Shown in pieces: positions 1-64,000 of a stretch of DNA of 64,000 bases (positions are counted from its first letter, which is position 1; each line of letters begins with the position of its first letter). Position numbers and translations under genes: made by a program. The stretch covers positions 372,001 to 436,000 of the forward strand of contig NZ_LJAK01000001.1 in the NCBI RefSeq assembly GCF_001420005.1, given 5' to 3'. The DNA is from Loktanella sp. 3ANDIMAR09 (GTDB lineage Bacteria; Pseudomonadota; Alphaproteobacteria; Rhodobacterales; Rhodobacteraceae). The notes beneath the pieces were generated by a model that worked only from the letters and a program-made list of their open reading frames with translations, ran no database searches and was not told the origin of the DNA.

Positions 1-1
1 G

Positions 2-832
2 GCGGATTACGTGGATGGTCCGCTGAACGGGTTCGATGGTGCGTGGCGGCCGCTGGTCTATTGCTGGCGCGGGGGGCAGCGGTCCGGGTCGGTTGCCACC
101 ATCCTGCAACAGATCGGTTGGCGGGCCGAGGTGGTCACGGGCGGTTATCAGTCCTACAGGCGGCTGGTGCATCGGTCATTGTATGACGACCCGGTCCGGC
201 ACCGGCTGATCCTGCTGGATGGCTATACCGGCACTGCGAAAACCGCCTTGCTGCATCTTCTGGCGGCGCGCGGTGTCCAGACCCTCGACCTCGAAGGGTT
301 GGCCGCGCATCGCGGGTCGCTCTTGGGTCGTGTGCCGGGCGGTCAGCCCGCGCAAAAAGGGTTCGAGAGCGCGCTGGCCGCGCGATTGGCCCGCCTTGAC
401 CCCGACCGCCCCACACTCGTCGAGGCGGAAAGCAGCAAGATCGGGCGCATCGTCCTGCCCAAGCAGCTGTGGCTGAACATGACGCAGGCCCCCCGGATCG
501 AGGTGACGGCCACGCTGCCCGTGCGTGCGGCGTTTCTGACAGAAGCCTATCAGGACATCATCGCGGACCCCGCGCGGTTGCGCGACCGGTTGCAACCGCT
601 GCGCAATATCCGCGGCCATGCCGTCGTCGATGGCTGGGAGGCGTTGCTCGCGGCGGGTGATTTTCCGGCGCTGGCCACGGCCCTGATGGATCAGCACTAC
701 GACGCGGCCTATGCCCGGTCGCGCAAGACCGCGACACGTGACTGGCTGGGGCAGGTGCACGCCGATGCGCTGGACCCTGTGGGCCGCGAGGTGGTGGCAG
801 ACCAGCTTGCCGCGCTGATTGCCACGCTTTAG
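2..832 (+). CDS. mnmH: tRNA 2-selenouridine synthase MnmH (5' end missing)
   Basis: The enzyme replaces sulfur by selenium in 2-thiouridine at the wobble position of some tRNAs, using selenophosphate. The reading frame is already open at base 2 and has no convincing start, so the N-terminus lies outside the window. Seen: the rhodanese-type active-site segment CWRGG with its Cys (codon at about base 62), then a P-loop GYTGTAKT about 50 residues later, in the order expected for MnmH (rhodanese domain, then P-loop domain). The P-loop has Ala where most have Gly before Lys. It converges with selD, which makes the selenophosphate, and the two genes overlap by 4 bases at their 3' ends. Confidence 0.93.
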   Translation, partial: ADYVDGPLNGFDGAWRPLVYCWRGGQRSGSVATILQQIGWRAEVVTGGYQSYRRLVHRSLYDDPVRHRLILLDGYTGTAKTALLHLLAARGVQTLDLEGLAAHRGSLLGRVPGGQPAQKGFESALAARLARLDPDRPTLVEAESSKIGRIVLPKQLWLNMTQAPRIEVTATLPVRAAFLTEAYQDIIADPARLRDRLQPLRNIRGHAVVDGWEALLAAGDFPALATALMDQHYDAAYARSRKTATRDWLGQVHADALDPVGREVVADQLAALIATL

Positions 833-2991
833 CGCAGTCGGATGGTGTTGCCTGCGGTTACGGTCCCGATGCGCGCGGCCCGGGCGTAACCTGCACCGCG
901 TAGCGCGTCGATGATCTGATCGGCCTGTGCCGGATCGACGGCCGCCAACAGCCCGCCAGCGGTCTGGGGGTCGAACATCAGCGCCTGACGCGGGCCTGTC
1001 GGGCCATCGATCGCACCAGCCCCGGCAATGTTGTCATCGAACAGGCTGGACCGCGTGCCATTCGTCGCCAGTTCCAGCGCACCGGGCAGCAACGGCACAT
1101 CAGCCAGCGCGATCTCTGCCCCGGTGTCGCTGGCGTCGCACATCCCGCGCAGATGGCCGGCCAGGCCGAACCCGGTCACATCGGTCATGGCACGGGCATC
1201 GCGCAGGATGTCGCTGGCGGCGGCCTGACCCTGGCACATCGCCTGCAACGCCTGCGCCACGTCCGCACCGCGTGCCTTGCCTGTCATTTCCGCGGCCATG
1301 ATGGTACCGCTGCCGATGGGTTTCGTCAGGATCAACACATCGCCGGGTTGCGCGCCTTGCAAGGTGATGGGCGCGCGGTCGCACAGCCCGGTGACGGTGA
1401 AACCGATGGTCATTTCCGCACCCAGCGACGTATGCCCGCCGACGATATCGGCCCCGGCAGCGCCCAAGTCGTGCCGGGCCGTCGATACGATCTCTTGCAA
1501 GGTGCGGGACTGAAGGTCGGGCGACAGGCGCGGCAGGATCAGGTTGACGGTCGCGGCCTGCGGTCTGGCACCCATCGCCCAGATGTCGCCCAGCGCATGG
1601 TTCAGCGCGATGCGGGTCATCACCACCGGGTCATCCCAGAATGCGCGCAGGTGGTCTGTGCTGATGACCTGCCGGGTATCACCCATCGTCAGCAGGCCCG
1701 CATCATCACCCGCGATCAAGGACACATCGGGCCGGGTCGGCGCGGGCAATGCGCCCAGCGCATCCATCAGGGCCGCGCGTCCGACCTTGGCGCCGCAGCC
1801 GCCGCACATCGGCTTGTCACCCATCGCCTGACGCAGGCCAAGGGCATGCACCTTTGGCAAGGGTGGGGTGTCCATCGCAGGCAGGTCGCTGAACTGCCGC
1901 ATGAAGGTCTGGTCGATGTGGTCCTTCCATCGCCACAGAAGAGGGCCGGAAAACGCGGTGCCGAACCGTTCGGCCAGCGCTGATCTGCCACCCAGTGACA
2001 CCAATTTGAGGTAGTCCTTTTGAGGGGTGTAGGTGTTCAGCGCGCCACCCGACAGCACGGCGCGCAGGTTGTCGGACAGGACCGGCGCCTCGCGCACGGC
2101 AAAGACACCGGCCTTGGGGCGTGGCGCATGGGACAGATGCGCGCAATCGCCGACCGCAAACAGGGCGGGATCACTGGATTGCAGCGTTGACCCGACCGTG
2201 ATGAACCCGTCGTGCAGGTCCACGCCGATCTTTGTGATCCAGTCGTGGGGTCTGGCCCCGGCGGCACCCGTCGTGAAATCCGACCGGATACGGCGACCGT
2301 CGGCCAGCAGGACGGCATCGGCCTGCACGGCTGCGACCCTGGCATCCTCGATGACCGTTACGCCATTTCCGGCAAGGGCTGTCATCACGCGCCGCCGCGC
2401 GGTTGCGTTCAGCGCAGACAAGGCGCGGCTGCGGTCGATCAGGTGGACGGTGGGTTGCAGGCCCCGGTCCCGCAGGGCGTGGGCCATCGCCATCGCAAGC
2501 TCTGCCCCGGCGACACCCCCGCCAATGATCGCGATATGCGGATTGGTGGCGTTGTCGCGAAACGCATCCCAGCGGCTGGCGAACTGGCCCAGCGGTTTGG
2601 CGGGCACCCCGTGGTCGCCAAAACCGTCCAGCGCCGGCATGTCAGAGGTAATGCCCACATCCACGCTGACCGCGTCATAGGCGATGGGCGCACGGCCCGG
2701 AACGGTGATCAGGCGGGCGGCGCTGTCGATCTGCGTCACCGCACCGTCGATCACCCGCGCACCGGCAAAACGTGCAAGCTGCACCAGGTCGATGTCCAGA
2801 TCGTTACGGCTGTAGTGCCCGGCCACAAACCCCGGCAACATCCCCGAATAGGGTGCCGTCGGACCGGGCGAGATCAGCGTCACGCGCACGCCCGCCAAAG
2901 GGTTCATGCCCCATTTGCGCAGCACCAGCGCATGGGTGTGGCCGCCGCCGATCAGCACGAGGTCACGGGTCAGGGGAAGTGTCGCTTGCAT
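829..2991 (-). CDS. selD: Flavoprotein-SelD fusion (selenide, water dikinase)
   Basis: Makes selenophosphate from selenide and ATP, the donor used by MnmH next door. 720 residues, about twice a plain SelD. Residues 1-370 are an FAD/NAD(P) oxidoreductase domain of the NADH dehydrogenase type: dinucleotide motif GGGHTH at 15-20, a second one, IIGGGVAG, near 155-162, and GDCAH at 281-285. Residues 390-720 are SelD: CGGCGAK at 396-402, with Cys399 and Lys402 in the positions of the catalytic Cys17/Lys20 of E. coli SelD, so this is a Cys, not a Sec, enzyme. Such fusions are known in bacteria; the flavin domain may deliver reduced selenium, which is inference. No selA, selB or selC is visible here. 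Confidence 0.93.
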   Translation of the reverse strand: MQATLPLTRDLVLIGGGHTHALVLRKWGMNPLAGVRVTLISPGPTAPYSGMLPGFVAGHYSRNDLDIDLVQLARFAGARVIDGAVTQIDSAARLITVPGRAPIAYDAVSVDVGITSDMPALDGFGDHGVPAKPLGQFASRWDAFRDNATNPHIAIIGGGVAGAELAMAMAHALRDRGLQPTVHLIDRSRALSALNATARRRVMTALAGNGVTVIEDARVAAVQADAVLLADGRRIRSDFTTGAAGARPHDWITKIGVDLHDGFITVGSTLQSSDPALFAVGDCAHLSHAPRPKAGVFAVREAPVLSDNLRAVLSGGALNTYTPQKDYLKLVSLGGRSALAERFGTAFSGPLLWRWKDHIDQTFMRQFSDLPAMDTPPLPKVHALGLRQAMGDKPMCGGCGAKVGRAALMDALGALPAPTRPDVSLIAGDDAGLLTMGDTRQVISTDHLRAFWDDPVVMTRIALNHALGDIWAMGARPQAATVNLILPRLSPDLQSRTLQEIVSTARHDLGAAGADIVGGHTSLGAEMTIGFTVTGLCDRAPITLQGAQPGDVLILTKPIGSGTIMAAEMTGKARGADVAQALQAMCQGQAAASDILRDARAMTDVTGFGLAGHLRGMCDASDTGAEIALADVPLLPGALELATNGTRSSLFDDNIAGAGAIDGPTGPRQALMFDPQTAGGLLAAVDPAQADQIIDALRGAGYARAARIGTVTAGNTIRLR

Positions 2992-3012
2992 GTCAGTGGT
3001 TCTAGCGATGCG

Positions 3013-3573
3013 TCAGGGCGAAAGCCACTGTCCTTGCCAGTCGTTCACGCGGGCGTAGGCCGCGCGGCGGTGGTCGCAGCCCAGATGCACGAGGTCGATC
3101 CGCTGGATCACGCAGGACAGCACGGCAAAGGTCGCAAAGTCGGGGTCCTTGTCATAGGCCAGCGCGTCATCGCCCAGCGGTGTGCCGGGCGCAGGCGTGA
3201 CGCCATAGGACATGCGCCCGCGTTCCGGAATCGGGTTCCAGCGGTCGCGCACGGTCTCGCCTGTCAGGATCGTGACCGCGCATTGCAGGCGGATTTGCAG
3301 GTTCTGCTTGTCTTCCCAGATGTGCAGGGCGGCGCGGGGCGTCTTGCGCAGGCTGGTGATCTTGTCCGAATGCAGATCGGTATAGACCTCGAGCGTTGCG
3401 GTGTCGCGCTGGGCTGTGCGCAGCACCACTGTGCGGGCCTCTGGCCAGCCGTCCGCACCCACGGTGGCAAATGTCGGCTGCCGCGCGGGCGATTTGCGGT
3501 CTGCGACACCACGCGACAGGCGTTGCCACATGCGGTCGTGCAGACCGTCCAGCGTTTCGAACCAGTCACTCAT
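3013..3573 (-). CDS. Pyridoxamine 5'-phosphate oxidase-like FMN-binding protein
   Basis: 186 residues with the split-barrel flavin fold of the PNPOx-like group. Seen: the N-terminal stretch RQPTFATVGADGWPEARTVVLR, where the substrate/FMN loop of the family lies, then KITSLRKTPRAALHIWEDK, and Arg-Trp-Asn-Pro in the middle. It is shorter than true PdxH (about 210-220) and lacks its usual C-terminal RLxP ending, so I would not call it PdxH. It overlaps the end of the AttH-like gene upstream by 8 bases, which suggests cotranscription with the ABC exporter operon. Substrate unknown. Confidence 0.78.
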   Translation of the reverse strand: MSDWFETLDGLHDRMWQRLSRGVADRKSPARQPTFATVGADGWPEARTVVLRTAQRDTATLEVYTDLHSDKITSLRKTPRAALHIWEDKQNLQIRLQCAVTILTGETVRDRWNPIPERGRMSYGVTPAPGTPLGDDALAYDKDPDFATFAVLSCVIQRIDLVHLGCDHRRAAYARVNDWQGQWLSP

Positions 3574-4600
3574 ATCCTGTCATCTCCAGATAGCCTTGGC
3601 CGTCGTGGCTGCCGGTCACCGTAACCGGACCTTCCCAGTAGGGGACGCTGGTGTCCATCCACGCCTGCGGGTTGATCGCGGCAACGGTGACGTCGATGCC
3701 GCGGTCCGGCAATGTCACCTGCCACTGCGTCGGGACATCGCGCCCGGCCACGGTCGTTGTCGCCAATGGTGCGGCGTTGAACGCCCCGTCACTGTAGGGG
3801 GTGGCGGTCCCATCCGCGTCAATCCATGTCGCAGAGGTAAAGTTCTGGTCGTCGGTCTGGCGCAGGCGAAACCCCATCATCTTGGCCCCATCGTCAAACG
3901 ACAGCGAAAACCAGTCCCATCCGGTCTGGTTGTCGCCCAGCGGCTGGCTGGACCATTCGCGGTCCAGCCATGCGGTGCCGGTCACGGGCACATCGCCGTC
4001 CGGCAGCGTCAGTGTGCCGGACAATTCATAGAACGGTTGAGAGTAGTAATAGGATGCCTGTCCGGCGGCGGATTTGACCGAATAGCCGTCGATCCCCTGA
4101 AACACCAAGGGTCCGGTCGCCGTCAGGTTCACATCATAGGCAAAGTCCGGGCCAGAGGCGGTCAGACGCGCATCATCGAATCCGGTCATCTGCCAATCGT
4201 CGATCCATGCGGCAAAGGGGTCGGCGGTCACGCCCGCCTGACCGATCCCGCCCCGTGCCAGTCGTTCGGTCACGAAATGTGCATCTGGCGTTGTCACTGC
4301 GGCGTGACCCATCCACAGCTGCGGATCGTCCCAGCCCGCCCGCGTTTCCGGTGCCATGGCGCTGCGGAACAATGTCCATTGCAGCCCGTAGGGCGTGCCG
4401 TCCGGCCCGGTCATGTTGGCCGTGATGTACCACCATTCGATACGGTAATCGGGGTGCGCGCCGTGGTCCGCGGGAAAGCTGAACCGTGGGTTCGGCTGCG
4501 GCACGGCGAAACCTTCGGCATCGGTGCCAAGGCCCGCGAAACCCTGGGCCGATGCAGCAACGGGCAGCAACAGGGCGAGCAACAGAGCCTTAACGTTCAT
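3566..4600 (-). CDS. AttH/CrtC-type lipocalin-like secreted protein
   Basis: 344 residues. The start at 4600 gives a clear signal peptide (MNVKALLLALLLPVAASA). The mature part resembles the AttH / carotenoid 1,2-hydratase family: ADHGAHPDYRIEWWYITANM near the N-terminus, GLQWTLFR, and later WLDREWSSQPLG and GWDWFSLSFDDG, typical of this two-lipocalin-domain family. No catalytic role is certain; many members are annotated as predicted hydrolases. It starts 11 bases inside the end of the FtsX-type permease and so belongs to the same operon, an arrangement that matches the Att-type lipid/lipoprotein export clusters. A role in periplasmic handling of the exported substrate is inference. Confidence 0.75.
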   Translation of the reverse strand: MNVKALLLALLLPVAASAQGFAGLGTDAEGFAVPQPNPRFSFPADHGAHPDYRIEWWYITANMTGPDGTPYGLQWTLFRSAMAPETRAGWDDPQLWMGHAAVTTPDAHFVTERLARGGIGQAGVTADPFAAWIDDWQMTGFDDARLTASGPDFAYDVNLTATGPLVFQGIDGYSVKSAAGQASYYYSQPFYELSGTLTLPDGDVPVTGTAWLDREWSSQPLGDNQTGWDWFSLSFDDGAKMMGFRLRQTDDQNFTSATWIDADGTATPYSDGAFNAAPLATTTVAGRDVPTQWQVTLPDRGIDVTVAAINPQAWMDTSVPYWEGPVTVTGSHDGQGYLEMTGYE

Positions 4601-6980
4601 TGGAAAACACCTTGAGCAGATCAGCAGGGGGTGTGCGGGCCAGACGCCACGCAGGCCAGAGTGCCGCAAGCGCTGCCGCCACCAGCGCAAACAGGCCCAG
4701 CCGCGCATAATCGGCGGGAAACAGAAACATGGGCAGTTTCCAGCCAAAGGCCGCGACATTGACCACCGACAGCAGCGCCCAGGCCAGCGCAAGCCCCAGC
4801 GGCAATGCAATTGCCGCCGTAAAGACCGCAAGGATCACGGCGCGGATCAGTTCGACCACGCCCAGACTACGGCGGGTCATGCCCATCGCCCAGGCGGGTG
4901 CGAGTTGCGGCACGCGCAGCGCGGCCAGCGTCAGGAGACTCATGAGAATGGCAAAGCCCGCGACGGCCAGCGTCAGCACGTTCAGTGCCGTTGTCACCGT
5001 GAATGTCCGGTCGAACACATCAAGCGAGAATTGCTTGATCCCCGCCTGATTGATCATCGCGCCCTCTGACATGCCCAGATCGCGGGTCAGGTCAGCACGG
5101 AATGCGGCCACGTCGTCAGGCGGCAACCGCAACCCGAATTGCAACGCATTCACGTCGGGATAGAGCGTGGCAAAGACGTCCTCGGACAAAATGGCCTGAC
5201 CGATGGGATTGCCATAGTCGCCATAGATGCCCGCAACGGTGAATGTCGTATCGATGATAGGCACGCTGTCGCCCAGCACCAGCCCGGTGCGCCGTGCGAG
5301 TTGTTCGTTGATCAGGATACCGGTGCCGTCCGCGACACGCTGCCAAGGCGCGTCGGTCGCCGTCAGAAACGTCCAGTTGTCGGTATAGGTCGGTCCAATC
5401 CGTGCGCCGAACACTTCGGTCGGCAGATCCCGCACCTGGGTGTCAGCCGACTGGATTGGCAGGATCGCGTCCACGCGGTCGGCTGCATAGGCCGTCAGGG
5501 CATTGGCCTGTGCTGTATCCTCTGCCGTGACATAGAGCTCTGACGCAAGCCGCTGGTCAAGAAAGCCGATAAACGTCAGGCGAAAGCTGCTGACCATCGT
5601 GGACACGCCCACATTCGCCGCCATCGCCAGCAGCAAGGCCGCCAGTGCCAGCGACAGGCCGGGCAGCTGCTGCCGGGTATCGGCCCAGAACCATTGTGCG
5701 CGGATGCCGCGCGATAGCCATGCCGCCAGTGCCAGCACCCGGTCCAGGATCAGCGGAAGTGCCAGCGCAGCCCCGATCAGCAATGTTCCCAGCAGGGCAA
5801 AACCGGTCACCATCCCGTCGGCGACCAAGGCAAGTCCCGCCGCGCAGATCAGCAAAATTGCGGCCAGCACGCCCTGGACCTGTGCCGTGCGTCCTGCGGC
5901 CATCGACAAGGCGCGGCGCGACCCGCCGGCCAGCAAGGGCATCTGTGCCAACCGCCAAAAGGCCGATGCCGCCGCCAGTGCCGTGCCGCCCAGTGCAATC
6001 GCCAATCCGGACAGCCACCAGACGGGGCGCAGCTGCAATGTGCCGGACACCGTCTGCCCATAAAGCCCTTGCAGGGTTGCGGCCACATCCGGCAACAACA
6101 GGGATGCGATGACATAGCCAAGCGCCACACCGATGGCACCAGCGACCAACGCCATGATCGCCAGTTCTGCCGCCATCAGGATCATCAGGCTGCGCAGCGG
6201 CACGCCCAGCGCGCGCAACGTCCGCACCACGGGCCTGCGCTGTTCGAACGCCAACCCGATGGCCCCGTTCACGATGAATATGCCGACCGCGAAACTGAGC
6301 AGGCCAAAGGCTGTCAGGTTCAGGTGGAAACTGTCTGTCAGCCGGCCCAGGTCATTGCTGCCCTGTGCGACCTGCCGCGTCAGATCAGGGGCCACCTCTG
6401 CCAGTGACGGACGGCCCAGCGGCTGTTCCGGTGCCACGATCAACCGCGTGATCACGCCGTCGCGGCCCAACAATTCCTGGGCAAGCCCGATATCGGTCAG
6501 CACGGTGCCGGGTGCCACATCTGAGGCCGTGACAGGTTGCGCGCCGATGTCCGGCAATTGGTCCAGCACCTCTGCCCGGCCAAACACCTGACCGCCGCCG
6601 GACAGAAACCTGTTGATCTCGACCCCGTCCGACACCGTGATGGGGCCCAACCCGCCAGGCGCGGTCAGCGGATCAAGGCCTACGACACGGACACCGTTCA
6701 GCCGCCCCTCGACCACCGGCGACACCAGCCAGCCCGCCCGGCGCAGGTCGACATATGTCGCCTGCGGGATCGTGCCGCCGTCACGTGCGGTCAGTTGATC
6801 GAATTGCCCCTCGCCCAGTGTTGCGGCGGCGGCGTCATAGCTGGCTGAGGCCTCGGCGTTGATGGCCTGAACCCCCGACCAAAGTGCGGTCGCCAGCGCC
6901 AGTCCCGCCAGCAGGGTGAACAGTTGCAGCGGGTTGCGCCACCAATGTGACAGCAGCGCCTGAAGCGTTGCGCGGATCAC
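4590..6980 (-). CDS. ABC transporter permease, FtsX/MacB type
   Basis: 796 residues when started at the GTG at 6980, which overlaps the ATPase stop as GTGA. The upstream extension in the same frame reads as out-of-frame ATPase sequence and is not used. Seen: one N-terminal membrane segment (about residues 10-30), a large periplasmic region, three closely spaced membrane helices (about 220-330), a central membrane segment, a second periplasmic domain, and three C-terminal helices. This duplicated FtsX layout is typical of exporters of lipids or lipoproteins. The partner ATPase is immediately upstream and an AttH-like secreted protein immediately downstream. Substrate unknown. Confidence 0.85.
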   Translation of the reverse strand: MIRATLQALLSHWWRNPLQLFTLLAGLALATALWSGVQAINAEASASYDAAAATLGEGQFDQLTARDGGTIPQATYVDLRRAGWLVSPVVEGRLNGVRVVGLDPLTAPGGLGPITVSDGVEINRFLSGGGQVFGRAEVLDQLPDIGAQPVTASDVAPGTVLTDIGLAQELLGRDGVITRLIVAPEQPLGRPSLAEVAPDLTRQVAQGSNDLGRLTDSFHLNLTAFGLLSFAVGIFIVNGAIGLAFEQRRPVVRTLRALGVPLRSLMILMAAELAIMALVAGAIGVALGYVIASLLLPDVAATLQGLYGQTVSGTLQLRPVWWLSGLAIALGGTALAAASAFWRLAQMPLLAGGSRRALSMAAGRTAQVQGVLAAILLICAAGLALVADGMVTGFALLGTLLIGAALALPLILDRVLALAAWLSRGIRAQWFWADTRQQLPGLSLALAALLLAMAANVGVSTMVSSFRLTFIGFLDQRLASELYVTAEDTAQANALTAYAADRVDAILPIQSADTQVRDLPTEVFGARIGPTYTDNWTFLTATDAPWQRVADGTGILINEQLARRTGLVLGDSVPIIDTTFTVAGIYGDYGNPIGQAILSEDVFATLYPDVNALQFGLRLPPDDVAAFRADLTRDLGMSEGAMINQAGIKQFSLDVFDRTFTVTTALNVLTLAVAGFAILMSLLTLAALRVPQLAPAWAMGMTRRSLGVVELIRAVILAVFTAAIALPLGLALAWALLSVVNVAAFGWKLPMFLFPADYARLGLFALVAAALAALWPAWRLARTPPADLLKVFSNER

Positions 6981-7633
6981 GCGATGCGACCCTTGCGCAG
7001 GTGGATCTGCCGCTGCATCTGGCCTGCCAGTGCCTGCGAATGGGTGACCATCAGCAAACCGGCGCCCGTGTCGCGCACCAGGTCCAGCATCAATGCCAGC
7101 ACCGTCGCGGCTGTTTCCTCGTCCAGGTTGCCGGTGGGTTCGTCCGCCAGCACGAGTTTCGGACGCGGGGCCAGTGTGCGGGCAAGTGCCACCCGCTGCT
7201 GTTGTCCGCCGGACAATTGTTCGGGGTATTTGTCCAGCTGCGCATCCAGCCCCATGCGATTGGCCAGTTTTGCGCACCAATCGGCATCGTGCCTGTCTGC
7301 CAGCCGCGCCTGAAAACTGATGTTGTCGGCAACCCTGAGCGACGGGATCAGGTTGAACTGCTGGAACACCACGCCCACGGTGCCACGGCGCAGGGCCGCG
7401 CGGTCCGCATCATTCAGCGCGGTCAGATCCACGCCGTCCAGCAGGATCTGTCCGCGGTCGGCGCTGTCCAGCCCGCCGATCAGGTGCAACAGGGTGCTCT
7501 TGCCGGACCCGCTCTCTCCGGTCAGGGCCAGTGTTTCGCCCGCATTCAGTGACAGGCTCACGCCGTCCAGTACCGTGATCTGGCCGTCGGCGCTGGCATA
7601 TCCCTTGTGCAGATCGGTGACGGTCAACAGCAT
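6977..7633 (-). CDS. ABC transporter ATP-binding protein, LolD/MacB-like
   Basis: 218 residues, full length for the family. Walker A GESGSGKST (about 39-47), Q-loop VVFQQFNLIP, signature LSGGQQQR, Walker B LVLADEPTGNLD and the switch His in VTHS are all present, so it should be an active ATPase. It powers the FtsX-type permease encoded next (4-base overlap). First gene of the exporter operon; the start ATG at 7633 is followed upstream by AAGGAGTC, a good ribosome binding site. The LolD-like sequence suggests lipoprotein or lipid export, but a specific substrate cannot be read from the sequence. Confidence 0.9.
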   Translation of the reverse strand: MLLTVTDLHKGYASADGQITVLDGVSLSLNAGETLALTGESGSGKSTLLHLIGGLDSADRGQILLDGVDLTALNDADRAALRRGTVGVVFQQFNLIPSLRVADNISFQARLADRHDADWCAKLANRMGLDAQLDKYPEQLSGGQQQRVALARTLAPRPKLVLADEPTGNLDEETAATVLALMLDLVRDTGAGLLMVTHSQALAGQMQRQIHLRKGRIA

Positions 7634-7779
7634 GGCGGACTCCTTTTGTCACAACATAAGGTGCCGTCGCGTTTTTCCACTCCTGCGGTTGCTTTGCCGC
7701 AGGGTTACGTTCCCCTGGGGCTGGTGCCGGGGCGCACCGCTTGTCATCCTGTCGCAAATCAAGGGGGAGAGGGTTCAAC

Positions 7780-8955
7780 ATGTCAGAGATTGTCATACTG
7801 GGGGGTGCCCGTACGGCCATCGGCACCTTTGGTGGTGCCTTGGCGGGCACGCCGCCGATCACACTGGGGGCGATTGCCTCCAGGGCGGCAATGGACAGGT
7901 CCGGTGTCACAGGCGACCAGATCGGTCACGTGGCCTTTGGCCATGTCATCAATACCGAACCACGCGACATGTACCTGTCGCGGGTGGCCGCGATGGATGC
8001 AGGCGTTCCGGATACAACGCCTGCGATGAACGTGAACCGTCTGTGCGGGTCCGGCGTGCAAGCCATCGTGTCGGTGATCCAGTCGCTGGCGCTGGGGGAT
8101 GCCGATTTCGGCCTAGCGGGGGGTGCTGAAAACATGTCGCGCAGCCCGTTCATCCTGTCGGACCAGCGCTGGGGTGCGAAAATGGGCGACGTCGTGACCC
8201 GCGACATGATGCTGGGGGCACTGAACTGTCCGTTTGGCACGGGCCACATGGGGATCACGGCGGAAAACGTCAGCGCCGAACATGCCGTCAGCCGCGCGGA
8301 TCAGGACGCCTTTGCACTGCTCAGCCAGCAACGCGCCGCGGCTGCGATGGCGGCTGGCTATTTCGATGACCAGATCGTTCCGGTCCCGGTCAAGGTCAAG
8401 CGCGAGATGGTGGATTTCGCCACGGACGAACACCCCAAGGCGACCACGGCAGAGGGTCTGGCCAAACTGCGGCCGGCCTTTGCCAAGGATGGCAGTGTCA
8501 CCGCTGGCAATGCCTCGGGTCTTAACGACGGGGCAGCGGCGATCGTGCTGGCGCGTGCGGATGCCGCGCAGGCGGCGGGCCTGACACCGCGGTTCCGCGT
8601 GCTGGGCTACGCCCACGCCGGCGTCCGGCCAGAGGTCATGGGGATCGGTCCCGTACCTGCTGTGCGCAAGCTGCTGGATAAGACCGGCCTGACTGCCGCC
8701 GATTTCGACGTGATCGAGAGCAACGAGGCCTTTGCCGCACAGGCGCTTGCCGTCAGCAAGGAACTGGGTCTGGACCCGGCCCGTGTGAACCCCAATGGCG
8801 GTGCAATCGCTCTGGGTCATCCGGTGGGTGCCACGGGTGCCATCATCACGGTCAAGGCGATGTACGAGCTGGACCGCATTCAGGGCAGGCGTGCGCTGAT
8901 TACCATGTGTATCGGTGGCGGTCAGGGCATTGCACTGGCGATAGAGCGGATCTGA
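7780..8955 (+). CDS. Acetyl-CoA acetyltransferase (thiolase)
   Basis: Condenses or cleaves acyl-CoA with CoA. 391 residues from the ATG at 7780, preceded by GGGGGAGA; the frame is open further upstream from a TTG but without a binding site. The nucleophile Cys is at residue 89 in NRLCGSG, the same number as in the Zoogloea biosynthetic thiolase. [21 protein letters not shown] (catalytic His) and the C-terminal Cys in MCIGGGQG are all present, so the enzyme should be active. It stands alone, divergent from the ABC exporter, with no phaB or phaC beside it, so biosynthetic and degradative roles cannot be separated. Confidence 0.93.
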
Positions 8956-8991
8956 CGTATCATCTTGCCGCAAATACTCACGCCGTAGGCA

Positions 8992-9017
8992 TTGGTCGCC
9001 CCGCGCGGGGCGGCCAA
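8992..9017. terminator. GC-rich palindrome between convergent genes
   Basis: A near-perfect 26-base inverted repeat centred on CCCCGCGCGGGG lies between the convergent thiolase and yggT genes. One T-G wobble interrupts 13 pairs. It has no clear T-tract on either side, so it may end transcription only weakly or act by blocking read-through from both directions. Confidence 0.35.
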
Positions 9018-9019
9018 AC

Positions 9020-9307
9020 TCAATAGAACAGGGCCGCGTTGTTCAGCAGCACGATGCGGATGATCTCGATCCCGATCAGGGCCACGATGGGCGACAGGTC
9101 GATCCCGCCCAGGTTCGGCAGAACACTGCGCAGCGGCCCATAGATCGGTTCCAGAATCCGTTGCAGCGTGTACCAGATCTGCCCGACCAGCGGCTGGCGC
9201 ACGTTCAGCACGTCGAAACTGATCAGCCAGCTCATGATGAAATGGGCAAAGATGAAAAAGCGCGCCACGCCAAGCAGCAGCAGGATGATTTCAAAGATCG
9301 AGGTCAT
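9020..9307 (-). CDS. YggT family membrane protein
   Basis: 95 residues from the ATG at 9307. Two hydrophobic segments (about residues 3-28 and 67-90) flank a conserved middle with QPLVGQIWYTLQRILEPIYGPLR and LPNLGGIDLSPIVALI, which is the YggT signature. The family sits in the inner membrane; a role in osmotic or division-related processes has been proposed but is not settled. The gene is single, convergent with the thiolase. Confidence 0.9.
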   Translation of the reverse strand: MTSIFEIILLLLGVARFFIFAHFIMSWLISFDVLNVRQPLVGQIWYTLQRILEPIYGPLRSVLPNLGGIDLSPIVALIGIEIIRIVLLNNAALFY

Positions 9308-9426
9308 GGGCGTCACTTTCGTCTGATGATGCCCCGCAGGTAAGCGCAAGCCGGGGGCGCATCAAGTGTTTCGTGCCGCAGCGGCACGCATTGACCCGCG
9401 CGCTGCCTGCTGGCACGGCGCGGCAC

Positions 9427-9969
9427 ATGTATCCGTTTGTCCGTCTTGCCAAGGAATTCATTCAGCATCGCAACGCGGGCGATCTGCCTGTGCTGGGCGC
9501 GCATGTCAGTCATCATCGCTGCTGGCCGCAGGATCTGGATGTTTTCGTGGAAATGAACAACGGACGTATCCTGACGATCCTCGATCTGGGCCGCACGATC
9601 CTGGCCCAGCGCGTAGGCTTGCTGCGTGCCCTGCGGCAGAACAAATGGGGTTTGACGATGGCGGGGGCCAGTGTGCGCTATCGCCGCCGGATCAGACCGT
9701 TCGAGCGTTTCCGCGTCGTCAGCCGCTGCGTGGGCTGGGACGCACGGTTCTTCTATCTCGATCAATCGATCTGGGTCGGCGATACCTGTGCGGCGCAGGC
9801 GCTGTACCGGTCCGCCGTGACGGACCGGAATGGCATCGTCGATCCTGCGCGCGTCTTTGCCGCCGCCGGTTTCGATTCGACTCCGCCCGCGCTGCCTGCC
9901 TGGACCCAAGGCTGGATCGACGCGGATGCCACCCGGCCCTGGCCGCCGGAACTGCCCGCGGGGATGTAA
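9427..9969 (+). CDS. Hotdog-fold acyl-CoA thioesterase-like protein (THEM6-like)
   Basis: 180 residues from the ATG at 9427; the open frame begins at 9373 but the extra part has no family resemblance. Seen: CWPQDLDVFVEMNNGRIL, then LGRTILAQR and AGASVRYRRRIRPFERF, the usual succession of the 4HBT_2 / THEM6-like group, where the first motif carries the Asp/Asn typical of hotdog thioesterases. Substrate unknown. It is followed by the MFS gene after 63 bases on the same strand. Confidence 0.75.
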   Translation: MYPFVRLAKEFIQHRNAGDLPVLGAHVSHHRCWPQDLDVFVEMNNGRILTILDLGRTILAQRVGLLRALRQNKWGLTMAGASVRYRRRIRPFERFRVVSRCVGWDARFFYLDQSIWVGDTCAAQALYRSAVTDRNGIVDPARVFAAAGFDSTPPALPAWTQGWIDADATRPWPPELPAGM

Positions 9970-10032
9970 ACGGGACTTGCCAGTGCGGGGCCTGCCGGGG
10001 TTAGGTTGTGCCTGGGCGACAAGGGGCAGGTC

Positions 10033-11400
10033 ATGGCAGTATCACGCAAACGCATCTGGGGTTGGATGGCCTTTGATTGGGCATCACAGCCGATGTACAC
10101 GCTGGGGCTGACGTTCGTTTTCGGCCCCTATTTCGCCAGCGTTGCGACCACCTATTTCATGGACAGCGGTCTGGACCGGGCCGCCGCCGGGGCCGAGGCA
10201 CAGGGTCTGTGGTCGCTGGGGCAGGCCGTGGCTGGATTGCTGATCGCGGTCACTGCACCATTTCTGGGGGCATTTGCCGACAATTCGGGGCGCAAGATGC
10301 CGTGGATCGCGGGATTTTCGATCCTGTTCGTCATTGCCACGGCGATGCTGTGGAACCTGACGCCGGATGGCGCGTGGATCTACATGGCGCTGATCGTGTT
10401 TTATGCCGCATTCTTTTGCGCTGAATCCGCGCTGAATTTCGTCAATGCAATCCTGCCCAGCCTTGGCAACCGCCAAGAGGTCGGGCGCATCTCCGGGTCG
10501 GGGGCTGCCTTTGGCTATTGGGGTGGTGTCGCGTCCTTGTTCATCATGTTGCTGCTGTTCGTCGAGGACCCCGACAGTGGTGTCACGCTGATCGGTCTGG
10601 CCCCCGCGCTGGGCCTTGATCCCGCCCAGATGGAAGGCACCCGCGCGGTCGGCCCATTCATCGCGGTTTGGTTCGCGCTCTTTATGGTGCCGTTTTTCCT
10701 TTATGTCCGGGATGACCCGTCGCTGGGTGGGCGGTCCACCCGCATCAGTGCGGTCTGGGCCGAACTCAAGGACACGCTGCGCGGCGTTGCGCGCCGCAAG
10801 AGCCTGCTGAATTTTCTGCTGGGGTCCATGTTCTATCGCGACGGGTTGAACGCGCTTTATGCCTTTGGTGGCGTCTATGCCGCAATCGTGCTGGGATGGA
10901 CGACCATCAACATCGGCATATTCGGGATCGTGGCAGCCATTGCGGCTGCAATCTTTACCTGGGTTGGTGGTCTGGCTGACGCGCGGTTCGGGCCGAAACC
11001 CGTGATCCGCGTCTGTGTCTGGTGCCTGATCGCTGTCAGCGTGGTGATCGTGGGCATGTCCCGCGAGACGCTGTTCGGCGTGCCGCTGCCTGTGGGGTCC
11101 AGCCTGCCCGATACGATCTTTTTCGCGGCTGGGGTGATCATCGGCGGCGCAGGTGGGGCGACCTATGCTGCGTCCCGGTCCATGATGGTCCGTCACACCG
11201 ACCCCGACCGCCCGACCGAAGCCTTTGGCCTGTTTGCATTGACCGGCAAGGCGACGGCGTTCCTTGCGCCGGCCAGTATCGCGGTGTTCACATATCTGAC
11301 AGGCAACGTGCAGCTTGGGTTTTTGCCGGTCATCTTTTTGTTCCTGCTTGGCCTGTTTCTGCTAAGGTGGGTCAACAAAGACGGGGACCGAGCAGCATGA
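10033..11400 (+). CDS. MFS transporter, UMF1 family
   Basis: 455 residues, about 11-12 hydrophobic segments. The N-terminal GWMAFDWASQPMYTL is characteristic of the UMF1 / Atg22-like branch of the major facilitator superfamily, and GAFADNSGRKMPW is the MFS loop motif between helices 2 and 3. The start at 10033 has AAGGGGCAGG just upstream. Substrate unknown; some relatives are annotated as amino acid or peptide exporters. The stop overlaps the start of mepA as ATGA, so the two are cotranslated. Confidence 0.85.
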   Translation: MAVSRKRIWGWMAFDWASQPMYTLGLTFVFGPYFASVATTYFMDSGLDRAAAGAEAQGLWSLGQAVAGLLIAVTAPFLGAFADNSGRKMPWIAGFSILFVIATAMLWNLTPDGAWIYMALIVFYAAFFCAESALNFVNAILPSLGNRQEVGRISGSGAAFGYWGGVASLFIMLLLFVEDPDSGVTLIGLAPALGLDPAQMEGTRAVGPFIAVWFALFMVPFFLYVRDDPSLGGRSTRISAVWAELKDTLRGVARRKSLLNFLLGSMFYRDGLNALYAFGGVYAAIVLGWTTINIGIFGIVAAIAAAIFTWVGGLADARFGPKPVIRVCVWCLIAVSVVIVGMSRETLFGVPLPVGSSLPDTIFFAAGVIIGGAGGATYAASRSMMVRHTDPDRPTEAFGLFALTGKATAFLAPASIAVFTYLTGNVQLGFLPVIFLFLLGLFLLRWVNKDGDRAA

Positions 11401-12308
11401 TCCGCACCATTGCAGCACTGACGCTACTGACGGCCCTCGCGGCATGTCAGCCGGAAAAACCGACGGTTTCGCCCGTCGTATCGACACAGAACACCAATGA
11501 CACGCGGATTGCGAAACGCGTCTTTGGCGCGATACCGGAACCATCTGCGCAGGCCCCGGCACCGCTGGGATTCTATTCGCGCGGCTGTCAGGCAGGGGGA
11601 CAGGCCCTGGCCGAATCCGGGCCGACCTGGCAGGCGATGCGCCTGTCGCGCAATCGCAATTGGGGCCAGCCCGAACTGATCGATTTCGTGCAGGATCTGT
11701 CGCGCGTTGCCGCAGCGCAGCCCGGGTGGAACGGGCTGTATGTCGGTGACCTCAGCCAGCCGCGTGGCGGGCCGATGCTGACCGGTCATGCCAGCCATCA
11801 GGTCGGTCTAGATGCCGATATCTGGCTGAAACCCGCGACCTCGCTTTCGCTGACGCGGACCGAACGCGAAAATATCTCATCCGACCGGATGGACCGGCGC
11901 AGCGGCGCATTTGTCAACAACAGCTGGACACCCCAGCACGAGGCGATCGTCAAGGCGGCCGCATCAGACCCACGTGTTGCCCGGATCTTTATTTTTCCGG
12001 GAGCCAAGGTCGAGATGTGCAAGAACGCCACCGGCGACCGCAGCTGGTTGAACAAGGTGCGTCCCTGGTACGGGCACAACTATCATTTTCATGTGCGGCT
12101 GAATTGTCCTCGCGGGGCCGCCTTTTGCGAAAATCAGCCCGCCCCGCCCGCAGGGGACGGTTGTGCCGATGCGCAGGAATGGGTGAACAACATCATCAAC
12201 CCGCCGCCGCCCCAGCCGCGCGACCCCAATGCCCCCGCACCCCAGCCCAAGCGTGAACTGACGATGGCCCGCCTGCCTGCGCAATGCGCCGCTGTTGCCG
12301 CCAACTGA
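11397..12308 (+). CDS. mepA: Penicillin-insensitive murein endopeptidase MepA (lipoprotein form)
   Basis: Cleaves D-Ala-mDAP cross-links in peptidoglycan in the periplasm. 303 residues. The N-terminus ends in LTALAAC, a lipobox with Cys17, so this copy is probably lipid-anchored, unlike the soluble E. coli enzyme. LAS-type zinc ligands are visible: His134 and Asp141 in [14 protein letters not shown], and the HFH pair in [13 protein letters not shown] Pro-rich tail ([17 protein letters not shown]) follows the catalytic domain. Overlaps the MFS gene by 4 bases. Confidence 0.93.
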
Positions 12309-12309
12309 C

Positions 12310-13185
12310 ATGCGCGCCTTGATCGTTGCCGCCCTTGCCCTGCTGGTGGGGTGCCAGTCCGTCGGGGATGCGCAGGCTGAACCGACCGTGACCTACCTGG
12401 GCCGCTATGTCTGGACCGATAGCGACCCGGCGTTTGGCGGCCTGTCCGGGCTGGAACTGAACGCGGACGGCACGCGGATCTGGGCGCAGGGGGACCGCGG
12501 TGTTCTGTGGACCGGTTCCGTGACGCGCGACGGGGATCAGGTGACCGGCATCACGACGGACCCGCCACGCGTGCTGCGCATTTCGACCGGAGAGCCGGTT
12601 TCCGGTGCGACGGCCGACCCCGAGGGACTGGCCCTGTCCGCGGATGGCACGCTGTTCGTCTCATTCGAAGGGCTGGCCCGTGTCGCGGCCTACCCCGACC
12701 TGGACGGTCCTGCGGTGCGTGTGCCGCGCCCTGACATGTTCAGGGGGCTACAGAACAATTCAGCGCTCGAAGCGCTTGCGATTGGCCCCGATGGTGCGCT
12801 TTATACCTTGCCAGAGCGGTCGGGTGGCACGCATCGGCCTTTTCCGGTTTATCGCTATGCCGGTGGGGTCTGGACCACGGTATTCGACATCGCGCGCACG
12901 GATGCGTTCCTGCCCGTGGGCGCGGATATCGGGCCTGATGGTCTGCTGTATCTGCTGGAACGGGATTTCACCGGTTTCGGGTTTCGGTCGCGCGTGCGCA
13001 GGTTGCCGCTGGACGGCAGCGCATCGGAACTGCTGTTGCAGACGCGCACCGGGACGCATGACAACCTCGAAGGGATCAGCGTCTGGCGCGATGACGCAGG
13101 CGATATCCGCCTGACGATGGTGTCCGACGACAATTTTCGCTGGTTCCAGACGACCGAGATCGTGGAATACCGCGTCAGCGATTGA
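12310..13185 (+). CDS. Phytase-like esterase lipoprotein
   Basis: 291 residues from the ATG at 12310, one base after the mepA stop. The signal peptide ends in LLVGC, a lipobox. The rest reads as a beta-propeller of the esterase-like activity of phytase family: [57 protein letters not shown] and a C-terminal [16 protein letters not shown]. Relatives are secreted and often uncharacterised. A phosphatase or esterase role is family-based, not proven. Confidence 0.75.
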
Positions 13186-13217
13186 CGCAAGCCGTCCGTG
13201 CGGCTAACCGGGCGCGT

Positions 13218-13235
13218 CCCCGCGATCTTGCGGGG
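13218..13235 (+). promoter_or_regulatory. Hairpin in the yhhQ leader
   Basis: A 6-bp GC stem (CCCCGC/GCGGGG) with a 6-base loop lies in the 86-base gap before the queuosine-precursor transporter. A regulatory RNA for preQ1 would be logical here, but I cannot match the sequence to a known preQ1 riboswitch class. It could also be a weak terminator for the preceding gene. Confidence 0.22.
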
Positions 13236-13271
13236 CCAAGTGCCGCACCCTTGCCAAAACGGAAAACCGCT

Positions 13272-13898
13272 ATGACCCGTATTCTACCTGGCGTGATCGC
13301 CATGGCCGCCATTGTCGTGGCCTCGAACATCCTCGTGCAATTCCTGATCCTTGACGGCCTGCTGACCTGGGGTGCGTTCACCTATCCGCTGGCGTTCCTC
13401 GTGACTGACCTGATGAACCGCATCTATGGCGTATCCGCCGCGCGCCGCGTCGTTTTCGTGGGCCTGATCGTGGGTATCATCTGTTCGCTGATCGGCAGCC
13501 AGATCCAGCTGGAATTCGGTCCTGCCGTGCCGATCCGGGTCGCTATTGCATCCGCCACCGCATTCGGTGTGGCGCAATTGCTGGATATCACCGTGTTCAA
13601 CAAGCTGCGCCTGGGCGTGTGGTGGGTGGCCCCGCTGGGATCGACGCTGGTGTCGTCGGTCGTGGACACGGCCATCTTCTTTTCCATCGCGTTTGCAGCC
13701 GTGTTCAACCCGCTCTCCACCGCGGCCGCAGACCAGATCATCTGGGCACAGGACGCTGTGCCGTTCCTGAATGCCGGTCCGCTGGTGCCGCTGTGGGTGT
13801 CGCTCGCCGTGGCCGATTGGGGGGTCAAGATCGCCGTCGCGCTGGTCGCGCTGATCCCATTCCGCCTGATTGTTCGCCGAGTCACAGCCACGTCATAA
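13272..13898 (+). CDS. Queuosine precursor transporter (YhhQ/QPTR family)
   Basis: 208 residues from the ATG at 13272; a TTG-led extension to 13182 would overlap the previous gene and adds no family sequence. About six membrane helices. Seen: PLAFLVTDLMNRIYG near residue 40, a charged turn typical of the VUT_1 / YhhQ family, then GSTLVSSVVDTAIFF and VADWGVKIAVAL. The family imports preQ0/preQ1 or queuine for the queuosine modification of tRNA. Together with mnmH and arfB nearby this is another translation-linked gene, though probably by chance. Confidence 0.88.
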   Translation: MTRILPGVIAMAAIVVASNILVQFLILDGLLTWGAFTYPLAFLVTDLMNRIYGVSAARRVVFVGLIVGIICSLIGSQIQLEFGPAVPIRVAIASATAFGVAQLLDITVFNKLRLGVWWVAPLGSTLVSSVVDTAIFFSIAFAAVFNPLSTAAADQIIWAQDAVPFLNAGPLVPLWVSLAVADWGVKIAVALVALIPFRLIVRRVTATS

Positions 13899-13987
13899 AT
13901 TCAGTATCTGGTGTGATTAGGGTTTGACAGCCGCGATATCTGCGGCAACCCTCAACACAGGCGAAACATTTGAAAGGAGGTGATCCA

Positions 13988-14044
13988 GTGCATCATGAAG
14001 TTCTGGAGAAGTGTGTCGGGACAGCTTGGGGGGTTCTGATCTAG
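13988..14044 (+). CDS. Mini-ORF (18 codons, GTG) behind an ideal ribosome binding site
   Basis: GTG at 13988 lies 7 bases after GGAGG in a 14-base perfect Shine-Dalgarno match and runs 18 codons to TAG at 14042-14044. A second overlapping frame begins at ATG 13995 and runs 14 codons to TGA at 14037-14039. Both end within or just before the segment 14044-14054 that can act as an antiterminator arm. I read it as a possible leader peptide; the peptide itself resembles nothing I know. A run of six G (14028-14033) lies where the two frames overlap. Confidence 0.3.
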   Translation: MHHEVLEKCVGTAWGVLI

Positions 14045-14119
14045 GGCAGCCCTTAGGTCTGTAGCACCACAGGTGGGTGACCCTATGGGTCCCTAACCGA
14101 CCCACCTCCGATATTCAGG

Positions 14120-14154
14120 AAAGGGCTGTCCCATCGCCGGGGCAGCCCTTTTTT
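14120..14154 (+). terminator. Strong intrinsic terminator before arfB
   Basis: A 13-bp stem (AAAGGGCTGTCCC with GGGGCAGCCCTTT, one T-G wobble), a 6-base loop and a T-run at 14149-14154. It lies 124 bases before the arfB start, on the same strand. Its 3' arm is duplicated upstream at 14044-14054. Confidence 0.75.
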
Positions 14155-14156
14155 AC

Positions 14157-14210
14157 GCCGAATGCCCTGCATTCGGCGGGTGGGGGAAAGAGATTGGCCC
14201 TCGGCCAATC
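14157..14210. repeat. Two adjacent perfect short palindromes
   Basis: GCCGAATGC/GCATTCGGC (9-bp stem, 3-base loop, 14157-14177) and GATTGGCC/GGCCAATC (8-bp stem, 3-base loop, 14192-14210) follow the terminator directly. Both have tight 3-base loops. They resemble small dispersed palindromic elements, but only a genome-wide search can show whether they are repeated. Confidence 0.45.
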
Positions 14211-14277
14211 GCGGCCCCACTCGGTTCCAGACTGGGTGCCAGTGTCAAATGCGCCCCGGCCTGCTATGTATCCCCAC

Positions 14278-14706
14278 ATGGCCGACGATCTACGCATCAC
14301 CGACAGCATCACCCTGCAAGGCTGGGAAATGACCGAGGCATTCACCCGTGCCTCGGGTCCCGGCGGGCAGAACGTGAACAAGGTCAGCACGGCGGTCGAA
14401 TTGCGGTTCGAGGCGGCGCGCTCACCCTCCTTGCCCGATCCGGTCAAGGCGCGGCTTAAGCGGCTGGCGGGGCGGCGATGGACATCTGACGGGGCGCTGG
14501 TGCTGTTCGTGCAGGACACAAGGTCCCAGGCCCGCAACCGCGAGCTGGCGCGCGAGAGGCTGGCCGAACTGGTCGAACAGGCCACGCAAAAACCCAAACG
14601 CCGCGTGCCGACGAAACCGACCTATGGATCGGTGAAGCGGCGGCTGAAGGCCAAGAAGGTGCGCGGAGAGGTGAAGTCCCTGCGCGGCAATGTCACGCCC
14701 GACTGA
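14278..14706 (+). CDS. arfB: Alternative ribosome-rescue factor ArfB (YaeJ type)
   Basis: Peptidyl-tRNA hydrolase that enters stalled ribosomes lacking a stop codon. 142 residues from the ATG at 14278. The catalytic motif GPGGQNVNK is near residue 29-37, and the C-terminal tail is rich in Lys/Arg (TQKPKRRVPTKPTYGSVKRR, then KAKKVRGEVK), as needed to sit in the empty mRNA channel. The short length and basic tail separate it from class I release factors. The upstream DNA holds a terminator and an odd leader (13917-14154), suggesting attenuation control. Confidence 0.93.
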   Translation: MADDLRITDSITLQGWEMTEAFTRASGPGGQNVNKVSTAVELRFEAARSPSLPDPVKARLKRLAGRRWTSDGALVLFVQDTRSQARNRELARERLAELVEQATQKPKRRVPTKPTYGSVKRRLKAKKVRGEVKSLRGNVTPD

Positions 14707-14761
14707 CGGAACGCGGATGCCCCTGACGCTGTTGGACAGCAACATCAGACAGGAGACGACC

Positions 14762-14899
14762 GTGAAACAAAAATGGATCTACGCCCTCATCCCCCTCGGC
14801 TTTGTCGCCATCATCGCATCCATGTTGATCGGTGGAGAGGTTGTGCAGGAGACGACGGACAGCCCCGTGGGCGAGATTGTTGAGGGGCAGGGGGAGTGA
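14762..14899 (+). CDS. Small single-span membrane protein, unknown function
   Basis: 45 residues from a GTG at 14762, preceded by AGGAGACGACC. One hydrophobic helix (about residues 6-25: YALIPLGFVAIIASMLIGG) after a Lys-rich start, then an acidic tail of about 18 residues. The open frame extends upstream to 14690 but overlaps the arfB end. I do not recognise the family; the clear binding site and typical inner-membrane topology support it as real. Confidence 0.5.
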   Translation: MKQKWIYALIPLGFVAIIASMLIGGEVVQETTDSPVGEIVEGQGE

Positions 14900-15048
14900 G
14901 TTGCCAAGTCTCTGCCGACTCACCAGTCGAAGGTAAAAGTAATAAGAAAGGAGTCCTTTAGTTGGTCTAGCGGCGGATAAATGCGAAACAGTTTAAGGGT
15001 AGACTTGATGCGCCCAAGAGAATTGTGAAGACGAATATTTACGAACCA

Positions 15049-16055
15049 TCACCACTCTGTAAATTCTAGAATGTTGTTGAAAGGTAGCAATTCAATGGTT
15101 GGGCCAAGCAGCTGTTTCCAGTATTTCTCCCGATCTTGTGCATGATCTCGCTCAACGACACGTATTGCGCGATCTCCAACATGTTGGCGTATAGTTTTAT
15201 TCAAATGTTCATCTGCACCAGAATAGCCAAAGACTATCAATGCGTCAGATTCTTTGATGGCTTTCGGCAAGTGATCCCAATATAACTGTAGGACTTTTGA
15301 ACTTTGAATCACATTTGGTTTCAATGCTCCATTTGTAAGCACAATATGACTTCTAACTGTTCCTTCCTGTTCTTCTAGTTGGTGCCGCATGATTTTAGTC
15401 GCGGCACCTTGTGCCCATCCAAAAATAGAGGAGATCCATGAAGGTGCATATAAAACGCTTGGTTTTGTAGGCGTTTCCTTGAGAGGTTTTGTTCCGAAAA
15501 GCCAAGTTTTTTGGTGTAGCCATCGAGTAAAGTTCCATCAAAACCGTTGCATAGCTTTATTTTTCTATCGCCGATTAATCTCTCTTCATTGAAGGGTTGA
15601 TACAGCAAAGTGTCATAATTCAGTGTTGCCACATGAGACTTCGAATCAGAAATAAAAATTACAAGATGGTCTATAAAATCAGACCACAGTGGATTTGACG
15701 TAAAATTCGCATCAAATTGATGGAAGTATTTAGCGACTAGATAGGTATATTTTTGTAGTGCATCTGGAAATTTCATTGCATCATTAGTCAGCCAGTGCTG
15801 AAGGCTGTCATCGTTTACTGCGACACGTAGAATCCGACACGCCATCAATGCGAGTTGGGTACCTAAGAGTTGATCTTCACTAGTTGGACCATCTGAATCA
15901 ACTCCTTCTATAGCTGACGAAACAAGCTTCTTTTGCGCATCGTTGAGAGCCTCTTTGTCTCGCCATACTTCACGCATCGCTGTTGGCAACTGAAAGAAGT
16001 CATTGTCTAGCGCTCGACCAAGGCCATTTCCGAAAATAATCGTACTGCGTGTCAA
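15049..16055 (-). pseudogene. SIR2-like (DUF4917-type) protein gene, frameshifted
   Basis: Two reading frames together make one protein of about 335 residues. The N-terminal part (16055-15375) starts with a TTG and has IIFGNGLGRALD, the nucleotide-binding GNG segment, then TLNYDTLLY and MHLHGS, where SIR2-like proteins carry the NYD motif and catalytic His. The C-terminal part continues in the -1 frame (HQLEEQEGTVRSHIVLTN, then ALIVFGYSGADEHL, typical of the family's end). The switch fits the loss of one A in the run AAAA (plus strand TTTT, 15393-15396). The DNA is AT-rich (two lines counted by hand: 35% and 37% GC) against a high-GC background, so it was probably acquired. Related proteins deplete NAD in phage defence. 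It lies 47 bases behind pncB on the same strand. Confidence 0.68.
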
Positions 16056-16102
16056 GTGAGGTATCCCATAGATAATTCAACCTTTAATTGCATGATTATT
16101 AT

Positions 16103-17395
16103 CTAAACCACAACCTCCACCCGCTCCTGCGACCCCACCCCGAACACGCGCTTGTATCGGGCTATCTCCTCCGCCGGACCCATCGCCTTGTTGGGGTTGT
16201 CGCTCAGTTTGACGGTGGGGCGGCCATCCGCTGCGATGGCTTTGCACACCAGGCTGAAGGGGGCGAGTGCGTCGCCCTCTGTCAGGCCGATGAAGTCGTT
16301 GGTCAGCATCGTGCCCCAGCCGAAACTGACGCGGACGCGACCGGCGAATTGGCGGTGCAGGTCCAGGATCTTGTCCACCGTCAGCCCGTCGGAAAAGATG
16401 ATCAGTTTTTCGCGCGGGTCCTCGCCCCGTGCGCGCCACCAGTCAATAGCGGCCTCTGCCCCGGTAGCGGGGTCGCCGCTATCGATGCGGATGCCGGTCC
16501 AGCCGGCCAGCCAGTCGGGCGCATTTGCAAGGAAACCGGGCGTGCCAAAGGTGTCGGGCAGAATGACCCGCAGGTTGCCGTCGTGTTCCGCCTGCCAGTC
16601 CGCCAGTACGTCGTAGGGCGACCGCGCCAGTGCTGCGTCGTCCTGCGCCAGCGCGGCATAGACCATGGGCAGTTCGTGCGCATTGGTGCCGATCGCCTCC
16701 ATGTCGCGGCTCTTGGCGATCAGGCAGTTGGACGTACCGGTAAAGGCATCGCCCAGTCCCTCGCTCATCGCTTGCACGCACCAGTCCTGCCACAGGAAAC
16801 TATGCCGCCGCCGGGTGCCGAAATCAGCGATCCGCAGGTCAGGCACGTCGCGCAGGCGTTCGACCTTTTCCCAGGCCTTGGTCATGGCGCGGGCATAGAG
16901 CACCTGAAGTTCGAACCGGCCCATGTCGCCCAGCACCGCGCGGCCGCGCAGTTCCATCAGGGTGGCAAGTGCGGGGATTTCCCACAGCATGACCTCTGGC
17001 CAGGAGCCTTCGAACGTCAGCTCGTACTGGCCGTCGCGTTTTTCCAGGTGATAGGGCGGCAGGCGCAGGTTTTCGAACCAGTCCATGAATTCCGGCGTGA
17101 ACATCGCGCGTTTGCCGTAAAAGGTATTGCCGCGCATCCATGTGGATTCACCGCGCGACAGGGACAGGGACCGGATGTTGTCCAACTGTTCGCGCAGCTC
17201 GCCTTCGTCGACCAGATCGGCGAGGCGGATGGATTTGGTCCGGTTGATCAGGCTGAAGGTGACCTGCGTGTCGCGGTTGTTGCGAAAGATCGACTGACAC
17301 ATCAGCAGTTTGTAGAAATCGGTGTCGATCAGGGACCGGACGATCGGGTCGATCTTCCATTTGTGGTTCCAGACACGGGTGGCGATATCGACCAT
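16103..17395 (-). CDS. pncB: Nicotinate phosphoribosyltransferase
   Basis: Joins nicotinate to PRPP in NAD salvage. 430 residues from the ATG at 17395, with GGAGGACC upstream. Seen: LIDTDFYKLLMCQSI near residue 22, TFSLINRT, DFGTRRRHSF (the loop around the phosphorylated His), GTSNCLIAK, then IRIDSGDPATGAEAAI and SFGWGTMLTNDF for PRPP binding. All are expected for PncB. pncA, which makes nicotinate from nicotinamide, is 5.4 kb away. A SIR2-like gene follows 47 bases downstream on the same strand. Confidence 0.95.
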   Translation of the reverse strand: MVDIATRVWNHKWKIDPIVRSLIDTDFYKLLMCQSIFRNNRDTQVTFSLINRTKSIRLADLVDEGELREQLDNIRSLSLSRGESTWMRGNTFYGKRAMFTPEFMDWFENLRLPPYHLEKRDGQYELTFEGSWPEVMLWEIPALATLMELRGRAVLGDMGRFELQVLYARAMTKAWEKVERLRDVPDLRIADFGTRRRHSFLWQDWCVQAMSEGLGDAFTGTSNCLIAKSRDMEAIGTNAHELPMVYAALAQDDAALARSPYDVLADWQAEHDGNLRVILPDTFGTPGFLANAPDWLAGWTGIRIDSGDPATGAEAAIDWWRARGEDPREKLIIFSDGLTVDKILDLHRQFAGRVRVSFGWGTMLTNDFIGLTEGDALAPFSLVCKAIAADGRPTVKLSDNPNKAMGPAEEIARYKRVFGVGSQERVEVVV

Positions 17396-17460
17396 GGGGT
17401 CCTCCGGCGTTTGGGTTGTTAGACCAACTGCCGTGCAGGCTTGCAAGGGCGCGGCGCGGC

Positions 17461-17476
17461 ATAAGCCCGGGCTTAT
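17461..17476. promoter_or_regulatory. 16-bp perfect palindrome between pncB and the PepSY gene
   Basis: ATAAGCCCGGGCTTAT is a perfect palindrome in the divergent intergenic region, 66 bases from the pncB start. GCATAAGCC occurs at 17459-17467 (overlapping it) and again at 17485-17493, 26 bases apart. This is the spacing and symmetry of an operator, possibly for an NAD-responsive repressor of pncB, but it does not match a motif I know. Confidence 0.3.
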
Positions 17477-17579
17477 ATCCGGATGCATAAGCCGTTGGCG
17501 GATAGTGCGGCTAACAAGGGTGGTTCAGATCGGTGTCAGGCCCGGCGCTGTGCCGCGGCATCACCCAAGGAACGCACCC

Positions 17580-17846
17580 ATGAAAAAGATCGCAACACTG
17601 ACCGCCCTGATCGCCCTGTCTGCTACGGCGGCACTGGCAGAACCGTCCTGCACCCCCGCTGCCGAGGGCGCTGCGGCCCCCGTCTGGGAGGCCGTCAAGG
17701 CATTCGAGGAAGAAGGCGGCGTCGTGAAGGCGTTCAAGATCAACGGCGGCGACTGCTACGAGATCTACGGCTCGCTGGACGGCACCAACATGGAAGTTTT
17801 CTTTGACCCGACCACGGGCGAAGAGCTGGAACGTATCGACGCATAA
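17580..17846 (+). CDS. Small PepSY-domain periplasmic protein
   Basis: 88 residues with a cleavable signal peptide (about 1-20, ending in ALA). The mature part, VWEAVKAFEEEGGVVKAFKINGGDCYEIYG followed by NMEVFFDPTTGEEL, matches the single PepSY repeat of the PepSY_2 type. Two Cys (residues 24 and 59) could form a disulfide. In many proteobacteria such a protein is encoded beside a b-type cytochrome, as here (27 bases to the next gene), so it may assist electron transfer or assembly; that is inference. Confidence 0.75.
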   Translation: MKKIATLTALIALSATAALAEPSCTPAAEGAAAPVWEAVKAFEEEGGVVKAFKINGGDCYEIYGSLDGTNMEVFFDPTTGEELERIDA

Positions 17847-17873
17847 CCGCTGAACCACGAAAGGAGGCGCACC

Positions 17874-18428
17874 ATGGCCGCTATGTCTGAACAGCACGGG
17901 ACCGTCCGGGTCTGGGATATCGGGGTGCGCCTCTTTCATTGGTCACTGCTGATCTGCGTGGCGGGCGCGTGGCTGTTTGTCGATCCCCGTTCACTCCACC
18001 GCTGGCTTGGCTACTGCGTGATCGGATTGATTGCGTTTCGCCTGATCTGGGGACTGGTTGGATCGCGCCACGCGCGGTTTACCGATTTCATCAAGGGACC
18101 CCGCACGGTGCTGGCCTATCTGCGCGCGATGGCTACGGGAACCGAACGCCGCTATCTGGGTCACAACCCCGCGGGTGCCGCAATGATTGTGGCGCTGTTG
18201 CTGACGTTGGCGGGCATCTGCACCACGGGGATCATGATGGGGATGGATGCCTATTTCGGTGTCTCGTGGGTCGAGCATTGGCACGAAGGACTCGTGAACG
18301 GATTGCTCATTCTGGTCGCCATGCATCTGGTGGGTGTGGTAACTGCAAGTTGGCGCCACCGCGAAAACCTTGTGGCGTCCATGGTCCACGGCCATAAGGA
18401 CGCGCATGAAACAGGTGCTGAAACCTAA
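17874..18428 (+). CDS. Cytochrome b561-type membrane protein
   Basis: 184 residues; AAAGGAGG ends 6 bases before the ATG. About four membrane helices. His residues in RLFHWSLL (residue 22), HRWLGY (42), EHWHEGLVNGLL and AMHLVGV are placed as heme ligands of the cytochrome b561 / Ni-Fe hydrogenase b-subunit family. No hydrogenase is visible, so it is probably a stand-alone electron carrier, likely working with the PepSY protein before it. Its end overlaps the next gene by 23 bases. Confidence 0.88.
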   Translation: MAAMSEQHGTVRVWDIGVRLFHWSLLICVAGAWLFVDPRSLHRWLGYCVIGLIAFRLIWGLVGSRHARFTDFIKGPRTVLAYLRAMATGTERRYLGHNPAGAAMIVALLLTLAGICTTGIMMGMDAYFGVSWVEHWHEGLVNGLLILVAMHLVGVVTASWRHRENLVASMVHGHKDAHETGAET

Positions 18429-18930
18429 TTCACGATCCCGGCGCGCCCTTTTCCTGGGGGCCGCCGTTTTGCAGTTGGTCTGTCTGGGCCTTTTTACGAT
18501 CGACATCCTCTCAGAGATGTCTTCGCCCGACTTTCACACCCTCGTTGAAACATTGAGCGTTCTGGGACTGTGTCTGAGCATCGCAGTTACGTTTCGTGAG
18601 TATCTGCACCTGATCAACCGCAATCGCCGGATTGAGCGGGAGCTGGGTGCCGCCACTGGCGCATTTTCACAAATGATGCAGGAAAATTTCGCGCAGTGGG
18701 GCCTGTCTCCGGCAGAGCGCGATGTCGCGCTGATGTCGGTCAAGGGCCTGTCCGTCTCGGAAATTGCCGCATTGCGCGAAACGGCCAATGGCACGGTCAA
18801 AGCGCAATGCGCTGCAATCTATCGCAAGGCCGGGGTATCTAACCGCGCAGAGTTGATTTCGGTGATGATCGAGGATCTGATCGCCGGTGTGCCGCTTCCT
18901 GCCCAGACCCACCAATCGTCATCAACATGA
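18406..18930 (+). CDS. Membrane-tethered LuxR-type transcriptional regulator
   Basis: 174 residues from the ATG at 18406. Two hydrophobic helices (about 13-33 and 45-63) precede a linker and a LuxR-family helix-turn-helix (about 99-155: LSPAERDVALMSVKGLSVSEIA, then ANGTVKAQCAAIYRKAGV). There is no receiver or autoinducer domain. The DNA-binding part should face the cytoplasm. It overlaps the cytochrome b gene and is therefore cotranslated with it; sensing something linked to membrane electron flow is a possible role, inferred from context only. Confidence 0.7.
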   Translation: MKQVLKPNSRSRRALFLGAAVLQLVCLGLFTIDILSEMSSPDFHTLVETLSVLGLCLSIAVTFREYLHLINRNRRIERELGAATGAFSQMMQENFAQWGLSPAERDVALMSVKGLSVSEIAALRETANGTVKAQCAAIYRKAGVSNRAELISVMIEDLIAGVPLPAQTHQSSST

Positions 18931-18934
18931 GGTA

Positions 18935-19393
18935 TCAGGACGGAAACCGTCCTGATTTGGCCATTTCCTCGTCGTGTAGTTCACGCGCACGTTCGGGGGA
19001 CACGCCCAGGATCGCCTCGATTTCGTGCAACAGCGCGTCTTCGGCGGGTGCCTCGTTTCCATCGGAAAAGACGACGGACCATAGCGCGCGCACGGCGTCC
19101 TCCAGGTGGTCATCTGCGATGTGCTGATGCAGCACTTCGGCCAGTTCGGCGGTGTCCGGCATGGCGGATTCCAGTTTTTCGCAACGGGCCCGCATCTTGG
19201 CCGCATCGACCGGGTTCAGGTCATAGAGCGCGGCCAGCACGTGGTCGATTTCCTCGACCTCTTCGAACAGATAGGCGCGGTCGATCTTTGCTGCGCGCAC
19301 CAGCAGCGCCCCCAGCGCGTGCTGTTCATCCGCCTTTGGCAGCGGCGTGACCGTGGTACCGGGATGAAACAATGACAAAAGACGTTCTAGCAT
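18935..19393 (-). CDS. TerB-like (tellurite resistance B family) protein
   Basis: 152 residues, soluble and mostly helical and acidic. HALGALLVRAAKIDRAYLFEEVEEIDHVL and VRALWSVVFSDGNEAPAEDALLHEIEAILGVSP match the two halves of the TerB/COG4103 fold, with acidic residues that in TerB bind metal. No other ter genes are visible, so tellurite resistance is not implied. It converges with the LuxR-type gene, 4 bases apart. Confidence 0.78.
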   Translation of the reverse strand: MLERLLSLFHPGTTVTPLPKADEQHALGALLVRAAKIDRAYLFEEVEEIDHVLAALYDLNPVDAAKMRARCEKLESAMPDTAELAEVLHQHIADDHLEDAVRALWSVVFSDGNEAPAEDALLHEIEAILGVSPERARELHDEEMAKSGRFPS

Positions 19394-19457
19394 GGGACCC
19401 CCGGAAATATGCAGCGTGATTCTAGCCTAGTCAGCCGATGCTGCAAAGCGGTCGCGC

Positions 19458-20504
19458 CTAACGTTTTCGGCGCATCAGAAACTGAAAGGTCGCGGGCGCA
19501 ACAGCAATCACCAGCGTGATGCGGACGATGTGCATGACAGAGACAAAAGCGATGTCCTGTCCCAGTGCCAGCGTCAGCAGCGACATTTCCGTCAGTCCGC
19601 CCGGCGAATACGCGAGGAATGCCTGTGACAGCGGGATACCCTGCGACAGCGCGATCACTTCGGCAAAGCCAAGTGCCACAACAAGCATGGCCACCGAGGC
19701 AACTGTCGCGATCCACAGGTCGTGCCCGATCTGGCGTGGGGTGGACCCCACGAACCGCGCACCGATGATCGTGCCGATCACGATCTGTGCCACGATGACC
19801 AGAACGGTGGGTGGGGCGATTTCGACCCAGCCGATCAGATGCACGATACCCGACAGGATCATCGGTCCGAATACGGTCGCAGCGGGCAGACGCAGCATGC
19901 GGCCACCGTAGACACCCAGCACGGCACACCCCAACAGGATCAGCCCGTTGGTCAGTGTGATTGCGCTGAGTGGGACGATACCGCGCCCGTCGGTGCCGGA
20001 CCGCACACCCAGAACGTAGCCGAAATACATCACCACCAGCGTCACCACGATCAGGATGCGGGCGGCGTGCGCCAGCGCGATCTTGCGCGTGTCGCCGCCG
20101 GCGGCCTCGCCCAGGATCAGCATCTCGTTCAGGCCGCCCGGCATGGCCGCATAAAAGGCAGTAACCGGATCGTAGCCGCCCAGCCTGCGATAGACAAAGA
20201 TGGAAACACCGGCGGCAAGCGCCAGAAAGAATGGCAACAGCAGGATCGTCAGTGTCCAGCTGCCAAGGCGGTCGAACAGATCAGGGGTGATCGCACTGCC
20301 CAGCAATACGCCGATGACCGGGATAACGATGGTGCGCAGTTGACCGGGTCCGCGGACGGGCAGACCCAGAATGGCGGCAAGCGTGGTGCCGATCATCGGC
20401 CCCAGCATCCAGGGCAACGGCATGTTGACCATCCAGCCGATGACCCCGGAAATCACCCCGATCAGCAGTGCAAGGCCGATGTCCTGATGCTGCCGGATCC
20501 GCAC
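19458..20504 (-). CDS. AbrB family membrane transporter
   Basis: 348 residues, about ten membrane helices arranged as two similar halves, the AbrB duplication. The repeats show PLPWMLGPMIG and YAAMPGGLNEMLILGE in the first half, and LAYSPGGLTEMSLL in the second. Often annotated as ammonia monooxygenase or AbrB regulator by historical error. Substrate unknown. The start is a GTG at 20504 that directly abuts the trhO stop, so the two are one operon. Confidence 0.85.
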   Translation of the reverse strand: MRIRQHQDIGLALLIGVISGVIGWMVNMPLPWMLGPMIGTTLAAILGLPVRGPGQLRTIVIPVIGVLLGSAITPDLFDRLGSWTLTILLLPFFLALAAGVSIFVYRRLGGYDPVTAFYAAMPGGLNEMLILGEAAGGDTRKIALAHAARILIVVTLVVMYFGYVLGVRSGTDGRGIVPLSAITLTNGLILLGCAVLGVYGGRMLRLPAATVFGPMILSGIVHLIGWVEIAPPTVLVIVAQIVIGTIIGARFVGSTPRQIGHDLWIATVASVAMLVVALGFAEVIALSQGIPLSQAFLAYSPGGLTEMSLLTLALGQDIAFVSVMHIVRITLVIAVAPATFQFLMRRKR

Positions 20505-21410
20505 CTAGAGGCTGCCGATATGTCGTTCGCCCCGCGCACGGGCGAGGGCCATCTGGCGTTGACGTTCGCGAAACCGTTCCTTGTCCTCGGGGGTGGTTTC
20601 GTCGACGCAGTGGTGGCAGGCGACGCCTTCCTCGAATGACGGCAGTTGCGTGTCCGCCGGTTCCAGCGGGCGGCGGCAGGCGTGGCACAGCACATGGGGG
20701 CCCTCGGTCAATCCGTGGCCGACGCTGACCCGCCCGTCAAAGACGAAACAGGACCCGTTCCAGGTGCTTTGATCCTGCGGCACCTCTTCGAGATATTTGA
20801 GGATGCCACCCTGCAGGTGATAGACGTCCTCGACGCCTTGCTGGCGCAGGTAGTTCGTCGATTTTTCGCAGCGGATGCCGCCCGTGCAGAACATTGCGAT
20901 CCGCTTGTTGTGGAAACGGTGCTTGTTTGCCTCCCACCATGCGGGAAATTCGCCAAAGCTGCGGGTCTGCGGATCAATGGCCCCGTCAAAGGTGCCGATG
21001 GCGACCTCGTAGTCGTTGCGGGTATCGATCACGGCCACATCATCGGATTGGATCAACGCGTTCCAGTCAGCCGGGGCAACATAGGTGCCTGTCCCTTCGG
21101 CGGGGTTCACATCCGGTTGGCCCATGGTGACGATCTCACGCTTGAGCCTGACCTTCATCCGGTTGAAGGGCTGTTCCGTGGCGTGGCTTTCCTTGTGCGC
21201 AAGGTCCGCGCAACCGGGGAGGGCGCGGATATGGGCCAGAACGGCGTCAATCCCGGCGCGCGTTCCTGCGATCGTGCCGTTGATCCCCTCGCTGGCCAGC
21301 AGCAGCGTGCCGCTGATGCCATGCGCCTGACAGATGTCCAGCAACGGCCCACGCAAGGCGGCGGGATCGGCAAAACGCGTGAAATGATAGAGTGCGGCGA
21401 CAGTAAACAT
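20505..21410 (-). CDS. trhO: tRNA uridine(34) hydroxylase TrhO (rhodanese-like, YceA)
   Basis: Hydroxylates U34 of some tRNAs to 5-hydroxyuridine, using a rhodanese-like fold. 301 residues from the ATG at 21410; the longer frame adds no family sequence. Seen: [15 protein letters not shown] near residue 33, [33 protein letters not shown] at the rhodanese entry, and the catalytic loop [12 protein letters not shown]. The C-terminal part has CHACRRPL and CHHCVDE, a Cys-rich pair of possible zinc ligands. Together with mnmH this is a second wobble-uridine modification gene in the window. Confidence 0.93.
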
Positions 21411-21449
21411 GTTTCTTCGCATACGCCCGCGCGAAACGGGCGGCAACCC

Positions 21450-22673
21450 TCAGCCGCGTGCCGCAGCGCGTGCCAATCCGTCGGATACGGCCGTAAAGGC
21501 AGCGCCGCGGTCCAGTCTGGCGCGCGGAAAATCCTGCGCAAGCGATTGGGTCAGCACACCCATCAGCGAAGAGCCGCCCACAAAGACCAGTGCCGCGATC
21601 TGGTCAGGGTCGGTGTCGCCCAATGCGTCGCGTGCTGCCCGACGCACCTCGGCCACCGGATCGGACAGCGTGTCGGCCAATGCGGCACCGTCCAGCGGCA
21701 CAGCCAGACCTTTTTCCAGAGGGGCGAGGTCGATTCGGGCCGCGTCATGCGTGTTGGCCGCGATCTTGCCGTCCTCGACCGCAAAGGCGATGTCGTGGCC
21801 CAGTTCCATCTCGATCACCTCTGACAGGCGGGCAAAGGCGGTCTGGTCCACGCCTTGTCTGGCAAGATCCGCCACCAGACGCCGCGTTTCCGGTGCGTAG
21901 AGGAATGCGATTTTTTCCCAGGTGGCGAGGTCATTGTAAATTGCATTGGGTGCGGTCGAAGTGCCGTTGCCAAACACGTCGCGCACGTCCCCACCGCGGC
22001 CCAGCAGCGGCATGACATGGGCGAGCGACAGCAAGCGGTCGAAATCAGTGCCGCCGATGCGCACGCCGTGACTGTTCAGGATCTCGATGCCATCCGCGTT
22101 CTGCCGAAACAGCGTGAAATCCGATGTGCCGCCGCCGATGTCGACGACCAGACCCAGCCCGCCGGGCGGGAGCGGATCGGCAGTCAGGGCCGCGGCCTCT
22201 GGCTCGGGCAGGAAATCCACAGCGTCGAACCCGGCCATGTGGTAGGCTTCGGCCAGATCGGCAAGCGCACGGGCATGGCGTTCGGGGTCATGGTGAAACC
22301 GGACAGGACGCCCCGACAGCGCGGTGTCAAAGGTCAGATAGGTCGATTCCTCGGCGGCGGCTTTGACGTGGCGCAGGAAATCCGCAACCACGCCCAGCAA
22401 CGTCATGCGCTGATAGCCGATCTGCCGGGTTTCACGCATCAGGGGCGTGCCAAGAACGGATTTCAGGGCGCGCATGAACCGGCCTTCGCGTCCGCCGATC
22501 AGGGCTGCATTGGCCGCAGAACCGGTCAGCATCTGGTGGCGTGCCATGTCAAAGAAAACGGTCGTCGGCAGCGTGGTCTTGCCCGTCTCGACGGGGACGC
22601 GGAACACAGCATCACCTGCCATCAGGGCTGCGGCAGTGTTGGATGTGCCGAAATCGATTCCAAGGGTGGGCAT
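21450..22673 (-). CDS. Hsp70-family protein (YegD-like)
   Basis: 407 residues from the ATG at 22673, with CAGGAGA before it. The actin/Hsp70 ATPase is complete: GIDFGTSNTA (phosphate 1, residues 5-14), LPEPEAAAL, VVDIGGGTSDFTLF (phosphate 2) and VFVGGSSLMG (adenosine). There is no typical substrate-binding domain, as in E. coli YegD. An ATP-dependent chaperone-like role is likely, client unknown. The gene lies upstream of trhO on the same strand with 39 bases between. Confidence 0.85.
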   Translation of the reverse strand: MPTLGIDFGTSNTAAALMAGDAVFRVPVETGKTTLPTTVFFDMARHQMLTGSAANAALIGGREGRFMRALKSVLGTPLMRETRQIGYQRMTLLGVVADFLRHVKAAAEESTYLTFDTALSGRPVRFHHDPERHARALADLAEAYHMAGFDAVDFLPEPEAAALTADPLPPGGLGLVVDIGGGTSDFTLFRQNADGIEILNSHGVRIGGTDFDRLLSLAHVMPLLGRGGDVRDVFGNGTSTAPNAIYNDLATWEKIAFLYAPETRRLVADLARQGVDQTAFARLSEVIEMELGHDIAFAVEDGKIAANTHDAARIDLAPLEKGLAVPLDGAALADTLSDPVAEVRRAARDALGDTDPDQIAALVFVGGSSLMGVLTQSLAQDFPRARLDRGAAFTAVSDGLARAAARG

Positions 22674-22800
22674 CGCAGTCTCCTGTTGCGGGACGCGCCG
22701 GATAGGCGAAACCCTGGCGCCTGACAAGTCGGCACCGGACAGCGATTGACCGAACCAGACGGCAGGCCTAACCCTAGGGGCATCAAGTAGAGGATGACCG

Positions 22801-23397
22801 ATGACCAGCGCCCTGATCGTGATTGATGTGCAAAATGATTTCTGTCCGGGCGGCGCGCTGGCGGTTTCTGGCGGCAATGACATCGTCGCGGGGATCAATG
22901 CGCTGATGGACGATTTCAGCACCGTGATCCTGACGCAGGATTGGCACCCGGCGGGACATTCGTCGTTCGCGTCCAGCCATCCCGGTCAGGCCCCAATGGA
23001 CCTGATCACCATGCCCTACGGCCCGCAGGTCCTGTGGCCCGATCACTGCGTCCAGGGCACGGTCGGGGCCGCTTTTCATCCTGATCTGCGCACCGACGGG
23101 GATCTGATCATCCGCAAAGGCTATAACCCGGCCATCGACAGTTATTCCGCGTTCTTCGAGAACGACCAGACCACACCGACGGGACTGGAGGGTTACCTGA
23201 AATCGCGTGGGATCACCAGGCTGACGCTGGTGGGCCTGGCACTGGATTTCTGTGTGAATTACTCGGCTGTGGATGCCGCGCGGCTGGGGTTCGATGTGAC
23301 CGTGCGCGCGGATCTGACCCGCGCAATCGACATGAACGGGTCACGTGATGCAGCCCTGACCGCGATGCAGGACGCCGGAGCCAGGATCGCCGTATGA
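22801..23397 (+). CDS. pncA: Nicotinamidase (pyrazinamidase) PncA
   Basis: Hydrolyses nicotinamide to nicotinate, the substrate of PncB. 198 residues, full length. The catalytic Asp is in VIDVQNDFCPGG (Asp9), metal ligands in TQDWHPAGHSSFA, Lys in IIRKGYNP, and the nucleophile Cys in GLALDFCVNYSA. The AGAGGATGACCG just upstream gives a binding site. Its stop overlaps the next gene as ATGA. Divergent from the Hsp70-like gene. Confidence 0.92.
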   Translation: MTSALIVIDVQNDFCPGGALAVSGGNDIVAGINALMDDFSTVILTQDWHPAGHSSFASSHPGQAPMDLITMPYGPQVLWPDHCVQGTVGAAFHPDLRTDGDLIIRKGYNPAIDSYSAFFENDQTTPTGLEGYLKSRGITRLTLVGLALDFCVNYSAVDAARLGFDVTVRADLTRAIDMNGSRDAALTAMQDAGARIAV

Positions 23398-24584
23398 CGC
23401 TGCACCCCCACTACGATGTGGTGATTGTCGGGGGGGCGATCTATGGGTCGGCCGTGGCCTGGTTTCTGGCCTCCGATCCCGATTTTGATGGCCGCATCCT
23501 GGTGGTGGAACGGGACCCGACCTATGCGCGGGCGGCGACTTCGCTGACCAATTCCTGCATCAGGCAGCAGTTTTCCGATCCGCTGAACGTGCGGATCAGT
23601 CAGTTTGGTGCGGCCTATATTCGTGATTTTCCGACGCAGATGGGGCTGGGCGATACGGTGCCGCATCTGGCGTTGCAAAGCTTTGGTTACATGTATCTGG
23701 CAGATACACCGGGTTTCGCGGCAACCCTGCGCGAGGTGCAGCAGATGCAGGCCGCCAACGGGGCCGCCACACGCCACATGACGGCCGACCAGATCGCTGC
23801 GGCCTATCCGTTTTATGCCTTGGACGACATCATCGCGGGCAACCACAACACCGTCGACGAGGGGTATTTCGACGGCGGCACATTGTTTGACTGGTGGAAG
23901 CGGGGTGCCCGGCAAAAGGGCGTGACCTATGTCGCGGATACGGTCGTCGGGCTGGACCGCACCGCGGACAGGATCACCCACGCGCAATTGCAGGCCCATG
24001 GCCGCATTGGGTGCAATTGGCTGGTGAATTGCGCAGGCACCCGCGGATCAACGGTCGCGGCCATGGCGGGTCTGGCGTTGCCGGTCGAACCGCGCAAGCG
24101 CTACAGCTATGTTTTCAAGGCAGAAACCCCGTTGGATCGCGCGCTGCCGCTGACAATCGATCCATCGGGTGTTCATGTGCGCCAGGACGGGGCCTATTAT
24201 CTGGCGGGCTGTCCGCCTGACGACGATCCGCCGGTCGATCCTGATGATTTCGGGTTTGACCACAGCCTGTGGCAGGACAAGGTCTGGCCTGCGATCGCAA
24301 CCCGCATCCCGGCGTTCGAGCGGGTCAGGATCATGAACGAATGGGTCGGCCACTACGATTACAACACGCTGGACCAGAATGCGGTGGTCGGACCGCACCC
24401 GCTGGTGAGTAATTTTGTCTTTGCCAACGGGTTTTCCGGCCACGGGTTGCAGCAGTCGCCTGCCATCGGGCGCGGGCTTGCGGAATGGATCACACAGGGG
24501 TCATACCGGACGCTGGATCTGTCGCCGCTGGGCTACGCCCGTGTCGCCACAAACACACCGATCATCGAAAAAGCCGTGATTTAG
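23394..24584 (+). CDS. FAD-dependent oxidoreductase (DAO/DadA type)
   Basis: 396 residues. The N-terminal dinucleotide motif VVIVGGAIYGSAVAWFLA is at about 9-26, with an acidic end (ERDPTYARAAT) for the FAD ribose. NCAGTRGSTVAAMAG and the C-terminal FANGFSGHGLQQSPAIGRGLAEWI are typical of amino acid or sarcosine/dimethylglycine-type oxidases of the DAO family. Substrate not readable. Overlaps pncA by 4 bases and is followed by the uronate-dehydrogenase-like gene after 9 bases, so the three are likely one operon. Confidence 0.85.
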   Translation: MTLHPHYDVVIVGGAIYGSAVAWFLASDPDFDGRILVVERDPTYARAATSLTNSCIRQQFSDPLNVRISQFGAAYIRDFPTQMGLGDTVPHLALQSFGYMYLADTPGFAATLREVQQMQAANGAATRHMTADQIAAAYPFYALDDIIAGNHNTVDEGYFDGGTLFDWWKRGARQKGVTYVADTVVGLDRTADRITHAQLQAHGRIGCNWLVNCAGTRGSTVAAMAGLALPVEPRKRYSYVFKAETPLDRALPLTIDPSGVHVRQDGAYYLAGCPPDDDPPVDPDDFGFDHSLWQDKVWPAIATRIPAFERVRIMNEWVGHYDYNTLDQNAVVGPHPLVSNFVFANGFSGHGLQQSPAIGRGLAEWITQGSYRTLDLSPLGYARVATNTPIIEKAVI

Positions 24585-24593
24585 GGAAATACC

Positions 24594-25430
24594 ATGTTGA
24601 AAAAGATCGTCTTGACCGGGGCCGCCGGAAATCTGGGCGGCGTGCTGCGCGCGCCGCTTGCGCAGATGTGCGAGGTGCTGGTCAGCACCGACATCGCACC
24701 CGCGCTGGACGGCTGCCAACCGAACGAGACCTACAAGCCCGCCGATCTGGGCCGTTTGGATCAGGTCGAACCCCTGCTGGAAGGTGCGGACATGGTCGTG
24801 CATTTCGGCGCAATCGGGGATGAGGCGCCTTGGGACGAGATCCTCAATTCAAACATCGTCGGTGCCTATACCGTCTGGGAAGCGGCCTACCGTCAGGGGG
24901 TCCGCCGCGTGGTCTATGCTTCTTCGATTCATGCGGTCGGTATGCACCCCAAGACCGATAATCTGGACGGCACCGAACGCCACAGGCCAGATACCTATTA
25001 CGGTCTGGCCAAATGCTTTGCCGAAGATCTGGCCAGTCTCTATTGGGACAAGCGCGGGATCGAGTCAGTCTGCATGCGCATCCTGTCCTGTCAGCCGGAA
25101 CCTGCAAACGCGCGCGCGCTGGGCAGTTGGTTGTCCTATCCGGACCTCATTCGCATGGTGCAGGCCGCGATCACGTCGCCCACGACCGGATTCAGCATTG
25201 TCTGGGGTGTGTCGCACAATGACCGAGCACCGGTCAGCAACACCCGCGCATCATTCCTGGGGTATCGTCCCCAGGACAACGCAGAGAGCTATGCCCCGGC
25301 CATCCTGCCGAACGCCGCACCGATGGACCCGCAAAACCCCGAGGACATGTGCCACGGTGGTCCCTTTGCCGTGGTGCCACTGGGCGAAAGCGGTGTCGCG
25401 ATGATCAAGGCGCGCAGCGTCAAACCGTAG
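24594..25430 (+). CDS. NAD-dependent epimerase/dehydratase, uronate dehydrogenase-like
   Basis: 278 residues, extended SDR fold. The cofactor motif is TGAAGNLGG (8-16), then VVHFGAIG, VVYASSIHAVG and the catalytic pair YYGLAKCFAEDLA (Tyr-x-x-x-Lys). The Ser-Ser before His and the SCQPEP segment resemble uronate dehydrogenase (Udh), which oxidises galacturonate or glucuronate to aldarate lactones. I rate it Udh-like rather than proven. Last gene of the pncA operon. Confidence 0.8.
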   Translation: MLKKIVLTGAAGNLGGVLRAPLAQMCEVLVSTDIAPALDGCQPNETYKPADLGRLDQVEPLLEGADMVVHFGAIGDEAPWDEILNSNIVGAYTVWEAAYRQGVRRVVYASSIHAVGMHPKTDNLDGTERHRPDTYYGLAKCFAEDLASLYWDKRGIESVCMRILSCQPEPANARALGSWLSYPDLIRMVQAAITSPTTGFSIVWGVSHNDRAPVSNTRASFLGYRPQDNAESYAPAILPNAAPMDPQNPEDMCHGGPFAVVPLGESGVAMIKARSVKP

Positions 25431-25571
25431 ATGCCAGCGCATCTGTGTGATGCATCCGCATCGCCATTTCGATTATCCGATTGTTGACGGTCATTGGCCA
25501 TAATCACGGCGCAATGGTGTAATTAGAATGGTATTGTTGATGCACGATTCCCTGACCGCAGGTGCCCTGTC

Positions 25572-26135
25572 ATGTTGACCCGACGTTCCTTTGTCGCCGC
25601 TGCCGCCGCGCTGCCCTTGGCTGCACCTGCGCTTGCGAATACCGCCACGTCCTACCCACGATTGCCGCGTAAATTCCGGCCGCAAATCGTTGATGTGAAC
25701 CCCGATTTGCCCGCCGGCGAAATCCATGTTGTGCAAAAGGAATTCTTCTTGTTCTGGACGTTGGGTGATGGTCGCGCGCGTCGTTATGGCATCGCAACCG
25801 GGGCCGAGGGGCGCAATTACCGCGGTGTGCTGACCATCGCCCGCAAGGCTGAATGGCCCAGCTGGCGGCCGACCCCTGACATGATCCGCAAGGAACCAGA
25901 GGTTTACGGCCCCTATGCCGCGGGTCTGCCGGGTGGGCATCCGCGCAATGCGATGGGCGCTCGGGCGCTGTATCTGCACGATCATCGCGGTGACACGTTC
26001 TATCGCATTCACGGAACGCCGTTGCACGACAGCATCGGCCAGGCGTTTTCGTCCGGCTGCGTGCGTCTGCGCAACGACCACGTTGCCGAATTGTATGACA
26101 TGGTGCCGGTCGGCACCCGCGTTTACCTGTTCTGA
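25572..26135 (+). CDS. L,D-transpeptidase (YkuD family)
   Basis: 187 residues. N-terminal MLTRRSF followed by a hydrophobic Ala-rich stretch, a Tat-like or Sec signal to the periplasm. The catalytic domain has HGTPLHDSIGQAFSSGCVRLRNDHV, the YkuD signature with nucleophile Cys and its preceding His. It cross-links peptidoglycan or attaches proteins to it. The length is that of the single-domain form. It converges with the next gene and overlaps it by 13 bases. Confidence 0.88.
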   Translation: MLTRRSFVAAAAALPLAAPALANTATSYPRLPRKFRPQIVDVNPDLPAGEIHVVQKEFFLFWTLGDGRARRYGIATGAEGRNYRGVLTIARKAEWPSWRPTPDMIRKEPEVYGPYAAGLPGGHPRNAMGARALYLHDHRGDTFYRIHGTPLHDSIGQAFSSGCVRLRNDHVAELYDMVPVGTRVYLF

Positions 26136-27280
26136 AGGTCGGATCGGTTTAACTGCCGGTCCAGCCTATAGCCCAGATCGGATGGCAGGTCGTCATAGCG
26201 GGCATGAACCAGATAGTGATTCCATAGCCATCCTAGAACCTGCCGCCGCAGTGTCTTGTCAGGCTTCCAGTCGGTTGACCGCCTTATGGCGTGGTCAAGG
26301 TCTTGTGCATTGCGCGCACGCAAGACAAGCCCGTCGATATCATAGCAGGCATTGGCCAGAATGATGGCCGGGCGGTCCATCAGCACAGCTTCGAGTCCGA
26401 CTGTCGAATTCAGCGTGATAACGGCCTGTGCGCCCAGAATCAGGTCCCGGGTCACGTTGGTATTGGCAAAGACCACCCGCGGATGCGGGGTGATGTCACC
26501 CTGCACGGACAGTGGAAAACTGGGGTGTTCCTTGATGACGAAAACCCGGTCCAGATGCCGTTCGGCGGCATCGCGGATGACGTTGTAGAATTGGTGCATG
26601 TCGCGCACCCATGGCGAATGCAGCGTGACCTGCATGTCGGACGGGACTTGAAACGCGACAAAGATATAGCTGTCCGGCAACGCGATCGGGTCGGGCCCTT
26701 TGGCCTTGGTCGCCCGCTGGTTCAGCAGGTCAGGCAGCCCGGGCGCTGCAAAATCGGTGTCGCTGTTCAGGTAGAAGGCAGGATCGCGCGGCACGCTGTT
26801 GGCAGCGTTCAACCCATGCGGGTCGATTTGCAGTGTGCCGGGGAAAAACCCGGCCTCGATGAACAGACGTTCGCGGTTCAGGCGGTCCGCCACGCTGGCC
26901 AGCACGGATTCGGGGAACAGCGATCCGTTATAGATCAGCGCCGCCCTGTCGGGATCGTCCGACAATTGCGCCGCAAGCCGGTATTCAAGCAGCCGAGCCT
27001 CGACCGCCTTGAGCCAGCCGTACACCCCCCCGATGACCCGGTTCCCGAATACTGCGGGCAACCGGATTCGTTTGCGCGTCAGGTTGCCCGCAACAAGATC
27101 ATGTGCGGGATCGCGGATGGCGCAGCACAACGCAGCCAGCACGCCGCGCCAGCCCTGCGTGCCGTGCAGGGCCCGCAGCGTCGCCCCGGTCCCGGTCTGC
27201 ACGGTGTCCGACAGGGCCCCGAGGGCCCCGTCGAAGTGTTGCACGACGCCGGTATCCAGTTTCAGCCAGCGCCGTGACAT
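26123..27280 (-). CDS. Capsular polysaccharide biosynthesis-like protein
   Basis: 385 residues, soluble. VIKEHPSFPL and, further on, GAQAVITLNSTVGLEAVLMDRPAIILANACY resemble the C-terminal part of KpsC/KpsS-type capsule proteins (PF05159), where the Ser-Thr-x-Gly-x-Glu segment is part of the sugar-nucleotide site. The N-terminal third is not recognisable to me. No capsule gene cluster surrounds it, so the product is unknown. It lies immediately downstream of the peroxiredoxin (3 bases between them), so they may be cotranscribed. Confidence 0.62.
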   Translation of the reverse strand: MSRRWLKLDTGVVQHFDGALGALSDTVQTGTGATLRALHGTQGWRGVLAALCCAIRDPAHDLVAGNLTRKRIRLPAVFGNRVIGGVYGWLKAVEARLLEYRLAAQLSDDPDRAALIYNGSLFPESVLASVADRLNRERLFIEAGFFPGTLQIDPHGLNAANSVPRDPAFYLNSDTDFAAPGLPDLLNQRATKAKGPDPIALPDSYIFVAFQVPSDMQVTLHSPWVRDMHQFYNVIRDAAERHLDRVFVIKEHPSFPLSVQGDITPHPRVVFANTNVTRDLILGAQAVITLNSTVGLEAVLMDRPAIILANACYDIDGLVLRARNAQDLDHAIRRSTDWKPDKTLRRQVLGWLWNHYLVHARYDDLPSDLGYRLDRQLNRSDLQNR

Positions 27281-27283
27281 GGG

Positions 27284-27940
27284 TCAGTCAGCCTTGAGCG
27301 CGGTTTTGCGCAGGTAGGGCAGAACGGTGGTGAATTCACCGAATTTTGCCTTTGCGTCGGCGTCCGACACGGTGGCCGGAATGATCACGTCGTCGCCCAC
27401 GTTCCAGTTGGCAGGTGTCGCCACACCGTTCTTGGCGGCGGTCTGCAGGCCGTCCAGTGCGCGCAGCACCTCGGCAAAGTTGCGACCGACGTTCATTGGA
27501 TAGACCATCGACAGCTTCAGCTTCTTGTCGGGGCCGACGATGAAAACGGCGCGCACGGTGGCGGTGTCGTTCGGCGTGCGTCCGTCAGGCAGATAGGCCT
27601 CGGCCGGGAGCATGTCGAAGGCCTTGGACAATGCCAGATCGGTGTCGGCGACGATCGGAAAGCCGGGATTTGCCCCGCTGGCTGTCTCGATGTCCTTTTT
27701 CCACTTCTTGTGGTCCTCGACACCGTCGACGCTGATGCCCAGCACGTTGGTGTCGCGCTTTGCCCATTCGTCGGCGAGTTGAGCGACCGCACCAAATTCG
27801 GTGGTGCAGACAGGCGTGAAATCCTTGGGGTGGGAAAACAGGATGGTCCATTTGTCGCCGACGAAATCGTGCAGGCTGATCGGTCCGTGATCGGTTTCAA
27901 CGGTCAGGTCGGGGATCGTGTCGTTGATGCGCAGTGCCAT
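27284..27940 (-). CDS. 1-Cys peroxiredoxin (Prx6 type)
   Basis: 218 residues from the ATG at 27940. The peroxidatic Cys is in FTPVCTTEFG (about residue 46), with a Pro and Thr before it. No resolving Cys is seen where 2-Cys enzymes have one, and the C-terminal half has VYPMNVGRNFAEVLRALDGLQ, the Prx6 hallmark. It reduces hydroperoxides in the cytoplasm. Followed by the capsule-type gene after 3 bases; divergent from the aldehyde dehydrogenase. Confidence 0.9.
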   Translation of the reverse strand: MALRINDTIPDLTVETDHGPISLHDFVGDKWTILFSHPKDFTPVCTTEFGAVAQLADEWAKRDTNVLGISVDGVEDHKKWKKDIETASGANPGFPIVADTDLALSKAFDMLPAEAYLPDGRTPNDTATVRAVFIVGPDKKLKLSMVYPMNVGRNFAEVLRALDGLQTAAKNGVATPANWNVGDDVIIPATVSDADAKAKFGEFTTVLPYLRKTALKAD

Positions 27941-28062
27941 GTCGTGATGTCCTTGTGCGATGATTGGTTGCTCTTCACATAGACATTCACGCCGGGGTTT
28001 CCAACGCTTGCGGGGCGCGACCGGCAGTGACACTCTCACCTCAATTCCCACAGGAGCCTGTC

Positions 28063-29502
28063 ATGCTGGACAAACGCGAATTCTATATCGATGGACGTTG
28101 GATGGGGCCCGCTGCCCCCCGTGATTGCGAGGTCATCGACCCCGCGACCGAAGAGCCATGCGCCGTGATTTCATTGGGCGATCAACGCGATACCGACGCC
28201 GCCGTGATTGCGGCAACCGCCGCCTTTCCGGACTGGGCCGCGCTGAAACCGGCTAAGCGGGCGGAATATTGCGCAGCAATCCTGGATCAATACCGCGCCC
28301 GCAAGGACGAGATGGCCGAGGCGATCCGCGCCGAGATGGGTGCACCCATCAAGCTGGCCCGCGAAAGCCAGGCGCCCTGCCTGTCGTGGCATTTGAAGAA
28401 TTTTCTGGATGCGATGGAACAGATCGACTGGTCCCGCCTCTTGGGGGATCATGCGCCCAACGACCGGATCGTGCTGGAACCCATCGGCGTGGTCGGGCTG
28501 ATCACCCCATGGAACTGGCCGATGAACCAGGTCACGCTCAAGGTGATTCCGGCGCTGTTGGCCGGCTGCACCGTCGTGCTGAAACCCAGCGAAGAAGCCC
28601 CGCTGTCGTCAATGCTGTTCGCAGAGTTCGTTCATGATGCCGGCGTGCCTGCGGGCGTGTTCAATCTGGTGAACGGTGACGGCGCGGGTGTCGGTGCGCA
28701 GCTGTCATCGCATCCGGATGTGTCCATGATCAGCTTTACCGGATCGACCCGTGCGGGCATCGCGATTTCCAAGGCGGCGGCAGACACGCTCAAGCGGGTG
28801 ACGCTGGAGCTGGGCGGCAAGGGTGCCAACGTGATTTTTGCCGATGCAGGCCCCAAGGCGGTCAAGCAGGGCGTGCTGCATTGCATGCAGAATTCCGGTC
28901 AATCGTGCAATGCGCCAACCCGGATGCTGGTCGAGGAGTCGATCTATGACCAGACGGTGGCAGAGGCCGCCGAGATCGCCCAGGGTATCAAGGTCGGCCC
29001 CACCGCCGAGGATGGTCGCCATATCGGTCCGGTGGTGAACAAATCGCAATGGGACAAGATCCAGAGCATGATCGAACGCGGTATTGCAGAGGGTGCGCGC
29101 CTCGTGGCCGGTGGTCCCGGTCTGCCGGAGGGCGTCAACCGCGGCTATTATGTTCGACCGACGGTGTTCGCTGACGTGCGCAACGACATGGATATCGCGC
29201 AGCAGGAAATCTTTGGCCCGGTGCTGTCGATCATTCCGTTCAAGGATGAGGCCGATGCGGTGCGCATCGCAAATGACACACCCTACGGATTGACCAATTA
29301 CGTCCAGTCCGAAGACGGGGCCAAGCGTAACCGTATGGCGCTGGCGTTGAAATCGGGCATGGTCGAGATGAACGGGACCTCGCGTGCGGCAGGCAGCCCC
29401 TTTGGCGGGATGAAAATGTCCGGGCGTGCGCGCGAGGGTGGCGTCTGGGGCATCGAGGAATTCCTCGAGGTCAAGGCGATCAGCGGCTGGTCCACGGACT
29501 GA
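28063..29502 (+). CDS. Aldehyde dehydrogenase family protein
   Basis: 479 residues from the ATG at 28063, with CAGGAGCC upstream. NAD-binding and catalytic features: TPWNWPMNQ, KPSEEAPLS, FTGSTRAG, the general base in ELGGKGANV, and the nucleophile Cys in NSGQSCNAPTRM; EIFGPVLSI near the end. Substrate not readable. It is divergent from the peroxiredoxin and ends before two striking palindromes. Confidence 0.92.
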   Translation: MLDKREFYIDGRWMGPAAPRDCEVIDPATEEPCAVISLGDQRDTDAAVIAATAAFPDWAALKPAKRAEYCAAILDQYRARKDEMAEAIRAEMGAPIKLARESQAPCLSWHLKNFLDAMEQIDWSRLLGDHAPNDRIVLEPIGVVGLITPWNWPMNQVTLKVIPALLAGCTVVLKPSEEAPLSSMLFAEFVHDAGVPAGVFNLVNGDGAGVGAQLSSHPDVSMISFTGSTRAGIAISKAAADTLKRVTLELGGKGANVIFADAGPKAVKQGVLHCMQNSGQSCNAPTRMLVEESIYDQTVAEAAEIAQGIKVGPTAEDGRHIGPVVNKSQWDKIQSMIERGIAEGARLVAGGPGLPEGVNRGYYVRPTVFADVRNDMDIAQQEIFGPVLSIIPFKDEADAVRIANDTPYGLTNYVQSEDGAKRNRMALALKSGMVEMNGTSRAAGSPFGGMKMSGRAREGGVWGIEEFLEVKAISGWSTD

Positions 29503-29509
29503 CCGCAGG

Positions 29510-29531
29510 CAGAGTTTTCGCGAAAACTCTG
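29510..29531. repeat. 22-base perfect palindrome, copy 1
   Basis: CAGAGTTTTCGCGAAAACTCTG. With the next copy it shares the core TTTTCGCGAAAA. It lies 8 bases after the aldehyde dehydrogenase stop, between convergent genes, so it may serve as a bidirectional terminator as well as being a dispersed element. Confidence 0.7.
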
Positions 29532-29537
29532 ACAGGG

Positions 29538-29559
29538 CCGATTTTTCGCGAAAAATCGG
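29538..29559. repeat. 22-base perfect palindrome, copy 2
   Basis: CCGATTTTTCGCGAAAAATCGG. Perfect over 22 bases; 6 bases separate it from copy 1 and 4 from the end of the RluA-type gene on the other strand. The flanks differ from copy 1 but the core is the same. Confidence 0.7.
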
Positions 29560-29563
29560 GGGA

Positions 29564-30211
29564 TCAGAACGGTGGCTTGGCGGAAACCTTGACCGGCAAG
29601 CCACCGTCCGGATGACGGAAAGCCAGCGATTCGCTGTGCAGCATCAGGCGCGGGTAATCCAGCGCGGCACCCGTTGCGTAGAACGGATCGCCCAGGATCG
29701 GATGACCGATAGCCAACATATGCACCCGCAGTTGGTGGGACCGGCCAGTCTTTGGCATCAGGCGCATCCGGGTTTCGTCACTCCCGCGTTTCAGCCGGCG
29801 CCAGTCAGTCACAGCGGCGCGGCCATTTGCATGGTCGACCATCTGGCGCGGACGGTTCGGCCAATCCACGCACAGCGGTAAATCGACAGTGCCCTTGGCC
29901 TCGGCCACCTGGCCGTGCACCCGGGCGACATAGGTCTTGCGTGTCTGCCTGTTCTCGAATTGCAGGCCGAGGTGGCGCTGCGCATGGGGCGTCAGGGCAA
30001 AGACCATCACCCCGGAGGTATCCCGGTCCAGTCTGTGCACCAGCAGCGCATCGGGAAAGACGGACTGCACGCGGGCGATCAGGCAGTCTGCCAGATGCGG
30101 GCCTTTGCCGGGGACGGACAGCAACCCCGCGGGTTTGTCGACCAGCAAGACCTGATGGTCATGGTGGAGCACCACCAGCGGGTCCTGTGGCGGGGTGTAG
30201 GTGTCGGTCAT
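29564..30211 (-). CDS. RluA family pseudouridine synthase
   Basis: 215 residues. LLVDKPAGLLSVPGKG is the family's first motif, and HRLDRDTSGVMVFAL carries the catalytic Asp. RKTYVARVHG and KTGRSHQLRVHMLAIGHPILGD follow, as in RluA/RluC/RluD. There is no S4 domain, so it is nearer the short RluA form acting on 23S rRNA or tRNA. The start overlaps the yggS-type stop as ATGA, so the two are cotranslated. Confidence 0.88.
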   Translation of the reverse strand: MTDTYTPPQDPLVVLHHDHQVLLVDKPAGLLSVPGKGPHLADCLIARVQSVFPDALLVHRLDRDTSGVMVFALTPHAQRHLGLQFENRQTRKTYVARVHGQVAEAKGTVDLPLCVDWPNRPRQMVDHANGRAAVTDWRRLKRGSDETRMRLMPKTGRSHQLRVHMLAIGHPILGDPFYATGAALDYPRLMLHSESLAFRHPDGGLPVKVSAKPPF

Positions 30212-30864
30212 CCCTGCGCGACCCGCTCGCCAAAGATCGCGGACCCGACACGGATATGCGTGGCCCCCAGCGCGATCGCGCTTTCAAAATCGCTGCTCAT
30301 GCCCATGGACAGGCCGGTCAGCCCGTTGCGCGCTGCAAGTTTGGCGAGCAGCGCGAAATGCAGTGATGGTTCCTCATCGACGGGGGGGATGCACATCAAT
30401 CCGCGCAGGGGCAGATCCAGCGCGCGGCACTCTGTAACAAAACGATCCGTATCGGCGGGCAGCACGCCGGATTTCTGAGCCTCTTCTCCTGTGTTCACCT
30501 GAATGAACAGATCGGGACACTGGCCTTCTTCCTGGGCGATTCGCGCGATGGTCTGTGCCAGTTTCGGACGGTCGACGGTATGGATCGCATCAAAGAGCTG
30601 TATCGCGCTGCGGGTCTTGTTGCTTTGCAGCGGGCCGATCAGATGCAGGTCGATGTCTGTGTAACGCTTTGCAAAATCTGGCCATTTTCCACTGGCCTCC
30701 TGCACCTTGTTTTCACCGAAACAGCGGTGGCCCTGATCCAGCACATGCGCCACCCGGTCGAGAGGCTGGACCTTTGAAACGGCGATCAGGGTGATGTCGG
30801 CGCGCGGGCGGCCTGCTTTTTCAGCGGCTTTGGTGATGCGGTCCTCAATCGTGGATAGGGTCAC
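30208..30864 (-). CDS. YggS family PLP-binding protein
   Basis: 218 residues, GTG start at 30864. The PLP-binding Lys is in LIAVSKVQP near residue 30; HLIGPLQSNKTR, HTVDRPKLA, FIQVNTGEEAQKSG and LSMGMSSDFESAIALGATHIRVGSAIFG complete the family pattern. YggS/PLPBP proteins balance vitamin B6 and amino acid pools in the cytoplasm. The start is written as GTGA together with the stop of a small upstream frame. Confidence 0.92.
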   Translation of the reverse strand: MTLSTIEDRITKAAEKAGRPRADITLIAVSKVQPLDRVAHVLDQGHRCFGENKVQEASGKWPDFAKRYTDIDLHLIGPLQSNKTRSAIQLFDAIHTVDRPKLAQTIARIAQEEGQCPDLFIQVNTGEEAQKSGVLPADTDRFVTECRALDLPLRGLMCIPPVDEEPSLHFALLAKLAARNGLTGLSMGMSSDFESAIALGATHIRVGSAIFGERVAQG

Positions 30865-30953
30865 TGGATGTCCTCTGTGCTGGGCAAAGATGCGGCCTCG
30901 TTGGTCAAATAGGACAGAACGGTGGCGGTGTCATGATGGGAAGCTGTCGGCAT
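30861..30953 (-). CDS. Possible 30-residue ORF coupled to yggS
   Basis: ATG at 30953, preceded by GAGGGA at 7 bases, runs 30 codons to a TGA that overlaps the yggS GTG as GTGA. The peptide is hydrophilic (MPTASHHDTATVLSYLTNEA at its start) with no recognisable family. The coupling geometry is what makes it worth listing; a chance frame is quite possible. Confidence 0.3.
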   Translation of the reverse strand: MPTASHHDTATVLSYLTNEAASLPSTEDIQ

Positions 30954-31094
30954 TGTGTGTCCCTCGTGCATCATTTGTCCGTGACCCCCTTACTGCGGGG
31001 CCAATTTCCTTGAGTGCGGGCCGCAACAGGCGCAAATACGCTGCAATGCCGGACAACTGGCATATTCGGGAATGCAAACACGAGGGAATTATCC

Positions 31095-32381
31095 ATGAAA
31101 AGCATCCTTCTTACCTCGACCGCGCTGGTTGCCTTTGCTGGCGCCGCGATGGCAGAGAGCCACGAAGCAATGGCACCGATGGCCGATGGCACGATCGCTG
31201 CTAGCGATACGCCGATGGAAGCACTTGGCGCCGCTGATGGCGTCGTGGTTGGTGCCGACGGTGAGTTCGGTTACAACGAAGAAGTCGAAGGCGGCTTCTA
31301 TTTTGACGGTGGCCTGTCGATCACGACTTCCGCTGGCATGAACATGGGCCTGACCGCTGGTCTGACCCTGGACATCGACCTCGGTTTTGGTGATGCGGAA
31401 TCGTCCAGCCTGACCGGTGAGGGTGGTGCTGGTACGTTCGGCGATATCTCCATCGACGCATCCGACTTTGTCGTGTTCGTCGAAGGCCAGGGCGCTGCAC
31501 TGTACGTTGGTGATACCGAAACCGGTGCTGCAACGCGTTGGTCCGGCACCACGAACATGGAAAACGACGGCTTCCTCGAGCAGGACGACGTTGATGATGG
31601 CGCAGACGACGGCGACTTCGTTGACGGCGTGATGCGCGGCGACCTGGAAATGGGTCCGATCGCAGCATCGCTGTCGTTCCTGCTGGTTGACGGCAGCGAC
31701 GATCAGGATCTCGACAGCCTCGATGGTCTGTCGCTGGGCGTCGAAGGCACCTTTGGCGGCTTCGTGATCGGTATGGCTTACCAGGAAGAGATTTCCGACA
31801 GCCTGGTCGACACAGTGTCCACCGACACCAACGCTGACGGCATCATTGGCGCATCCGAACTGGGTAACGACGATCCCGGCACCGTTGACGAAATCATCGG
31901 TCTGTACGCTGGTACGTCCTTTGCAGGCGCAGACGTCAAAGTCGCATACGCCAGCAACGAAACCACCAACGAAGACTCGCTGGGTCTGCAGGTCGACTAC
32001 CCGTTCGGTCCGGTTTCGGTTTCGGCATTCTACTCTGCTGAATCCGCAGTCGACGACAACTACGGTATCGGCGTCTCCTACGAGAACGGCCCGCTGGCTG
32101 GTGCAGCATACTTCCACGACGGTAACGACGAAGAAATCGGTCTGGAAGCATCCTACGTGCTGGGCAACGGCCTGACCATGTACGCCGGTTACATCGACAA
32201 CCGTGGCGTTGGTGACGACTACGAAGCCTATGCAGCGGCAACCTACGACCTGGGTGGCGGTGCTGAGCTGATCGCCGCTTACGGTGACACCGGTGACGAC
32301 TACACTGGCGCGAACGACGAGATCGGTAACTCCTTCGAAGTGAACGAAGGTGTGACGGTCGCAGTGTCCTTCACGTTCTAA
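31095..32381 (+). CDS. Outer-membrane porin with an EF-hand-like loop
   Basis: 428 residues. Signal peptide 1-20 (ending in AMA), then a very acidic beta-barrel protein of the Rhodobacter-type porin group, with alternating strands and a C-terminal VTVAVSFTF ending in Phe, the outer-membrane insertion signal. Unusual: residues 244-255 read D-T-N-A-D-G-I-I-G-A-S-E, an exact match to the 12-residue EF-hand calcium loop pattern. An acidic stretch, DDVDDGADDGDFVDG, lies in another predicted loop. Codon use is biased to one codon per residue, as in highly expressed genes. Followed by a strong terminator. Confidence 0.85.
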   Translation: MKSILLTSTALVAFAGAAMAESHEAMAPMADGTIAASDTPMEALGAADGVVVGADGEFGYNEEVEGGFYFDGGLSITTSAGMNMGLTAGLTLDIDLGFGDAESSSLTGEGGAGTFGDISIDASDFVVFVEGQGAALYVGDTETGAATRWSGTTNMENDGFLEQDDVDDGADDGDFVDGVMRGDLEMGPIAASLSFLLVDGSDDQDLDSLDGLSLGVEGTFGGFVIGMAYQEEISDSLVDTVSTDTNADGIIGASELGNDDPGTVDEIIGLYAGTSFAGADVKVAYASNETTNEDSLGLQVDYPFGPVSVSAFYSAESAVDDNYGIGVSYENGPLAGAAYFHDGNDEEIGLEASYVLGNGLTMYAGYIDNRGVGDDYEAYAAATYDLGGGAELIAAYGDTGDDYTGANDEIGNSFEVNEGVTVAVSFTF

Positions 32382-32406
32382 GCGATACACTCTCATTCGA
32401 GAGTCG

Positions 32407-32434
32407 GGGGCGGTCCGCAAGGGCCGCCCCTTTT
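32407..32434 (+). terminator. Intrinsic terminator of the porin gene
   Basis: 10-bp GC stem (GGGGCGGTCC with GGGCCGCCCC, one wobble) closed by a GCAA tetraloop and followed by TTTT. It lies 26 bases after the porin stop. Confidence 0.8.
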
Positions 32435-32501
32435 CGTTTCAGGGTGCTTATCGCGGGGCTGGGCTTGTGACAGGCTTGTGGCTTCGATAGATAATTAGGC
32501 A

Positions 32502-32939
32502 ATGCCAATTGCGCGACGGGGCCTAGACGTGACTCATGCCATCCGATCTGGCCGAACGGCCATAATCAGTCTGATGTTCGTGGCGTTGACCGGTTGCGGA
32601 CTTCTTGGATTTGGCGGGGGTGCATCGGCACCGGCCGCTGCCCCGTCCGGTCCTAACCCCTATCTGTATAATGCAAGCCTGCAGGTTCTGTCGTTTCTGC
32701 CATTGGAATCGGCCAATCAATCGACCGGGCAGATTGTCTATGGGTTCGGGCGCGCACCGGGTGCCGCGCAGTCCTACCGCGTGGTTGCGACGGTCACCGG
32801 CAATGCGCTGGATGCCCGGTCTTTGGTCGTGGATGTCCGGTCTGCCAGCGGGGCTGCATCAAGCGAAGTGCGGCGCGGCATCGAGGATGCAATCTACACA
32901 CGTGCTCGCGCACTGCGGATCGCTGACCTCGCGCCCTGA
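32502..32939 (+). CDS. DUF3576 family lipoprotein
   Basis: 145 residues from the ATG at 32502; a GTG at 32529 would give a more normal signal peptide. The lipobox is VALTGC, so it should be lipid-anchored. The rest ([21 protein letters not shown], then [13 protein letters not shown] and the C-terminal [20 protein letters not shown]-like end) fits the DUF3576 proteins that usually precede leuS in Rhodobacterales. Function unknown; the genetic link to leuS and lptE suggests envelope biogenesis. Confidence 0.72.
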
Positions 32940-32962
32940 ATAATTCTGAACGTATTCTCTGG

Positions 32963-32985
32963 GCCGGGTTCTGTCCCGGCTCTTT
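32963..32985 (+). terminator. Weak hairpin before leuS
   Basis: GCCGGG/CCCGGC stem with a 6-base loop, then TCTTT, in the 68-base gap before leuS. It could end the DUF3576 transcript partially; the short stem makes this uncertain. Confidence 0.4.
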
Positions 32986-33007
32986 GTCATTAGAAAGTCT
33001 GATACCG

Positions 33008-35767
33008 ATGTCGTCCTACGCTCCGTCCGAAATCGAACCGAAATGGCAGGCCGCATGGGCCGATGCCGGGACCTTTGTGTCCGAACGTGACGAGTCCAGG
33101 CCGAAATACTATGTGTTGGAAATGTTCCCCTACCCATCGGGGCGCCTGCACATCGGTCACGTGCGCAACTACACGATGGGTGACGTTGTGGCCCGGTACA
33201 AGATGTCGACAGGCCACAACGTGTTGCATCCGATGGGGTGGGATGCCTTTGGGATGCCTGCGGAAAATGCGGCAATGGCGACCGGTGGGCACCCGTCGGA
33301 TTACACCTACAACAACATCGCCGAAATGAAGACCCAGATGAAACCGCTGGGATGGTCCCTTGACTGGAGCCGTGAATTCGCGACCTGCGATCCTGCCTAT
33401 TACGGTCAGCAGCAGGCGCTGTTTCTGGACTTCCTGGAAAAAGGTCTGGTCTACCGCAAGAACGCCGTGGTGAACTGGGACCCGGTCGACATGACCGTGC
33501 TGGCCAACGAACAGGTCGAGGATGGCAAGGGCTGGCGGTCCGGCGCAGAGGTCGAGCGCCGCGAGCTGACGCAGTGGTTTTTCAAGATTTCCGACCATTC
33601 AGAAGAACTGCTGGAGGCGTTGGACGGTCTCGACAACTGGCCGGCCAAGGTCAAGTTGATGCAGGCCAACTGGATCGGCAAATCGCGCGGTCTGCAATTC
33701 TCTTTCAGCTTGATCGACGGCCCCGCAGGGCATGACCGGGTCGAGGTCTATACGACGCGACCCGACACGCTGCTCGGTGCGTCATTCGTCGGAATTTCGC
33801 CCGATCATCCGCTGGCCAAACAGCTGGAGGCCGACAATCCTGATGTCGCCGCCTTCTGTGCTGATGTCCGCAAGGGTGGCACAACCGAAGAGGCGCTGGA
33901 AAAGGCTGAAAAGCGTGGTTTCGATACCGGTCTGCGCGTCCGCCATCCGTTCGACACCGCCGCCGAACTGCCGGTCTATATCGCGAATTTCATTCTGATG
34001 GATTACGGCACCGGCGCGATTTTCGGGTGCCCGGCACACGATCAGCGCGATCTGGATTTTGCGAAAAAATATGATTTGCCCATTAAAGTTGCTTTGAAAC
34101 CCGTTGGCGCAATCGAGATCGATCCAAAAATTCGTGAACACCAAGAGTATATTCGGGACTTCAAACTAAACCCTAGCGAAAAGTCGCACTGGGCATTTGG
34201 CGACGAAGATTCCGGCGAGATTGAGTTTATCTGGATTAAAGACCACGCTTTGTCGTTTGGAAGTTATGCGCCGATAAAGCCAAGCAAGATTCCGCAAATG
34301 AACGAACTGATGTTGAAAATCAGGTCGCAGATAGGAATATACAAGGCATCCGAAGGCTTTGAGTACCCTGGTTTTAGTGCGATACGCTATCCGGCTACGG
34401 TGAGCGAGGCGATATCCGACGCGATCACGTTCTGCGAGGAAAATGGCGTCGGTCACGGCGTGACGAAATTCCGCCTGCGCGACTGGGGGCTGAGCCGTCA
34501 GCGCTATTGGGGTTGCCCGATCCCGGTGGTGCATTGCGACGCCTGCGGGGTCGTGCCCGAGAAAAAGGAAAACCTGCCGATTGAGCTGCCTTATGACGTC
34601 AGCTTTGACGTGCCGGGCAACCCTTTGGACCGGCATCCGACGTGGCGTGATTGCGCCTGTCCGTCATGCGGTGCTGCGGCACGGCGCGAAACCGACACGA
34701 TGGACACCTTTGTCGATTCGTCGTGGTATTTCGCCCGGTTCACAGCGCCAGGGGCCACAACCCCGACCAGCGCAGAAGATGCCGCCTATTGGATGAACGT
34801 CGACCAGTATATCGGTGGGATCGAACACGCGATTCTGCACCTGCTGTATTCGCGGTTCTTCGCCCGTGCGATGCATATGACCGGGCATTTGCCGGAAACG
34901 GCCAAGGAACCGTTCGATGCGCTGTTTACCCAAGGCATGGTGACCCACGCGATCTATACGACCAAGAACCCGCAGGATGGCCGCCCCGTTTATCACTATC
35001 CCGAAGAGGTCGAGCTGCGCGACGGCAAGGCGTATCTCAAGGAGGCAGGCACCGAAGTGACGGTGATTCCGTCGGCCAAGATGTCCAAGTCCAAGAACAA
35101 CGTTGTCGATCCCACGCGCATCGTTGCGGAATTCGGCGCTGATACTGCCCGCTGGTTCGTCTTGTCCGACAGCCCGCCGGAACGTGACGTTGAATGGACC
35201 GCAGCCGGTGCAGAGGCCGCGCACAAGCATCTGGGCCGCGTCTGGCGGATTGCCTCGGACATCGCCCAAGACACTTCCCCCGCCTCTGACGCGGATGAGG
35301 CCCTTCTCAAGGAGATGCACCGCGCGATTCGCGATGTGACCGGTGGGATCGACAGTTTCGGCTTCAACGCGGCCATTGCAAAGCTCTATGCCTTTACCAA
35401 TGCGCTGTCGAAATCCAAGGCAGGGAGCGCGGCCAAGCGGACAGCCGCGATGACGCTCGCGCAGTTGATGGCCCCGATGACACCGCATCTGGCAGAGGAA
35501 ATCTGGGCGCTCTTGGGTGGTGAGGGGCTGGTCATCGACGCGCCCTGGCCGCAGGTCGACGAGGCGATGCTGGTCGACGCCACGGTCACCTTGCCGATCC
35601 AGGTCAATGGCAAACGCAAGGCCGAGATTGTTGTCGCGGCAGACGCCTCCAAGGACGAGATCGAGGCACTGGCGCTGTCACAGGACGCGGTGCAGCGGAT
35701 GCTGGACGGTGGTGCCCCCAAGAAGATCATCGTCGTGCCGGGCCGGATCGTGAACATTGTCATCTGA
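33008..35767 (+). CDS. leuS: Leucyl-tRNA synthetase with an enlarged editing domain
   Basis: Charges tRNA-Leu in the cytoplasm. 919 residues from the ATG at 33008, some 50-70 more than I expect for a bacterial LeuRS. HIGH motif at 48-51 (PSGRLHIGH), KMSKS in [10 protein letters not shown], editing-site segments [12 protein letters not shown] and [19 protein letters not shown] with its conserved Asp. The catalytic core and C-terminal tRNA-binding end look normal ([20 protein letters not shown] zinc motif). Between about residues 352 and 468 the sequence departs from the usual CP1 pattern and the DNA becomes AT-rich; see the separate entry. Followed by lptE and holA with overlaps. Confidence 0.95.
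34060..34410 (+). other. Low-GC in-frame segment inside the leuS editing domain
   Basis: Bases 34081-34380 have 134 G+C of 300 by my count (45%), against a high-GC surrounding. The frame stays open. The encoded stretch ([19 protein letters not shown] and onwards to GFSAIRYPA) replaces the short linker that normally follows the HDQRD motif of the CP1 domain, and ends where the usual EAISDAI / GVGHGV segment resumes. It carries many Lys and Ile, unlike its neighbours. It looks like an inserted or exchanged block, not an intein (no Cys start or His-Asn end). Confidence 0.6.
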
Positions 35768-36239
35768 GGGCATCACCCGACGTGCGGCCCTCTTGGCTGT
35801 GCTTGCGCTGGGGGCCTGCGGGTTCACACCCGCTCTGGCACCGGGGGGCACGGGTGACGCCTTGCGGGGGCAGGTCGCGATCGAGGCGCCACGCAGCATT
35901 GCCGGCTTTGCGATACGGTCGCGTCTGGTTGACCGTCTGGGCGATGGTGCCGGGCCATATCGCCTGTCCGTCAGTCTGGACCGCGCCCAAGAGGCGGCGG
36001 CGTTGTCGACGGGTGGGGACATCCTGCGGTACAACGTGGTTGGTGCCGCAGGCTGGGCGCTGACGGATGCGGACGGGATGCGTCTGGGCGGCGGTCAGGT
36101 CGATGCCTTTACCAGCTATGCGGCCACGGGATCGACCGTGGCGACGCAAACGGCCGCGACCGACGCGAATGGACGCCTGATGATCCTGTTGGCCGACCGG
36201 ATCGTGGCGGACATCTATCTGTTGGACCTCGCGCGATGA
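35757..36239 (+). CDS. lptE: LPS assembly lipoprotein LptE
   Basis: 160 residues, starting at a TTG at 35757, 11 bases inside leuS; no ATG or GTG fits better. The signal peptide has twin Arg ([15 protein letters not shown]) and a lipobox with Cys at 21. The body, [15 protein letters not shown] to [16 protein letters not shown], has the short length and C-terminal helix of alphaproteobacterial LptE, the plug of the LptD barrel. Its position between leuS and holA is the usual one. Sequence conservation in this family is low, so the context counts strongly. Confidence 0.85.
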
Positions 36240-37258
36240 AGCTGGCGGGCCGGGATGCGGCCGGGTTCCTGCGCAAGCCTGACCCGACCCGCGCAGGCAT
36301 TCTGATCTTTGGTGCGGACCCCGTCCGTGTGGCCACGGCGCGTGCGCAGGTGATCGCGGCACTGGTCGGCCCGCAAGGCGAAGCCGAGATGCGGCTGACG
36401 CGCATTCCTGCCGGTGATCTGCGCAAGGACGGCGCAGTGTTGGACGACGCGGTCAAGGCGCAGGGGTTTTTCCCAGGGCCGCGCGTTGTGCATCTGGACG
36501 AGGCGACGGATGGGCTGTCACAGCAGGTCGCTGCCGCACTCGAGGATTGGCGCGAGGGCGATGCACAGATCGTTGCGACCGCAGGCCAGCTGACGGCCAA
36601 GTCAGCCCTGCGCAAGGCATTCGAGGGGCACCGTAACGCGGTTGCCATCGGACTGTATGATGATCCACCGGGGCGGGATGAAATCGAGGCCCAGCTGTCA
36701 GCTGCCGGTCTGCAACCGCCGTCGCGGGACGTGATGGAGGCGATCACAGGCCTGGCCCATGGCCTGACGCCGGGCGACTTTCGCCAGACGATCGAAAAAC
36801 TGGGCCTGTACAAGCGTGGAGATACGCTGCCCGTGACGGTCGAAGAGGTGCATCTTTGCGCACCGCAGGCAGCCGATGTGGATGTGGACGACATTCTGGA
36901 TGTGGTCAGTGCCGGCGACACTGCGCAGATCGGCACCGTTCTGCGTGACCTATATGCGCAGGGTGTCGCGCCCACGACGCTGTGCATCGGCGCGATGCGC
37001 CATTTCCGGCGGTTGCATACGGTTGCGTCCGATCCGGGCGGTGCAGGGCAGGGGATCGCACGGTTGCGCCCGCCGGTGTTCGGTCCCCGCCGGGACAAGA
37101 TCATGCGTCAGGCCAGCCACTGGGGCCGCGTACGGCTGGAACAGGCGCTGACGACACTGACGGATACCGACCTGACGATCCGGTCATCCAGCCAGGCCCC
37201 GCAGGCGGCCCTGATGGAACGCACGCTGATCCGTCTGGCAATGATGGCACGCCGCTAG
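36236..37258 (+). CDS. holA: DNA polymerase III subunit delta
   Basis: 340 residues. Part of the clamp loader. FLRKPDPTRAGILIFGADPVRVATARAQVIAAL near the N-terminus and the C-terminal RHFRRLHTVASDPG and VFGPRRDKIMRQASHW are typical of HolA; the middle domain has LGLYKRGDTLPVTVEEVHL. No Walker motif is expected in delta. The ATG overlaps the lptE stop as ATGA. Confidence 0.92.
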   Translation: MKLAGRDAAGFLRKPDPTRAGILIFGADPVRVATARAQVIAALVGPQGEAEMRLTRIPAGDLRKDGAVLDDAVKAQGFFPGPRVVHLDEATDGLSQQVAAALEDWREGDAQIVATAGQLTAKSALRKAFEGHRNAVAIGLYDDPPGRDEIEAQLSAAGLQPPSRDVMEAITGLAHGLTPGDFRQTIEKLGLYKRGDTLPVTVEEVHLCAPQAADVDVDDILDVVSAGDTAQIGTVLRDLYAQGVAPTTLCIGAMRHFRRLHTVASDPGGAGQGIARLRPPVFGPRRDKIMRQASHWGRVRLEQALTTLTDTDLTIRSSSQAPQAALMERTLIRLAMMARR

Positions 37259-37302
37259 GCGGACCGGGTCACCACATCTGCGCAATAGCAAAGGTTCAAA
37301 CG

Positions 37303-37332
37303 AAAAAGGCTGACCCGAAGGCCAGCCTTTCG
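37303..37332 (-). terminator. Terminator for the yjbE-like gene
   Basis: AAAGGCTG/CAGCCTTT stem of 8 bp with a 10-base loop; on the minus strand it is followed by TTTTT-like sequence (five A on the plus strand at 37303-37307). It may also serve holA on the other strand. Confidence 0.65.
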
Positions 37333-37354
37333 AACTTCAAGATCCGGGGATCTA

Positions 37355-37594
37355 TTAGTTGGTGGTGGTGGTCGCTGCAGCTTCGTCGTCGTCGCTGTCT
37401 GCGGATGCCAGAACCAGAGCTGCCAGCAGGCCGAGAACGACGTAGCCGGAGTTGATGGAGCCAGCAGGAGCCATCGGGGTGTCAACCATGACAACCGGTG
37501 CTTCCATGACTTCGGGTGCCAGGCCGCCAGCGGTAGCTGCGGCACCGGTCACTGCGATAGCAGCAGAGGCGGCGAGAGTAGTGATGATGCGCAT
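37355..37594 (-). CDS. YjbE/GfcA-like small Thr-rich exported protein
   Basis: 79 residues. Signal-type N-terminus (MRIITTLAASAAIAVTGAAA), a middle region, one hydrophobic helix (YVVLGLLAALVLASA) and an acidic, then Ala/Thr-rich tail (SDSDDDEAAATTTTN-like). Size, envelope targeting and the terminal Thr run recall YjbE/GfcA, the small first protein of the yjbEFGH / gfcABCD exopolysaccharide operons. Here it comes last, 106 bases after the gfcB-like gene on the same strand. Similarity is by layout, not by aligned residues. The good terminator behind it supports a highly transcribed gene. Confidence 0.5.
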   Translation of the reverse strand: MRIITTLAASAAIAVTGAAATAGGLAPEVMEAPVVMVDTPMAPAGSINSGYVVLGLLAALVLASADSDDDEAAATTTTN

Positions 37595-37700
37595 GTCGGT
37601 ACTCCAATTAGATGCACTGTGTGGATGATCTAGGGTTGTCTAACTACGTTTCACGCTCGAAACAAGATACTTCTTAATTTCGGGCGCTTGCGGCCCGTGT

Positions 37701-38369
37701 TCAGGGGCGATCCAGAACAAGGAAACCCAGTTCGGGGCTGATCGCCTGCCTGCTGCGGACAATCTGCCCGCTACCATCCAGCCAGTAAGTGTTTGTAAAC
37801 GATAGGTTTTCGTTCTGACACTGCTCTTCGTAACGCCGCGTAAACACATCCAATTCGACGATTCTGATTGTTTCCGGACCGGCAGAATTGATGCTGCACT
37901 GCAACACTTCGGTTGAAATCTGGTCCAGATCGGACAGTGTTTCATGCGTTCTGACCGCATTTCCGCCGCCAGCGGCCAGTGCGCGGCGGGATTCGATCAC
38001 CGATGCCGCCATCAGATCACGCGGAAAGCCGCGTGTGGCGATGACGATTCCGTTCTCTGTGGTGATGGATGCTTCGTCTTCACTGATCCAGGTGACGCGG
38101 TTGAGGTTGATGGCGGCGGGCACCATCAGGGCGCGCGATGTCCCCTCGTACGCCTCGACAACCATGACGTCGCCCGGCAGCTGATCTACCATGGCGCGGG
38201 TCACAACAAAGGGTGCGGCCTCGGTCGCGGGCTCTTGCCCAGGAAGGGGCAGGTAGTTCAACGCCTGTCTCACTGCACCGGCACCCTGGTCCCCCTCGTT
38301 CAGCGGACCGCATGCGGTCAGCCCAAGGATGCAGGCACCCATGGCTAATCCTTGCCAGACTGTCGTCAT
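37701..38369 (-). CDS. YjbF/GfcB family lipoprotein
   Basis: 222 residues with a lipobox LGLTAC (Cys20). The mature part begins with a short helical region and continues as a beta-rich domain: NRVTWISEDEASITTENGIVIATRGFPRDLM is the family's most recognisable stretch, and the C-terminal IVRSRQAISPELGFLVLDRP fits. GfcB/YjbF lipoproteins serve polysaccharide export with YjbH/GfcD. The ATG overlaps the yjbH stop by 4 bases, so they are cotranslated. Confidence 0.8.
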   Translation of the reverse strand: MTTVWQGLAMGACILGLTACGPLNEGDQGAGAVRQALNYLPLPGQEPATEAAPFVVTRAMVDQLPGDVMVVEAYEGTSRALMVPAAINLNRVTWISEDEASITTENGIVIATRGFPRDLMAASVIESRRALAAGGGNAVRTHETLSDLDQISTEVLQCSINSAGPETIRIVELDVFTRRYEEQCQNENLSFTNTYWLDGSGQIVRSRQAISPELGFLVLDRP

Positions 38370-40549
38370 CGCCAGAACCTCCCGCTGGTATCCTCAAGGT
38401 CGTTGAACTGACCGTCGCGCAGGCTGTTGTACAGACGGCCCGGCACCCGCAGGCGCGCGCCGCCGTCACGTGTCAGCGAACGCAATCCCGTGGAAACGGT
38501 CCTGCGGGTCGGTGATCCGATAAAGTAATCGGCTGGAATCGTCAGGCGGATCCCCTTGTCAAAGGAGCCTTCGCCGAATTGGCTGAACGGCATGTCGGTC
38601 AGGGTAAAGAACCCGCCAACGCGCCAGCCGTTGTCGAATTCGCGGTCCAGCGAGAATGTTGCGCCATAGTCGCCTGCCAGGTAGCGGCCCACGTCCAGTT
38701 GCGCATGATAGCCCTCGCCGATGTCGTAGTAGCCGGACAGATGGCCTGTCACCACGTCGTAGTCGCCGACCTCGACCCGGTCGCCGTTGCGCTGCGTTTC
38801 ATACAGGGCAAATCCGAACCCCATGTCCTGGTCGCGCAGCTTGGAATAATTCAGCTCTGCACCGATGGCCCAGCGGCGATCAACCGGCGCATAAAGTACC
38901 TCGCCGGACACGCCGCCGTACATTTTTTCCAGGTAGCCTGCCGTCAGGCGGCCATAGACCTCTGGCGCAAGGCGGTCGGCATAGGACACATACAGCCGGT
39001 CCAGCTGCAATCCGCCGTCCAGCCCGAAATAGGTCTGATCGGTCCGCACGTTCACGTAGTCATTGGAATCGCGGAAATCGACCAGCGGATCGCGTGCACC
39101 CAAGGCCGAGATGGAGGTTCGGCCCACGAACGACAGTTTGCGGGTGGCCTGATATTCGGCGTCAAAGGCCAGGCCGAAATCCGGGCTGATCGGTTCCCCC
39201 GGTGTGAACAGAACGAAATCGAGGTAAGGTCCGATGCCCCATTCGAATTTTGGGCTTGGCACGGGGGCCAGATCCAGCGGTGCATCGGGGCCTGCGGGCG
39301 CGATCGCGATTTCGTCGAAAATCGCTGCGGTGCTGCCGACGGTGTTTTCCAGATCCTCGAAATCCGTGCGCGGCAGGGATACGGCCGACAGGGGCAGGCC
39401 GTTGCGCTGGGGTTCCAGCACAAAGGTCTCGATCGCGTCAGGCATGACTTGCGTCATCATCCGGGCGACACGGCCAATGGCCTGCGTTTCGGACCGGTAG
39501 CGGTTGTTTTCGAACCGGACCCGCGCGGTGCGATCCGTCATGTCCAGACCGATCAGGTCGATGCCCTCGATCTCGAGCAAGCCTGTCAGCGCCTCTCGGA
39601 TGGCGGGCTGTGCGCCGCGGTTCCACGATTGCGCGGCGCGCTGCGCCTCGGTGCGTGTCTTGATCGGGGCCGGTGCCCTGTCCAGCCCGCTGAATGTCGG
39701 GCGTTCGTTGGGGTTGATCGTGAATGTTGCACGCACCCCCAACTCGTTGCCGTACATATAGCTGGCCCCCAGTTCGACACCGGGTTTCGGGCGGTAGGAC
39801 ACGCCGAAATTCAGCGGCGAAGACACCTGCACGGCGGGCCGTGCCTGGCCCGGTTCATAGGCGATGGATGAATATTCTGCCTTGAAGGTCAGGTTCGGGG
39901 TCGCGGTATATTCGATCCCGCCAAATGGCGCGATATCGCCGCGAAACCATTGTTCGACCGACAGCTGACCGCCGGTGTTCACACCCGCATCCTCGTCAAA
40001 GACATCGGGTTCGTCGCGGGTATCAAAGCTGCCGCCCAGTGGGTTGCTGACCCCGTTGCGTTCGCCCATGCGCCCCCAGCCCAGACCGGCCGTCACCTTG
40101 AGGTTGGAACCGACGGATTTGGTGCCGACGATGTATTCGGAGCTGTAGCGGCCGGTACCAAGAAAATCGCGCAGACCCACCGCGACGGCAGGCAGATAGC
40201 GCCCCTCGTTCGTCAGGCGATACTGGATGTCGAAACTGCGGTCGTAGGTGGTTGCGATGCCGCGGGTGCCATCCGCGCGCAGGCTGCCGTAGATATCGAA
40301 CACCCCGTAGCGAAAGCTGCCGGAAATCCGGTCATTCAGCTGAAAGGTCAGGGTCGTGCGGTATCCTGCGGTATCGGAATAGCTGCTGGTGATTGCCAGT
40401 TCGCCGCTGTCGGCTGTCTCGGCGGTGGGCATTTCCAAAAGACCGGTCGTACCAAAGCTTGTGTAGGTCGGACCCTCGGCGGACAAGGGTGCCGCCAGTA
40501 CTGTCAACAGCGCAGCATAGCTGGTTGTCCTGGCATATTTCAGCGTCAT
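38366..40549 (-). CDS. YjbH/GfcD family outer-membrane beta-barrel protein
   Basis: 727 residues from the ATG at 40549; the longer frame is not used because it has no signal peptide. Signal about 1-24, then the YjbH start TYTSFGTTGLLEMPTAETADSGELAITSSY, followed by a long series of amphipathic strands (two barrel halves around a soluble region near 300-430) and a C-terminal GRFWR. It should form the outer-membrane exit for an exopolysaccharide together with the GfcB-like lipoprotein. Confidence 0.87.
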   Translation of the reverse strand: MTLKYARTTSYAALLTVLAAPLSAEGPTYTSFGTTGLLEMPTAETADSGELAITSSYSDTAGYRTTLTFQLNDRISGSFRYGVFDIYGSLRADGTRGIATTYDRSFDIQYRLTNEGRYLPAVAVGLRDFLGTGRYSSEYIVGTKSVGSNLKVTAGLGWGRMGERNGVSNPLGGSFDTRDEPDVFDEDAGVNTGGQLSVEQWFRGDIAPFGGIEYTATPNLTFKAEYSSIAYEPGQARPAVQVSSPLNFGVSYRPKPGVELGASYMYGNELGVRATFTINPNERPTFSGLDRAPAPIKTRTEAQRAAQSWNRGAQPAIREALTGLLEIEGIDLIGLDMTDRTARVRFENNRYRSETQAIGRVARMMTQVMPDAIETFVLEPQRNGLPLSAVSLPRTDFEDLENTVGSTAAIFDEIAIAPAGPDAPLDLAPVPSPKFEWGIGPYLDFVLFTPGEPISPDFGLAFDAEYQATRKLSFVGRTSISALGARDPLVDFRDSNDYVNVRTDQTYFGLDGGLQLDRLYVSYADRLAPEVYGRLTAGYLEKMYGGVSGEVLYAPVDRRWAIGAELNYSKLRDQDMGFGFALYETQRNGDRVEVGDYDVVTGHLSGYYDIGEGYHAQLDVGRYLAGDYGATFSLDREFDNGWRVGGFFTLTDMPFSQFGEGSFDKGIRLTIPADYFIGSPTRRTVSTGLRSLTRDGGARLRVPGRLYNSLRDGQFNDLEDTSGRFWR

Positions 40550-40644
40550 CTGCGTCACCTTCGTCCCTGCTTTATGGGCTTCTAACAGGAGGGGCCGCAG
40601 TTGGAAATCTTGAAAATCCGTCGGGGGCGAATCGTGCCAAGCGG

Positions 40645-41832
40645 TCACACGCCAGCACCAGGACCGGACGCGGACGCCGCGGCAAGCGCCTGCTGCGCCG
40701 CTGCCCGCCCGGTCGCAAGGCAGGCCGTGATCAGGTAGCCACCGGTCGGCGCATCCCAATCCAGCATTTCCCCCGCGCAATATGTGCCGGACCTGTCACG
40801 CAGTGCAAATCCGTCCAGCGCGTCCCAGCGCAGCCCGCCCGCGGTCGATATGGCCTGATTCAGCGGCATGGGCCCCTGCACGGGCAGCGGTAGCGACTTG
40901 AGCGCCAGTGCCAGCGCGGCGGGGCTGTTGTCGGTCATGCGTGCACATTCGTTGAACAGCGCCTGTTTGACGACGGGCAGTTTGATCCCCTTGCGCAGCA
41001 GTGTCGCGCGGGACGGCTTGCCGGTGACGCGGGACAATCTGGCCGCGATGTCATCCACACCCAGATCGGGCAGCAAATCGACGTGCAGAGCTGCACCCTG
41101 CATCAGCGCATGGCTGACCTCGTAGATGCCGCCGCCCTCGACGCCGTCGCGTGTCAGAACCCATTCGCCCCGCGACGTCAGTTCCCCGGCCCGCAGGACC
41201 GTCGCCTTGACCGGCTGTCCGATGACAGTGGCCATGTGATGCGACCAATCCACGCGAAAACCGCCGTTTGACGCGCGAAACGGGGCAACCTGCGCAAATT
41301 GTCCGGCCCAGGCCCCATCGGACCCAAGGCGCTGCCAGCTTGCGCCGCCCATCGCGAGGATCGTGATGTCAGCTGACACATGCCGTGGTCCATCAGGCGT
41401 GTCGAACAGGCAACCATCTGCGTCAAAGCCAGTCCAGCGCCAGCGCATCCGGCGCTGCACACCCTGCGCATCCAGCCGCGCGAGCCAGGCGCGCAACAGC
41501 GGCGAGGCCTTCATCACGACCGGAAACACCCGCCCGGTCGATCCAGTAAAGACCTGCTGACCCAGATCATTGGCCCATTGGACTGCTTCATCCGGGCCAA
41601 AGGCTGCCAATGCGGCACGCAGGGCAGGCGAGGTTTCGGCGTAGCGGTCTGCGAATTTGGCGGGGTCTTCGGCCTTGGTCAGGTTCAGGCCGGATTTGCC
41701 CGCCATCAGGAACTTGCGACCGACCGACGGCATCCGGTCGGCGATCGTGACCGACAGCCCGGCACCGGACAGCACGTCGGCGGCCATCAGACCGGCAGGT
41801 CCGGCACCGATCACAAGGGCGGTCTGTGTCAT
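40645..41832 (-). CDS. TIGR03862-type flavoprotein (HI0933/BaiN family)
   Basis: 395 residues. FAD motif VIGAGPAGLMAADVLSGAG at 7-25, GRKFLMAGKSGLNLT at about 38-52 (hallmark of the HI0933 / BaiN-like group), LAMGGASWQRLGSDG in the middle and the C-terminal YCAGEMLDWDAPTGGYLITACLATG. The last motif, with the cofactor-binding Gly run, marks the TIGR03862 branch. Reaction unknown; some relatives reduce steroids, which does not predict the substrate here. Confidence 0.85.
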   Translation of the reverse strand: MTQTALVIGAGPAGLMAADVLSGAGLSVTIADRMPSVGRKFLMAGKSGLNLTKAEDPAKFADRYAETSPALRAALAAFGPDEAVQWANDLGQQVFTGSTGRVFPVVMKASPLLRAWLARLDAQGVQRRMRWRWTGFDADGCLFDTPDGPRHVSADITILAMGGASWQRLGSDGAWAGQFAQVAPFRASNGGFRVDWSHHMATVIGQPVKATVLRAGELTSRGEWVLTRDGVEGGGIYEVSHALMQGAALHVDLLPDLGVDDIAARLSRVTGKPSRATLLRKGIKLPVVKQALFNECARMTDNSPAALALALKSLPLPVQGPMPLNQAISTAGGLRWDALDGFALRDRSGTYCAGEMLDWDAPTGGYLITACLATGRAAAQQALAAASASGPGAGV

Positions 41833-41868
41833 GGCTTGGCGATCCTCTGTGTTGGATTATCTTGTGCG

Positions 41869-42183
41869 ATGATGACGCGTGACCCGCAAGACACCCTTCC
41901 GACCTGTGCGCTGTGCCTGCGGCCGGTGCCGCCCGGCGTGCCGCAAAGCCAGCACCATCTGATCCCCAAGCTGAAGGGCGGCAAGGGTGGGCCGACCGTC
42001 CTGGTTCATCACATCTGCCACAAGGAAATTCACGCGACCCTGTCAGAGTCCGAACTGGCCCGGGTCTACAACACGCCAGAGATGCTGCGCAGTCATCCCC
42101 GGCTGGAAAAATTCGCAAAATGGGTCGCCAAACGCCCGCCGGAATTCATGTCCAAGGTGCCAAAGCGCAAACGCGGGCGTTAG
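41869..42183 (+). CDS. HNH endonuclease-like protein
   Basis: 104 residues; ATG at 41869 or 41872. Zinc-binding CALC (Cys13, Cys16 from the first Met) and HHICHKEIH, with the HNH-type His in SQHHLIPKLKGG. This small family occurs singly in many bacteria and is usually not part of a restriction system; a nicking or repair role is unproven. The basic tail (SKVPKRKRGR) could bind DNA. Divergent from the flavoprotein gene, convergent with the enoyl-CoA hydratase. Confidence 0.78.
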   Translation: MMTRDPQDTLPTCALCLRPVPPGVPQSQHHLIPKLKGGKGGPTVLVHHICHKEIHATLSESELARVYNTPEMLRSHPRLEKFAKWVAKRPPEFMSKVPKRKRGR

Positions 42184-42202
42184 GTTTGGTGGGCTGTCAT
42201 CG

Positions 42203-42799
42203 TTAGAAAAGTGATTTCAGGTCGCGCACATGGTCTGCATCGGCCTGCAACGCTGCCGTCGCCATGGCGCGGGCCGCAGCGACGGGGTCATCCGCGACTT
42301 CTTCGATCAGTCCGTATGTCAGCGCCTGCTCTGCCGTCCATTTCTGCGCGCCCAGCAGCAGCGATTTTGCCCGCGCCGGACCGCACAGTGCCACCAGCCG
42401 GGGGGGATCGGACGGTTGCGGGCGCACGCCCATTTTCATCACCGGATAGAAAAAACGGGCCCCCGGCACCGCGATGCGCATGTCGCAGGCCAGCGCCATT
42501 CCCATCGCGCCCCCGGCCAGCGTGCCGTTCAGTGCGGCGATGGTCAGGCCGGGATGATCGGCAATGGCGGTGGACAATTCTTCCCACAGGGGTGAGGTGG
42601 CCAGCCTGCCGACATCGGCCAGATCGGCCCCGGCGCTGAAGACGCGCCCGTTTCCGGTCAGGATCAATGCGCTGGAATCCTGGGCGGCCTGCACGGCGCG
42701 GCACAGCTCTGCCAGCATGGCGGCAGTCAGTGCGTTTGCCTTGTCCGGGCGGTCCAGCGTGAGAATCGTCAGCTCGCCTTCGGTCGCGGTGTGGATCAC
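42203..42799 (-). CDS. Enoyl-CoA hydratase/isomerase family protein
   Basis: 198 residues from the GTG at 42799, which overlaps the SDR stop as GTGA. Crotonase fold, short form. LDRPDKANAL, FSAGADLADVG (oxyanion hole) and AALNGTLAGGAMGMALACDMRIA are present. One active-site acid of true hydratases is not obvious, so isomerase or hydrolase activity is possible. Cotranslated with the SDR upstream. Confidence 0.88.
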   Translation of the reverse strand: MIHTATEGELTILTLDRPDKANALTAAMLAELCRAVQAAQDSSALILTGNGRVFSAGADLADVGRLATSPLWEELSTAIADHPGLTIAALNGTLAGGAMGMALACDMRIAVPGARFFYPVMKMGVRPQPSDPPRLVALCGPARAKSLLLGAQKWTAEQALTYGLIEEVADDPVAAARAMATAALQADADHVRDLKSLF

Positions 42800-43554
42800 G
42801 CGACGCCGACCATTTGGCGGATCTTTTCGTCGCGCAGTGACACATCCTGTCCCAGATGGCTGTCGGCCTCTGGCGTGCACATCCACACCAGCGCCTGTGC
42901 TGCCCATTCAGGCGGGATGTGGTCGGACCAGTCCAGCTGGCTGACAGGGCCAATGCCTGACGCCTTGATGTCCTTTTGCATGTCGGTGGCCACGGTGCCG
43001 GGCGACAGACCCATGACCCGCAGCCCCTTGCCGCGGGTTTCGCGGTCGGCCACCTGCGTCAGCATATAGGCCCCCGCCTTGGAGGCGCAGTAGGCGGACC
43101 ACCCTTCGAGTGGGTTATGCGCTGCCCCCGAGGATACGGTGATGATGGTGCCGGAACCTTGCGCGATCATCGGCCCCATCGCGGCGCGTATCCCGTGCAT
43201 GGCCCCCTTGAGATTGATGTCGATGGCCTTGGACCATGCCTCTGGGTCTGTGGATGACAGCGCACCCATCGGGTCGATCACGCCGGCATTGTTCACGATG
43301 ACGTCAATCGCGCCATAGGTCTCGATTGCGGCACCGACGGCCTGTTCGACCTCCCAGTAGCGGGACACATCGCAGGGCACGGCCAGGGCCTTTTCACCGA
43401 TCTCACCCGCGATTTCGACAATGTTTTCACGGCTGCGCGCGACCAGAACGACGTTTGCACCAGAAGCGGCAAAGGCGCGCGCCGCTGCTGCGCCGATCCC
43501 GCGGCTGGCCCCGGTGATAAGCGCAGTCTTGCCTGTCATGTCAAAGTTTTTCAT
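42796..43554 (-). CDS. Short-chain dehydrogenase/reductase
   Basis: 252 residues from the ATG at 43554; the much longer open frame upstream is a shadow of the DUF2125 gene. NAD(P) motif TGASRGIG (13-20), NNAG, catalytic Ser in TVSSGAAH and YCASK (Tyr-x-x-x-Lys). Substrate unknown. Paired with an enoyl-CoA hydratase-like gene, which suggests acyl or hydroxyacyl metabolism. Confidence 0.9.
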   Translation of the reverse strand: MKNFDMTGKTALITGASRGIGAAAARAFAASGANVVLVARSRENIVEIAGEIGEKALAVPCDVSRYWEVEQAVGAAIETYGAIDVIVNNAGVIDPMGALSSTDPEAWSKAIDINLKGAMHGIRAAMGPMIAQGSGTIITVSSGAAHNPLEGWSAYCASKAGAYMLTQVADRETRGKGLRVMGLSPGTVATDMQKDIKASGIGPVSQLDWSDHIPPEWAAQALVWMCTPEADSHLGQDVSLRDEKIRQMVGVA

Positions 43555-43656
43555 CGTCAGTCCCTTTTGATCGTGCGACGCAACAACTAGCATCGTTTTA
43601 ACGTTTTCAAAACCATCGCGGCAGAGAGTCCGGGATGCGACCAAAGGAATGACAAG

Positions 43657-45153
43657 ATGACCCGTACCCAAAATCTTGCGCCCGTACTGGCCAGTGCTCT
43701 CTGCCTTGCGGGCCTGCCTGCCTTTGCCGATGTCACGCCCCGTCAGGTCTGGGACAACTGGCAGGCGATCATCGACAGGTCCGGCAGCGGGGCGGTGACC
43801 GTCGGCAATCTGGACGAGGGGGCAGACACGTTGACTGCGACGGACGTGGTCTACACGTTTGCCGGTTCCGACACGACAAGCGCCGTCATGGTTGATCGGA
43901 TCACATTGCAGGACAACGGCGATGGCACGGTGTCGGTCAGCCTGCCTGACGACATTCCGGTGAACGTGCGCACCGACGAGGGCGAGCGCATTGAACTTTA
44001 CGTCGCGCCGTCGGGTGCGCAGACGTTGGTCAGCGGCACGCCGGACGCGATGAACTATGCCGTATCGGCCGACCAGTATGTGGTGGGTCTGACCCAGATG
44101 GTCGACGCTGACGGCGTGCCGGTCGATCTGGATTTTCGCGTGGCGCTGAACAGTTTGACCGGCAACACCGTGCAGAACGCCGGGACCGATCTGAACATCA
44201 CCTATGATTTTGCGGCGCAAAGTGTCGATCTGCTGGTCGATGGTGCCGACGACACGGGTGAAGCTTTTACCATGTCGGGCAAGATCGATGAGATGGCACT
44301 TGATGCTGACCTGACCTTGCCTGCGGGTGCCGATCTGTCCGATATCAGCGCGGATGATTTGTCGGGCGTGCTGGTGTCTGGTGGCTACGGATACGAATCC
44401 GCTGCCTATATCTTTGCCAGCTCTGGCGCGGAAATGTCGGCGGACGGTACCGCGACGACCGGTGCAGTCCGTGTGGATTTCGGCATTGACGCCGACAGTC
44501 TGCGCTATGCCGTCCGGGCTGACGATATGGTTACGGCACTGCGCGGCACGGAACTGCCGACCGCCGTCGAAGTCGCGGCTGCATCCTATGAGGTGGGGCT
44601 GACCATGCCGGTCAGCCCGTCGGATGAGCCCCAGCCGTTCGCGCTGAATTTTGGTTTGAACGGTGTGACGTTGAACGATGAAACCTGGGGTCTGTTTGAC
44701 CCCATGGGTGCTGTTCCGCGTGATCCGGCCGATCTGGTCATCGATCTGTCCGGCACGATGCTGTCTGCAGACAGTGACGATACGGGTGCGGACGAGATGA
44801 TGGAAAACCCGCTCGCGGGGCGCACCCTTGCCAGTCTGGATGTGAACGAAATCCGTCTGGGTGCCGCAGGTGCGCTGATCCGTGCCGTGGGTGCATTCAC
44901 CTATGACCTGAACGGGGAACAGACGCTGTCCGATGTGACAACCCCCGAAGGGTCCGCCACGATCACGCTGACCGGGATCAACCAGTTGATCGACACGCTG
45001 ATCGCCATGGGTGTCGTCCCGCAGGATCAGGCAATGATGGGCCGCATGATGCTGGGCATGTTCACGACGCCGGCAGGTGACGACACGCTGGAGACCGTTT
45101 TTTCGTTCACGAACGACGGTCAGATCACGGCAAACGGTCAGCGTATCCGTTGA
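43657..45153 (+). CDS. DUF2125 family secreted protein
   Basis: 498 residues with a signal peptide (1-24). Beta-rich and acidic; TPRQVWDNWQAIIDRSGSGAVTVGN at the mature start and NPLAGRTLASLDVNEIRLGAAGALIRAVGAFTYD in the second half are the recognisable parts of the DUF2125 family found in alphaproteobacteria. Function unknown; probably periplasmic. Transcribed towards pmbA, 73 bases ahead. Confidence 0.75.
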   Translation: MTRTQNLAPVLASALCLAGLPAFADVTPRQVWDNWQAIIDRSGSGAVTVGNLDEGADTLTATDVVYTFAGSDTTSAVMVDRITLQDNGDGTVSVSLPDDIPVNVRTDEGERIELYVAPSGAQTLVSGTPDAMNYAVSADQYVVGLTQMVDADGVPVDLDFRVALNSLTGNTVQNAGTDLNITYDFAAQSVDLLVDGADDTGEAFTMSGKIDEMALDADLTLPAGADLSDISADDLSGVLVSGGYGYESAAYIFASSGAEMSADGTATTGAVRVDFGIDADSLRYAVRADDMVTALRGTELPTAVEVAAASYEVGLTMPVSPSDEPQPFALNFGLNGVTLNDETWGLFDPMGAVPRDPADLVIDLSGTMLSADSDDTGADEMMENPLAGRTLASLDVNEIRLGAAGALIRAVGAFTYDLNGEQTLSDVTTPEGSATITLTGINQLIDTLIAMGVVPQDQAMMGRMMLGMFTTPAGDDTLETVFSFTNDGQITANGQRIR

Positions 45154-45226
45154 TCCGTTGTGTCGCGCCTTGCGGTGCTGGGGGTTGGGAACTAGGTCGA
45201 TCGCGACAAGACAAGGACCATTTGAC

Positions 45227-46570
45227 ATGACCGAACTCTCTGATCTGACCCAGGCGATGCTGGATGCGGCCCGCAAGGCGGGTGCCGACGCCAGCGATGC
45301 GCTGGCCGTGGACGGCACCTCGATCGAGATCGCGGTGCGGGCCGGTGCGCTGGAAAAGGCGGAACGGTCCGAGGGTGTCGATATCGGCCTGCGCGTGTTC
45401 GTGGGACAGCGGCAGGCAAGTGTCGCATCCTCTGACACCCGGCCAGAGGCGATTGCCGAAATGGCTGCGCGCGCTGTTACCATGGCGCGCGAGGCACCGG
45501 AGGATCCCTATTGCGGGCTGGCGGCGCCTGATCAATTGGCAACCGACACCGATATGTCGCGGCTGGACCTGTGCGACCCGGCCCCGGAACCGGACCCCGC
45601 GATGTTGCAGGATATGGCGCTGCGCGCCGAGGCGGCGGCACTGCGTGTCGATGGGGTGTCGCAGGTGTCGGAAACCAGTGCAGGCTACGGTCGGCGTCGC
45701 ATGCACCTGAGCCAGAGCAACGGATTCGCGGCTGGTTATGCGCGGTCGGATATCGGGTTGTCCTGCGTTCCGATCAGCGGGACCGGCACAGGCATGGAAC
45801 GCGATTACGACTACGATTCGCGCATCTACATGACGGACATGCGCGACCCCGAGGATATTGGGCGCAACGCTGCCCTGCGCACTGTCGCACGGATCGGCGC
45901 GCGTCGTCCCAAGACGGGGCAATATCCGGTGCTCTTCGATGAACGGATCGCCAGCTCTTTGATCGGGCATCTGGTGCAGGCCACCAACGGCAGCGCCATC
46001 GCACGCGGCGCGTCGTTCCTGCGCGATGCGCTGGGCGAACAGGTGCTGCCCAAGGGCATGACCCTGACCGAGGATCCGCACCGCGCCCGCACGTCGGCCT
46101 CCAAACTGTTCGATGCCGAAGGATTGCCCACGCAATCGCGCCTGCTGGTCGATGACGGCAGGCTGACTGGCTGGACGCTGGACCTGGCCACCGGGCGCAA
46201 ACTGGGGCTTCCGTCGACCGCGAACGCAGCGCGTGGCACGTCATCGGCACCGCGACCTGCGGTCACGAACCTGTCGCTGACGCAAGGCACGGCCAGTCGT
46301 GACGACCTGATCGCACAGATGGGCACAGGGCTGGTGGTCACCAGCATGATCGGATCGACGATCAATCCCAACACGGGCGATTATTCGCGGGGCGCATCCG
46401 GGTTCTGGGTCGAAAACGGGGAAATCGCCTATCCGGTGAACGAACTGACAATCGCGGGCAATCTGCGCGACATGTGGCTGACCATGATCGCGGCGAACGA
46501 CGCGCGCACCCATCTGAGCCGGGTGGTGCCGTCGCTCTTGGTCGAGGGTATGACGCTTGCCGGCGATTGA
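45227..46570 (+). CDS. pmbA: TldD/PmbA family protein (PmbA/TldE)
   Basis: 447 residues from the ATG at 45227. Half of the TldD-TldE metalloprotease, which matures peptide antibiotics and degrades unfolded peptides. GVDIGLRVFVGQRQASVASSD, then SGTGTGMERDYDYDSR and the C-terminal FWVENGEIAYPVNELTIAGNL follow the family. The HExxH zinc motif of TldD is absent, which marks it as PmbA/TldE. tldD is not in the window. The stop overlaps the next gene by 14 bases. Confidence 0.92.
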   Translation: MTELSDLTQAMLDAARKAGADASDALAVDGTSIEIAVRAGALEKAERSEGVDIGLRVFVGQRQASVASSDTRPEAIAEMAARAVTMAREAPEDPYCGLAAPDQLATDTDMSRLDLCDPAPEPDPAMLQDMALRAEAAALRVDGVSQVSETSAGYGRRRMHLSQSNGFAAGYARSDIGLSCVPISGTGTGMERDYDYDSRIYMTDMRDPEDIGRNAALRTVARIGARRPKTGQYPVLFDERIASSLIGHLVQATNGSAIARGASFLRDALGEQVLPKGMTLTEDPHRARTSASKLFDAEGLPTQSRLLVDDGRLTGWTLDLATGRKLGLPSTANAARGTSSAPRPAVTNLSLTQGTASRDDLIAQMGTGLVVTSMIGSTINPNTGDYSRGASGFWVENGEIAYPVNELTIAGNLRDMWLTMIAANDARTHLSRVVPSLLVEGMTLAGD

Positions 46571-47327
46571 TCTGCCTTTGTTGATCGACGCGGCGCGGGC
46601 TGCGGGTGACATTTCGCTGTCGTTTCACGGACGGTCCCCGACGGTCTGGGAAAAGGACGGCGACCAGGGACCAGTGAGCGAGGCCGACCTTGCGGTAAAT
46701 CGCATGCTGTCTGACCGTTTGCGGGCATCACGCCCGGACTACGGTTGGCTGTCAGAAGAATCGCCCGACGACACGGACCGCCTGGGCGCGCAGCGCGTGT
46801 TTGTGATTGACCCGATCGACGGCACGCGGGCCTTTATCCGCGGTGACAAGGATTGGGCCCATGCCATCGCCGTGGTCGAGGATGGCGTGCCTATCGCCGG
46901 TGTCGTCTATCTGCCTGCCCGCAGCCTGATGTTCGCCGCCGGGCTGGGACACGGGGCGACCTGTAACGGTCGTCCGATCCGGGTCAGCGGTCAGGCAAAC
47001 GTCGCGCGTGCCCAGGTGCTGACCACGAAACCAAACCTTGCGCCGCATCATTGGTCGGGCGGCGTGCCGCCGTTCACGCGGGGTTTCCGGTCGTCGCTGG
47101 CCTACCGGATGGCGCTGGCAGCTGAGGGAAAGTTCGACGCCATGCTGACGCTGCGCCCGTCATGGGAATGGGACATTGCCGCGGGCGCGGTCATCGTGTC
47201 CGAGGCAGGCGGCCATGTCACCGACCGGCGGGGTCGGCCGCTGCGGTTCAACACCCCCAAACGTCAGCTGGATGGTGTGATCGCCGGTGGCGCGGTGGTG
47301 CCTGCGCTGCTTGCTGCATTGGTCTGA
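46557..47327 (+). CDS. Inositol monophosphatase family (CysQ-like) phosphatase
   Basis: 256 residues, TTG start at 46557 inside the end of pmbA. The Mg-dependent phosphatase motifs are complete: SEESPDD, DPIDGTRAFI and SWEWDIAAGAVIVSEAGG. The order GDQGPVSEADLAVN at the N-terminus is near CysQ/3'(2'),5'-bisphosphate nucleotidases; an IMPase activity is the alternative. Confidence 0.87.
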   Translation: MPAIDLPLLIDAARAAGDISLSFHGRSPTVWEKDGDQGPVSEADLAVNRMLSDRLRASRPDYGWLSEESPDDTDRLGAQRVFVIDPIDGTRAFIRGDKDWAHAIAVVEDGVPIAGVVYLPARSLMFAAGLGHGATCNGRPIRVSGQANVARAQVLTTKPNLAPHHWSGGVPPFTRGFRSSLAYRMALAAEGKFDAMLTLRPSWEWDIAAGAVIVSEAGGHVTDRRGRPLRFNTPKRQLDGVIAGGAVVPALLAALV

Positions 47328-47396
47328 TCAAGCGGGCGGTTGTGCCGGCCGCCAGCGCCGCCTAGTTTGACGCAAACCCTGCAAGAGGACGACACC

Positions 47397-47642
47397 ATGA
47401 CCCAACGCCTGCATCTTGTTTTTGGCGGAGAACTGATTGACCCGACCAAGAACGCCTTTGTCGATGTCGACAAGATCGACATCGTCGGCATGTTCCCGAA
47501 TTATGACAGCGCATACAACGCCTGGAAGGCCGCAGCACAGCGGACGGTCGACGACGCGCATACCCGCTATTTCATCGCGCATATTCACCGTCTGCGGGAC
47601 GAGGAGCAGGCTGCATCCTCGACCGAGGAACTGGGCCACTAG
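47397..47642 (+). CDS. DUF4170 family small protein
   Basis: 81 residues from the ATG at 47397, with AGAGGAC upstream. LHLVFGGELIDPTKNAFVDVDKIDIVGMFPNYDSAYNAWKAAAQ is typical of DUF4170, a small alphaproteobacterial family that usually precedes the Kdo transferase and lpxK genes, as here. Function unknown; the gene order points to lipid A synthesis. Confidence 0.82.
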   Translation: MTQRLHLVFGGELIDPTKNAFVDVDKIDIVGMFPNYDSAYNAWKAAAQRTVDDAHTRYFIAHIHRLRDEEQAASSTEELGH

Positions 47643-47644
47643 GC

Positions 47645-48727
47645 ATGACGCCCTGCGTCTGGTGCCGCTGCGGATCGCCGGCGATTGCGACCATGGCCGA
47701 TACGCTGGGCAGTCGGCTGGCCGATGATGGAGATACGGTTCGTTTCGTTCTGACAGGGGACGGGTCCACCCCGCATCCTCAGGGCAAACGCGAGGCGCGC
47801 GCCTATATCGACAGAACCCGGCCCGTCGCCTTGATCTGGATGGGCGGAACCGTTGATCTGGGCACGTTGCAGGCCGCGGCGGATGCGCAGCTGCCGGTGA
47901 TCATGGTCAATATGGACGGGGCATCCATCGCGCCGTTGACGGGGTTCTGGACACGTGGACGCACGCGGGCTGTGCTGGGGCGGACCCGGTTGGTTCTGGC
48001 TGTCGACAAGGCGGCTGAACGGGCCTTTGTCGCGGCAGGTGTCGACCGGAAAAAGGTCAAGACGGATGTTCGGCTGGAAGAGCCGGTTTCCGTTCTGCCC
48101 TATACCGAAACAGACCGTCGTGCGATCGCGGACGCATTGAACAACCGCCCTGTCTGGTGTGCGACGCGGGTCACGATGAACATGGTCGCGGGCCTGATCG
48201 CCGCCCATCGCCACGCCACGCGGCGTTCGCACCGCCTGTTGCTGGTGGCCGAGGCCGCCGATCCCCGCGCGGGTGCCGCACTTGCCCAGGCCTTTGGCGA
48301 CCAGCGATTGCTGACAGAACAGTCTTCAGTCGCGCAAATTCCACAAGAGGCAGCACAGGTGCATGTCGCTGACAGTGACGGCGATCTGGGTCTGTGGCTG
48401 CGACTTGCTTCGGTTACCTTTGCCGGGGGGACGTTCGACCGGTCCGACGCGCAGGACCCCTTTGCGATTGCAACGCTGGGGTCTGGCCTGATCCATGGAC
48501 CGATGACGGAACCGTTCGCCGCGCGATATGCCAGGCTGGACGCAGCGCAGGCCACCCGCAAGATCGACCAGTGGACCGAACTTGGTCCGGCTGTCGAGGA
48601 TCTGCTGGCGGCGGACCGGGTTGCGCGCCTCGTTGCGGCCGGGTGGGACGTGACGTCCCAGGGGGCCGAGGCCGCGGATCTGATCGTCAGCCTGATCCGG
48701 GACGCGGTCGATGGGATGGCCGCCTGA
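47645..48727 (+). CDS. waaA: Kdo transferase (WaaA)-like protein, N-terminus short
   Basis: 360 residues, starting 2 bases after the DUF4170 stop. The second half has [27 protein letters not shown], followed by [16 protein letters not shown], the sugar-nucleotide site region of WaaA. The N-terminal half lacks the membrane anchor and the usual HxxSxGE segment with the catalytic Glu: the frame begins directly with [15 protein letters not shown]. Either the start lies further upstream in a disturbed frame, or this is a divergent member. The order DUF4170-waaA-lpxK supports the call. Confidence 0.68.
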
Positions 48728-49704
48728 TGCGCCCGCCCGGTTTCTGGTCGAATCCGCCGGATCATCCTGGGTGGCAGGCGCGGATGCTGGCACCCCTTGC
48801 AGGGCTCTATGCGCTGGGAACGGCGCGACGTGTCGCGCAAAGAGGCTATCGTGCGCCGGTCCCGGTGATCTGCATCGGCAACATCAATGTCGGCGGAACC
48901 GGCAAGACGCCGACGGCCATGGCGCTGGCCAGTCGCCTGCATGCGGCGGGACATGTCCCGCATATTGTGTCCCGCGGCTATGGGGGCGCGTTGGATGGCC
49001 CGGTCCAGGTCGTTGAACGCACCCATGATGCGGCGCAGGTCGGCGATGAACCGCTGCTGTTGTCTGCCTTTGCGCCCACGTGGGTTGCCAGGGACAGGGC
49101 TGCCGGGGTGCGCGCTGCCGTCGACGCGGGCGCGGACGTCATTCTACTGGATGACGGATTCCAGAACCCGGCAGTGGTCAAGGACCTGTCCATCGTCGTC
49201 GTGGATGCCGCGCGCGGATTTGGCAACGGTCGGGTGATGCCGTCAGGGCCATTGCGGGAACCGGTGGACGCAGGCCTGGCCCGTGCGGATTTGCTGCTGG
49301 CCATCGGTGATGCGGCGGCGCAATCCCGCTTTGCCGCGCAATGGCCTGTGCCGCAGTTGCGCGGCGAACTGGTGCCGCTGGTGACGGGGATGCCCTGGAC
49401 CAGCCTGCGGCTGCTGGCATTTGCAGGGATCGGCCATCCCGAGAAATTCTTTGCCACGCTGCGCGCCATGGGGGCCGATGTGGTCCGTGCCGAACCGCTG
49501 GACGATCACCAGCCCCTGACCGAGGCGCTGATGACCCGTCTTGCGTCAGAGGCAAGGCTACGCACGGCGCAACTGGTGACCACCGAAAAGGACGCGGTGC
49601 GATTGCCACCCGCGTTCCGGTCCCAGGTTCTGACACTGCCGGTGCGGTTGCAGGTGGATGACTGGGGCCCGCTTGACCGGGCGTTGGCGGCGCTGGGTCT
49701 TTAG
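48727..49704 (+). CDS. lpxK: Tetraacyldisaccharide 4'-kinase
   Basis: Phosphorylates the lipid A precursor at the inner membrane. 325 residues; ATG shares one base with the waaA-like stop (TGATG). P-loop in [15 protein letters not shown], followed by RGYGG and [20 protein letters not shown], the lipid-binding and catalytic segments, and [11 protein letters not shown] near the end. All usual LpxK motifs are present. Confidence 0.95.
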
Positions 49705-50822
49705 TCCAGCAGCGATTGATCCTGACCCAGTTTGGGTGACGGGCTGTCCGATACGGTCGTTGCGTCCGAAAACAGGACGGGCATGCGCACACCCGGAACG
49801 CCATCACGGTCGATCCGGAGTCCCCGCGCGATTACCTGCGGGTCCGCGAACACCTCTGCCATGTCGTTGATCGGTCCGGCAGGCACGCCGTGGGATTCGC
49901 AGCGCGCCAAAAGATCGGCCTTGGAGACCATGCGTGTGGCCGCCGTCAGCACCGCGTTCAGCGCGTCGAGATGGGCCAGACGGTCGGCATTGCTGGCAAA
50001 GCGCGGGTCCTTGGACAATGCGGGCAGGTCCAGCAGCGCGCACAGCCGTGCGAACTGGCTGTCGTTGCCGGTCGCGATGACGATATGCCCATCGGCGCAG
50101 TCGTAGACCTGATAGGGGGCAAGATTGGGGTGATGATTGCCCGTGCGTTCCGGTGGCGTGCCGGTGGTCAGGTAATTCATCGCCTGATTGGCCATGGTCG
50201 ACACCGCAACGTCCAGCAGGGCCACGTCCAGATGCTGACCGCGCCCGGTGCTATGGCGCTGATGCACGGCCGCGAGGATCGCCGTGCTGGCATATATGCC
50301 GGAAAACAGGTCCATGACGGCGACACCCACACGGTTGGGCTGGCCGTCGGGTGGGCCTGTCACGCTCATCAGTCCGGACATGCCCTGAATGATGTAATCG
50401 TATCCCGCGCGGGTGGCATAGGGGCCGGTCTGTCCGAAACCCGTGATGGAACAATAGATCAGCGCGGGAAAATCATCGCGCAGGCTGGCGTAGTCCAGCC
50501 CGTATTTTGCCAGTCCGCCGACCCGGAAATTTTCGATGACGATATCCGCGTCAGCCAGCAGACGGCGCACTTGTGCCTGACCCTCCGGCGTGCGGAAGTC
50601 CACGACGACCGACGCCTTGCCGCGGTTGGTGCCGTGGAAGTAGGCAGCAGACCGGTCGCCAGCGCGATCGACAAAGGGTGGTCCCCAACGGCGCGTATCG
50701 TCGCCGTCGGGGGATTCGACCTTGATGACCGTGGCACCCAGATCGGCCAGCGTCTGGCCGCACCACGGTCCGGCGAGGATGCGGGCCAGTTCGATGACCT
50801 TCAGCCCGGCCAGGGGTTGCAT
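49701..50822 (-). CDS. CaiB/BaiF (class III) CoA transferase
   Basis: 373 residues. [30 protein letters not shown] opens the family; the catalytic Asp is in [14 protein letters not shown] (about residue 200). [11 protein letters not shown] and [17 protein letters not shown] are also typical. Substrate unknown. It shares one base with the DsbA-like gene (TGATG) and overlaps lpxK convergently by 4 bases. Confidence 0.88.
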
Positions 50823-51475
50823 CAGCCTTCCAGCTTGGCGTCGAGGATCGCCTTCATGTCGTCATAAGACATGTTGCTGTAGGCCTCGCCATCGATGATG
50901 AACGACGGTGTGGACCGGACGTTGTCGGCCGCCGCGTTCTGTTCGTACCATGCCACGAGGTTCTGCGCGTTCTCGGCGTCCTGCATGCAGGCGTCGAGCA
51001 TTTCGTCGGTCAGGCCGGCGGTCTTGGCAACGGTGCGCAGATCGGCCGCGATCGTGGCGGGATCACCCGACGCGGTCCACATGCGCTGTTTGTCGTAGAA
51101 TTCTGCGGTCACGCCAAAGAACCGCATTTCACCGCCGCACCGCGCCATCATGGACGCCCACAGGCCGGGACGGTCGAAATAGACCTCGCGGTAGATGAAC
51201 CGCACCTTGCCGGTGTCGATGTAATCGGCCTTGAGCTGGGGCCAGACCGTCGCGTGAAAGTTTGCGCAATGCGGGCAGGTAAAGGATGCGTATTCGATCA
51301 TTTCGATCGGGGCATCGGCATCGCCCATCACCATGTCCTGGATCGCGCTGGGATCGGCGTCCTGTGCGTTGGCCATGCCGACCAGAAGATTGCCGCCCTC
51401 GCCGCCAGTGGTAAATGCGATTGCGCCGATAGCGGCTAGTGAGGCCCCACCCAGAAGAAGTGTTCTACGGTTCAT
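50822..51475 (-). CDS. DsbA family thiol-disulfide oxidoreductase
   Basis: 217 residues. The N-terminus MNRRTLLLGGASLAAIGAIA is a Tat-like or Sec signal. Active site CPHC in YASFTCPHCANFH, and cis-Pro in STPSFIIDG. It introduces or reshuffles disulfides in periplasmic proteins. Its neighbours (DciA-like, mutY) are the usual ones in Rhodobacterales. Followed by the CoA transferase. Confidence 0.9.
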   Translation of the reverse strand: MNRRTLLLGGASLAAIGAIAFTTGGEGGNLLVGMANAQDADPSAIQDMVMGDADAPIEMIEYASFTCPHCANFHATVWPQLKADYIDTGKVRFIYREVYFDRPGLWASMMARCGGEMRFFGVTAEFYDKQRMWTASGDPATIAADLRTVAKTAGLTDEMLDACMQDAENAQNLVAWYEQNAAADNVRSTPSFIIDGEAYSNMSYDDMKAILDAKLEG

Positions 51476-51490
51476 GTCTCGGTCCTTTGG

Positions 51491-52006
51491 TCAGGTTTTC
51501 TGTTTCGTCAGGAAATTCGCGGTCAATGCCTCTAGGGCTGCCCGCAGGCTGTCGTCGCCCACACCGGCCGCCGCTGCCTTGGCCTGTGCCTGCACGGCTG
51601 GGTCGGGTTCGGGGGCGACCTTGGGCGCGTGATCGAATTGCGCGCGCCCGTCTGCAAACCCCGTGGGTGCGGTCTGCGTGATGTGGATGCGGGAAATCGC
51701 GCGATAGCCGTAGCAGGCGTTTACGCGTTCCAGCAGCTGCGGTTTTTGCATTTCCAGCATCGGGGCGTTCGACCCCGTGGTCAGCACCGTCAGCGTGGCC
51801 CCCAGCGCGCCGCGTCCGTAGGATATTTTGACAGGCCGCGCGATCCCCGCGATCTGTTCGCCCACGATTTCCGCCCAATGGGTCAGCAACCGCGATTCGG
51901 CAAAGCCACGTCCTTCGGTCGCGGTGCGGATGCGTGTCTGCATCAGCGTCGCTGCGCGGGAGAAGCCGCGCGTGGTTGAATGGCGCCTGGGCTGTTTCAT
52001 AGTCAT
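51491..52006 (-). CDS. DciA family (DUF721) protein
   Basis: 171 residues from the ATG at 52006. LTHWAEIVGEQIAGIARPVKISYGRGALGATLTVLT is the DUF721 domain, the KH-like part of DciA, which loads the replicative helicase DnaB in bacteria without DnaC. The longer frame in the database-like overlap is not used. A C-terminal part rich in Ala and acidic residues follows. Divergent from mutY, 16 bases upstream of the DsbA gene. Confidence 0.82.
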   Translation of the reverse strand: MTMKQPRRHSTTRGFSRAATLMQTRIRTATEGRGFAESRLLTHWAEIVGEQIAGIARPVKISYGRGALGATLTVLTTGSNAPMLEMQKPQLLERVNACYGYRAISRIHITQTAPTGFADGRAQFDHAPKVAPEPDPAVQAQAKAAAAGVGDDSLRAALEALTANFLTKQKT

Positions 52007-52068
52007 GACTTAATCTAAGGGTGGTCCCGCGCCAAGTCAGTGCGCGCAGTTCCGGCAACAGGTGAAGA

Positions 52069-53121
52069 ATGCGTGAACAAGCGTTACAGCTTTTGCAATG
52101 GTATGATCGCCATGCGCGGGCCATGCCGTGGCGTGTCCCCCCCGAGGATCGCAAAAATGGCGTGATGCCAGACCCTTATGGTGTCTGGCTGTCAGAGGTG
52201 ATGTTGCAGCAGACCACCGTGGCCGCCGTGCGCGACTATTGGCGGAAATTCACCGACATCTGGCCGACGGTCGCGGATCTGGCTGCGGCCGAGGATGCCG
52301 AGGTCATGGCCGCCTGGGCGGGGCTTGGATATTATGCCCGCGCCCGCAACCTGCTGAAATGTGCGCGGGTCGTCGTGACGGATCATGGGGGGCAGTTCCC
52401 GCCCGATCATGCGACGCTACTGACGCTGCCGGGGGTCGGTCCCTATACTGCCGCCGCTGTCGCTGCGATTGCATTCGACCAGCCCGAAACGGTGCTGGAC
52501 GGCAATGTGGAAAGGGTGATGTCGCGCATTCATGACGTGCATACGCCATTGCCTGCGGCCAAGCCTGAACTGATGGCACTGGCGCAGGCGCTGACTCCCG
52601 TTGAGCGGCCCGGTGATTATGCGCAGGCCGTGATGGACCTGGGGGCCACGATCTGCACACCCAAATCACCGGCCTGCGAAATTTGCCCCTGGCGTGATCC
52701 ATGCCGGGCGCGGATGGCCGGCACGGCGGCAGAGCTGCCGAAAAAGACCCCGAAAAAGAAGGTTCCGACCCGCCGCGGGATTGCATATGTCACCCGACGC
52801 GCCGATGGGGCCTGGCTGCTGGAAACGCGACCCGAAAAGGGTCTGCTGGGCGGTATGCTGGGCTGGCCCGGATCCGACTGGAGCGATGCGCCGGTCGCCG
52901 ATCCGCCGCTGGACGCGGACTGGTCCGAACTGGATGCCACGGCGCGTCATACCTTTACGCATTTCCATCTGGAATTGACAATCATGACGGCGCGCGTGCC
53001 GGGGGATGCCGTGGCGGACAGGGGCGACTTTATCCCGCATGGCACCTTTCGCCCGACGGCATTACCCACCGTCATGCGCAAGGTCTATGACCTTGCGTCC
53101 GGCCAATTGATTATTGACTGA
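52069..53121 (+). CDS. mutY: A/G-specific adenine glycosylase MutY
   Basis: Removes A opposite 8-oxoG. 350 residues. Catalytic Glu and helix-hairpin-helix in QQTTVAAVRDYW and LPGVGPYTAAAVAAIAF, then LDGNVERV with the catalytic Asp, the Fe-S cluster Cys spacing C-x6-C-x2-C-x5-C in the segment CTPKSPACEICPWRDPC, and a C-terminal NUDIX-like domain (HTFTHFHLEL) that recognises 8-oxoG. The start at 52069 follows GGTGAAGA. Confidence 0.95.
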   Translation: MREQALQLLQWYDRHARAMPWRVPPEDRKNGVMPDPYGVWLSEVMLQQTTVAAVRDYWRKFTDIWPTVADLAAAEDAEVMAAWAGLGYYARARNLLKCARVVVTDHGGQFPPDHATLLTLPGVGPYTAAAVAAIAFDQPETVLDGNVERVMSRIHDVHTPLPAAKPELMALAQALTPVERPGDYAQAVMDLGATICTPKSPACEICPWRDPCRARMAGTAAELPKKTPKKKVPTRRGIAYVTRRADGAWLLETRPEKGLLGGMLGWPGSDWSDAPVADPPLDADWSELDATARHTFTHFHLELTIMTARVPGDAVADRGDFIPHGTFRPTALPTVMRKVYDLASGQLIID

Positions 53122-53165
53122 AAGCCTTCATACTTTGGCCACAGGGACGAGGGATCAACCGGACC

Positions 53166-54308
53166 ATGACCGATATTGCACAGCCTCACCGGATTGCGCG
53201 GTTCAGCGCGGCACTGCCGTTCTGGCTGTCGTTGCTGTTGATCCCGATTGCCTGGGTGTCGGCGTTCGTTGGCGGCTGGGCGGTCCTGCTGTTGCCGCTG
53301 ACGACATGGTATCTGTTCAGCGTCATCGACATTTTCGCGGGCCTGAACGAGGCGAACGAGGACCCCCATACTGCTGACGATCAACTGTGGTGGTATCGTC
53401 TGATCACGATTATCTGGGCCCCGATACAGGGCGTGTCGCTGTTCGCGATGATCTATTACGTGACACGGACGGACCATCTGGGTGGGTGGGAAATGTTCGG
53501 TCTGTTCTTTGGGATGGGCGTGATCACGGGGACCATCGGGATCAACTACAGCCACGAGCTGATGCACCAAAAACCCAAGGTCGAACGCTGGATGGCCGAT
53601 ATCCTGTTGGCGATGGCACTGTATTCGCATTTTCGCAGCGAACATCTGTTGGTGCATCATCGTTATGTCGGCACGCCGCGCGATCCGGTCACGGCCCGCT
53701 ATAACGAGGGGTTTCACCGGTTCTTTCCGCGAGTGCTGGTGGGCTGTGCCACATCGGCATTCAAGGCAGAGGCGGCGATGCTGGCCCGCAAGGGCAAGCC
53801 TGCGCGCGATTTCAGCAACCCGTTCTGGCGCTATGGCGCGCTGCAACTCGGGTTTCTGGGGATTGCGTTTGTCGTGGGTGGCTGGGTCGGTCTGGGTCTG
53901 TTCGTGCTACAGGCCTTTGTCGCGATCTGGCATCTGGAGCTGGTCAACTACATCGAGCACTACGGGCTGACGCGGGAACATCTGGGCGACGGGAAATATG
54001 AACACACCAAGCCGCGCCACAGCTGGAATGCTGCGTTCAAGGCGTCGAACTGGCTGCTGATCAACCTGCAACGTCATTCAGATCATCACTACAAACCAGA
54101 CCGACGGTTCCCGCTGTTGCAGAACTATGGTCCGGACGAGGCACCACAACTGCCCTATGGCTATCCTGTGATGGGGATCGTGGCGATGACACCGCCCTTG
54201 TGGCGGCGCATGATGAACCCAAGGGTCCGGGCATGGCGCCGCCAGTATTATCCGCACATCACGGATTGGACACCGTACAAGACCGCGTCCAATCCCTGGC
54301 CGCGCTAG
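53166..54308 (+). CDS. alkB: Alkane 1-monooxygenase AlkB
   Basis: Hydroxylates the end of medium-chain alkanes in the inner membrane. 380 residues, about six membrane helices. The three His boxes are HELMH (130-134), EHLLVHHRYVG (159-169) and LQRHSDHHYKPDRRF near 300-314, with NYIEHYGLTRE between them as in AlkB. No rubredoxin, rubredoxin reductase or AlkS/LuxR regulator lies beside it, so its electron partner is elsewhere in the genome. Its 3' end overlaps the CurA-type gene by 4 bases. Confidence 0.93.
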   Translation: MTDIAQPHRIARFSAALPFWLSLLLIPIAWVSAFVGGWAVLLLPLTTWYLFSVIDIFAGLNEANEDPHTADDQLWWYRLITIIWAPIQGVSLFAMIYYVTRTDHLGGWEMFGLFFGMGVITGTIGINYSHELMHQKPKVERWMADILLAMALYSHFRSEHLLVHHRYVGTPRDPVTARYNEGFHRFFPRVLVGCATSAFKAEAAMLARKGKPARDFSNPFWRYGALQLGFLGIAFVVGGWVGLGLFVLQAFVAIWHLELVNYIEHYGLTREHLGDGKYEHTKPRHSWNAAFKASNWLLINLQRHSDHHYKPDRRFPLLQNYGPDEAPQLPYGYPVMGIVAMTPPLWRRMMNPRVRAWRRQYYPHITDWTPYKTASNPWPR

Positions 54309-55336
54309 GCGGGGTCTGCACCGACGCGCACCAGCTGTTTGCCGAAATTGCCGCCAGACAGCATGTCGAGGAACGCCTGGGGCGCGTTTTCCAGACCCTC
54401 TGCCACGTCTTCGCGGAATTTCACTGTGCCGTCTGCGACCATCGGTGCGACCTGGCCCACGAAATCGGGAAATTTGTGGTAGTGGTCAAAGATGATGAAC
54501 CCCTCGACCAGAAGACGGCGGGTCAGGATGTTACGCCACACGGCGGGCAGGGGCTGAGCCTCCGCAACACCGTTGCCGGAATACCAGGCAATCATCCCGC
54601 ACAATGCGATGCGGCCATGCGTGTTCATGCGCGTCAGCACCGCCTCCAGGGTCTTGCCGCCGACGCTTTCGAAATAGACGTCGACACCATCCGGGGCCGC
54701 ATCCTTGATCGCGGCTGACAGGCTCTTGGCGTCATGTGCATAGTGGTCAAGGCAGACGTCATAGCCCAGTTCCTCGACGGCAAAGGCGCATTTTTCCGGG
54801 CCACCGGCCACGCCGATGACACGCATGTTACGCGCCTTGGCCAATTGGCCAACGACGGCACCCACGGCACCTGTCGCGGCTGAAACGACGATGGTTTCAC
54901 CATCCTTGGCGCGGCCGATGTCGTTCAGGCCGACCCAGGCCGTGATGCCGGGCATGCCCAGCACGCCCAGGGCGGTCGAGATCGGTGCCTGTTCTGGATC
55001 GACGACGCGCACGCCCTCGCCATTGCTGATGGCATGGCTGGTCCAGCCGAACGCACCCACAACGATCTGACCGGGTTTGAAATCGGCGTTGCGGCTTTCC
55101 ATGACCTCTGCGACAGCGCCGCCTTCCATCACTTCGCCGATTTCAACGGGTTTGGCATAGGATTTGGCGTCGTCCATGCGGCCGCGCATGTAGGGATCTA
55201 GCGACAGCCAGATGACCCGAACCAGGATTTGTCCGTCCCGCACGGCGGGCAGGGTCGCCGTCTGAAGTTTGAAATTGTCCGTGCTCGGTTTGCCCTGTGG
55301 CCGACTGGCGAGGGTGATTTGTGTGGCATCTGCCAT
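54305..55336 (-). CDS. NADP-dependent oxidoreductase, CurA/leukotriene B4 dehydrogenase type
   Basis: 343 residues from the ATG at 55336 (AAGGAGC before it). Zinc-free medium-chain reductase. SLDPYMRGRMDD near the N-terminus, GAFGWTSHAISNG, GMPGITAWVGLNDIG and the NADP motif VSAATGAVGAVVGQLAK are the usual sequence. It reduces a C=C bond of enals or enones. There is no sign of zinc ligands. Confidence 0.9.
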   Translation of the reverse strand: MADATQITLASRPQGKPSTDNFKLQTATLPAVRDGQILVRVIWLSLDPYMRGRMDDAKSYAKPVEIGEVMEGGAVAEVMESRNADFKPGQIVVGAFGWTSHAISNGEGVRVVDPEQAPISTALGVLGMPGITAWVGLNDIGRAKDGETIVVSAATGAVGAVVGQLAKARNMRVIGVAGGPEKCAFAVEELGYDVCLDHYAHDAKSLSAAIKDAAPDGVDVYFESVGGKTLEAVLTRMNTHGRIALCGMIAWYSGNGVAEAQPLPAVWRNILTRRLLVEGFIIFDHYHKFPDFVGQVAPMVADGTVKFREDVAEGLENAPQAFLDMLSGGNFGKQLVRVGADPA

Positions 55337-55378
55337 GTTTTGCTCCTTCTTTGATCGGTGACGTAGCGTGGTTGGCAC

Positions 55379-55415
55379 AAAAAAAACCCCGACCTCGCGT
55401 GAGCGAGAGCCGGGG
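55379..55415 (-). terminator. Intrinsic terminator behind ccrM
   Basis: On the minus strand CCCCGGCTCTCGC pairs with GCGAGGTCGGGG (one wobble, one mismatch and one bulge) and is followed by eight T. It lies 73 bases after the ccrM stop. A second hairpin, CGGCCGC/GCGGCCG (55432-55453), stands between them. Confidence 0.8.
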
Positions 55416-55487
55416 CAAGTTAGTGCCTGCGCGGCCGCATCATTGTGCGGCCGTCGTCGCGAGGCACCGGCGGTAACTGTGAAATCC

Positions 55488-56669
<1,182 letters not shown>

Positions 56670-56698
56670 TCAACCGCAACGGATAAAGTTGTCCACAG

Positions 56699-57328
56699 CT
56701 ACGGGTTTTTTTCTTGCCACAAGATGTTGCGGACAGGGGCGAAACTACGGCGATGATGTAGTGTGACACCGTTGCATTTGAGTCCCTCTTTGTGTTCGGG
56801 TGTCGGATATCCGGCGTTTCGATCCCAGCCATAGCCCGGATGCTGTTGCGCCAATCCCACCATCAATCGGTCGCGCCACACTTTCGCCATAATTGAGGCC
56901 GCAGCGATCGACAGTGACCGGCTGTCACCCTTGATGATGGTGGTGGCGGGACAGGGCATATCGCGGGGCAAAAGGTTGCCGTCGATCAAGGCAAAATCAG
57001 GCGCTTGGGGCAGGGATGCTATGGCGCGGACCATCGCGATATGGCTTGCCCGCAGAATGTTGTGCGTGTCGATTTCCGCGACGGTTGCCTCTGCAATGCC
57101 CACCTGTGCGACCCTTGGGATCAGGTCGAACAGGATCTCGCGTTTGCGCGCGGTCAGGCGTTTGCTGTCGTTCAGGCCGTCCGGAATGTTGTCCGGGTCC
57201 AGAATCACCGCCGCGGCGACCACTGGACCCGCGATCGGGCCGCGCCCGACCTCGTCGACGCCTGCGATTTGGTGAAAACCGTCGGTGCGGGCAGACAGTT
57301 CGAATGTGAAGTCAGGTGTATGTGTCAT
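56699..57328 (-). CDS. rnhB: Ribonuclease HII
   Basis: Removes RNA from RNA-DNA hybrids. 209 residues from the ATG at 57328. IAGVDEVGRGPIAGPVVAAAVIL carries the first two acids (Asp, Glu), LIDGNLLPRD the next Asp, and KGDSRSLSIAAASIMAKVWRDR the last motif. HPGYGWDRNAGYPTPEH near the end is also conserved. Upstream of ccrM on the same strand, the usual order in this group. Confidence 0.95.
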   Translation of the reverse strand: MTHTPDFTFELSARTDGFHQIAGVDEVGRGPIAGPVVAAAVILDPDNIPDGLNDSKRLTARKREILFDLIPRVAQVGIAEATVAEIDTHNILRASHIAMVRAIASLPQAPDFALIDGNLLPRDMPCPATTIIKGDSRSLSIAAASIMAKVWRDRLMVGLAQQHPGYGWDRNAGYPTPEHKEGLKCNGVTLHHRRSFAPVRNILWQEKNP

Positions 57329-57366
57329 ACCCCAAAATGCATGCGCGGGCCCTTGGGGTGCAAGCC

Positions 57367-57816
57367 CTAGCGATAGCCCGCCGCACGCAGGCACCCATCG
57401 TGATAAAGTGTCCTGACCCGATTGCCGTGCATCACCCGTTCGGCACAGATATTCGGCAAAGGCGAGGTCACCGGTAGCTGGTCGCGCAGGCAGTCACCGT
57501 CATAATGCGCATTGCCCACGCGACAGGACCGGGGCAGACGTGTGGCGGTCCAGTCGGCACCAATCCGCGCGCCTGCGGGGGCTGTCACCGGTGGCGCGAT
57601 TCCATCTGTCAGCCCACCCCGGTCGCGGGTGGTCTGCGGCAGTATCGTGCCGCTGCTATCGTCCGCGTCCGATGACATCAGTTGTGCCAGGACCAGTGCG
57701 GCTGTCAGTCCCACGGCGATGCGTGCCAGCGTCGTGTCCTTGTCGGTTTCCGCCTGTGCGGCAGGCGCCGCGGCAAGGGATGTTGCCACAATCATGGCGG
57801 TCAGTGTTCTGTGCAT
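57367..57816 (-). CDS. Secreted Cys-containing protein, unknown function
   Basis: 149 residues. Signal peptide about 1-22 (MHRTLTAMIVATSLAAAPAAQA). A second hydrophobic stretch, ARIAVGLTAALVLAQLM, then a hydrophilic part with four Cys (in PRSCRVGN, DGDCLRDQ, PNICAERV and DGCLRAAG), which probably form two disulfides in the periplasm. I do not recognise the family. It lies 38 bases upstream of rnhB on the same strand. Confidence 0.6.
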   Translation of the reverse strand: MHRTLTAMIVATSLAAAPAAQAETDKDTTLARIAVGLTAALVLAQLMSSDADDSSGTILPQTTRDRGGLTDGIAPPVTAPAGARIGADWTATRLPRSCRVGNAHYDGDCLRDQLPVTSPLPNICAERVMHGNRVRTLYHDGCLRAAGYR

Positions 57817-57972
57817 GTCGGTGTCTCCGGCTTGGGCGGGCGTGCCCGCATTCGAGGACCAGCGTCCGCCAGGTCACCGTGTCAGGCAATAACAGGCACT
57901 GGCGGACAGGATGCTGCGCCGATAACATCGCGGGATATTGTATATCATCCAGACGAGAGGTTCAGTGCTGAC

Positions 57973-58254
57973 ATGAAACACATTCTTTCTCTGACCCTCG
58001 TTTTGATCGCCACCACGACTGCGGCGCAGGCTGCCTGCTATGCCGATTACAAGGCGAAACAGGACAACCCGCTGCGGCTGCACTACGGCGTTGCCGAAAT
58101 TGACGAACCCTGCACGGTGGACTCGGCCGAGGACCAGATCGGTCCAAAGCTGCGGGCCGACGGTTGGGTTCTGTTGAACATTGTCGGCACGTTTGACGAT
58201 GCGGGACTGGACAGCAGAAAGGACAGCGCAGGTGAATATTTCCTCCGCTACTGA
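57973..58254 (+). CDS. Small secreted protein, unknown function
   Basis: 93 residues with a clear signal peptide (1-20, ending in AQA). The mature 73 residues contain two Cys (in AACYADY and EPCTVDS), probably one disulfide, and a short conserved-looking core QDNPLRLHYGVAEIDEPCTV. Function unknown. Its end overlaps the next gene's start by 23 bases, so the two are coupled and probably act together. Confidence 0.65.
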   Translation: MKHILSLTLVLIATTTAAQAACYADYKAKQDNPLRLHYGVAEIDEPCTVDSAEDQIGPKLRADGWVLLNIVGTFDDAGLDSRKDSAGEYFLRY

Positions 58255-58930
58255 AGGGCGCGAGATCGGCAATCGGATCGTTCTGGGCGGGATCATCGCC
58301 ATCGTCGTGATCCTGGCGGCGACCGCGGTGTTGCTGTTCGTCAATCTGCCGGACGCCAACGCGTTCAATGCGCGGGTCGAACAGCTGTTCGTGGAAAACG
58401 ACACGCTGACCGGCAACGCCGAAATCAAGCTGCTGGAAATCATCGCGCAATCGGGGACGGCCTTTAGTGATACGTTGTCGTCCTATCGGTTCGTCATTTT
58501 CGTGCTGCTTGTCTTTTCGACCGCACTGTTGGTCGCGGCCATCGCATTTCTTGTCATGCTGATCGGATTGACCCGCCGCATGGGCCAGATCGAGCGAAAG
58601 GGGATCGAGGTGAATTCCCTGTTGATCAGCCGCGATCAAAAGGCGGTTTACCTTAACAATTTCGAATTCAAGCTGACCGAAGCGGCGATTGAAACGCTGT
58701 CCGTGCTGGCAGAGGCGCGGATGGATGACGAGGTTCTGTCCGGTGCCGAAATCGAAGGCGTCATTTCGGGACGCGATCCATCTGACTGCGAAGAGGCAGC
58801 GGGTGCCACCCGCATCAAGCGGCTGCGCGACACGCTGGGCAACCAGATGGTAAGCGAACTCTTGGTGAAAAATATCGCCCGCAAGGGATATATGCTGGCC
58901 ATCGACAAGGATGTGATCCGGATGGTCTGA
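58232..58930 (+). CDS. Membrane-anchored winged-helix (OmpR/PhoB-like) protein
   Basis: 232 residues, GTG start at 58232. Two membrane helices (about 15-38 and 86-113) with a periplasmic loop of about 48 residues between them, then a cytoplasmic domain (125-232). That domain (LNNFEFKLTEAAIETLSVLAEA, then AGATRIKRLRDTLGNQMV and LLVKNIARKGYML) reads like the winged helix of OmpR/ToxR-type regulators, whose recognition helix and wing lie in the last two stretches. Coupled to the small secreted protein upstream, which may be its periplasmic partner, as ToxS is for ToxR. That pairing is inference. Confidence 0.6.
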   Translation: MNISSATEGREIGNRIVLGGIIAIVVILAATAVLLFVNLPDANAFNARVEQLFVENDTLTGNAEIKLLEIIAQSGTAFSDTLSSYRFVIFVLLVFSTALLVAAIAFLVMLIGLTRRMGQIERKGIEVNSLLISRDQKAVYLNNFEFKLTEAAIETLSVLAEARMDDEVLSGAEIEGVISGRDPSDCEEAAGATRIKRLRDTLGNQMVSELLVKNIARKGYMLAIDKDVIRMV

Positions 58931-59143
58931 CCGGGGGCACCCCGCGGTAAAAGTTGCAACGATGGGTCAAACGCCGGATGCCTGCGTCAGATTCTGCCGC
59001 GGCGTGATGTCCTGAGCCAACTGTCCGGCCAGCCGCGAAATCCCGCACCTTTGTGTCTGCGCCATCCCCGACAAGCACCTGCAAAAGCGTGGTTGTCCCG
59101 ACAGGCAGAGGGCGTGACTTCGTCGGATGCGCGGTCGTGCCTG

Positions 59144-60001
59144 TCAGGGCTGAGCGAAGCGTGTTTTCAGAAACGCGATCACCTCTGGCACCATCGGGGC
59201 AAAGAGGTCTCCTCCGTGGCTGGCACCTGCGACGCGGGTCAGGCTGACCTCGGTCTCGCGCGCCTCGAGTGTGGCCAGCAGGCGGTCACTTTGCAACGGA
59301 GAGACGACCACGTCTTGCGTGCCGTGCATCAGCAAAAAGGGCGGCAGCTGCGCATCATCCGGCATCCGAGAGATCACCCACTCCGGGCTTGCGGCATTGG
59401 CAAGGTCCGGATTGTCGGCCACCGGCGCACCGATCAGCAGATCCTCGGGGGAGGGGCCATCGCCCATGTCGCTGTCTCCGACATCATCATTGGCGCGGTC
59501 CACCGCGATCATGGACAGGTTTGACGGCGCATACCATGACACCACGCCCTTGAGGGTGATGTCATCCTGCTGCGCCGAAATGATCCCCGCCCAAAGCGCA
59601 AGATGCGCACCCGAGCTTTGTCCCCAGACGGCCAGTTGCGCTGCATCATAACCATGATCGGTCCCATGCGCTGCGAGGTAGCGTAATGCAGCGGCCACGT
59701 CGTCGCGTTGGGCGGGCCAGATCGCATCGGTCGAATAGGTGTAGTTCATCGCAGCAACCGCGATTCCCGCGTCCATCAGGGCCTCTGCACGATCCAGCCG
59801 GTTGATCTGGTCCTTGTCGTTGCGAAACCAGCGGCCACCGTGGATGAATAGCACGATGGGCGGGTTCGCGACACCCTCTGGCAAATACAAGTCCAGCTGG
59901 TTGCGCGCGCCGTCGCCGTAGGCAATGTCGTGGATGACTTCGGACTGGACCGCACTCGCCACGAGGCTTGCCACGGCAGACAGCAGGACAGCGGTCTTCA
60001 T
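59144..60001 (-). CDS. Secreted alpha/beta hydrolase
   Basis: 285 residues from the ATG at 60001 with a signal peptide (MKTAVLLSAVASLVASAVQS). FIHGGRWFRNDK is the oxyanion segment, GQSSGAHLALWAG the nucleophile elbow (Gly-x-Ser-x-Gly), LLMHGTQDVVVSP the Asp region and GASHGGDLFAP the catalytic His. Family with carboxylesterases of the BD-FAE type. Secreted esterase, substrate unknown. Confidence 0.86.
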   Translation of the reverse strand: MKTAVLLSAVASLVASAVQSEVIHDIAYGDGARNQLDLYLPEGVANPPIVLFIHGGRWFRNDKDQINRLDRAEALMDAGIAVAAMNYTYSTDAIWPAQRDDVAAALRYLAAHGTDHGYDAAQLAVWGQSSGAHLALWAGIISAQQDDITLKGVVSWYAPSNLSMIAVDRANDDVGDSDMGDGPSPEDLLIGAPVADNPDLANAASPEWVISRMPDDAQLPPFLLMHGTQDVVVSPLQSDRLLATLEARETEVSLTRVAGASHGGDLFAPMVPEVIAFLKTRFAQP

Positions 60002-60139
60002 ATGAGGCTCCATCACATTGGACAGGTGACCTGCACCCTTTGCAACGCAACCAACCTGCGGCTCAAATGGTTCCATCGCAAGCCGCAACCTGTGGCGCGC
60101 GTCCAGCGGCACGGTGGCAGCATCGGTGTCAGCTGTTTT

Positions 60140-60216
60140 TGGTGACCCCGGCAGGGTTCGAACCTGCAACCTGCCCCTTAGGAGGGGGCTGCTCTATCCA
60201 GTTGAGCCACGGGGCC
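60140..60216 (-). tRNA. tRNA-Arg (anticodon CCT)
   Basis: 77 bases including an encoded CCA. Acceptor GGCCCCG/CGGGGTC, D-arm GCTC/GAGC, anticodon stem GCCCC/GGGGC with loop CTCCTAA, so the anticodon is CCT for codon AGG. T-arm GCAGG/CCTGC with loop TTCGAAC. Discriminator A. All stems pair. It stands alone between the hydrolase and the LacI-type gene. Confidence 0.97.
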
Positions 60217-60329
60217 TTGGGTTGTCATTGCCGCGAAAAGTAGGGTTGGTCAACGGTTGGAACGGTTCGCTTGGACAACGGTCGGGGCAGGCTGTAAATA
60301 GAACCAGTGTCTAGATCAGGATTTCGACT

Positions 60330-61352
60330 GTGAGCATTCCACCGCGCCGCCCGATGACCCTTCGCGATGTATCAGAGGCATCGGGGGTCAGCGAAATGAC
60401 GGTCAGCCGCGTGTTGCGCAACAAGGGTGACGTCAGCGCCGCGACGCGTGCCAAGGTTCAAGAAGCGGCCAAGTTGCTGGGATACGTGCCGAACCGGATT
60501 GCCGGATCCTTGGCGTCTAGCCACGTCAATCTGGTGGCCGTGATCATCCCGTCACTCAAGAACATGGTGTTCCCCGAAGTCCTGTCGGGGATTTCGGATG
60601 AGTTGGACGAAAGTGTTCTTCAGCCGGTCGTTGGTGTCACCGGATACCGCCCTGAAAAAGAAGAGCAGGTCTTGTTCGAGATGCTGTCATGGCGGCCCGC
60701 CGGCCTGATCATTGCGGGGCTGGAGCATTCTGACGCATCGCGGGCGATGCTTGCGCAGGCAGCGATACCGGTTGTTGAAATCATGGATGTGGACGGTGCC
60801 CCCATTGATTCCTGCGTGGGAATTTCGCACCGCCGCGCAGGGCACGAAATGGCAGAAGCGATCCTGCGCGCCGGCTATCGCCGGATCGGATTTCTAGGCA
60901 CGCAGATGCCCCTTGATCACCGTGCCCGGAAACGTTTCGAAGGTTTCACCCGGACACTTGCCAAGGCGGGCATCGAAATCGAGGGCCAGGAGTTCTACGC
61001 TGGCGGATCGGCGCTGGTGAAAGGGCGCGAGATGACGCAAGCGATCCTCGAACGTCATCCTGATCTGGATTTTCTGTATTATTCCAATGATATGATCGGT
61101 GCAGGCGGGTTGCTGTATCTGCTGGAAAAAGGTGTGGACGTGCCGGGTCAGATTGGTCTGGCTGGTTTCAACGGCGTCGAGCTGCTGGATGGTCTGCCGC
61201 GAAAACTGGCCACCATGGATGCCTGTCGTCGCGAAATCGGGATAGAGGCGGCCCGCATGATCAAGGCGCGGATCGCAGGGCAGGAGGAGCCGGGAAAAAT
61301 CCAGACCATGACGCCCCGCCTGGAATTGGGACAGACTCTGATCCGGAGCTGA
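60330..61352 (+). CDS. LacI/GalR family transcriptional regulator
   Basis: 340 residues, GTG start. HTH: TLRDVSEASGVSEMTVSRVLRNKGDVSAATRAKVQEAAKLLGYVPNRIA (about 10-58), with the hinge helix region after it (SLASSHVNLVAVIIPSL). The ligand-binding part is a periplasmic-binding fold (GLIIAGLEHSD, RAGHEMAEAILRAGYRRIGFLGTQ). GntR-type members control sugar acid or gluconate genes. The likely target is not adjacent except the convergent signalling gene, whose stop touches its own. Confidence 0.92.
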   Translation: MSIPPRRPMTLRDVSEASGVSEMTVSRVLRNKGDVSAATRAKVQEAAKLLGYVPNRIAGSLASSHVNLVAVIIPSLKNMVFPEVLSGISDELDESVLQPVVGVTGYRPEKEEQVLFEMLSWRPAGLIIAGLEHSDASRAMLAQAAIPVVEIMDVDGAPIDSCVGISHRRAGHEMAEAILRAGYRRIGFLGTQMPLDHRARKRFEGFTRTLAKAGIEIEGQEFYAGGSALVKGREMTQAILERHPDLDFLYYSNDMIGAGGLLYLLEKGVDVPGQIGLAGFNGVELLDGLPRKLATMDACRREIGIEAARMIKARIAGQEEPGKIQTMTPRLELGQTLIRS

Positions 61353-63455
61353 TCATGGTCTGTTTGCCTCGAACCTGGCTAGAAAAGTGGAAAGTTGGTC
61401 CAGTGGCAACGCTTTTTCATAAAGCCAGCCTTGGGCGCGGGTGCACCCCATGCTGATCAGGCAATCCTGTTCAGCCGTGGTTTCGACACCCTCGGCCAGT
61501 ATGCCGACACCAAGGCGGTCTGCTAGGCCGATGATCGCACCCGTCAGGGCCTGAAGTTGCAGGTCGAGGTTTAGATTCTGGACGAAACTTCGGTCGATCT
61601 TGATCTGGTTGACCTTGAATTTGCGCAAGGAGGCGATTGCGGCATGGCCCGTTCCAAAATCATCAAGCTCCATCACGAAACCGGCTTTGACCAGGTTGTC
61701 GATATTGCTGAGATAGTGTGACGTGCGTTCGTCCAGCAGCGTCGATTCAAGCAGTTCCAGCCTGATGCGATGCCGTGCAACGCCATGCCGATCGAGAACT
61801 TTGAGGATGTGAGGCAGAAGTTTTGGGTCCGCGACCTGATTTGCGGACAGGTTCACGCTGATCGTCAGGTCGCTGCGTCCGATCCGGTCAAGGTGGGTCA
61901 ATGCCTTGCAGGTCTGTTCCAGGACGATGGTATCAAGCGCCTCCGTCAGTCCCGCGCGCTGTGCGATCCCTAGAAAAGCATTGGCCGCAAGGATACCTTT
62001 GCGCGGGTGTCGCCACCGCAAAAGTGCCGCGAATCCAAAACAGCGATGTGTCACGGCATCGACCTGCGGCTGAAAGAAGGCTTCGAATTCATCGCGGGCG
62101 ACAGCATCCTGCAGGTCGCGTGTGAGCCCGCCATCGCTGAGCGCCTGTGCGCGCATCCGCGGACGAAAGAACGCGACAGACCTGCCATTCAGCTTGGCGT
62201 CGGTCAGCGCCATTTCTGCAGCACCGAGGATCGAGATGCTCTCGTCATGGGGTTCGCGTGGGTCCAGAATGGCGACGCCTGCGGCAACGGCACAGCCGAC
62301 ACGCTGGCCGTCACAGGTGACGGGATCCGACATGCCGCGGCACAATTGTTCGGCCAGCTCTTCCAGCTTGGGGTTATCGAGGGCGATCTCTTTGACAAAG
62401 AGGAATTCATTGCCGCCGATCCTGGCCGCGAGACCATGTGTCTGGGCGGCGTCTTGCAAAAACGCTGCGGCCTGTCGCAACAATCGATCGCCAGCGTCAT
62501 AGCCGTAAATCGCGTTCACCTGTTTGAAACGTCTGATGTCGAGGTGGATGATGCCCAAGCCTGTTTGCAGATCAAGACGGGCAGCCCAGTCGCGGATGTC
62601 ATCCAGCAGTTTGCGCCGGTTGCGCAGGCCCGTCAGTTCATCCGTCAGCATCATGCGTTCCAGCCGGGCCTGCTGGTGTTTCAGTTCCGTGATGTCGATC
62701 CGCAGACCCACACGCCCGCCGCCGGGCGTTCTGCGTTCCTGGACCCGCAGCCAGCGGCCGGAAGACAGTTGCTGTTCCACCATGCTGTTTTCCCGACTGT
62801 GCGCGCTGAGCCGTTGTTCAAGCCACTCATCCTCTTGGCCGATGGCGTCAAGGTATTCCCCGGCATCCAGTCCGGCCTGCAGGATTTCGCGAAACGTCGT
62901 GCCTTCGGTCATGCGATGCGCGCTTTGGGGGTAGAGGGCGCGATAATTGTCGTTGCAGATGACCAGCCTGTCTTCGTTGTCATAATAGACAAAACCGTCG
63001 GCCAGGGCATTGATGGTCGTCGTCAGTTGCGATTCGGCCTGTTGCACGCGGTCACGGTAATGCGCCTGCGCCGTTTCATCGGTGATGATCGCGATCAGTG
63101 TCGGTTTGCCTGCGTTGATGCACACAACCCGGACAAGGTATTCCCGTTGTTCATCTGTTTTCAGGCGAACCTGCCGGGGGCGTCCGGGACAGGTTCGCAG
63201 CCGGTTCAACAGTGCAACGGTCCGGTGCGATCTGATCGCGGGGACCAGGTCGGCCATGCGCCGTTTACGCAACTGACGTAGGTCGCACCCGAACAACGCA
63301 AGTGCCTGTGAATTACCGGCAATCACCTGCTGCGTTTTGCCATCTGCCACGATGATCGCGGCAGGTCCCATGTCGAACAAGGCGTCCAGAACGCCACGGC
63401 GTTCAAGCTCTTGCCGCGCGGCAAAAGCCGCATTCTGATCCGGATCAAGTTTCAT
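61353..63455 (-). CDS. PAS-PAS-GGDEF-EAL protein with degenerate catalytic motifs
   Basis: 700 residues, no membrane helix. Two PAS-like domains (about 20-130 and 140-270; GFVYYDNEDRLVICNDNYR opens the second), a GGDEF domain and an EAL domain (about 440-700). The GGDEF motif reads GGNEF, and the first Glu of EAL is replaced: FGFAALLRW in place of a Glu-Ala-Leu. The remaining EAL residues look intact (NLSANQ, ESTLLDE, LDDFGTG, KIDRSF, AEGVET), so it may bind c-di-GMP without turning it over. It abuts the LacI-type gene tail to tail (no base between). Confidence 0.92.
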   Translation of the reverse strand: MKLDPDQNAAFAARQELERRGVLDALFDMGPAAIIVADGKTQQVIAGNSQALALFGCDLRQLRKRRMADLVPAIRSHRTVALLNRLRTCPGRPRQVRLKTDEQREYLVRVVCINAGKPTLIAIITDETAQAHYRDRVQQAESQLTTTINALADGFVYYDNEDRLVICNDNYRALYPQSAHRMTEGTTFREILQAGLDAGEYLDAIGQEDEWLEQRLSAHSRENSMVEQQLSSGRWLRVQERRTPGGGRVGLRIDITELKHQQARLERMMLTDELTGLRNRRKLLDDIRDWAARLDLQTGLGIIHLDIRRFKQVNAIYGYDAGDRLLRQAAAFLQDAAQTHGLAARIGGNEFLFVKEIALDNPKLEELAEQLCRGMSDPVTCDGQRVGCAVAAGVAILDPREPHDESISILGAAEMALTDAKLNGRSVAFFRPRMRAQALSDGGLTRDLQDAVARDEFEAFFQPQVDAVTHRCFGFAALLRWRHPRKGILAANAFLGIAQRAGLTEALDTIVLEQTCKALTHLDRIGRSDLTISVNLSANQVADPKLLPHILKVLDRHGVARHRIRLELLESTLLDERTSHYLSNIDNLVKAGFVMELDDFGTGHAAIASLRKFKVNQIKIDRSFVQNLNLDLQLQALTGAIIGLADRLGVGILAEGVETTAEQDCLISMGCTRAQGWLYEKALPLDQLSTFLARFEANRP

Positions 63456-63646
63456 GACGTTCCCGCGTTGGCTGTTGCGGTTCTAGTGTCCGATGGTGAA
63501 GCAAAGGTTTAAGACTCTGTCCTTCAGCCATTTTTATCATTTCGGCGGGCCGTCTATTCGTTCAGATGATTGGACACGCCTGTTGTGGGCACCACCTTGT
63601 CCGCAGCAGACGGCCTCTGCGCCGCAACCCTGACAGGAGACCCCTT

Positions 63647-64000
63647 ATGACCTACTTGCCCGCCTCGGACCGCTATGACCGCATGCCTTACCGCCGCTGC
63701 GGTCGGTCGGGCCTCAAGCTTCCGGCGATCAGCCTGGGGCTTTGGCACAACTTCGGCGGGGACACTCCGCACGAAGTCAAACGCGACATGTGTCGCACGG
63801 CGTTCGACCATGGCATCACCCATTTCGACTTGGCCAACAACTATGGCCCGCCACCGGGCAGCGCCGAAGAAGCGTTCGGTGAAATCCTCGCGACCGATTT
63901 CGCAGGCCTGCGGGACGAGCTGATCATCAGTTCCAAGGCGGGCTATGACATGTGGCCCGGTCCCTATGGAAATTGGGGCAGCCGCAAATACCTGATGGCG
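63647..64000 (+). CDS. Aldo/keto reductase (3' end missing)
   Basis: ATG at 63647 with CAGGAGA before it; the frame is open to the right edge (118 codons). It starts with YRRCGRSGLKLPAISLGLWHNFGG and continues with AFDHGITHFDLANNYGPPPGSAEEAFGEIL, the cofactor and catalytic (Asp, Tyr) segment of the YghZ / L-glyceraldehyde 3-phosphate reductase branch, then the catalytic Lys in ISSKAGYDMWPGPYG. NADPH-dependent carbonyl reduction expected. Confidence 0.9.
   Translation, partial: MTYLPASDRYDRMPYRRCGRSGLKLPAISLGLWHNFGGDTPHEVKRDMCRTAFDHGITHFDLANNYGPPPGSAEEAFGEILATDFAGLRDELIISSKAGYDMWPGPYGNWGSRKYLMA

What the first reader, a model, noticed from the sequence alone, without database searches (positions are those of the whole stretch)
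13917..14277. Translation-sensing RNA switch candidate upstream of the ribosome-rescue gene arfB
Seen in the sequence: AAAGGAGGTGATCC (13973-13986) is a perfect 14-base complement of the 16S rRNA 3' tail. It is followed by an 18-codon GTG frame and an overlapping 14-codon ATG frame. Immediately at their ends lies GGGCAGCCCTT (14044-14054), identical to the 3' arm of a 13-bp terminator (14120-14154). It can therefore pair with the terminator's 5' arm and act as an antiterminator. The RNA also contains its own anti-SD, CACCTCC (14103-14109), which can cover the SD or fold into a nested hairpin (14071-14107). If ribosomes translate the mini-ORF, the antiterminator arm is covered and the terminator forms. 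If free ribosomes are scarce, arfB is transcribed. That this senses ribosome supply is inference, but the logic fits a rescue factor.
Basis: partly seen in the sequence, partly recalled or inferred. Interest (0 to 1): 0.82.

Follow-up and report, generated by a model that had tools for sequence, protein, structure and literature searches.

The report
Self-masking small RNA with mini-gene
The sequence in front of the ribosome-rescue gene is most likely a free-standing small RNA, related to one known from Caulobacter, that carries a very short reading frame and folds over its own ribosome-binding site; it probably does not control the rescue gene, which is only its usual neighbour in one bacterial family.

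Summary
The arfB-switch reading is not supported. The element is a divergent relative of Rfam RF01867 (CC2171, Caulobacter sRNA; 45.6 bits, gathering score 75). It looks like a separate unit with a conserved -35 and its own terminator. In 105 Rhodobacteraceae genomes with a strong copy, yhhQ is next upstream in 101, arfB next downstream in only 81; outside the family arfB is within 2.5 kb in 0 of 27 sampled genomes with both. GGGCAGCCCTT belongs to a covarying hairpin holding the stop codon; its pairing with the terminator shows no covariation. Two points stand out. The mini-ORF is 18-35 codons in 66 of 67 family loci and 29 of 29 from other families (shuffles average 15.0 and 5.9), although its last codons drift freely. 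And the ORF is folded into a covarying structure whose 3' strand covers the SD in Rhodobacteraceae, the first codons elsewhere. Best reading: a small self-masked RNA with a translated ORF.

The parts
13272..13898 (+). yhhQ-like queuosine precursor transporter gene, the usual upstream neighbour in Rhodobacteraceae
   Evidence: TIGR00697 92.8 bits, cut-off 50.95; next upstream of the element in 101 of 105 family genomes
13924..13929 (+). TTGACA, conserved -35 of the element's own promoter; a weak -10 would be AACCCT 13947-13952
   Evidence: TTG at -55..-46 of the SD in 65 of 67 family loci, TTGAC in 45 of 67; the consensus promoter scan found nothing here and no family -10 stands out, so the -10 is not shown
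13973..13986 (+). 14-nt perfect complement of the 16S rRNA 3' tail (Shine-Dalgarno)
   Evidence: (-23.9 kcal/mol); columns AGGAGGTG invariant in 58 sequences
13988..14044 (+). 18-codon mini-ORF, GTG start, TAG stop
   Evidence: 18 codons in 61 of 67 family loci; frame test; pN/pS 0.66 in codons 2-12, not significant against column-order shuffles of a 25-sequence sample (17 of 100 as low), 0.98 in codons 13-18
13984..14007 (+). start-codon hairpin (consensus helix 2)
   Evidence: 93.3% of cells paired; alignment-free test negative, 95 of 300 permutations
   Evidence: 50 distinct stems in 67 loci, four-base CANN loop in 42; 34 of 67 beat 95% of their own shuffles singly; partner permutations 0 of 200, z -7.0
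14097..14109 (+). 3' strand CCGACCCACCTCC: pairs with ORF codons 9-11 and, by its CACCTCC, with the SD
   Evidence: helix 3 z -5.8, within-class z -4.3; helix 1 98.7% paired, z -2.4; SD core mean unpaired falls from 0.53 (RNA to 14100) to 0.15 (RNA to 14109)
14119..14154 (+). intrinsic terminator of the RNA
   Evidence: covarying stem in 58 sequences; partner permutations z -17.6; missed by the simple terminator scan
14278..14706 (+). arfB, downstream neighbour, probably with its own promoter
   Evidence: NF006718 183.1 bits; TA at -15..-10 in 33 of 61 relatives

Best explanation
A free-standing RNA of about 190 nt, transcribed from its own promoter behind yhhQ and ended by its own terminator, related to the Caulobacter sRNA family RF01867 (CC2171). 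It carries one very short ORF with a full-length 16S-complementary Shine-Dalgarno. The finished RNA folds so that its 3' strand covers the SD and the ORF, with the stop codon inside a tetraloop hairpin. Inferred mechanism: ribosomes load on the nascent RNA, or must win the SD from the 3' strand. Translation of a fixed short length then opens the fold, so the RNA exists in a ribosome-bound open form and a closed form, and that choice sets its stability or the exposure of its 3' strand. Shown here, by comparison only: a unit separate from arfB, constrained ORF length, covarying fold. Inferred: transcription of exactly this unit, translation in the cell, switching, and any target. arfB is a neighbour.
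For: RF01867 is the only Rfam match in 13000-15500, 45.6 bits, and the only match up to E 1 in 18 of 18 other family loci scanned (23.5-46 bits). A model built from the family (R1) matches the element in 29 of 29 loci from elsewhere in the class that RF01867 had picked (E up to 0.0034). Conserved -35; terminator found by script in 58 of 67 family and 24 of 29 other loci. Neighbours. Fold: 51 pairs, 87.5% of cells paired against 80.8% shuffled, 0 of 500; 38.9-58.5% when slid. Outside the family the ORF start x pre-terminator pairing has z -8.3, 0 of 200. ORF length: sd 0.9 codons in 67 family loci and 3.5 in 29 others; shuffles 18.1 and 19.0 on average. Stop codon kept as TAG 29, TGA 21, TAA 11 of 67. 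A relative, MH_s33, is listed in Mesorhizobium, where 34 of 35 predicted non-riboswitch sRNAs (all but MH_s6) had RNA-seq products (PMC5596092, passages).
Against: All RF01867 scores seen in Rhodobacteraceae (window and 18 loci) are below the gathering score of 75. The family -10 is not a consensus -10 and the promoter scan found none. No expression data for this genome. The start hairpin shows no covariation in the alignment-free test and the SD:anti-SD helix hardly any, because one side is fixed. The 51-pair structure was derived from nearly the same sequences it was counted on; default RNAalifold scoring keeps 19 pairs. Schrader et al. (PMC4117421, passages) say the ncRNA regions they saw in Caulobacter are not translated, and that two earlier ncRNAs are, without naming them in what I could see. 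The permutation tests do not remove relatedness fully. Most of the class sample has no match: RF01867 49 of 240.
Confidence: 0.72

Rival explanations
1. One reading: a leader of arfB in which translation of the mini-ORF decides between an antiterminator (14044-14054 with the terminator 5' arm) and the terminator.
For: In the window the two stretches can pair over 11 bp. arfB is next downstream in 81 of 105 family genomes and in 20 of 51 loci starts within about 40 nt of the terminator. Two Hyphomonas contigs also have the element near arfB, though on the other strand. A uORF-dependent attenuator suited to sense ribosome shortage is published for a DUF1127 gene of Sinorhizobium (PMC12218461, passages).
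Against: No covariation of the antiterminator pairing. The stretch is part of a local stop-codon hairpin. The element persists without arfB. arfB has a -10-like signal of its own.
Confidence: 0.06
2. mRNA of a functional microprotein: the peptide is the product that matters and the fold only tunes its synthesis.
For: Frame and length are constrained in both groups sampled. Family core LERGVGT recurs. pN/pS 0.66 in codons 2-12 against 1.02 and 1.18 in the other frames.
Against: Codons 13-18 drift at pN/pS 0.98. The low ratio of codons 2-12 is not significant against column-order shuffles (17 of 100, 25-sequence sample). Peptides from other families of the class share little beyond the first residues. 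The same nucleotides are in covarying helices.
Confidence: 0.18
3. An ordinary trans-acting sRNA: the anti-SD strand CCCACCTCC pairs with the Shine-Dalgarno of target mRNAs, and the ORF is a by-product.
For: C-rich anti-SD-like seeds are used by other alphaproteobacterial sRNAs (SisA-D in Caulobacter, PMC12559287, passages). RF01867 is filed as an sRNA.
Against: By eye in the 29 loci outside the family the strand before the terminator is not an anti-SD; many carry ACAATGG-like strands, and there the pairing is with their own ORF start. ORF length constraint is unexplained.
Confidence: 0.12
4. A ribosome decoy: the RNA mainly binds and holds 30S subunits through the 14-nt complement.
For: Eight bases of the site are invariant in 58 sequences and the site pairs with the 16S tail at -23.9 kcal/mol.
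Against: In the complete window RNA the site is mostly paired (SD core mean unpaired 0.15), which suits a gated site rather than an open decoy. Abundance unknown.
Confidence: 0.08

Closest known systems
Rfam RF01867, CC2171, Caulobacter sRNA
   Same: Same order of parts: GAAAGGAGGUGAUCCAGUG near the 5' end, long-range pairing to the strand before the terminator, terminator (alignment). RF01867 and the window's own family model pick the same element in 29 of 29 loci outside the family.
   Different: Scores below gathering in the window and 18 of 18 family loci scanned. The masking strand is an anti-SD (CACCTCC) here; outside the family it pairs with the first codons. The published family is filed as an sRNA; a conserved ORF is not mentioned in what I could read.
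duf1127 uORF attenuator of Sinorhizobium meliloti (PMC12218461, passages seen)
   Same: Short ORF whose translation and masking govern an RNA decision; its authors call it suited to sense ribosome shortage.
   Different: It controls the next gene by premature termination thought to involve Rho. This element ends in a strong intrinsic terminator and has no fixed next gene.
rnTrpL / peTrpL dual-function attenuator sRNA of S. meliloti (PMC10117765, passages seen)
   Same: A terminated small RNA that also carries a translated mini-ORF (14 aa).
   Different: That ORF is leaderless and belongs to the trp attenuator; this one has an extended SD and no downstream operon in common.
Pos19 of Rhodobacter sphaeroides (PMC5036791, search listing and start of abstract only)
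   Same: A coding small RNA in the same family of bacteria.
   Different: 219 nt, in the RpoE regulon; no sequence comparison was made here.

Membership tests
RF01867 (CC2171) | covariance model score at or above gathering (75 bits) | tested here: not met
   45.6 bits in the window; 23.5-46 bits in 18 family loci. So it is reported as a divergent relative, not as a member by Rfam's rule
RF01867 (CC2171) | common ancestry shown by significant end-to-end match | tested here: met
   E 9.8e-8, model 1-159 of 159; reciprocal family model hits 29 of 29 loci chosen by RF01867, though part of every score comes from the shared SD motif
RF01867 (CC2171) | stand-alone sRNA transcript | not testable with these tools
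   own -35 and terminator by comparison; no RNA data for this genome
Ribosome-dependent transcription attenuator of the downstream gene | mutually exclusive antiterminator that pairs with the terminator arm | tested here: not met
   no covariation
Ribosome-dependent transcription attenuator of the downstream gene | conserved linkage to the regulated gene | tested here: not met
   next downstream in 81 of 105 in the family, within 2.5 kb in 0 of 27 sampled genomes outside; two Hyphomonas contigs have it near but on the other strand
Dual-function (coding) small RNA | conserved reading frame | tested here: met
   frame 0 against frames +1, +2 and shuffles
Dual-function (coding) small RNA | translation shown and a base-pairing role shown | not testable with these tools
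   needs ribosome profiling and target tests

The most novel reading that the evidence does not exclude
RF01867 and its Rhodobacteraceae relatives form an RNA family spread through the Alphaproteobacteria whose ORF is translated for the act and not for the product: a fixed-length ribosome run, started at a full 14-nt 16S complement, that unlocks a fold in which the RNA's own 3' strand masks the initiation site. It would be a free-standing ribosome-responsive RNA, a sensor of initiation capacity that acts in trans or through its own stability, with no gene in cis.
Probability: 0.25. Interest if true: 0.8.

Novelty: new variant of a known kind. Interest (0 to 1): 0.5.

Why it matters
An RNA filed as a Caulobacter sRNA turns out, by comparison, to have relatives in most Rhodobacteraceae sampled (111 of 120 at E 1e-3, 105 strong) and in 49 of 240 genomes of the class sample, to carry a reading frame held to a narrow length, and to fold over its own initiation site. 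If ribosome profiling bears this out, Alphaproteobacteria have a dedicated small RNA whose state reports translation initiation, which would make a question about ribosome-supply sensing directly testable in Caulobacter or Rhodobacter. It also removes a tempting but probably wrong link to arfB.

Tried and rejected
Rejected: the antiterminator, arfB control as the conserved role, and the 14-codon ATG frame as a conserved second ORF (frame +1: 28 of 67 in 18-35 codons, sd 15.9). Left open: the nested hairpin 14071-14107 as an alternative to SD masking. Same-locus pairing is better than partners drawn within a sequence class (2 of 500 permutations as good, z -3.0; reversed-sequence control z -0.9), but on the alignment only 54.4% of cells pair and shifted registers score as well. 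Simple scans for promoter and terminator found nothing; the -35 and terminator rest on comparison. arfB start positions were picked by script and some are a nearby TTG instead of ATG, so the 20 of 51 count is approximate. Rows dropped: 105 of the 111 R1 genomes were kept for the neighbour count (six weak or short ones dropped: G013, G036, G054, G069, G084, G108; the weak match of G069 lies between its yhhQ and arfB and may be a remnant). Terminator-based tests used 58 of 67 family and 24 of 29 other loci: the script gave no terminator for L011, L041, L072, L077, L083, L118, L124 and a spurious one for L022, L028, L062, L074, L128, L136, L138. L001, L089, L096 and L102 were left out of the family ORF and promoter counts; L102, not of the family, is among the 61, and the window itself is not. 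One row (ORF 3' half outside the family) is void because of an empty stretch. The 51-pair structure comes, whose alignment shares 48 of 58 rows with A1. Model R1 was built from loci that partly come from the genomes it was then run on. Literature searched; none of the listings or passages I saw describes this element in Rhodobacteraceae or its ORF.

Full report
What was checked. The finding's letters are correct at the stated coordinates. The window comes from a Loktanella-like genome: its ArfB is identical to that of Loktanella sp. DSM 29012. The flanking genes are a queuosine precursor transporter (TIGR00697) and ArfB (NF006718).

What it is. The only Rfam match in 13000-15500 is RF01867, CC2171, over the full model at 45.6 bits and E 9.8e-8, below the gathering score of 75. 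Of 18 other Rhodobacteraceae loci scanned, 18 give RF01867 as their only match up to E 1, at 23.5 to 46 bits. RF01867 itself finds 49 of 240 class genomes at E 1e-3 or better, 7 over the cut-off, and of the 14 named control genomes only Caulobacter vibrioides. The SD motif with GTG (up to 1 mismatch) is in 107 of 149 family genomes; AAAGGAGGTGATCCNRTGTC is in 29 of 230 class genomes, with 0 backward control hits among the rows shown. A covariance model of the family form, R1, matches 111 of 120 family genomes, 105 of them at E 6.3e-8 or better, and finds the element in 29 of 29 loci outside the family that RF01867 had picked. The 29 share the SD motif, which carries part of every score.

A separate unit. 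Between yhhQ and the SD a -35 is conserved: TTG in 65 of 67 family loci at -55 to -46, TTGAC in 45 of 67; outside the family TTG in 22 of 29 at the same place and -10-like hexamers in 20 of 29 at -35 to -26. The family -10 is not consensus: -10-like hexamers in 8-9 of 67 at -30 to -16. A terminator stem with T-run was called by script in 58 of 67 family and 24 of 29 other loci (spurious calls removed), and its arms covary.

Not an arfB device. In 105 family genomes with a strong element, yhhQ is next upstream in 101 and arfB next downstream in 81; in the other 24 arfB is 0.4-2.5 kb downstream (7), elsewhere on the contig (7), on another contig (9) or not found (1). Five family genomes keep yhhQ followed by arfB without a strong element, one of them (G069) with a weak match in between. 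Outside the family 27 sampled genomes have both, and arfB is not within 2.5 kb in any of them; 22 of the 27 have an element with E 1e-5 or better. An exception outside that sample: in two Hyphomonas contigs, fetched through arfB, R1 finds the element 0.85-0.93 kb from arfB on the opposite strand. In the 29 loci outside the family neither arfB nor yhhQ is found in the fetched flanks of up to about 1.5 kb, and the predicted neighbour ORFs differ and are often on the opposite strand (ORF picks only). Of 43 arfB-selected loci without a close copy of the motif, R1 finds the element in 10. Upstream of arfB, TA starts at -15 to -10 from the start codon in 33 of 61 loci, against 4 to 13 in non-overlapping windows, and TANNNT in 18 against 0 to 4, which suggests a promoter and a nearly leaderless mRNA. 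Against this, the terminator lies within about 40 nt of the arfB start in 20 of 51 loci, so read-through may still add to arfB expression.

The antiterminator. In the window the stretch 14044-14054 can pair with the terminator arm over 11 bp. Over relatives the pairing behaves as chance: own energy -11.52 against -11.80 for partners from other loci, 184 of 200 permutations as good; 60.7% of cells paired against 61.0% in shuffles, 328 of 500 as high. The same stretch is the loop and 3' arm of a hairpin that holds the stop codon: 50 distinct stems in 67 loci, four-base CANN loops in 42; mean score 13.31 against 8.41 in shuffles, 34 of 67 loci beating 95% of their own shuffles singly; no permutation of partners reached the own pairing (0 of 200).

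The fold. On 58 family sequences (A1) a consensus of 51 pairs keeps 87.5% of cells paired against 80.8% in shuffles, with 0 of 500 shuffles reaching any of five measures; sliding the partner gives 38.9-58.5%. This structure came from RNAalifold with RIBOSUM scoring on an alignment that shares 48 of 58 rows with A1, so it was derived from nearly the same sequences; with default scoring RNAalifold keeps only four pairs of helix 3, a small SD hairpin and the terminator. In the 51-pair structure the SD pairs with the internal anti-SD (98.7% of cells, variation on one side only), codons 9-11 pair with the strand just before the anti-SD, the 3' part of the ORF pairs with the stretch after the stop hairpin (z -5.1), and the start codon sits in a small hairpin whose alignment-free test is negative (95 of 300). 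Outside the family the first codons pair with the strand before the terminator (z -8.3 and -5.7), while the SD shows no own-partner preference there (197 of 200 permutations as good). In the window the SD core is about half open in RNA up to 14100 and 15% open once 14109 is reached. These are equilibrium calculations on an assumed 5' end.

The reading frame. From the SD-set start codon the frame is 18-35 codons in 66 of 67 family loci (sd 0.9) and 29 of 29 others (sd 3.5); shuffles give 15.0 and 5.9 on average, at most 24 and 12; frames +1 and +2 give 28 and 20 of 67, and 5 and 8 of 29. Family stop codons are TAG 29, TGA 21, TAA 11 of 67 at the nominal place. Yet codons 13-18 change freely (pN/pS 0.98) and codons 2-12 only mildly less than neutral (0.66; on a sample of 25 sequences 17 of 100 column-order shuffles as low). 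So the frame and its length are kept better than the peptide.

Mechanism. The evidence fits an RNA with a full-length 16S-complementary initiation site that is covered by the RNA's own 3' strand, so ribosome binding and fold compete. That this competition is used as a sensor, that it affects stability or frees the 3' strand, and that translation occurs in the cell are inferences.

Known or new. By Rfam's rule it is not a member of RF01867, but it is clearly related. The papers I saw that name the family state no function (passages or listings). Schrader et al. report that two earlier Caulobacter ncRNAs are translated, unnamed in the passages seen (PMC4117421); this RNA may be one. Interest rests on the constrained ORF inside a covarying self-masking fold, not on arfB.

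Noticed in passing
window 14157-14179: An inverted repeat right behind the terminator differs in sequence from that of the near relative L037 while keeping its pairing (by eye); it may be a second stem or a fast-changing spacer.
   Followed up: no
L089 889-1075 and L096 963-1152: In two Hyphomonas contigs the element lies about 0.85-0.93 kb from arfB, on the opposite strand.
   Followed up: partly
window 13272-14706: yhhQ and arfB stay neighbours in five family genomes that lack a strong element (G110, G108, G036, G013, G069), so the gene pair does not depend on the RNA; G069 has a weak R1 match in between.
   Followed up: partly
L117, L118, L120 downstream of the element: Three loci outside the family carry what looks, from its first residues, like a YaiI/YqxD (DUF188) gene behind the element (name recalled, no family search).
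   Followed up: no
window 15049-16055, minus strand: Two overlapping reading frames (15049-15390 and 15375-16055) look like one split gene in a stretch that reads A+T-richer.
   Followed up: no
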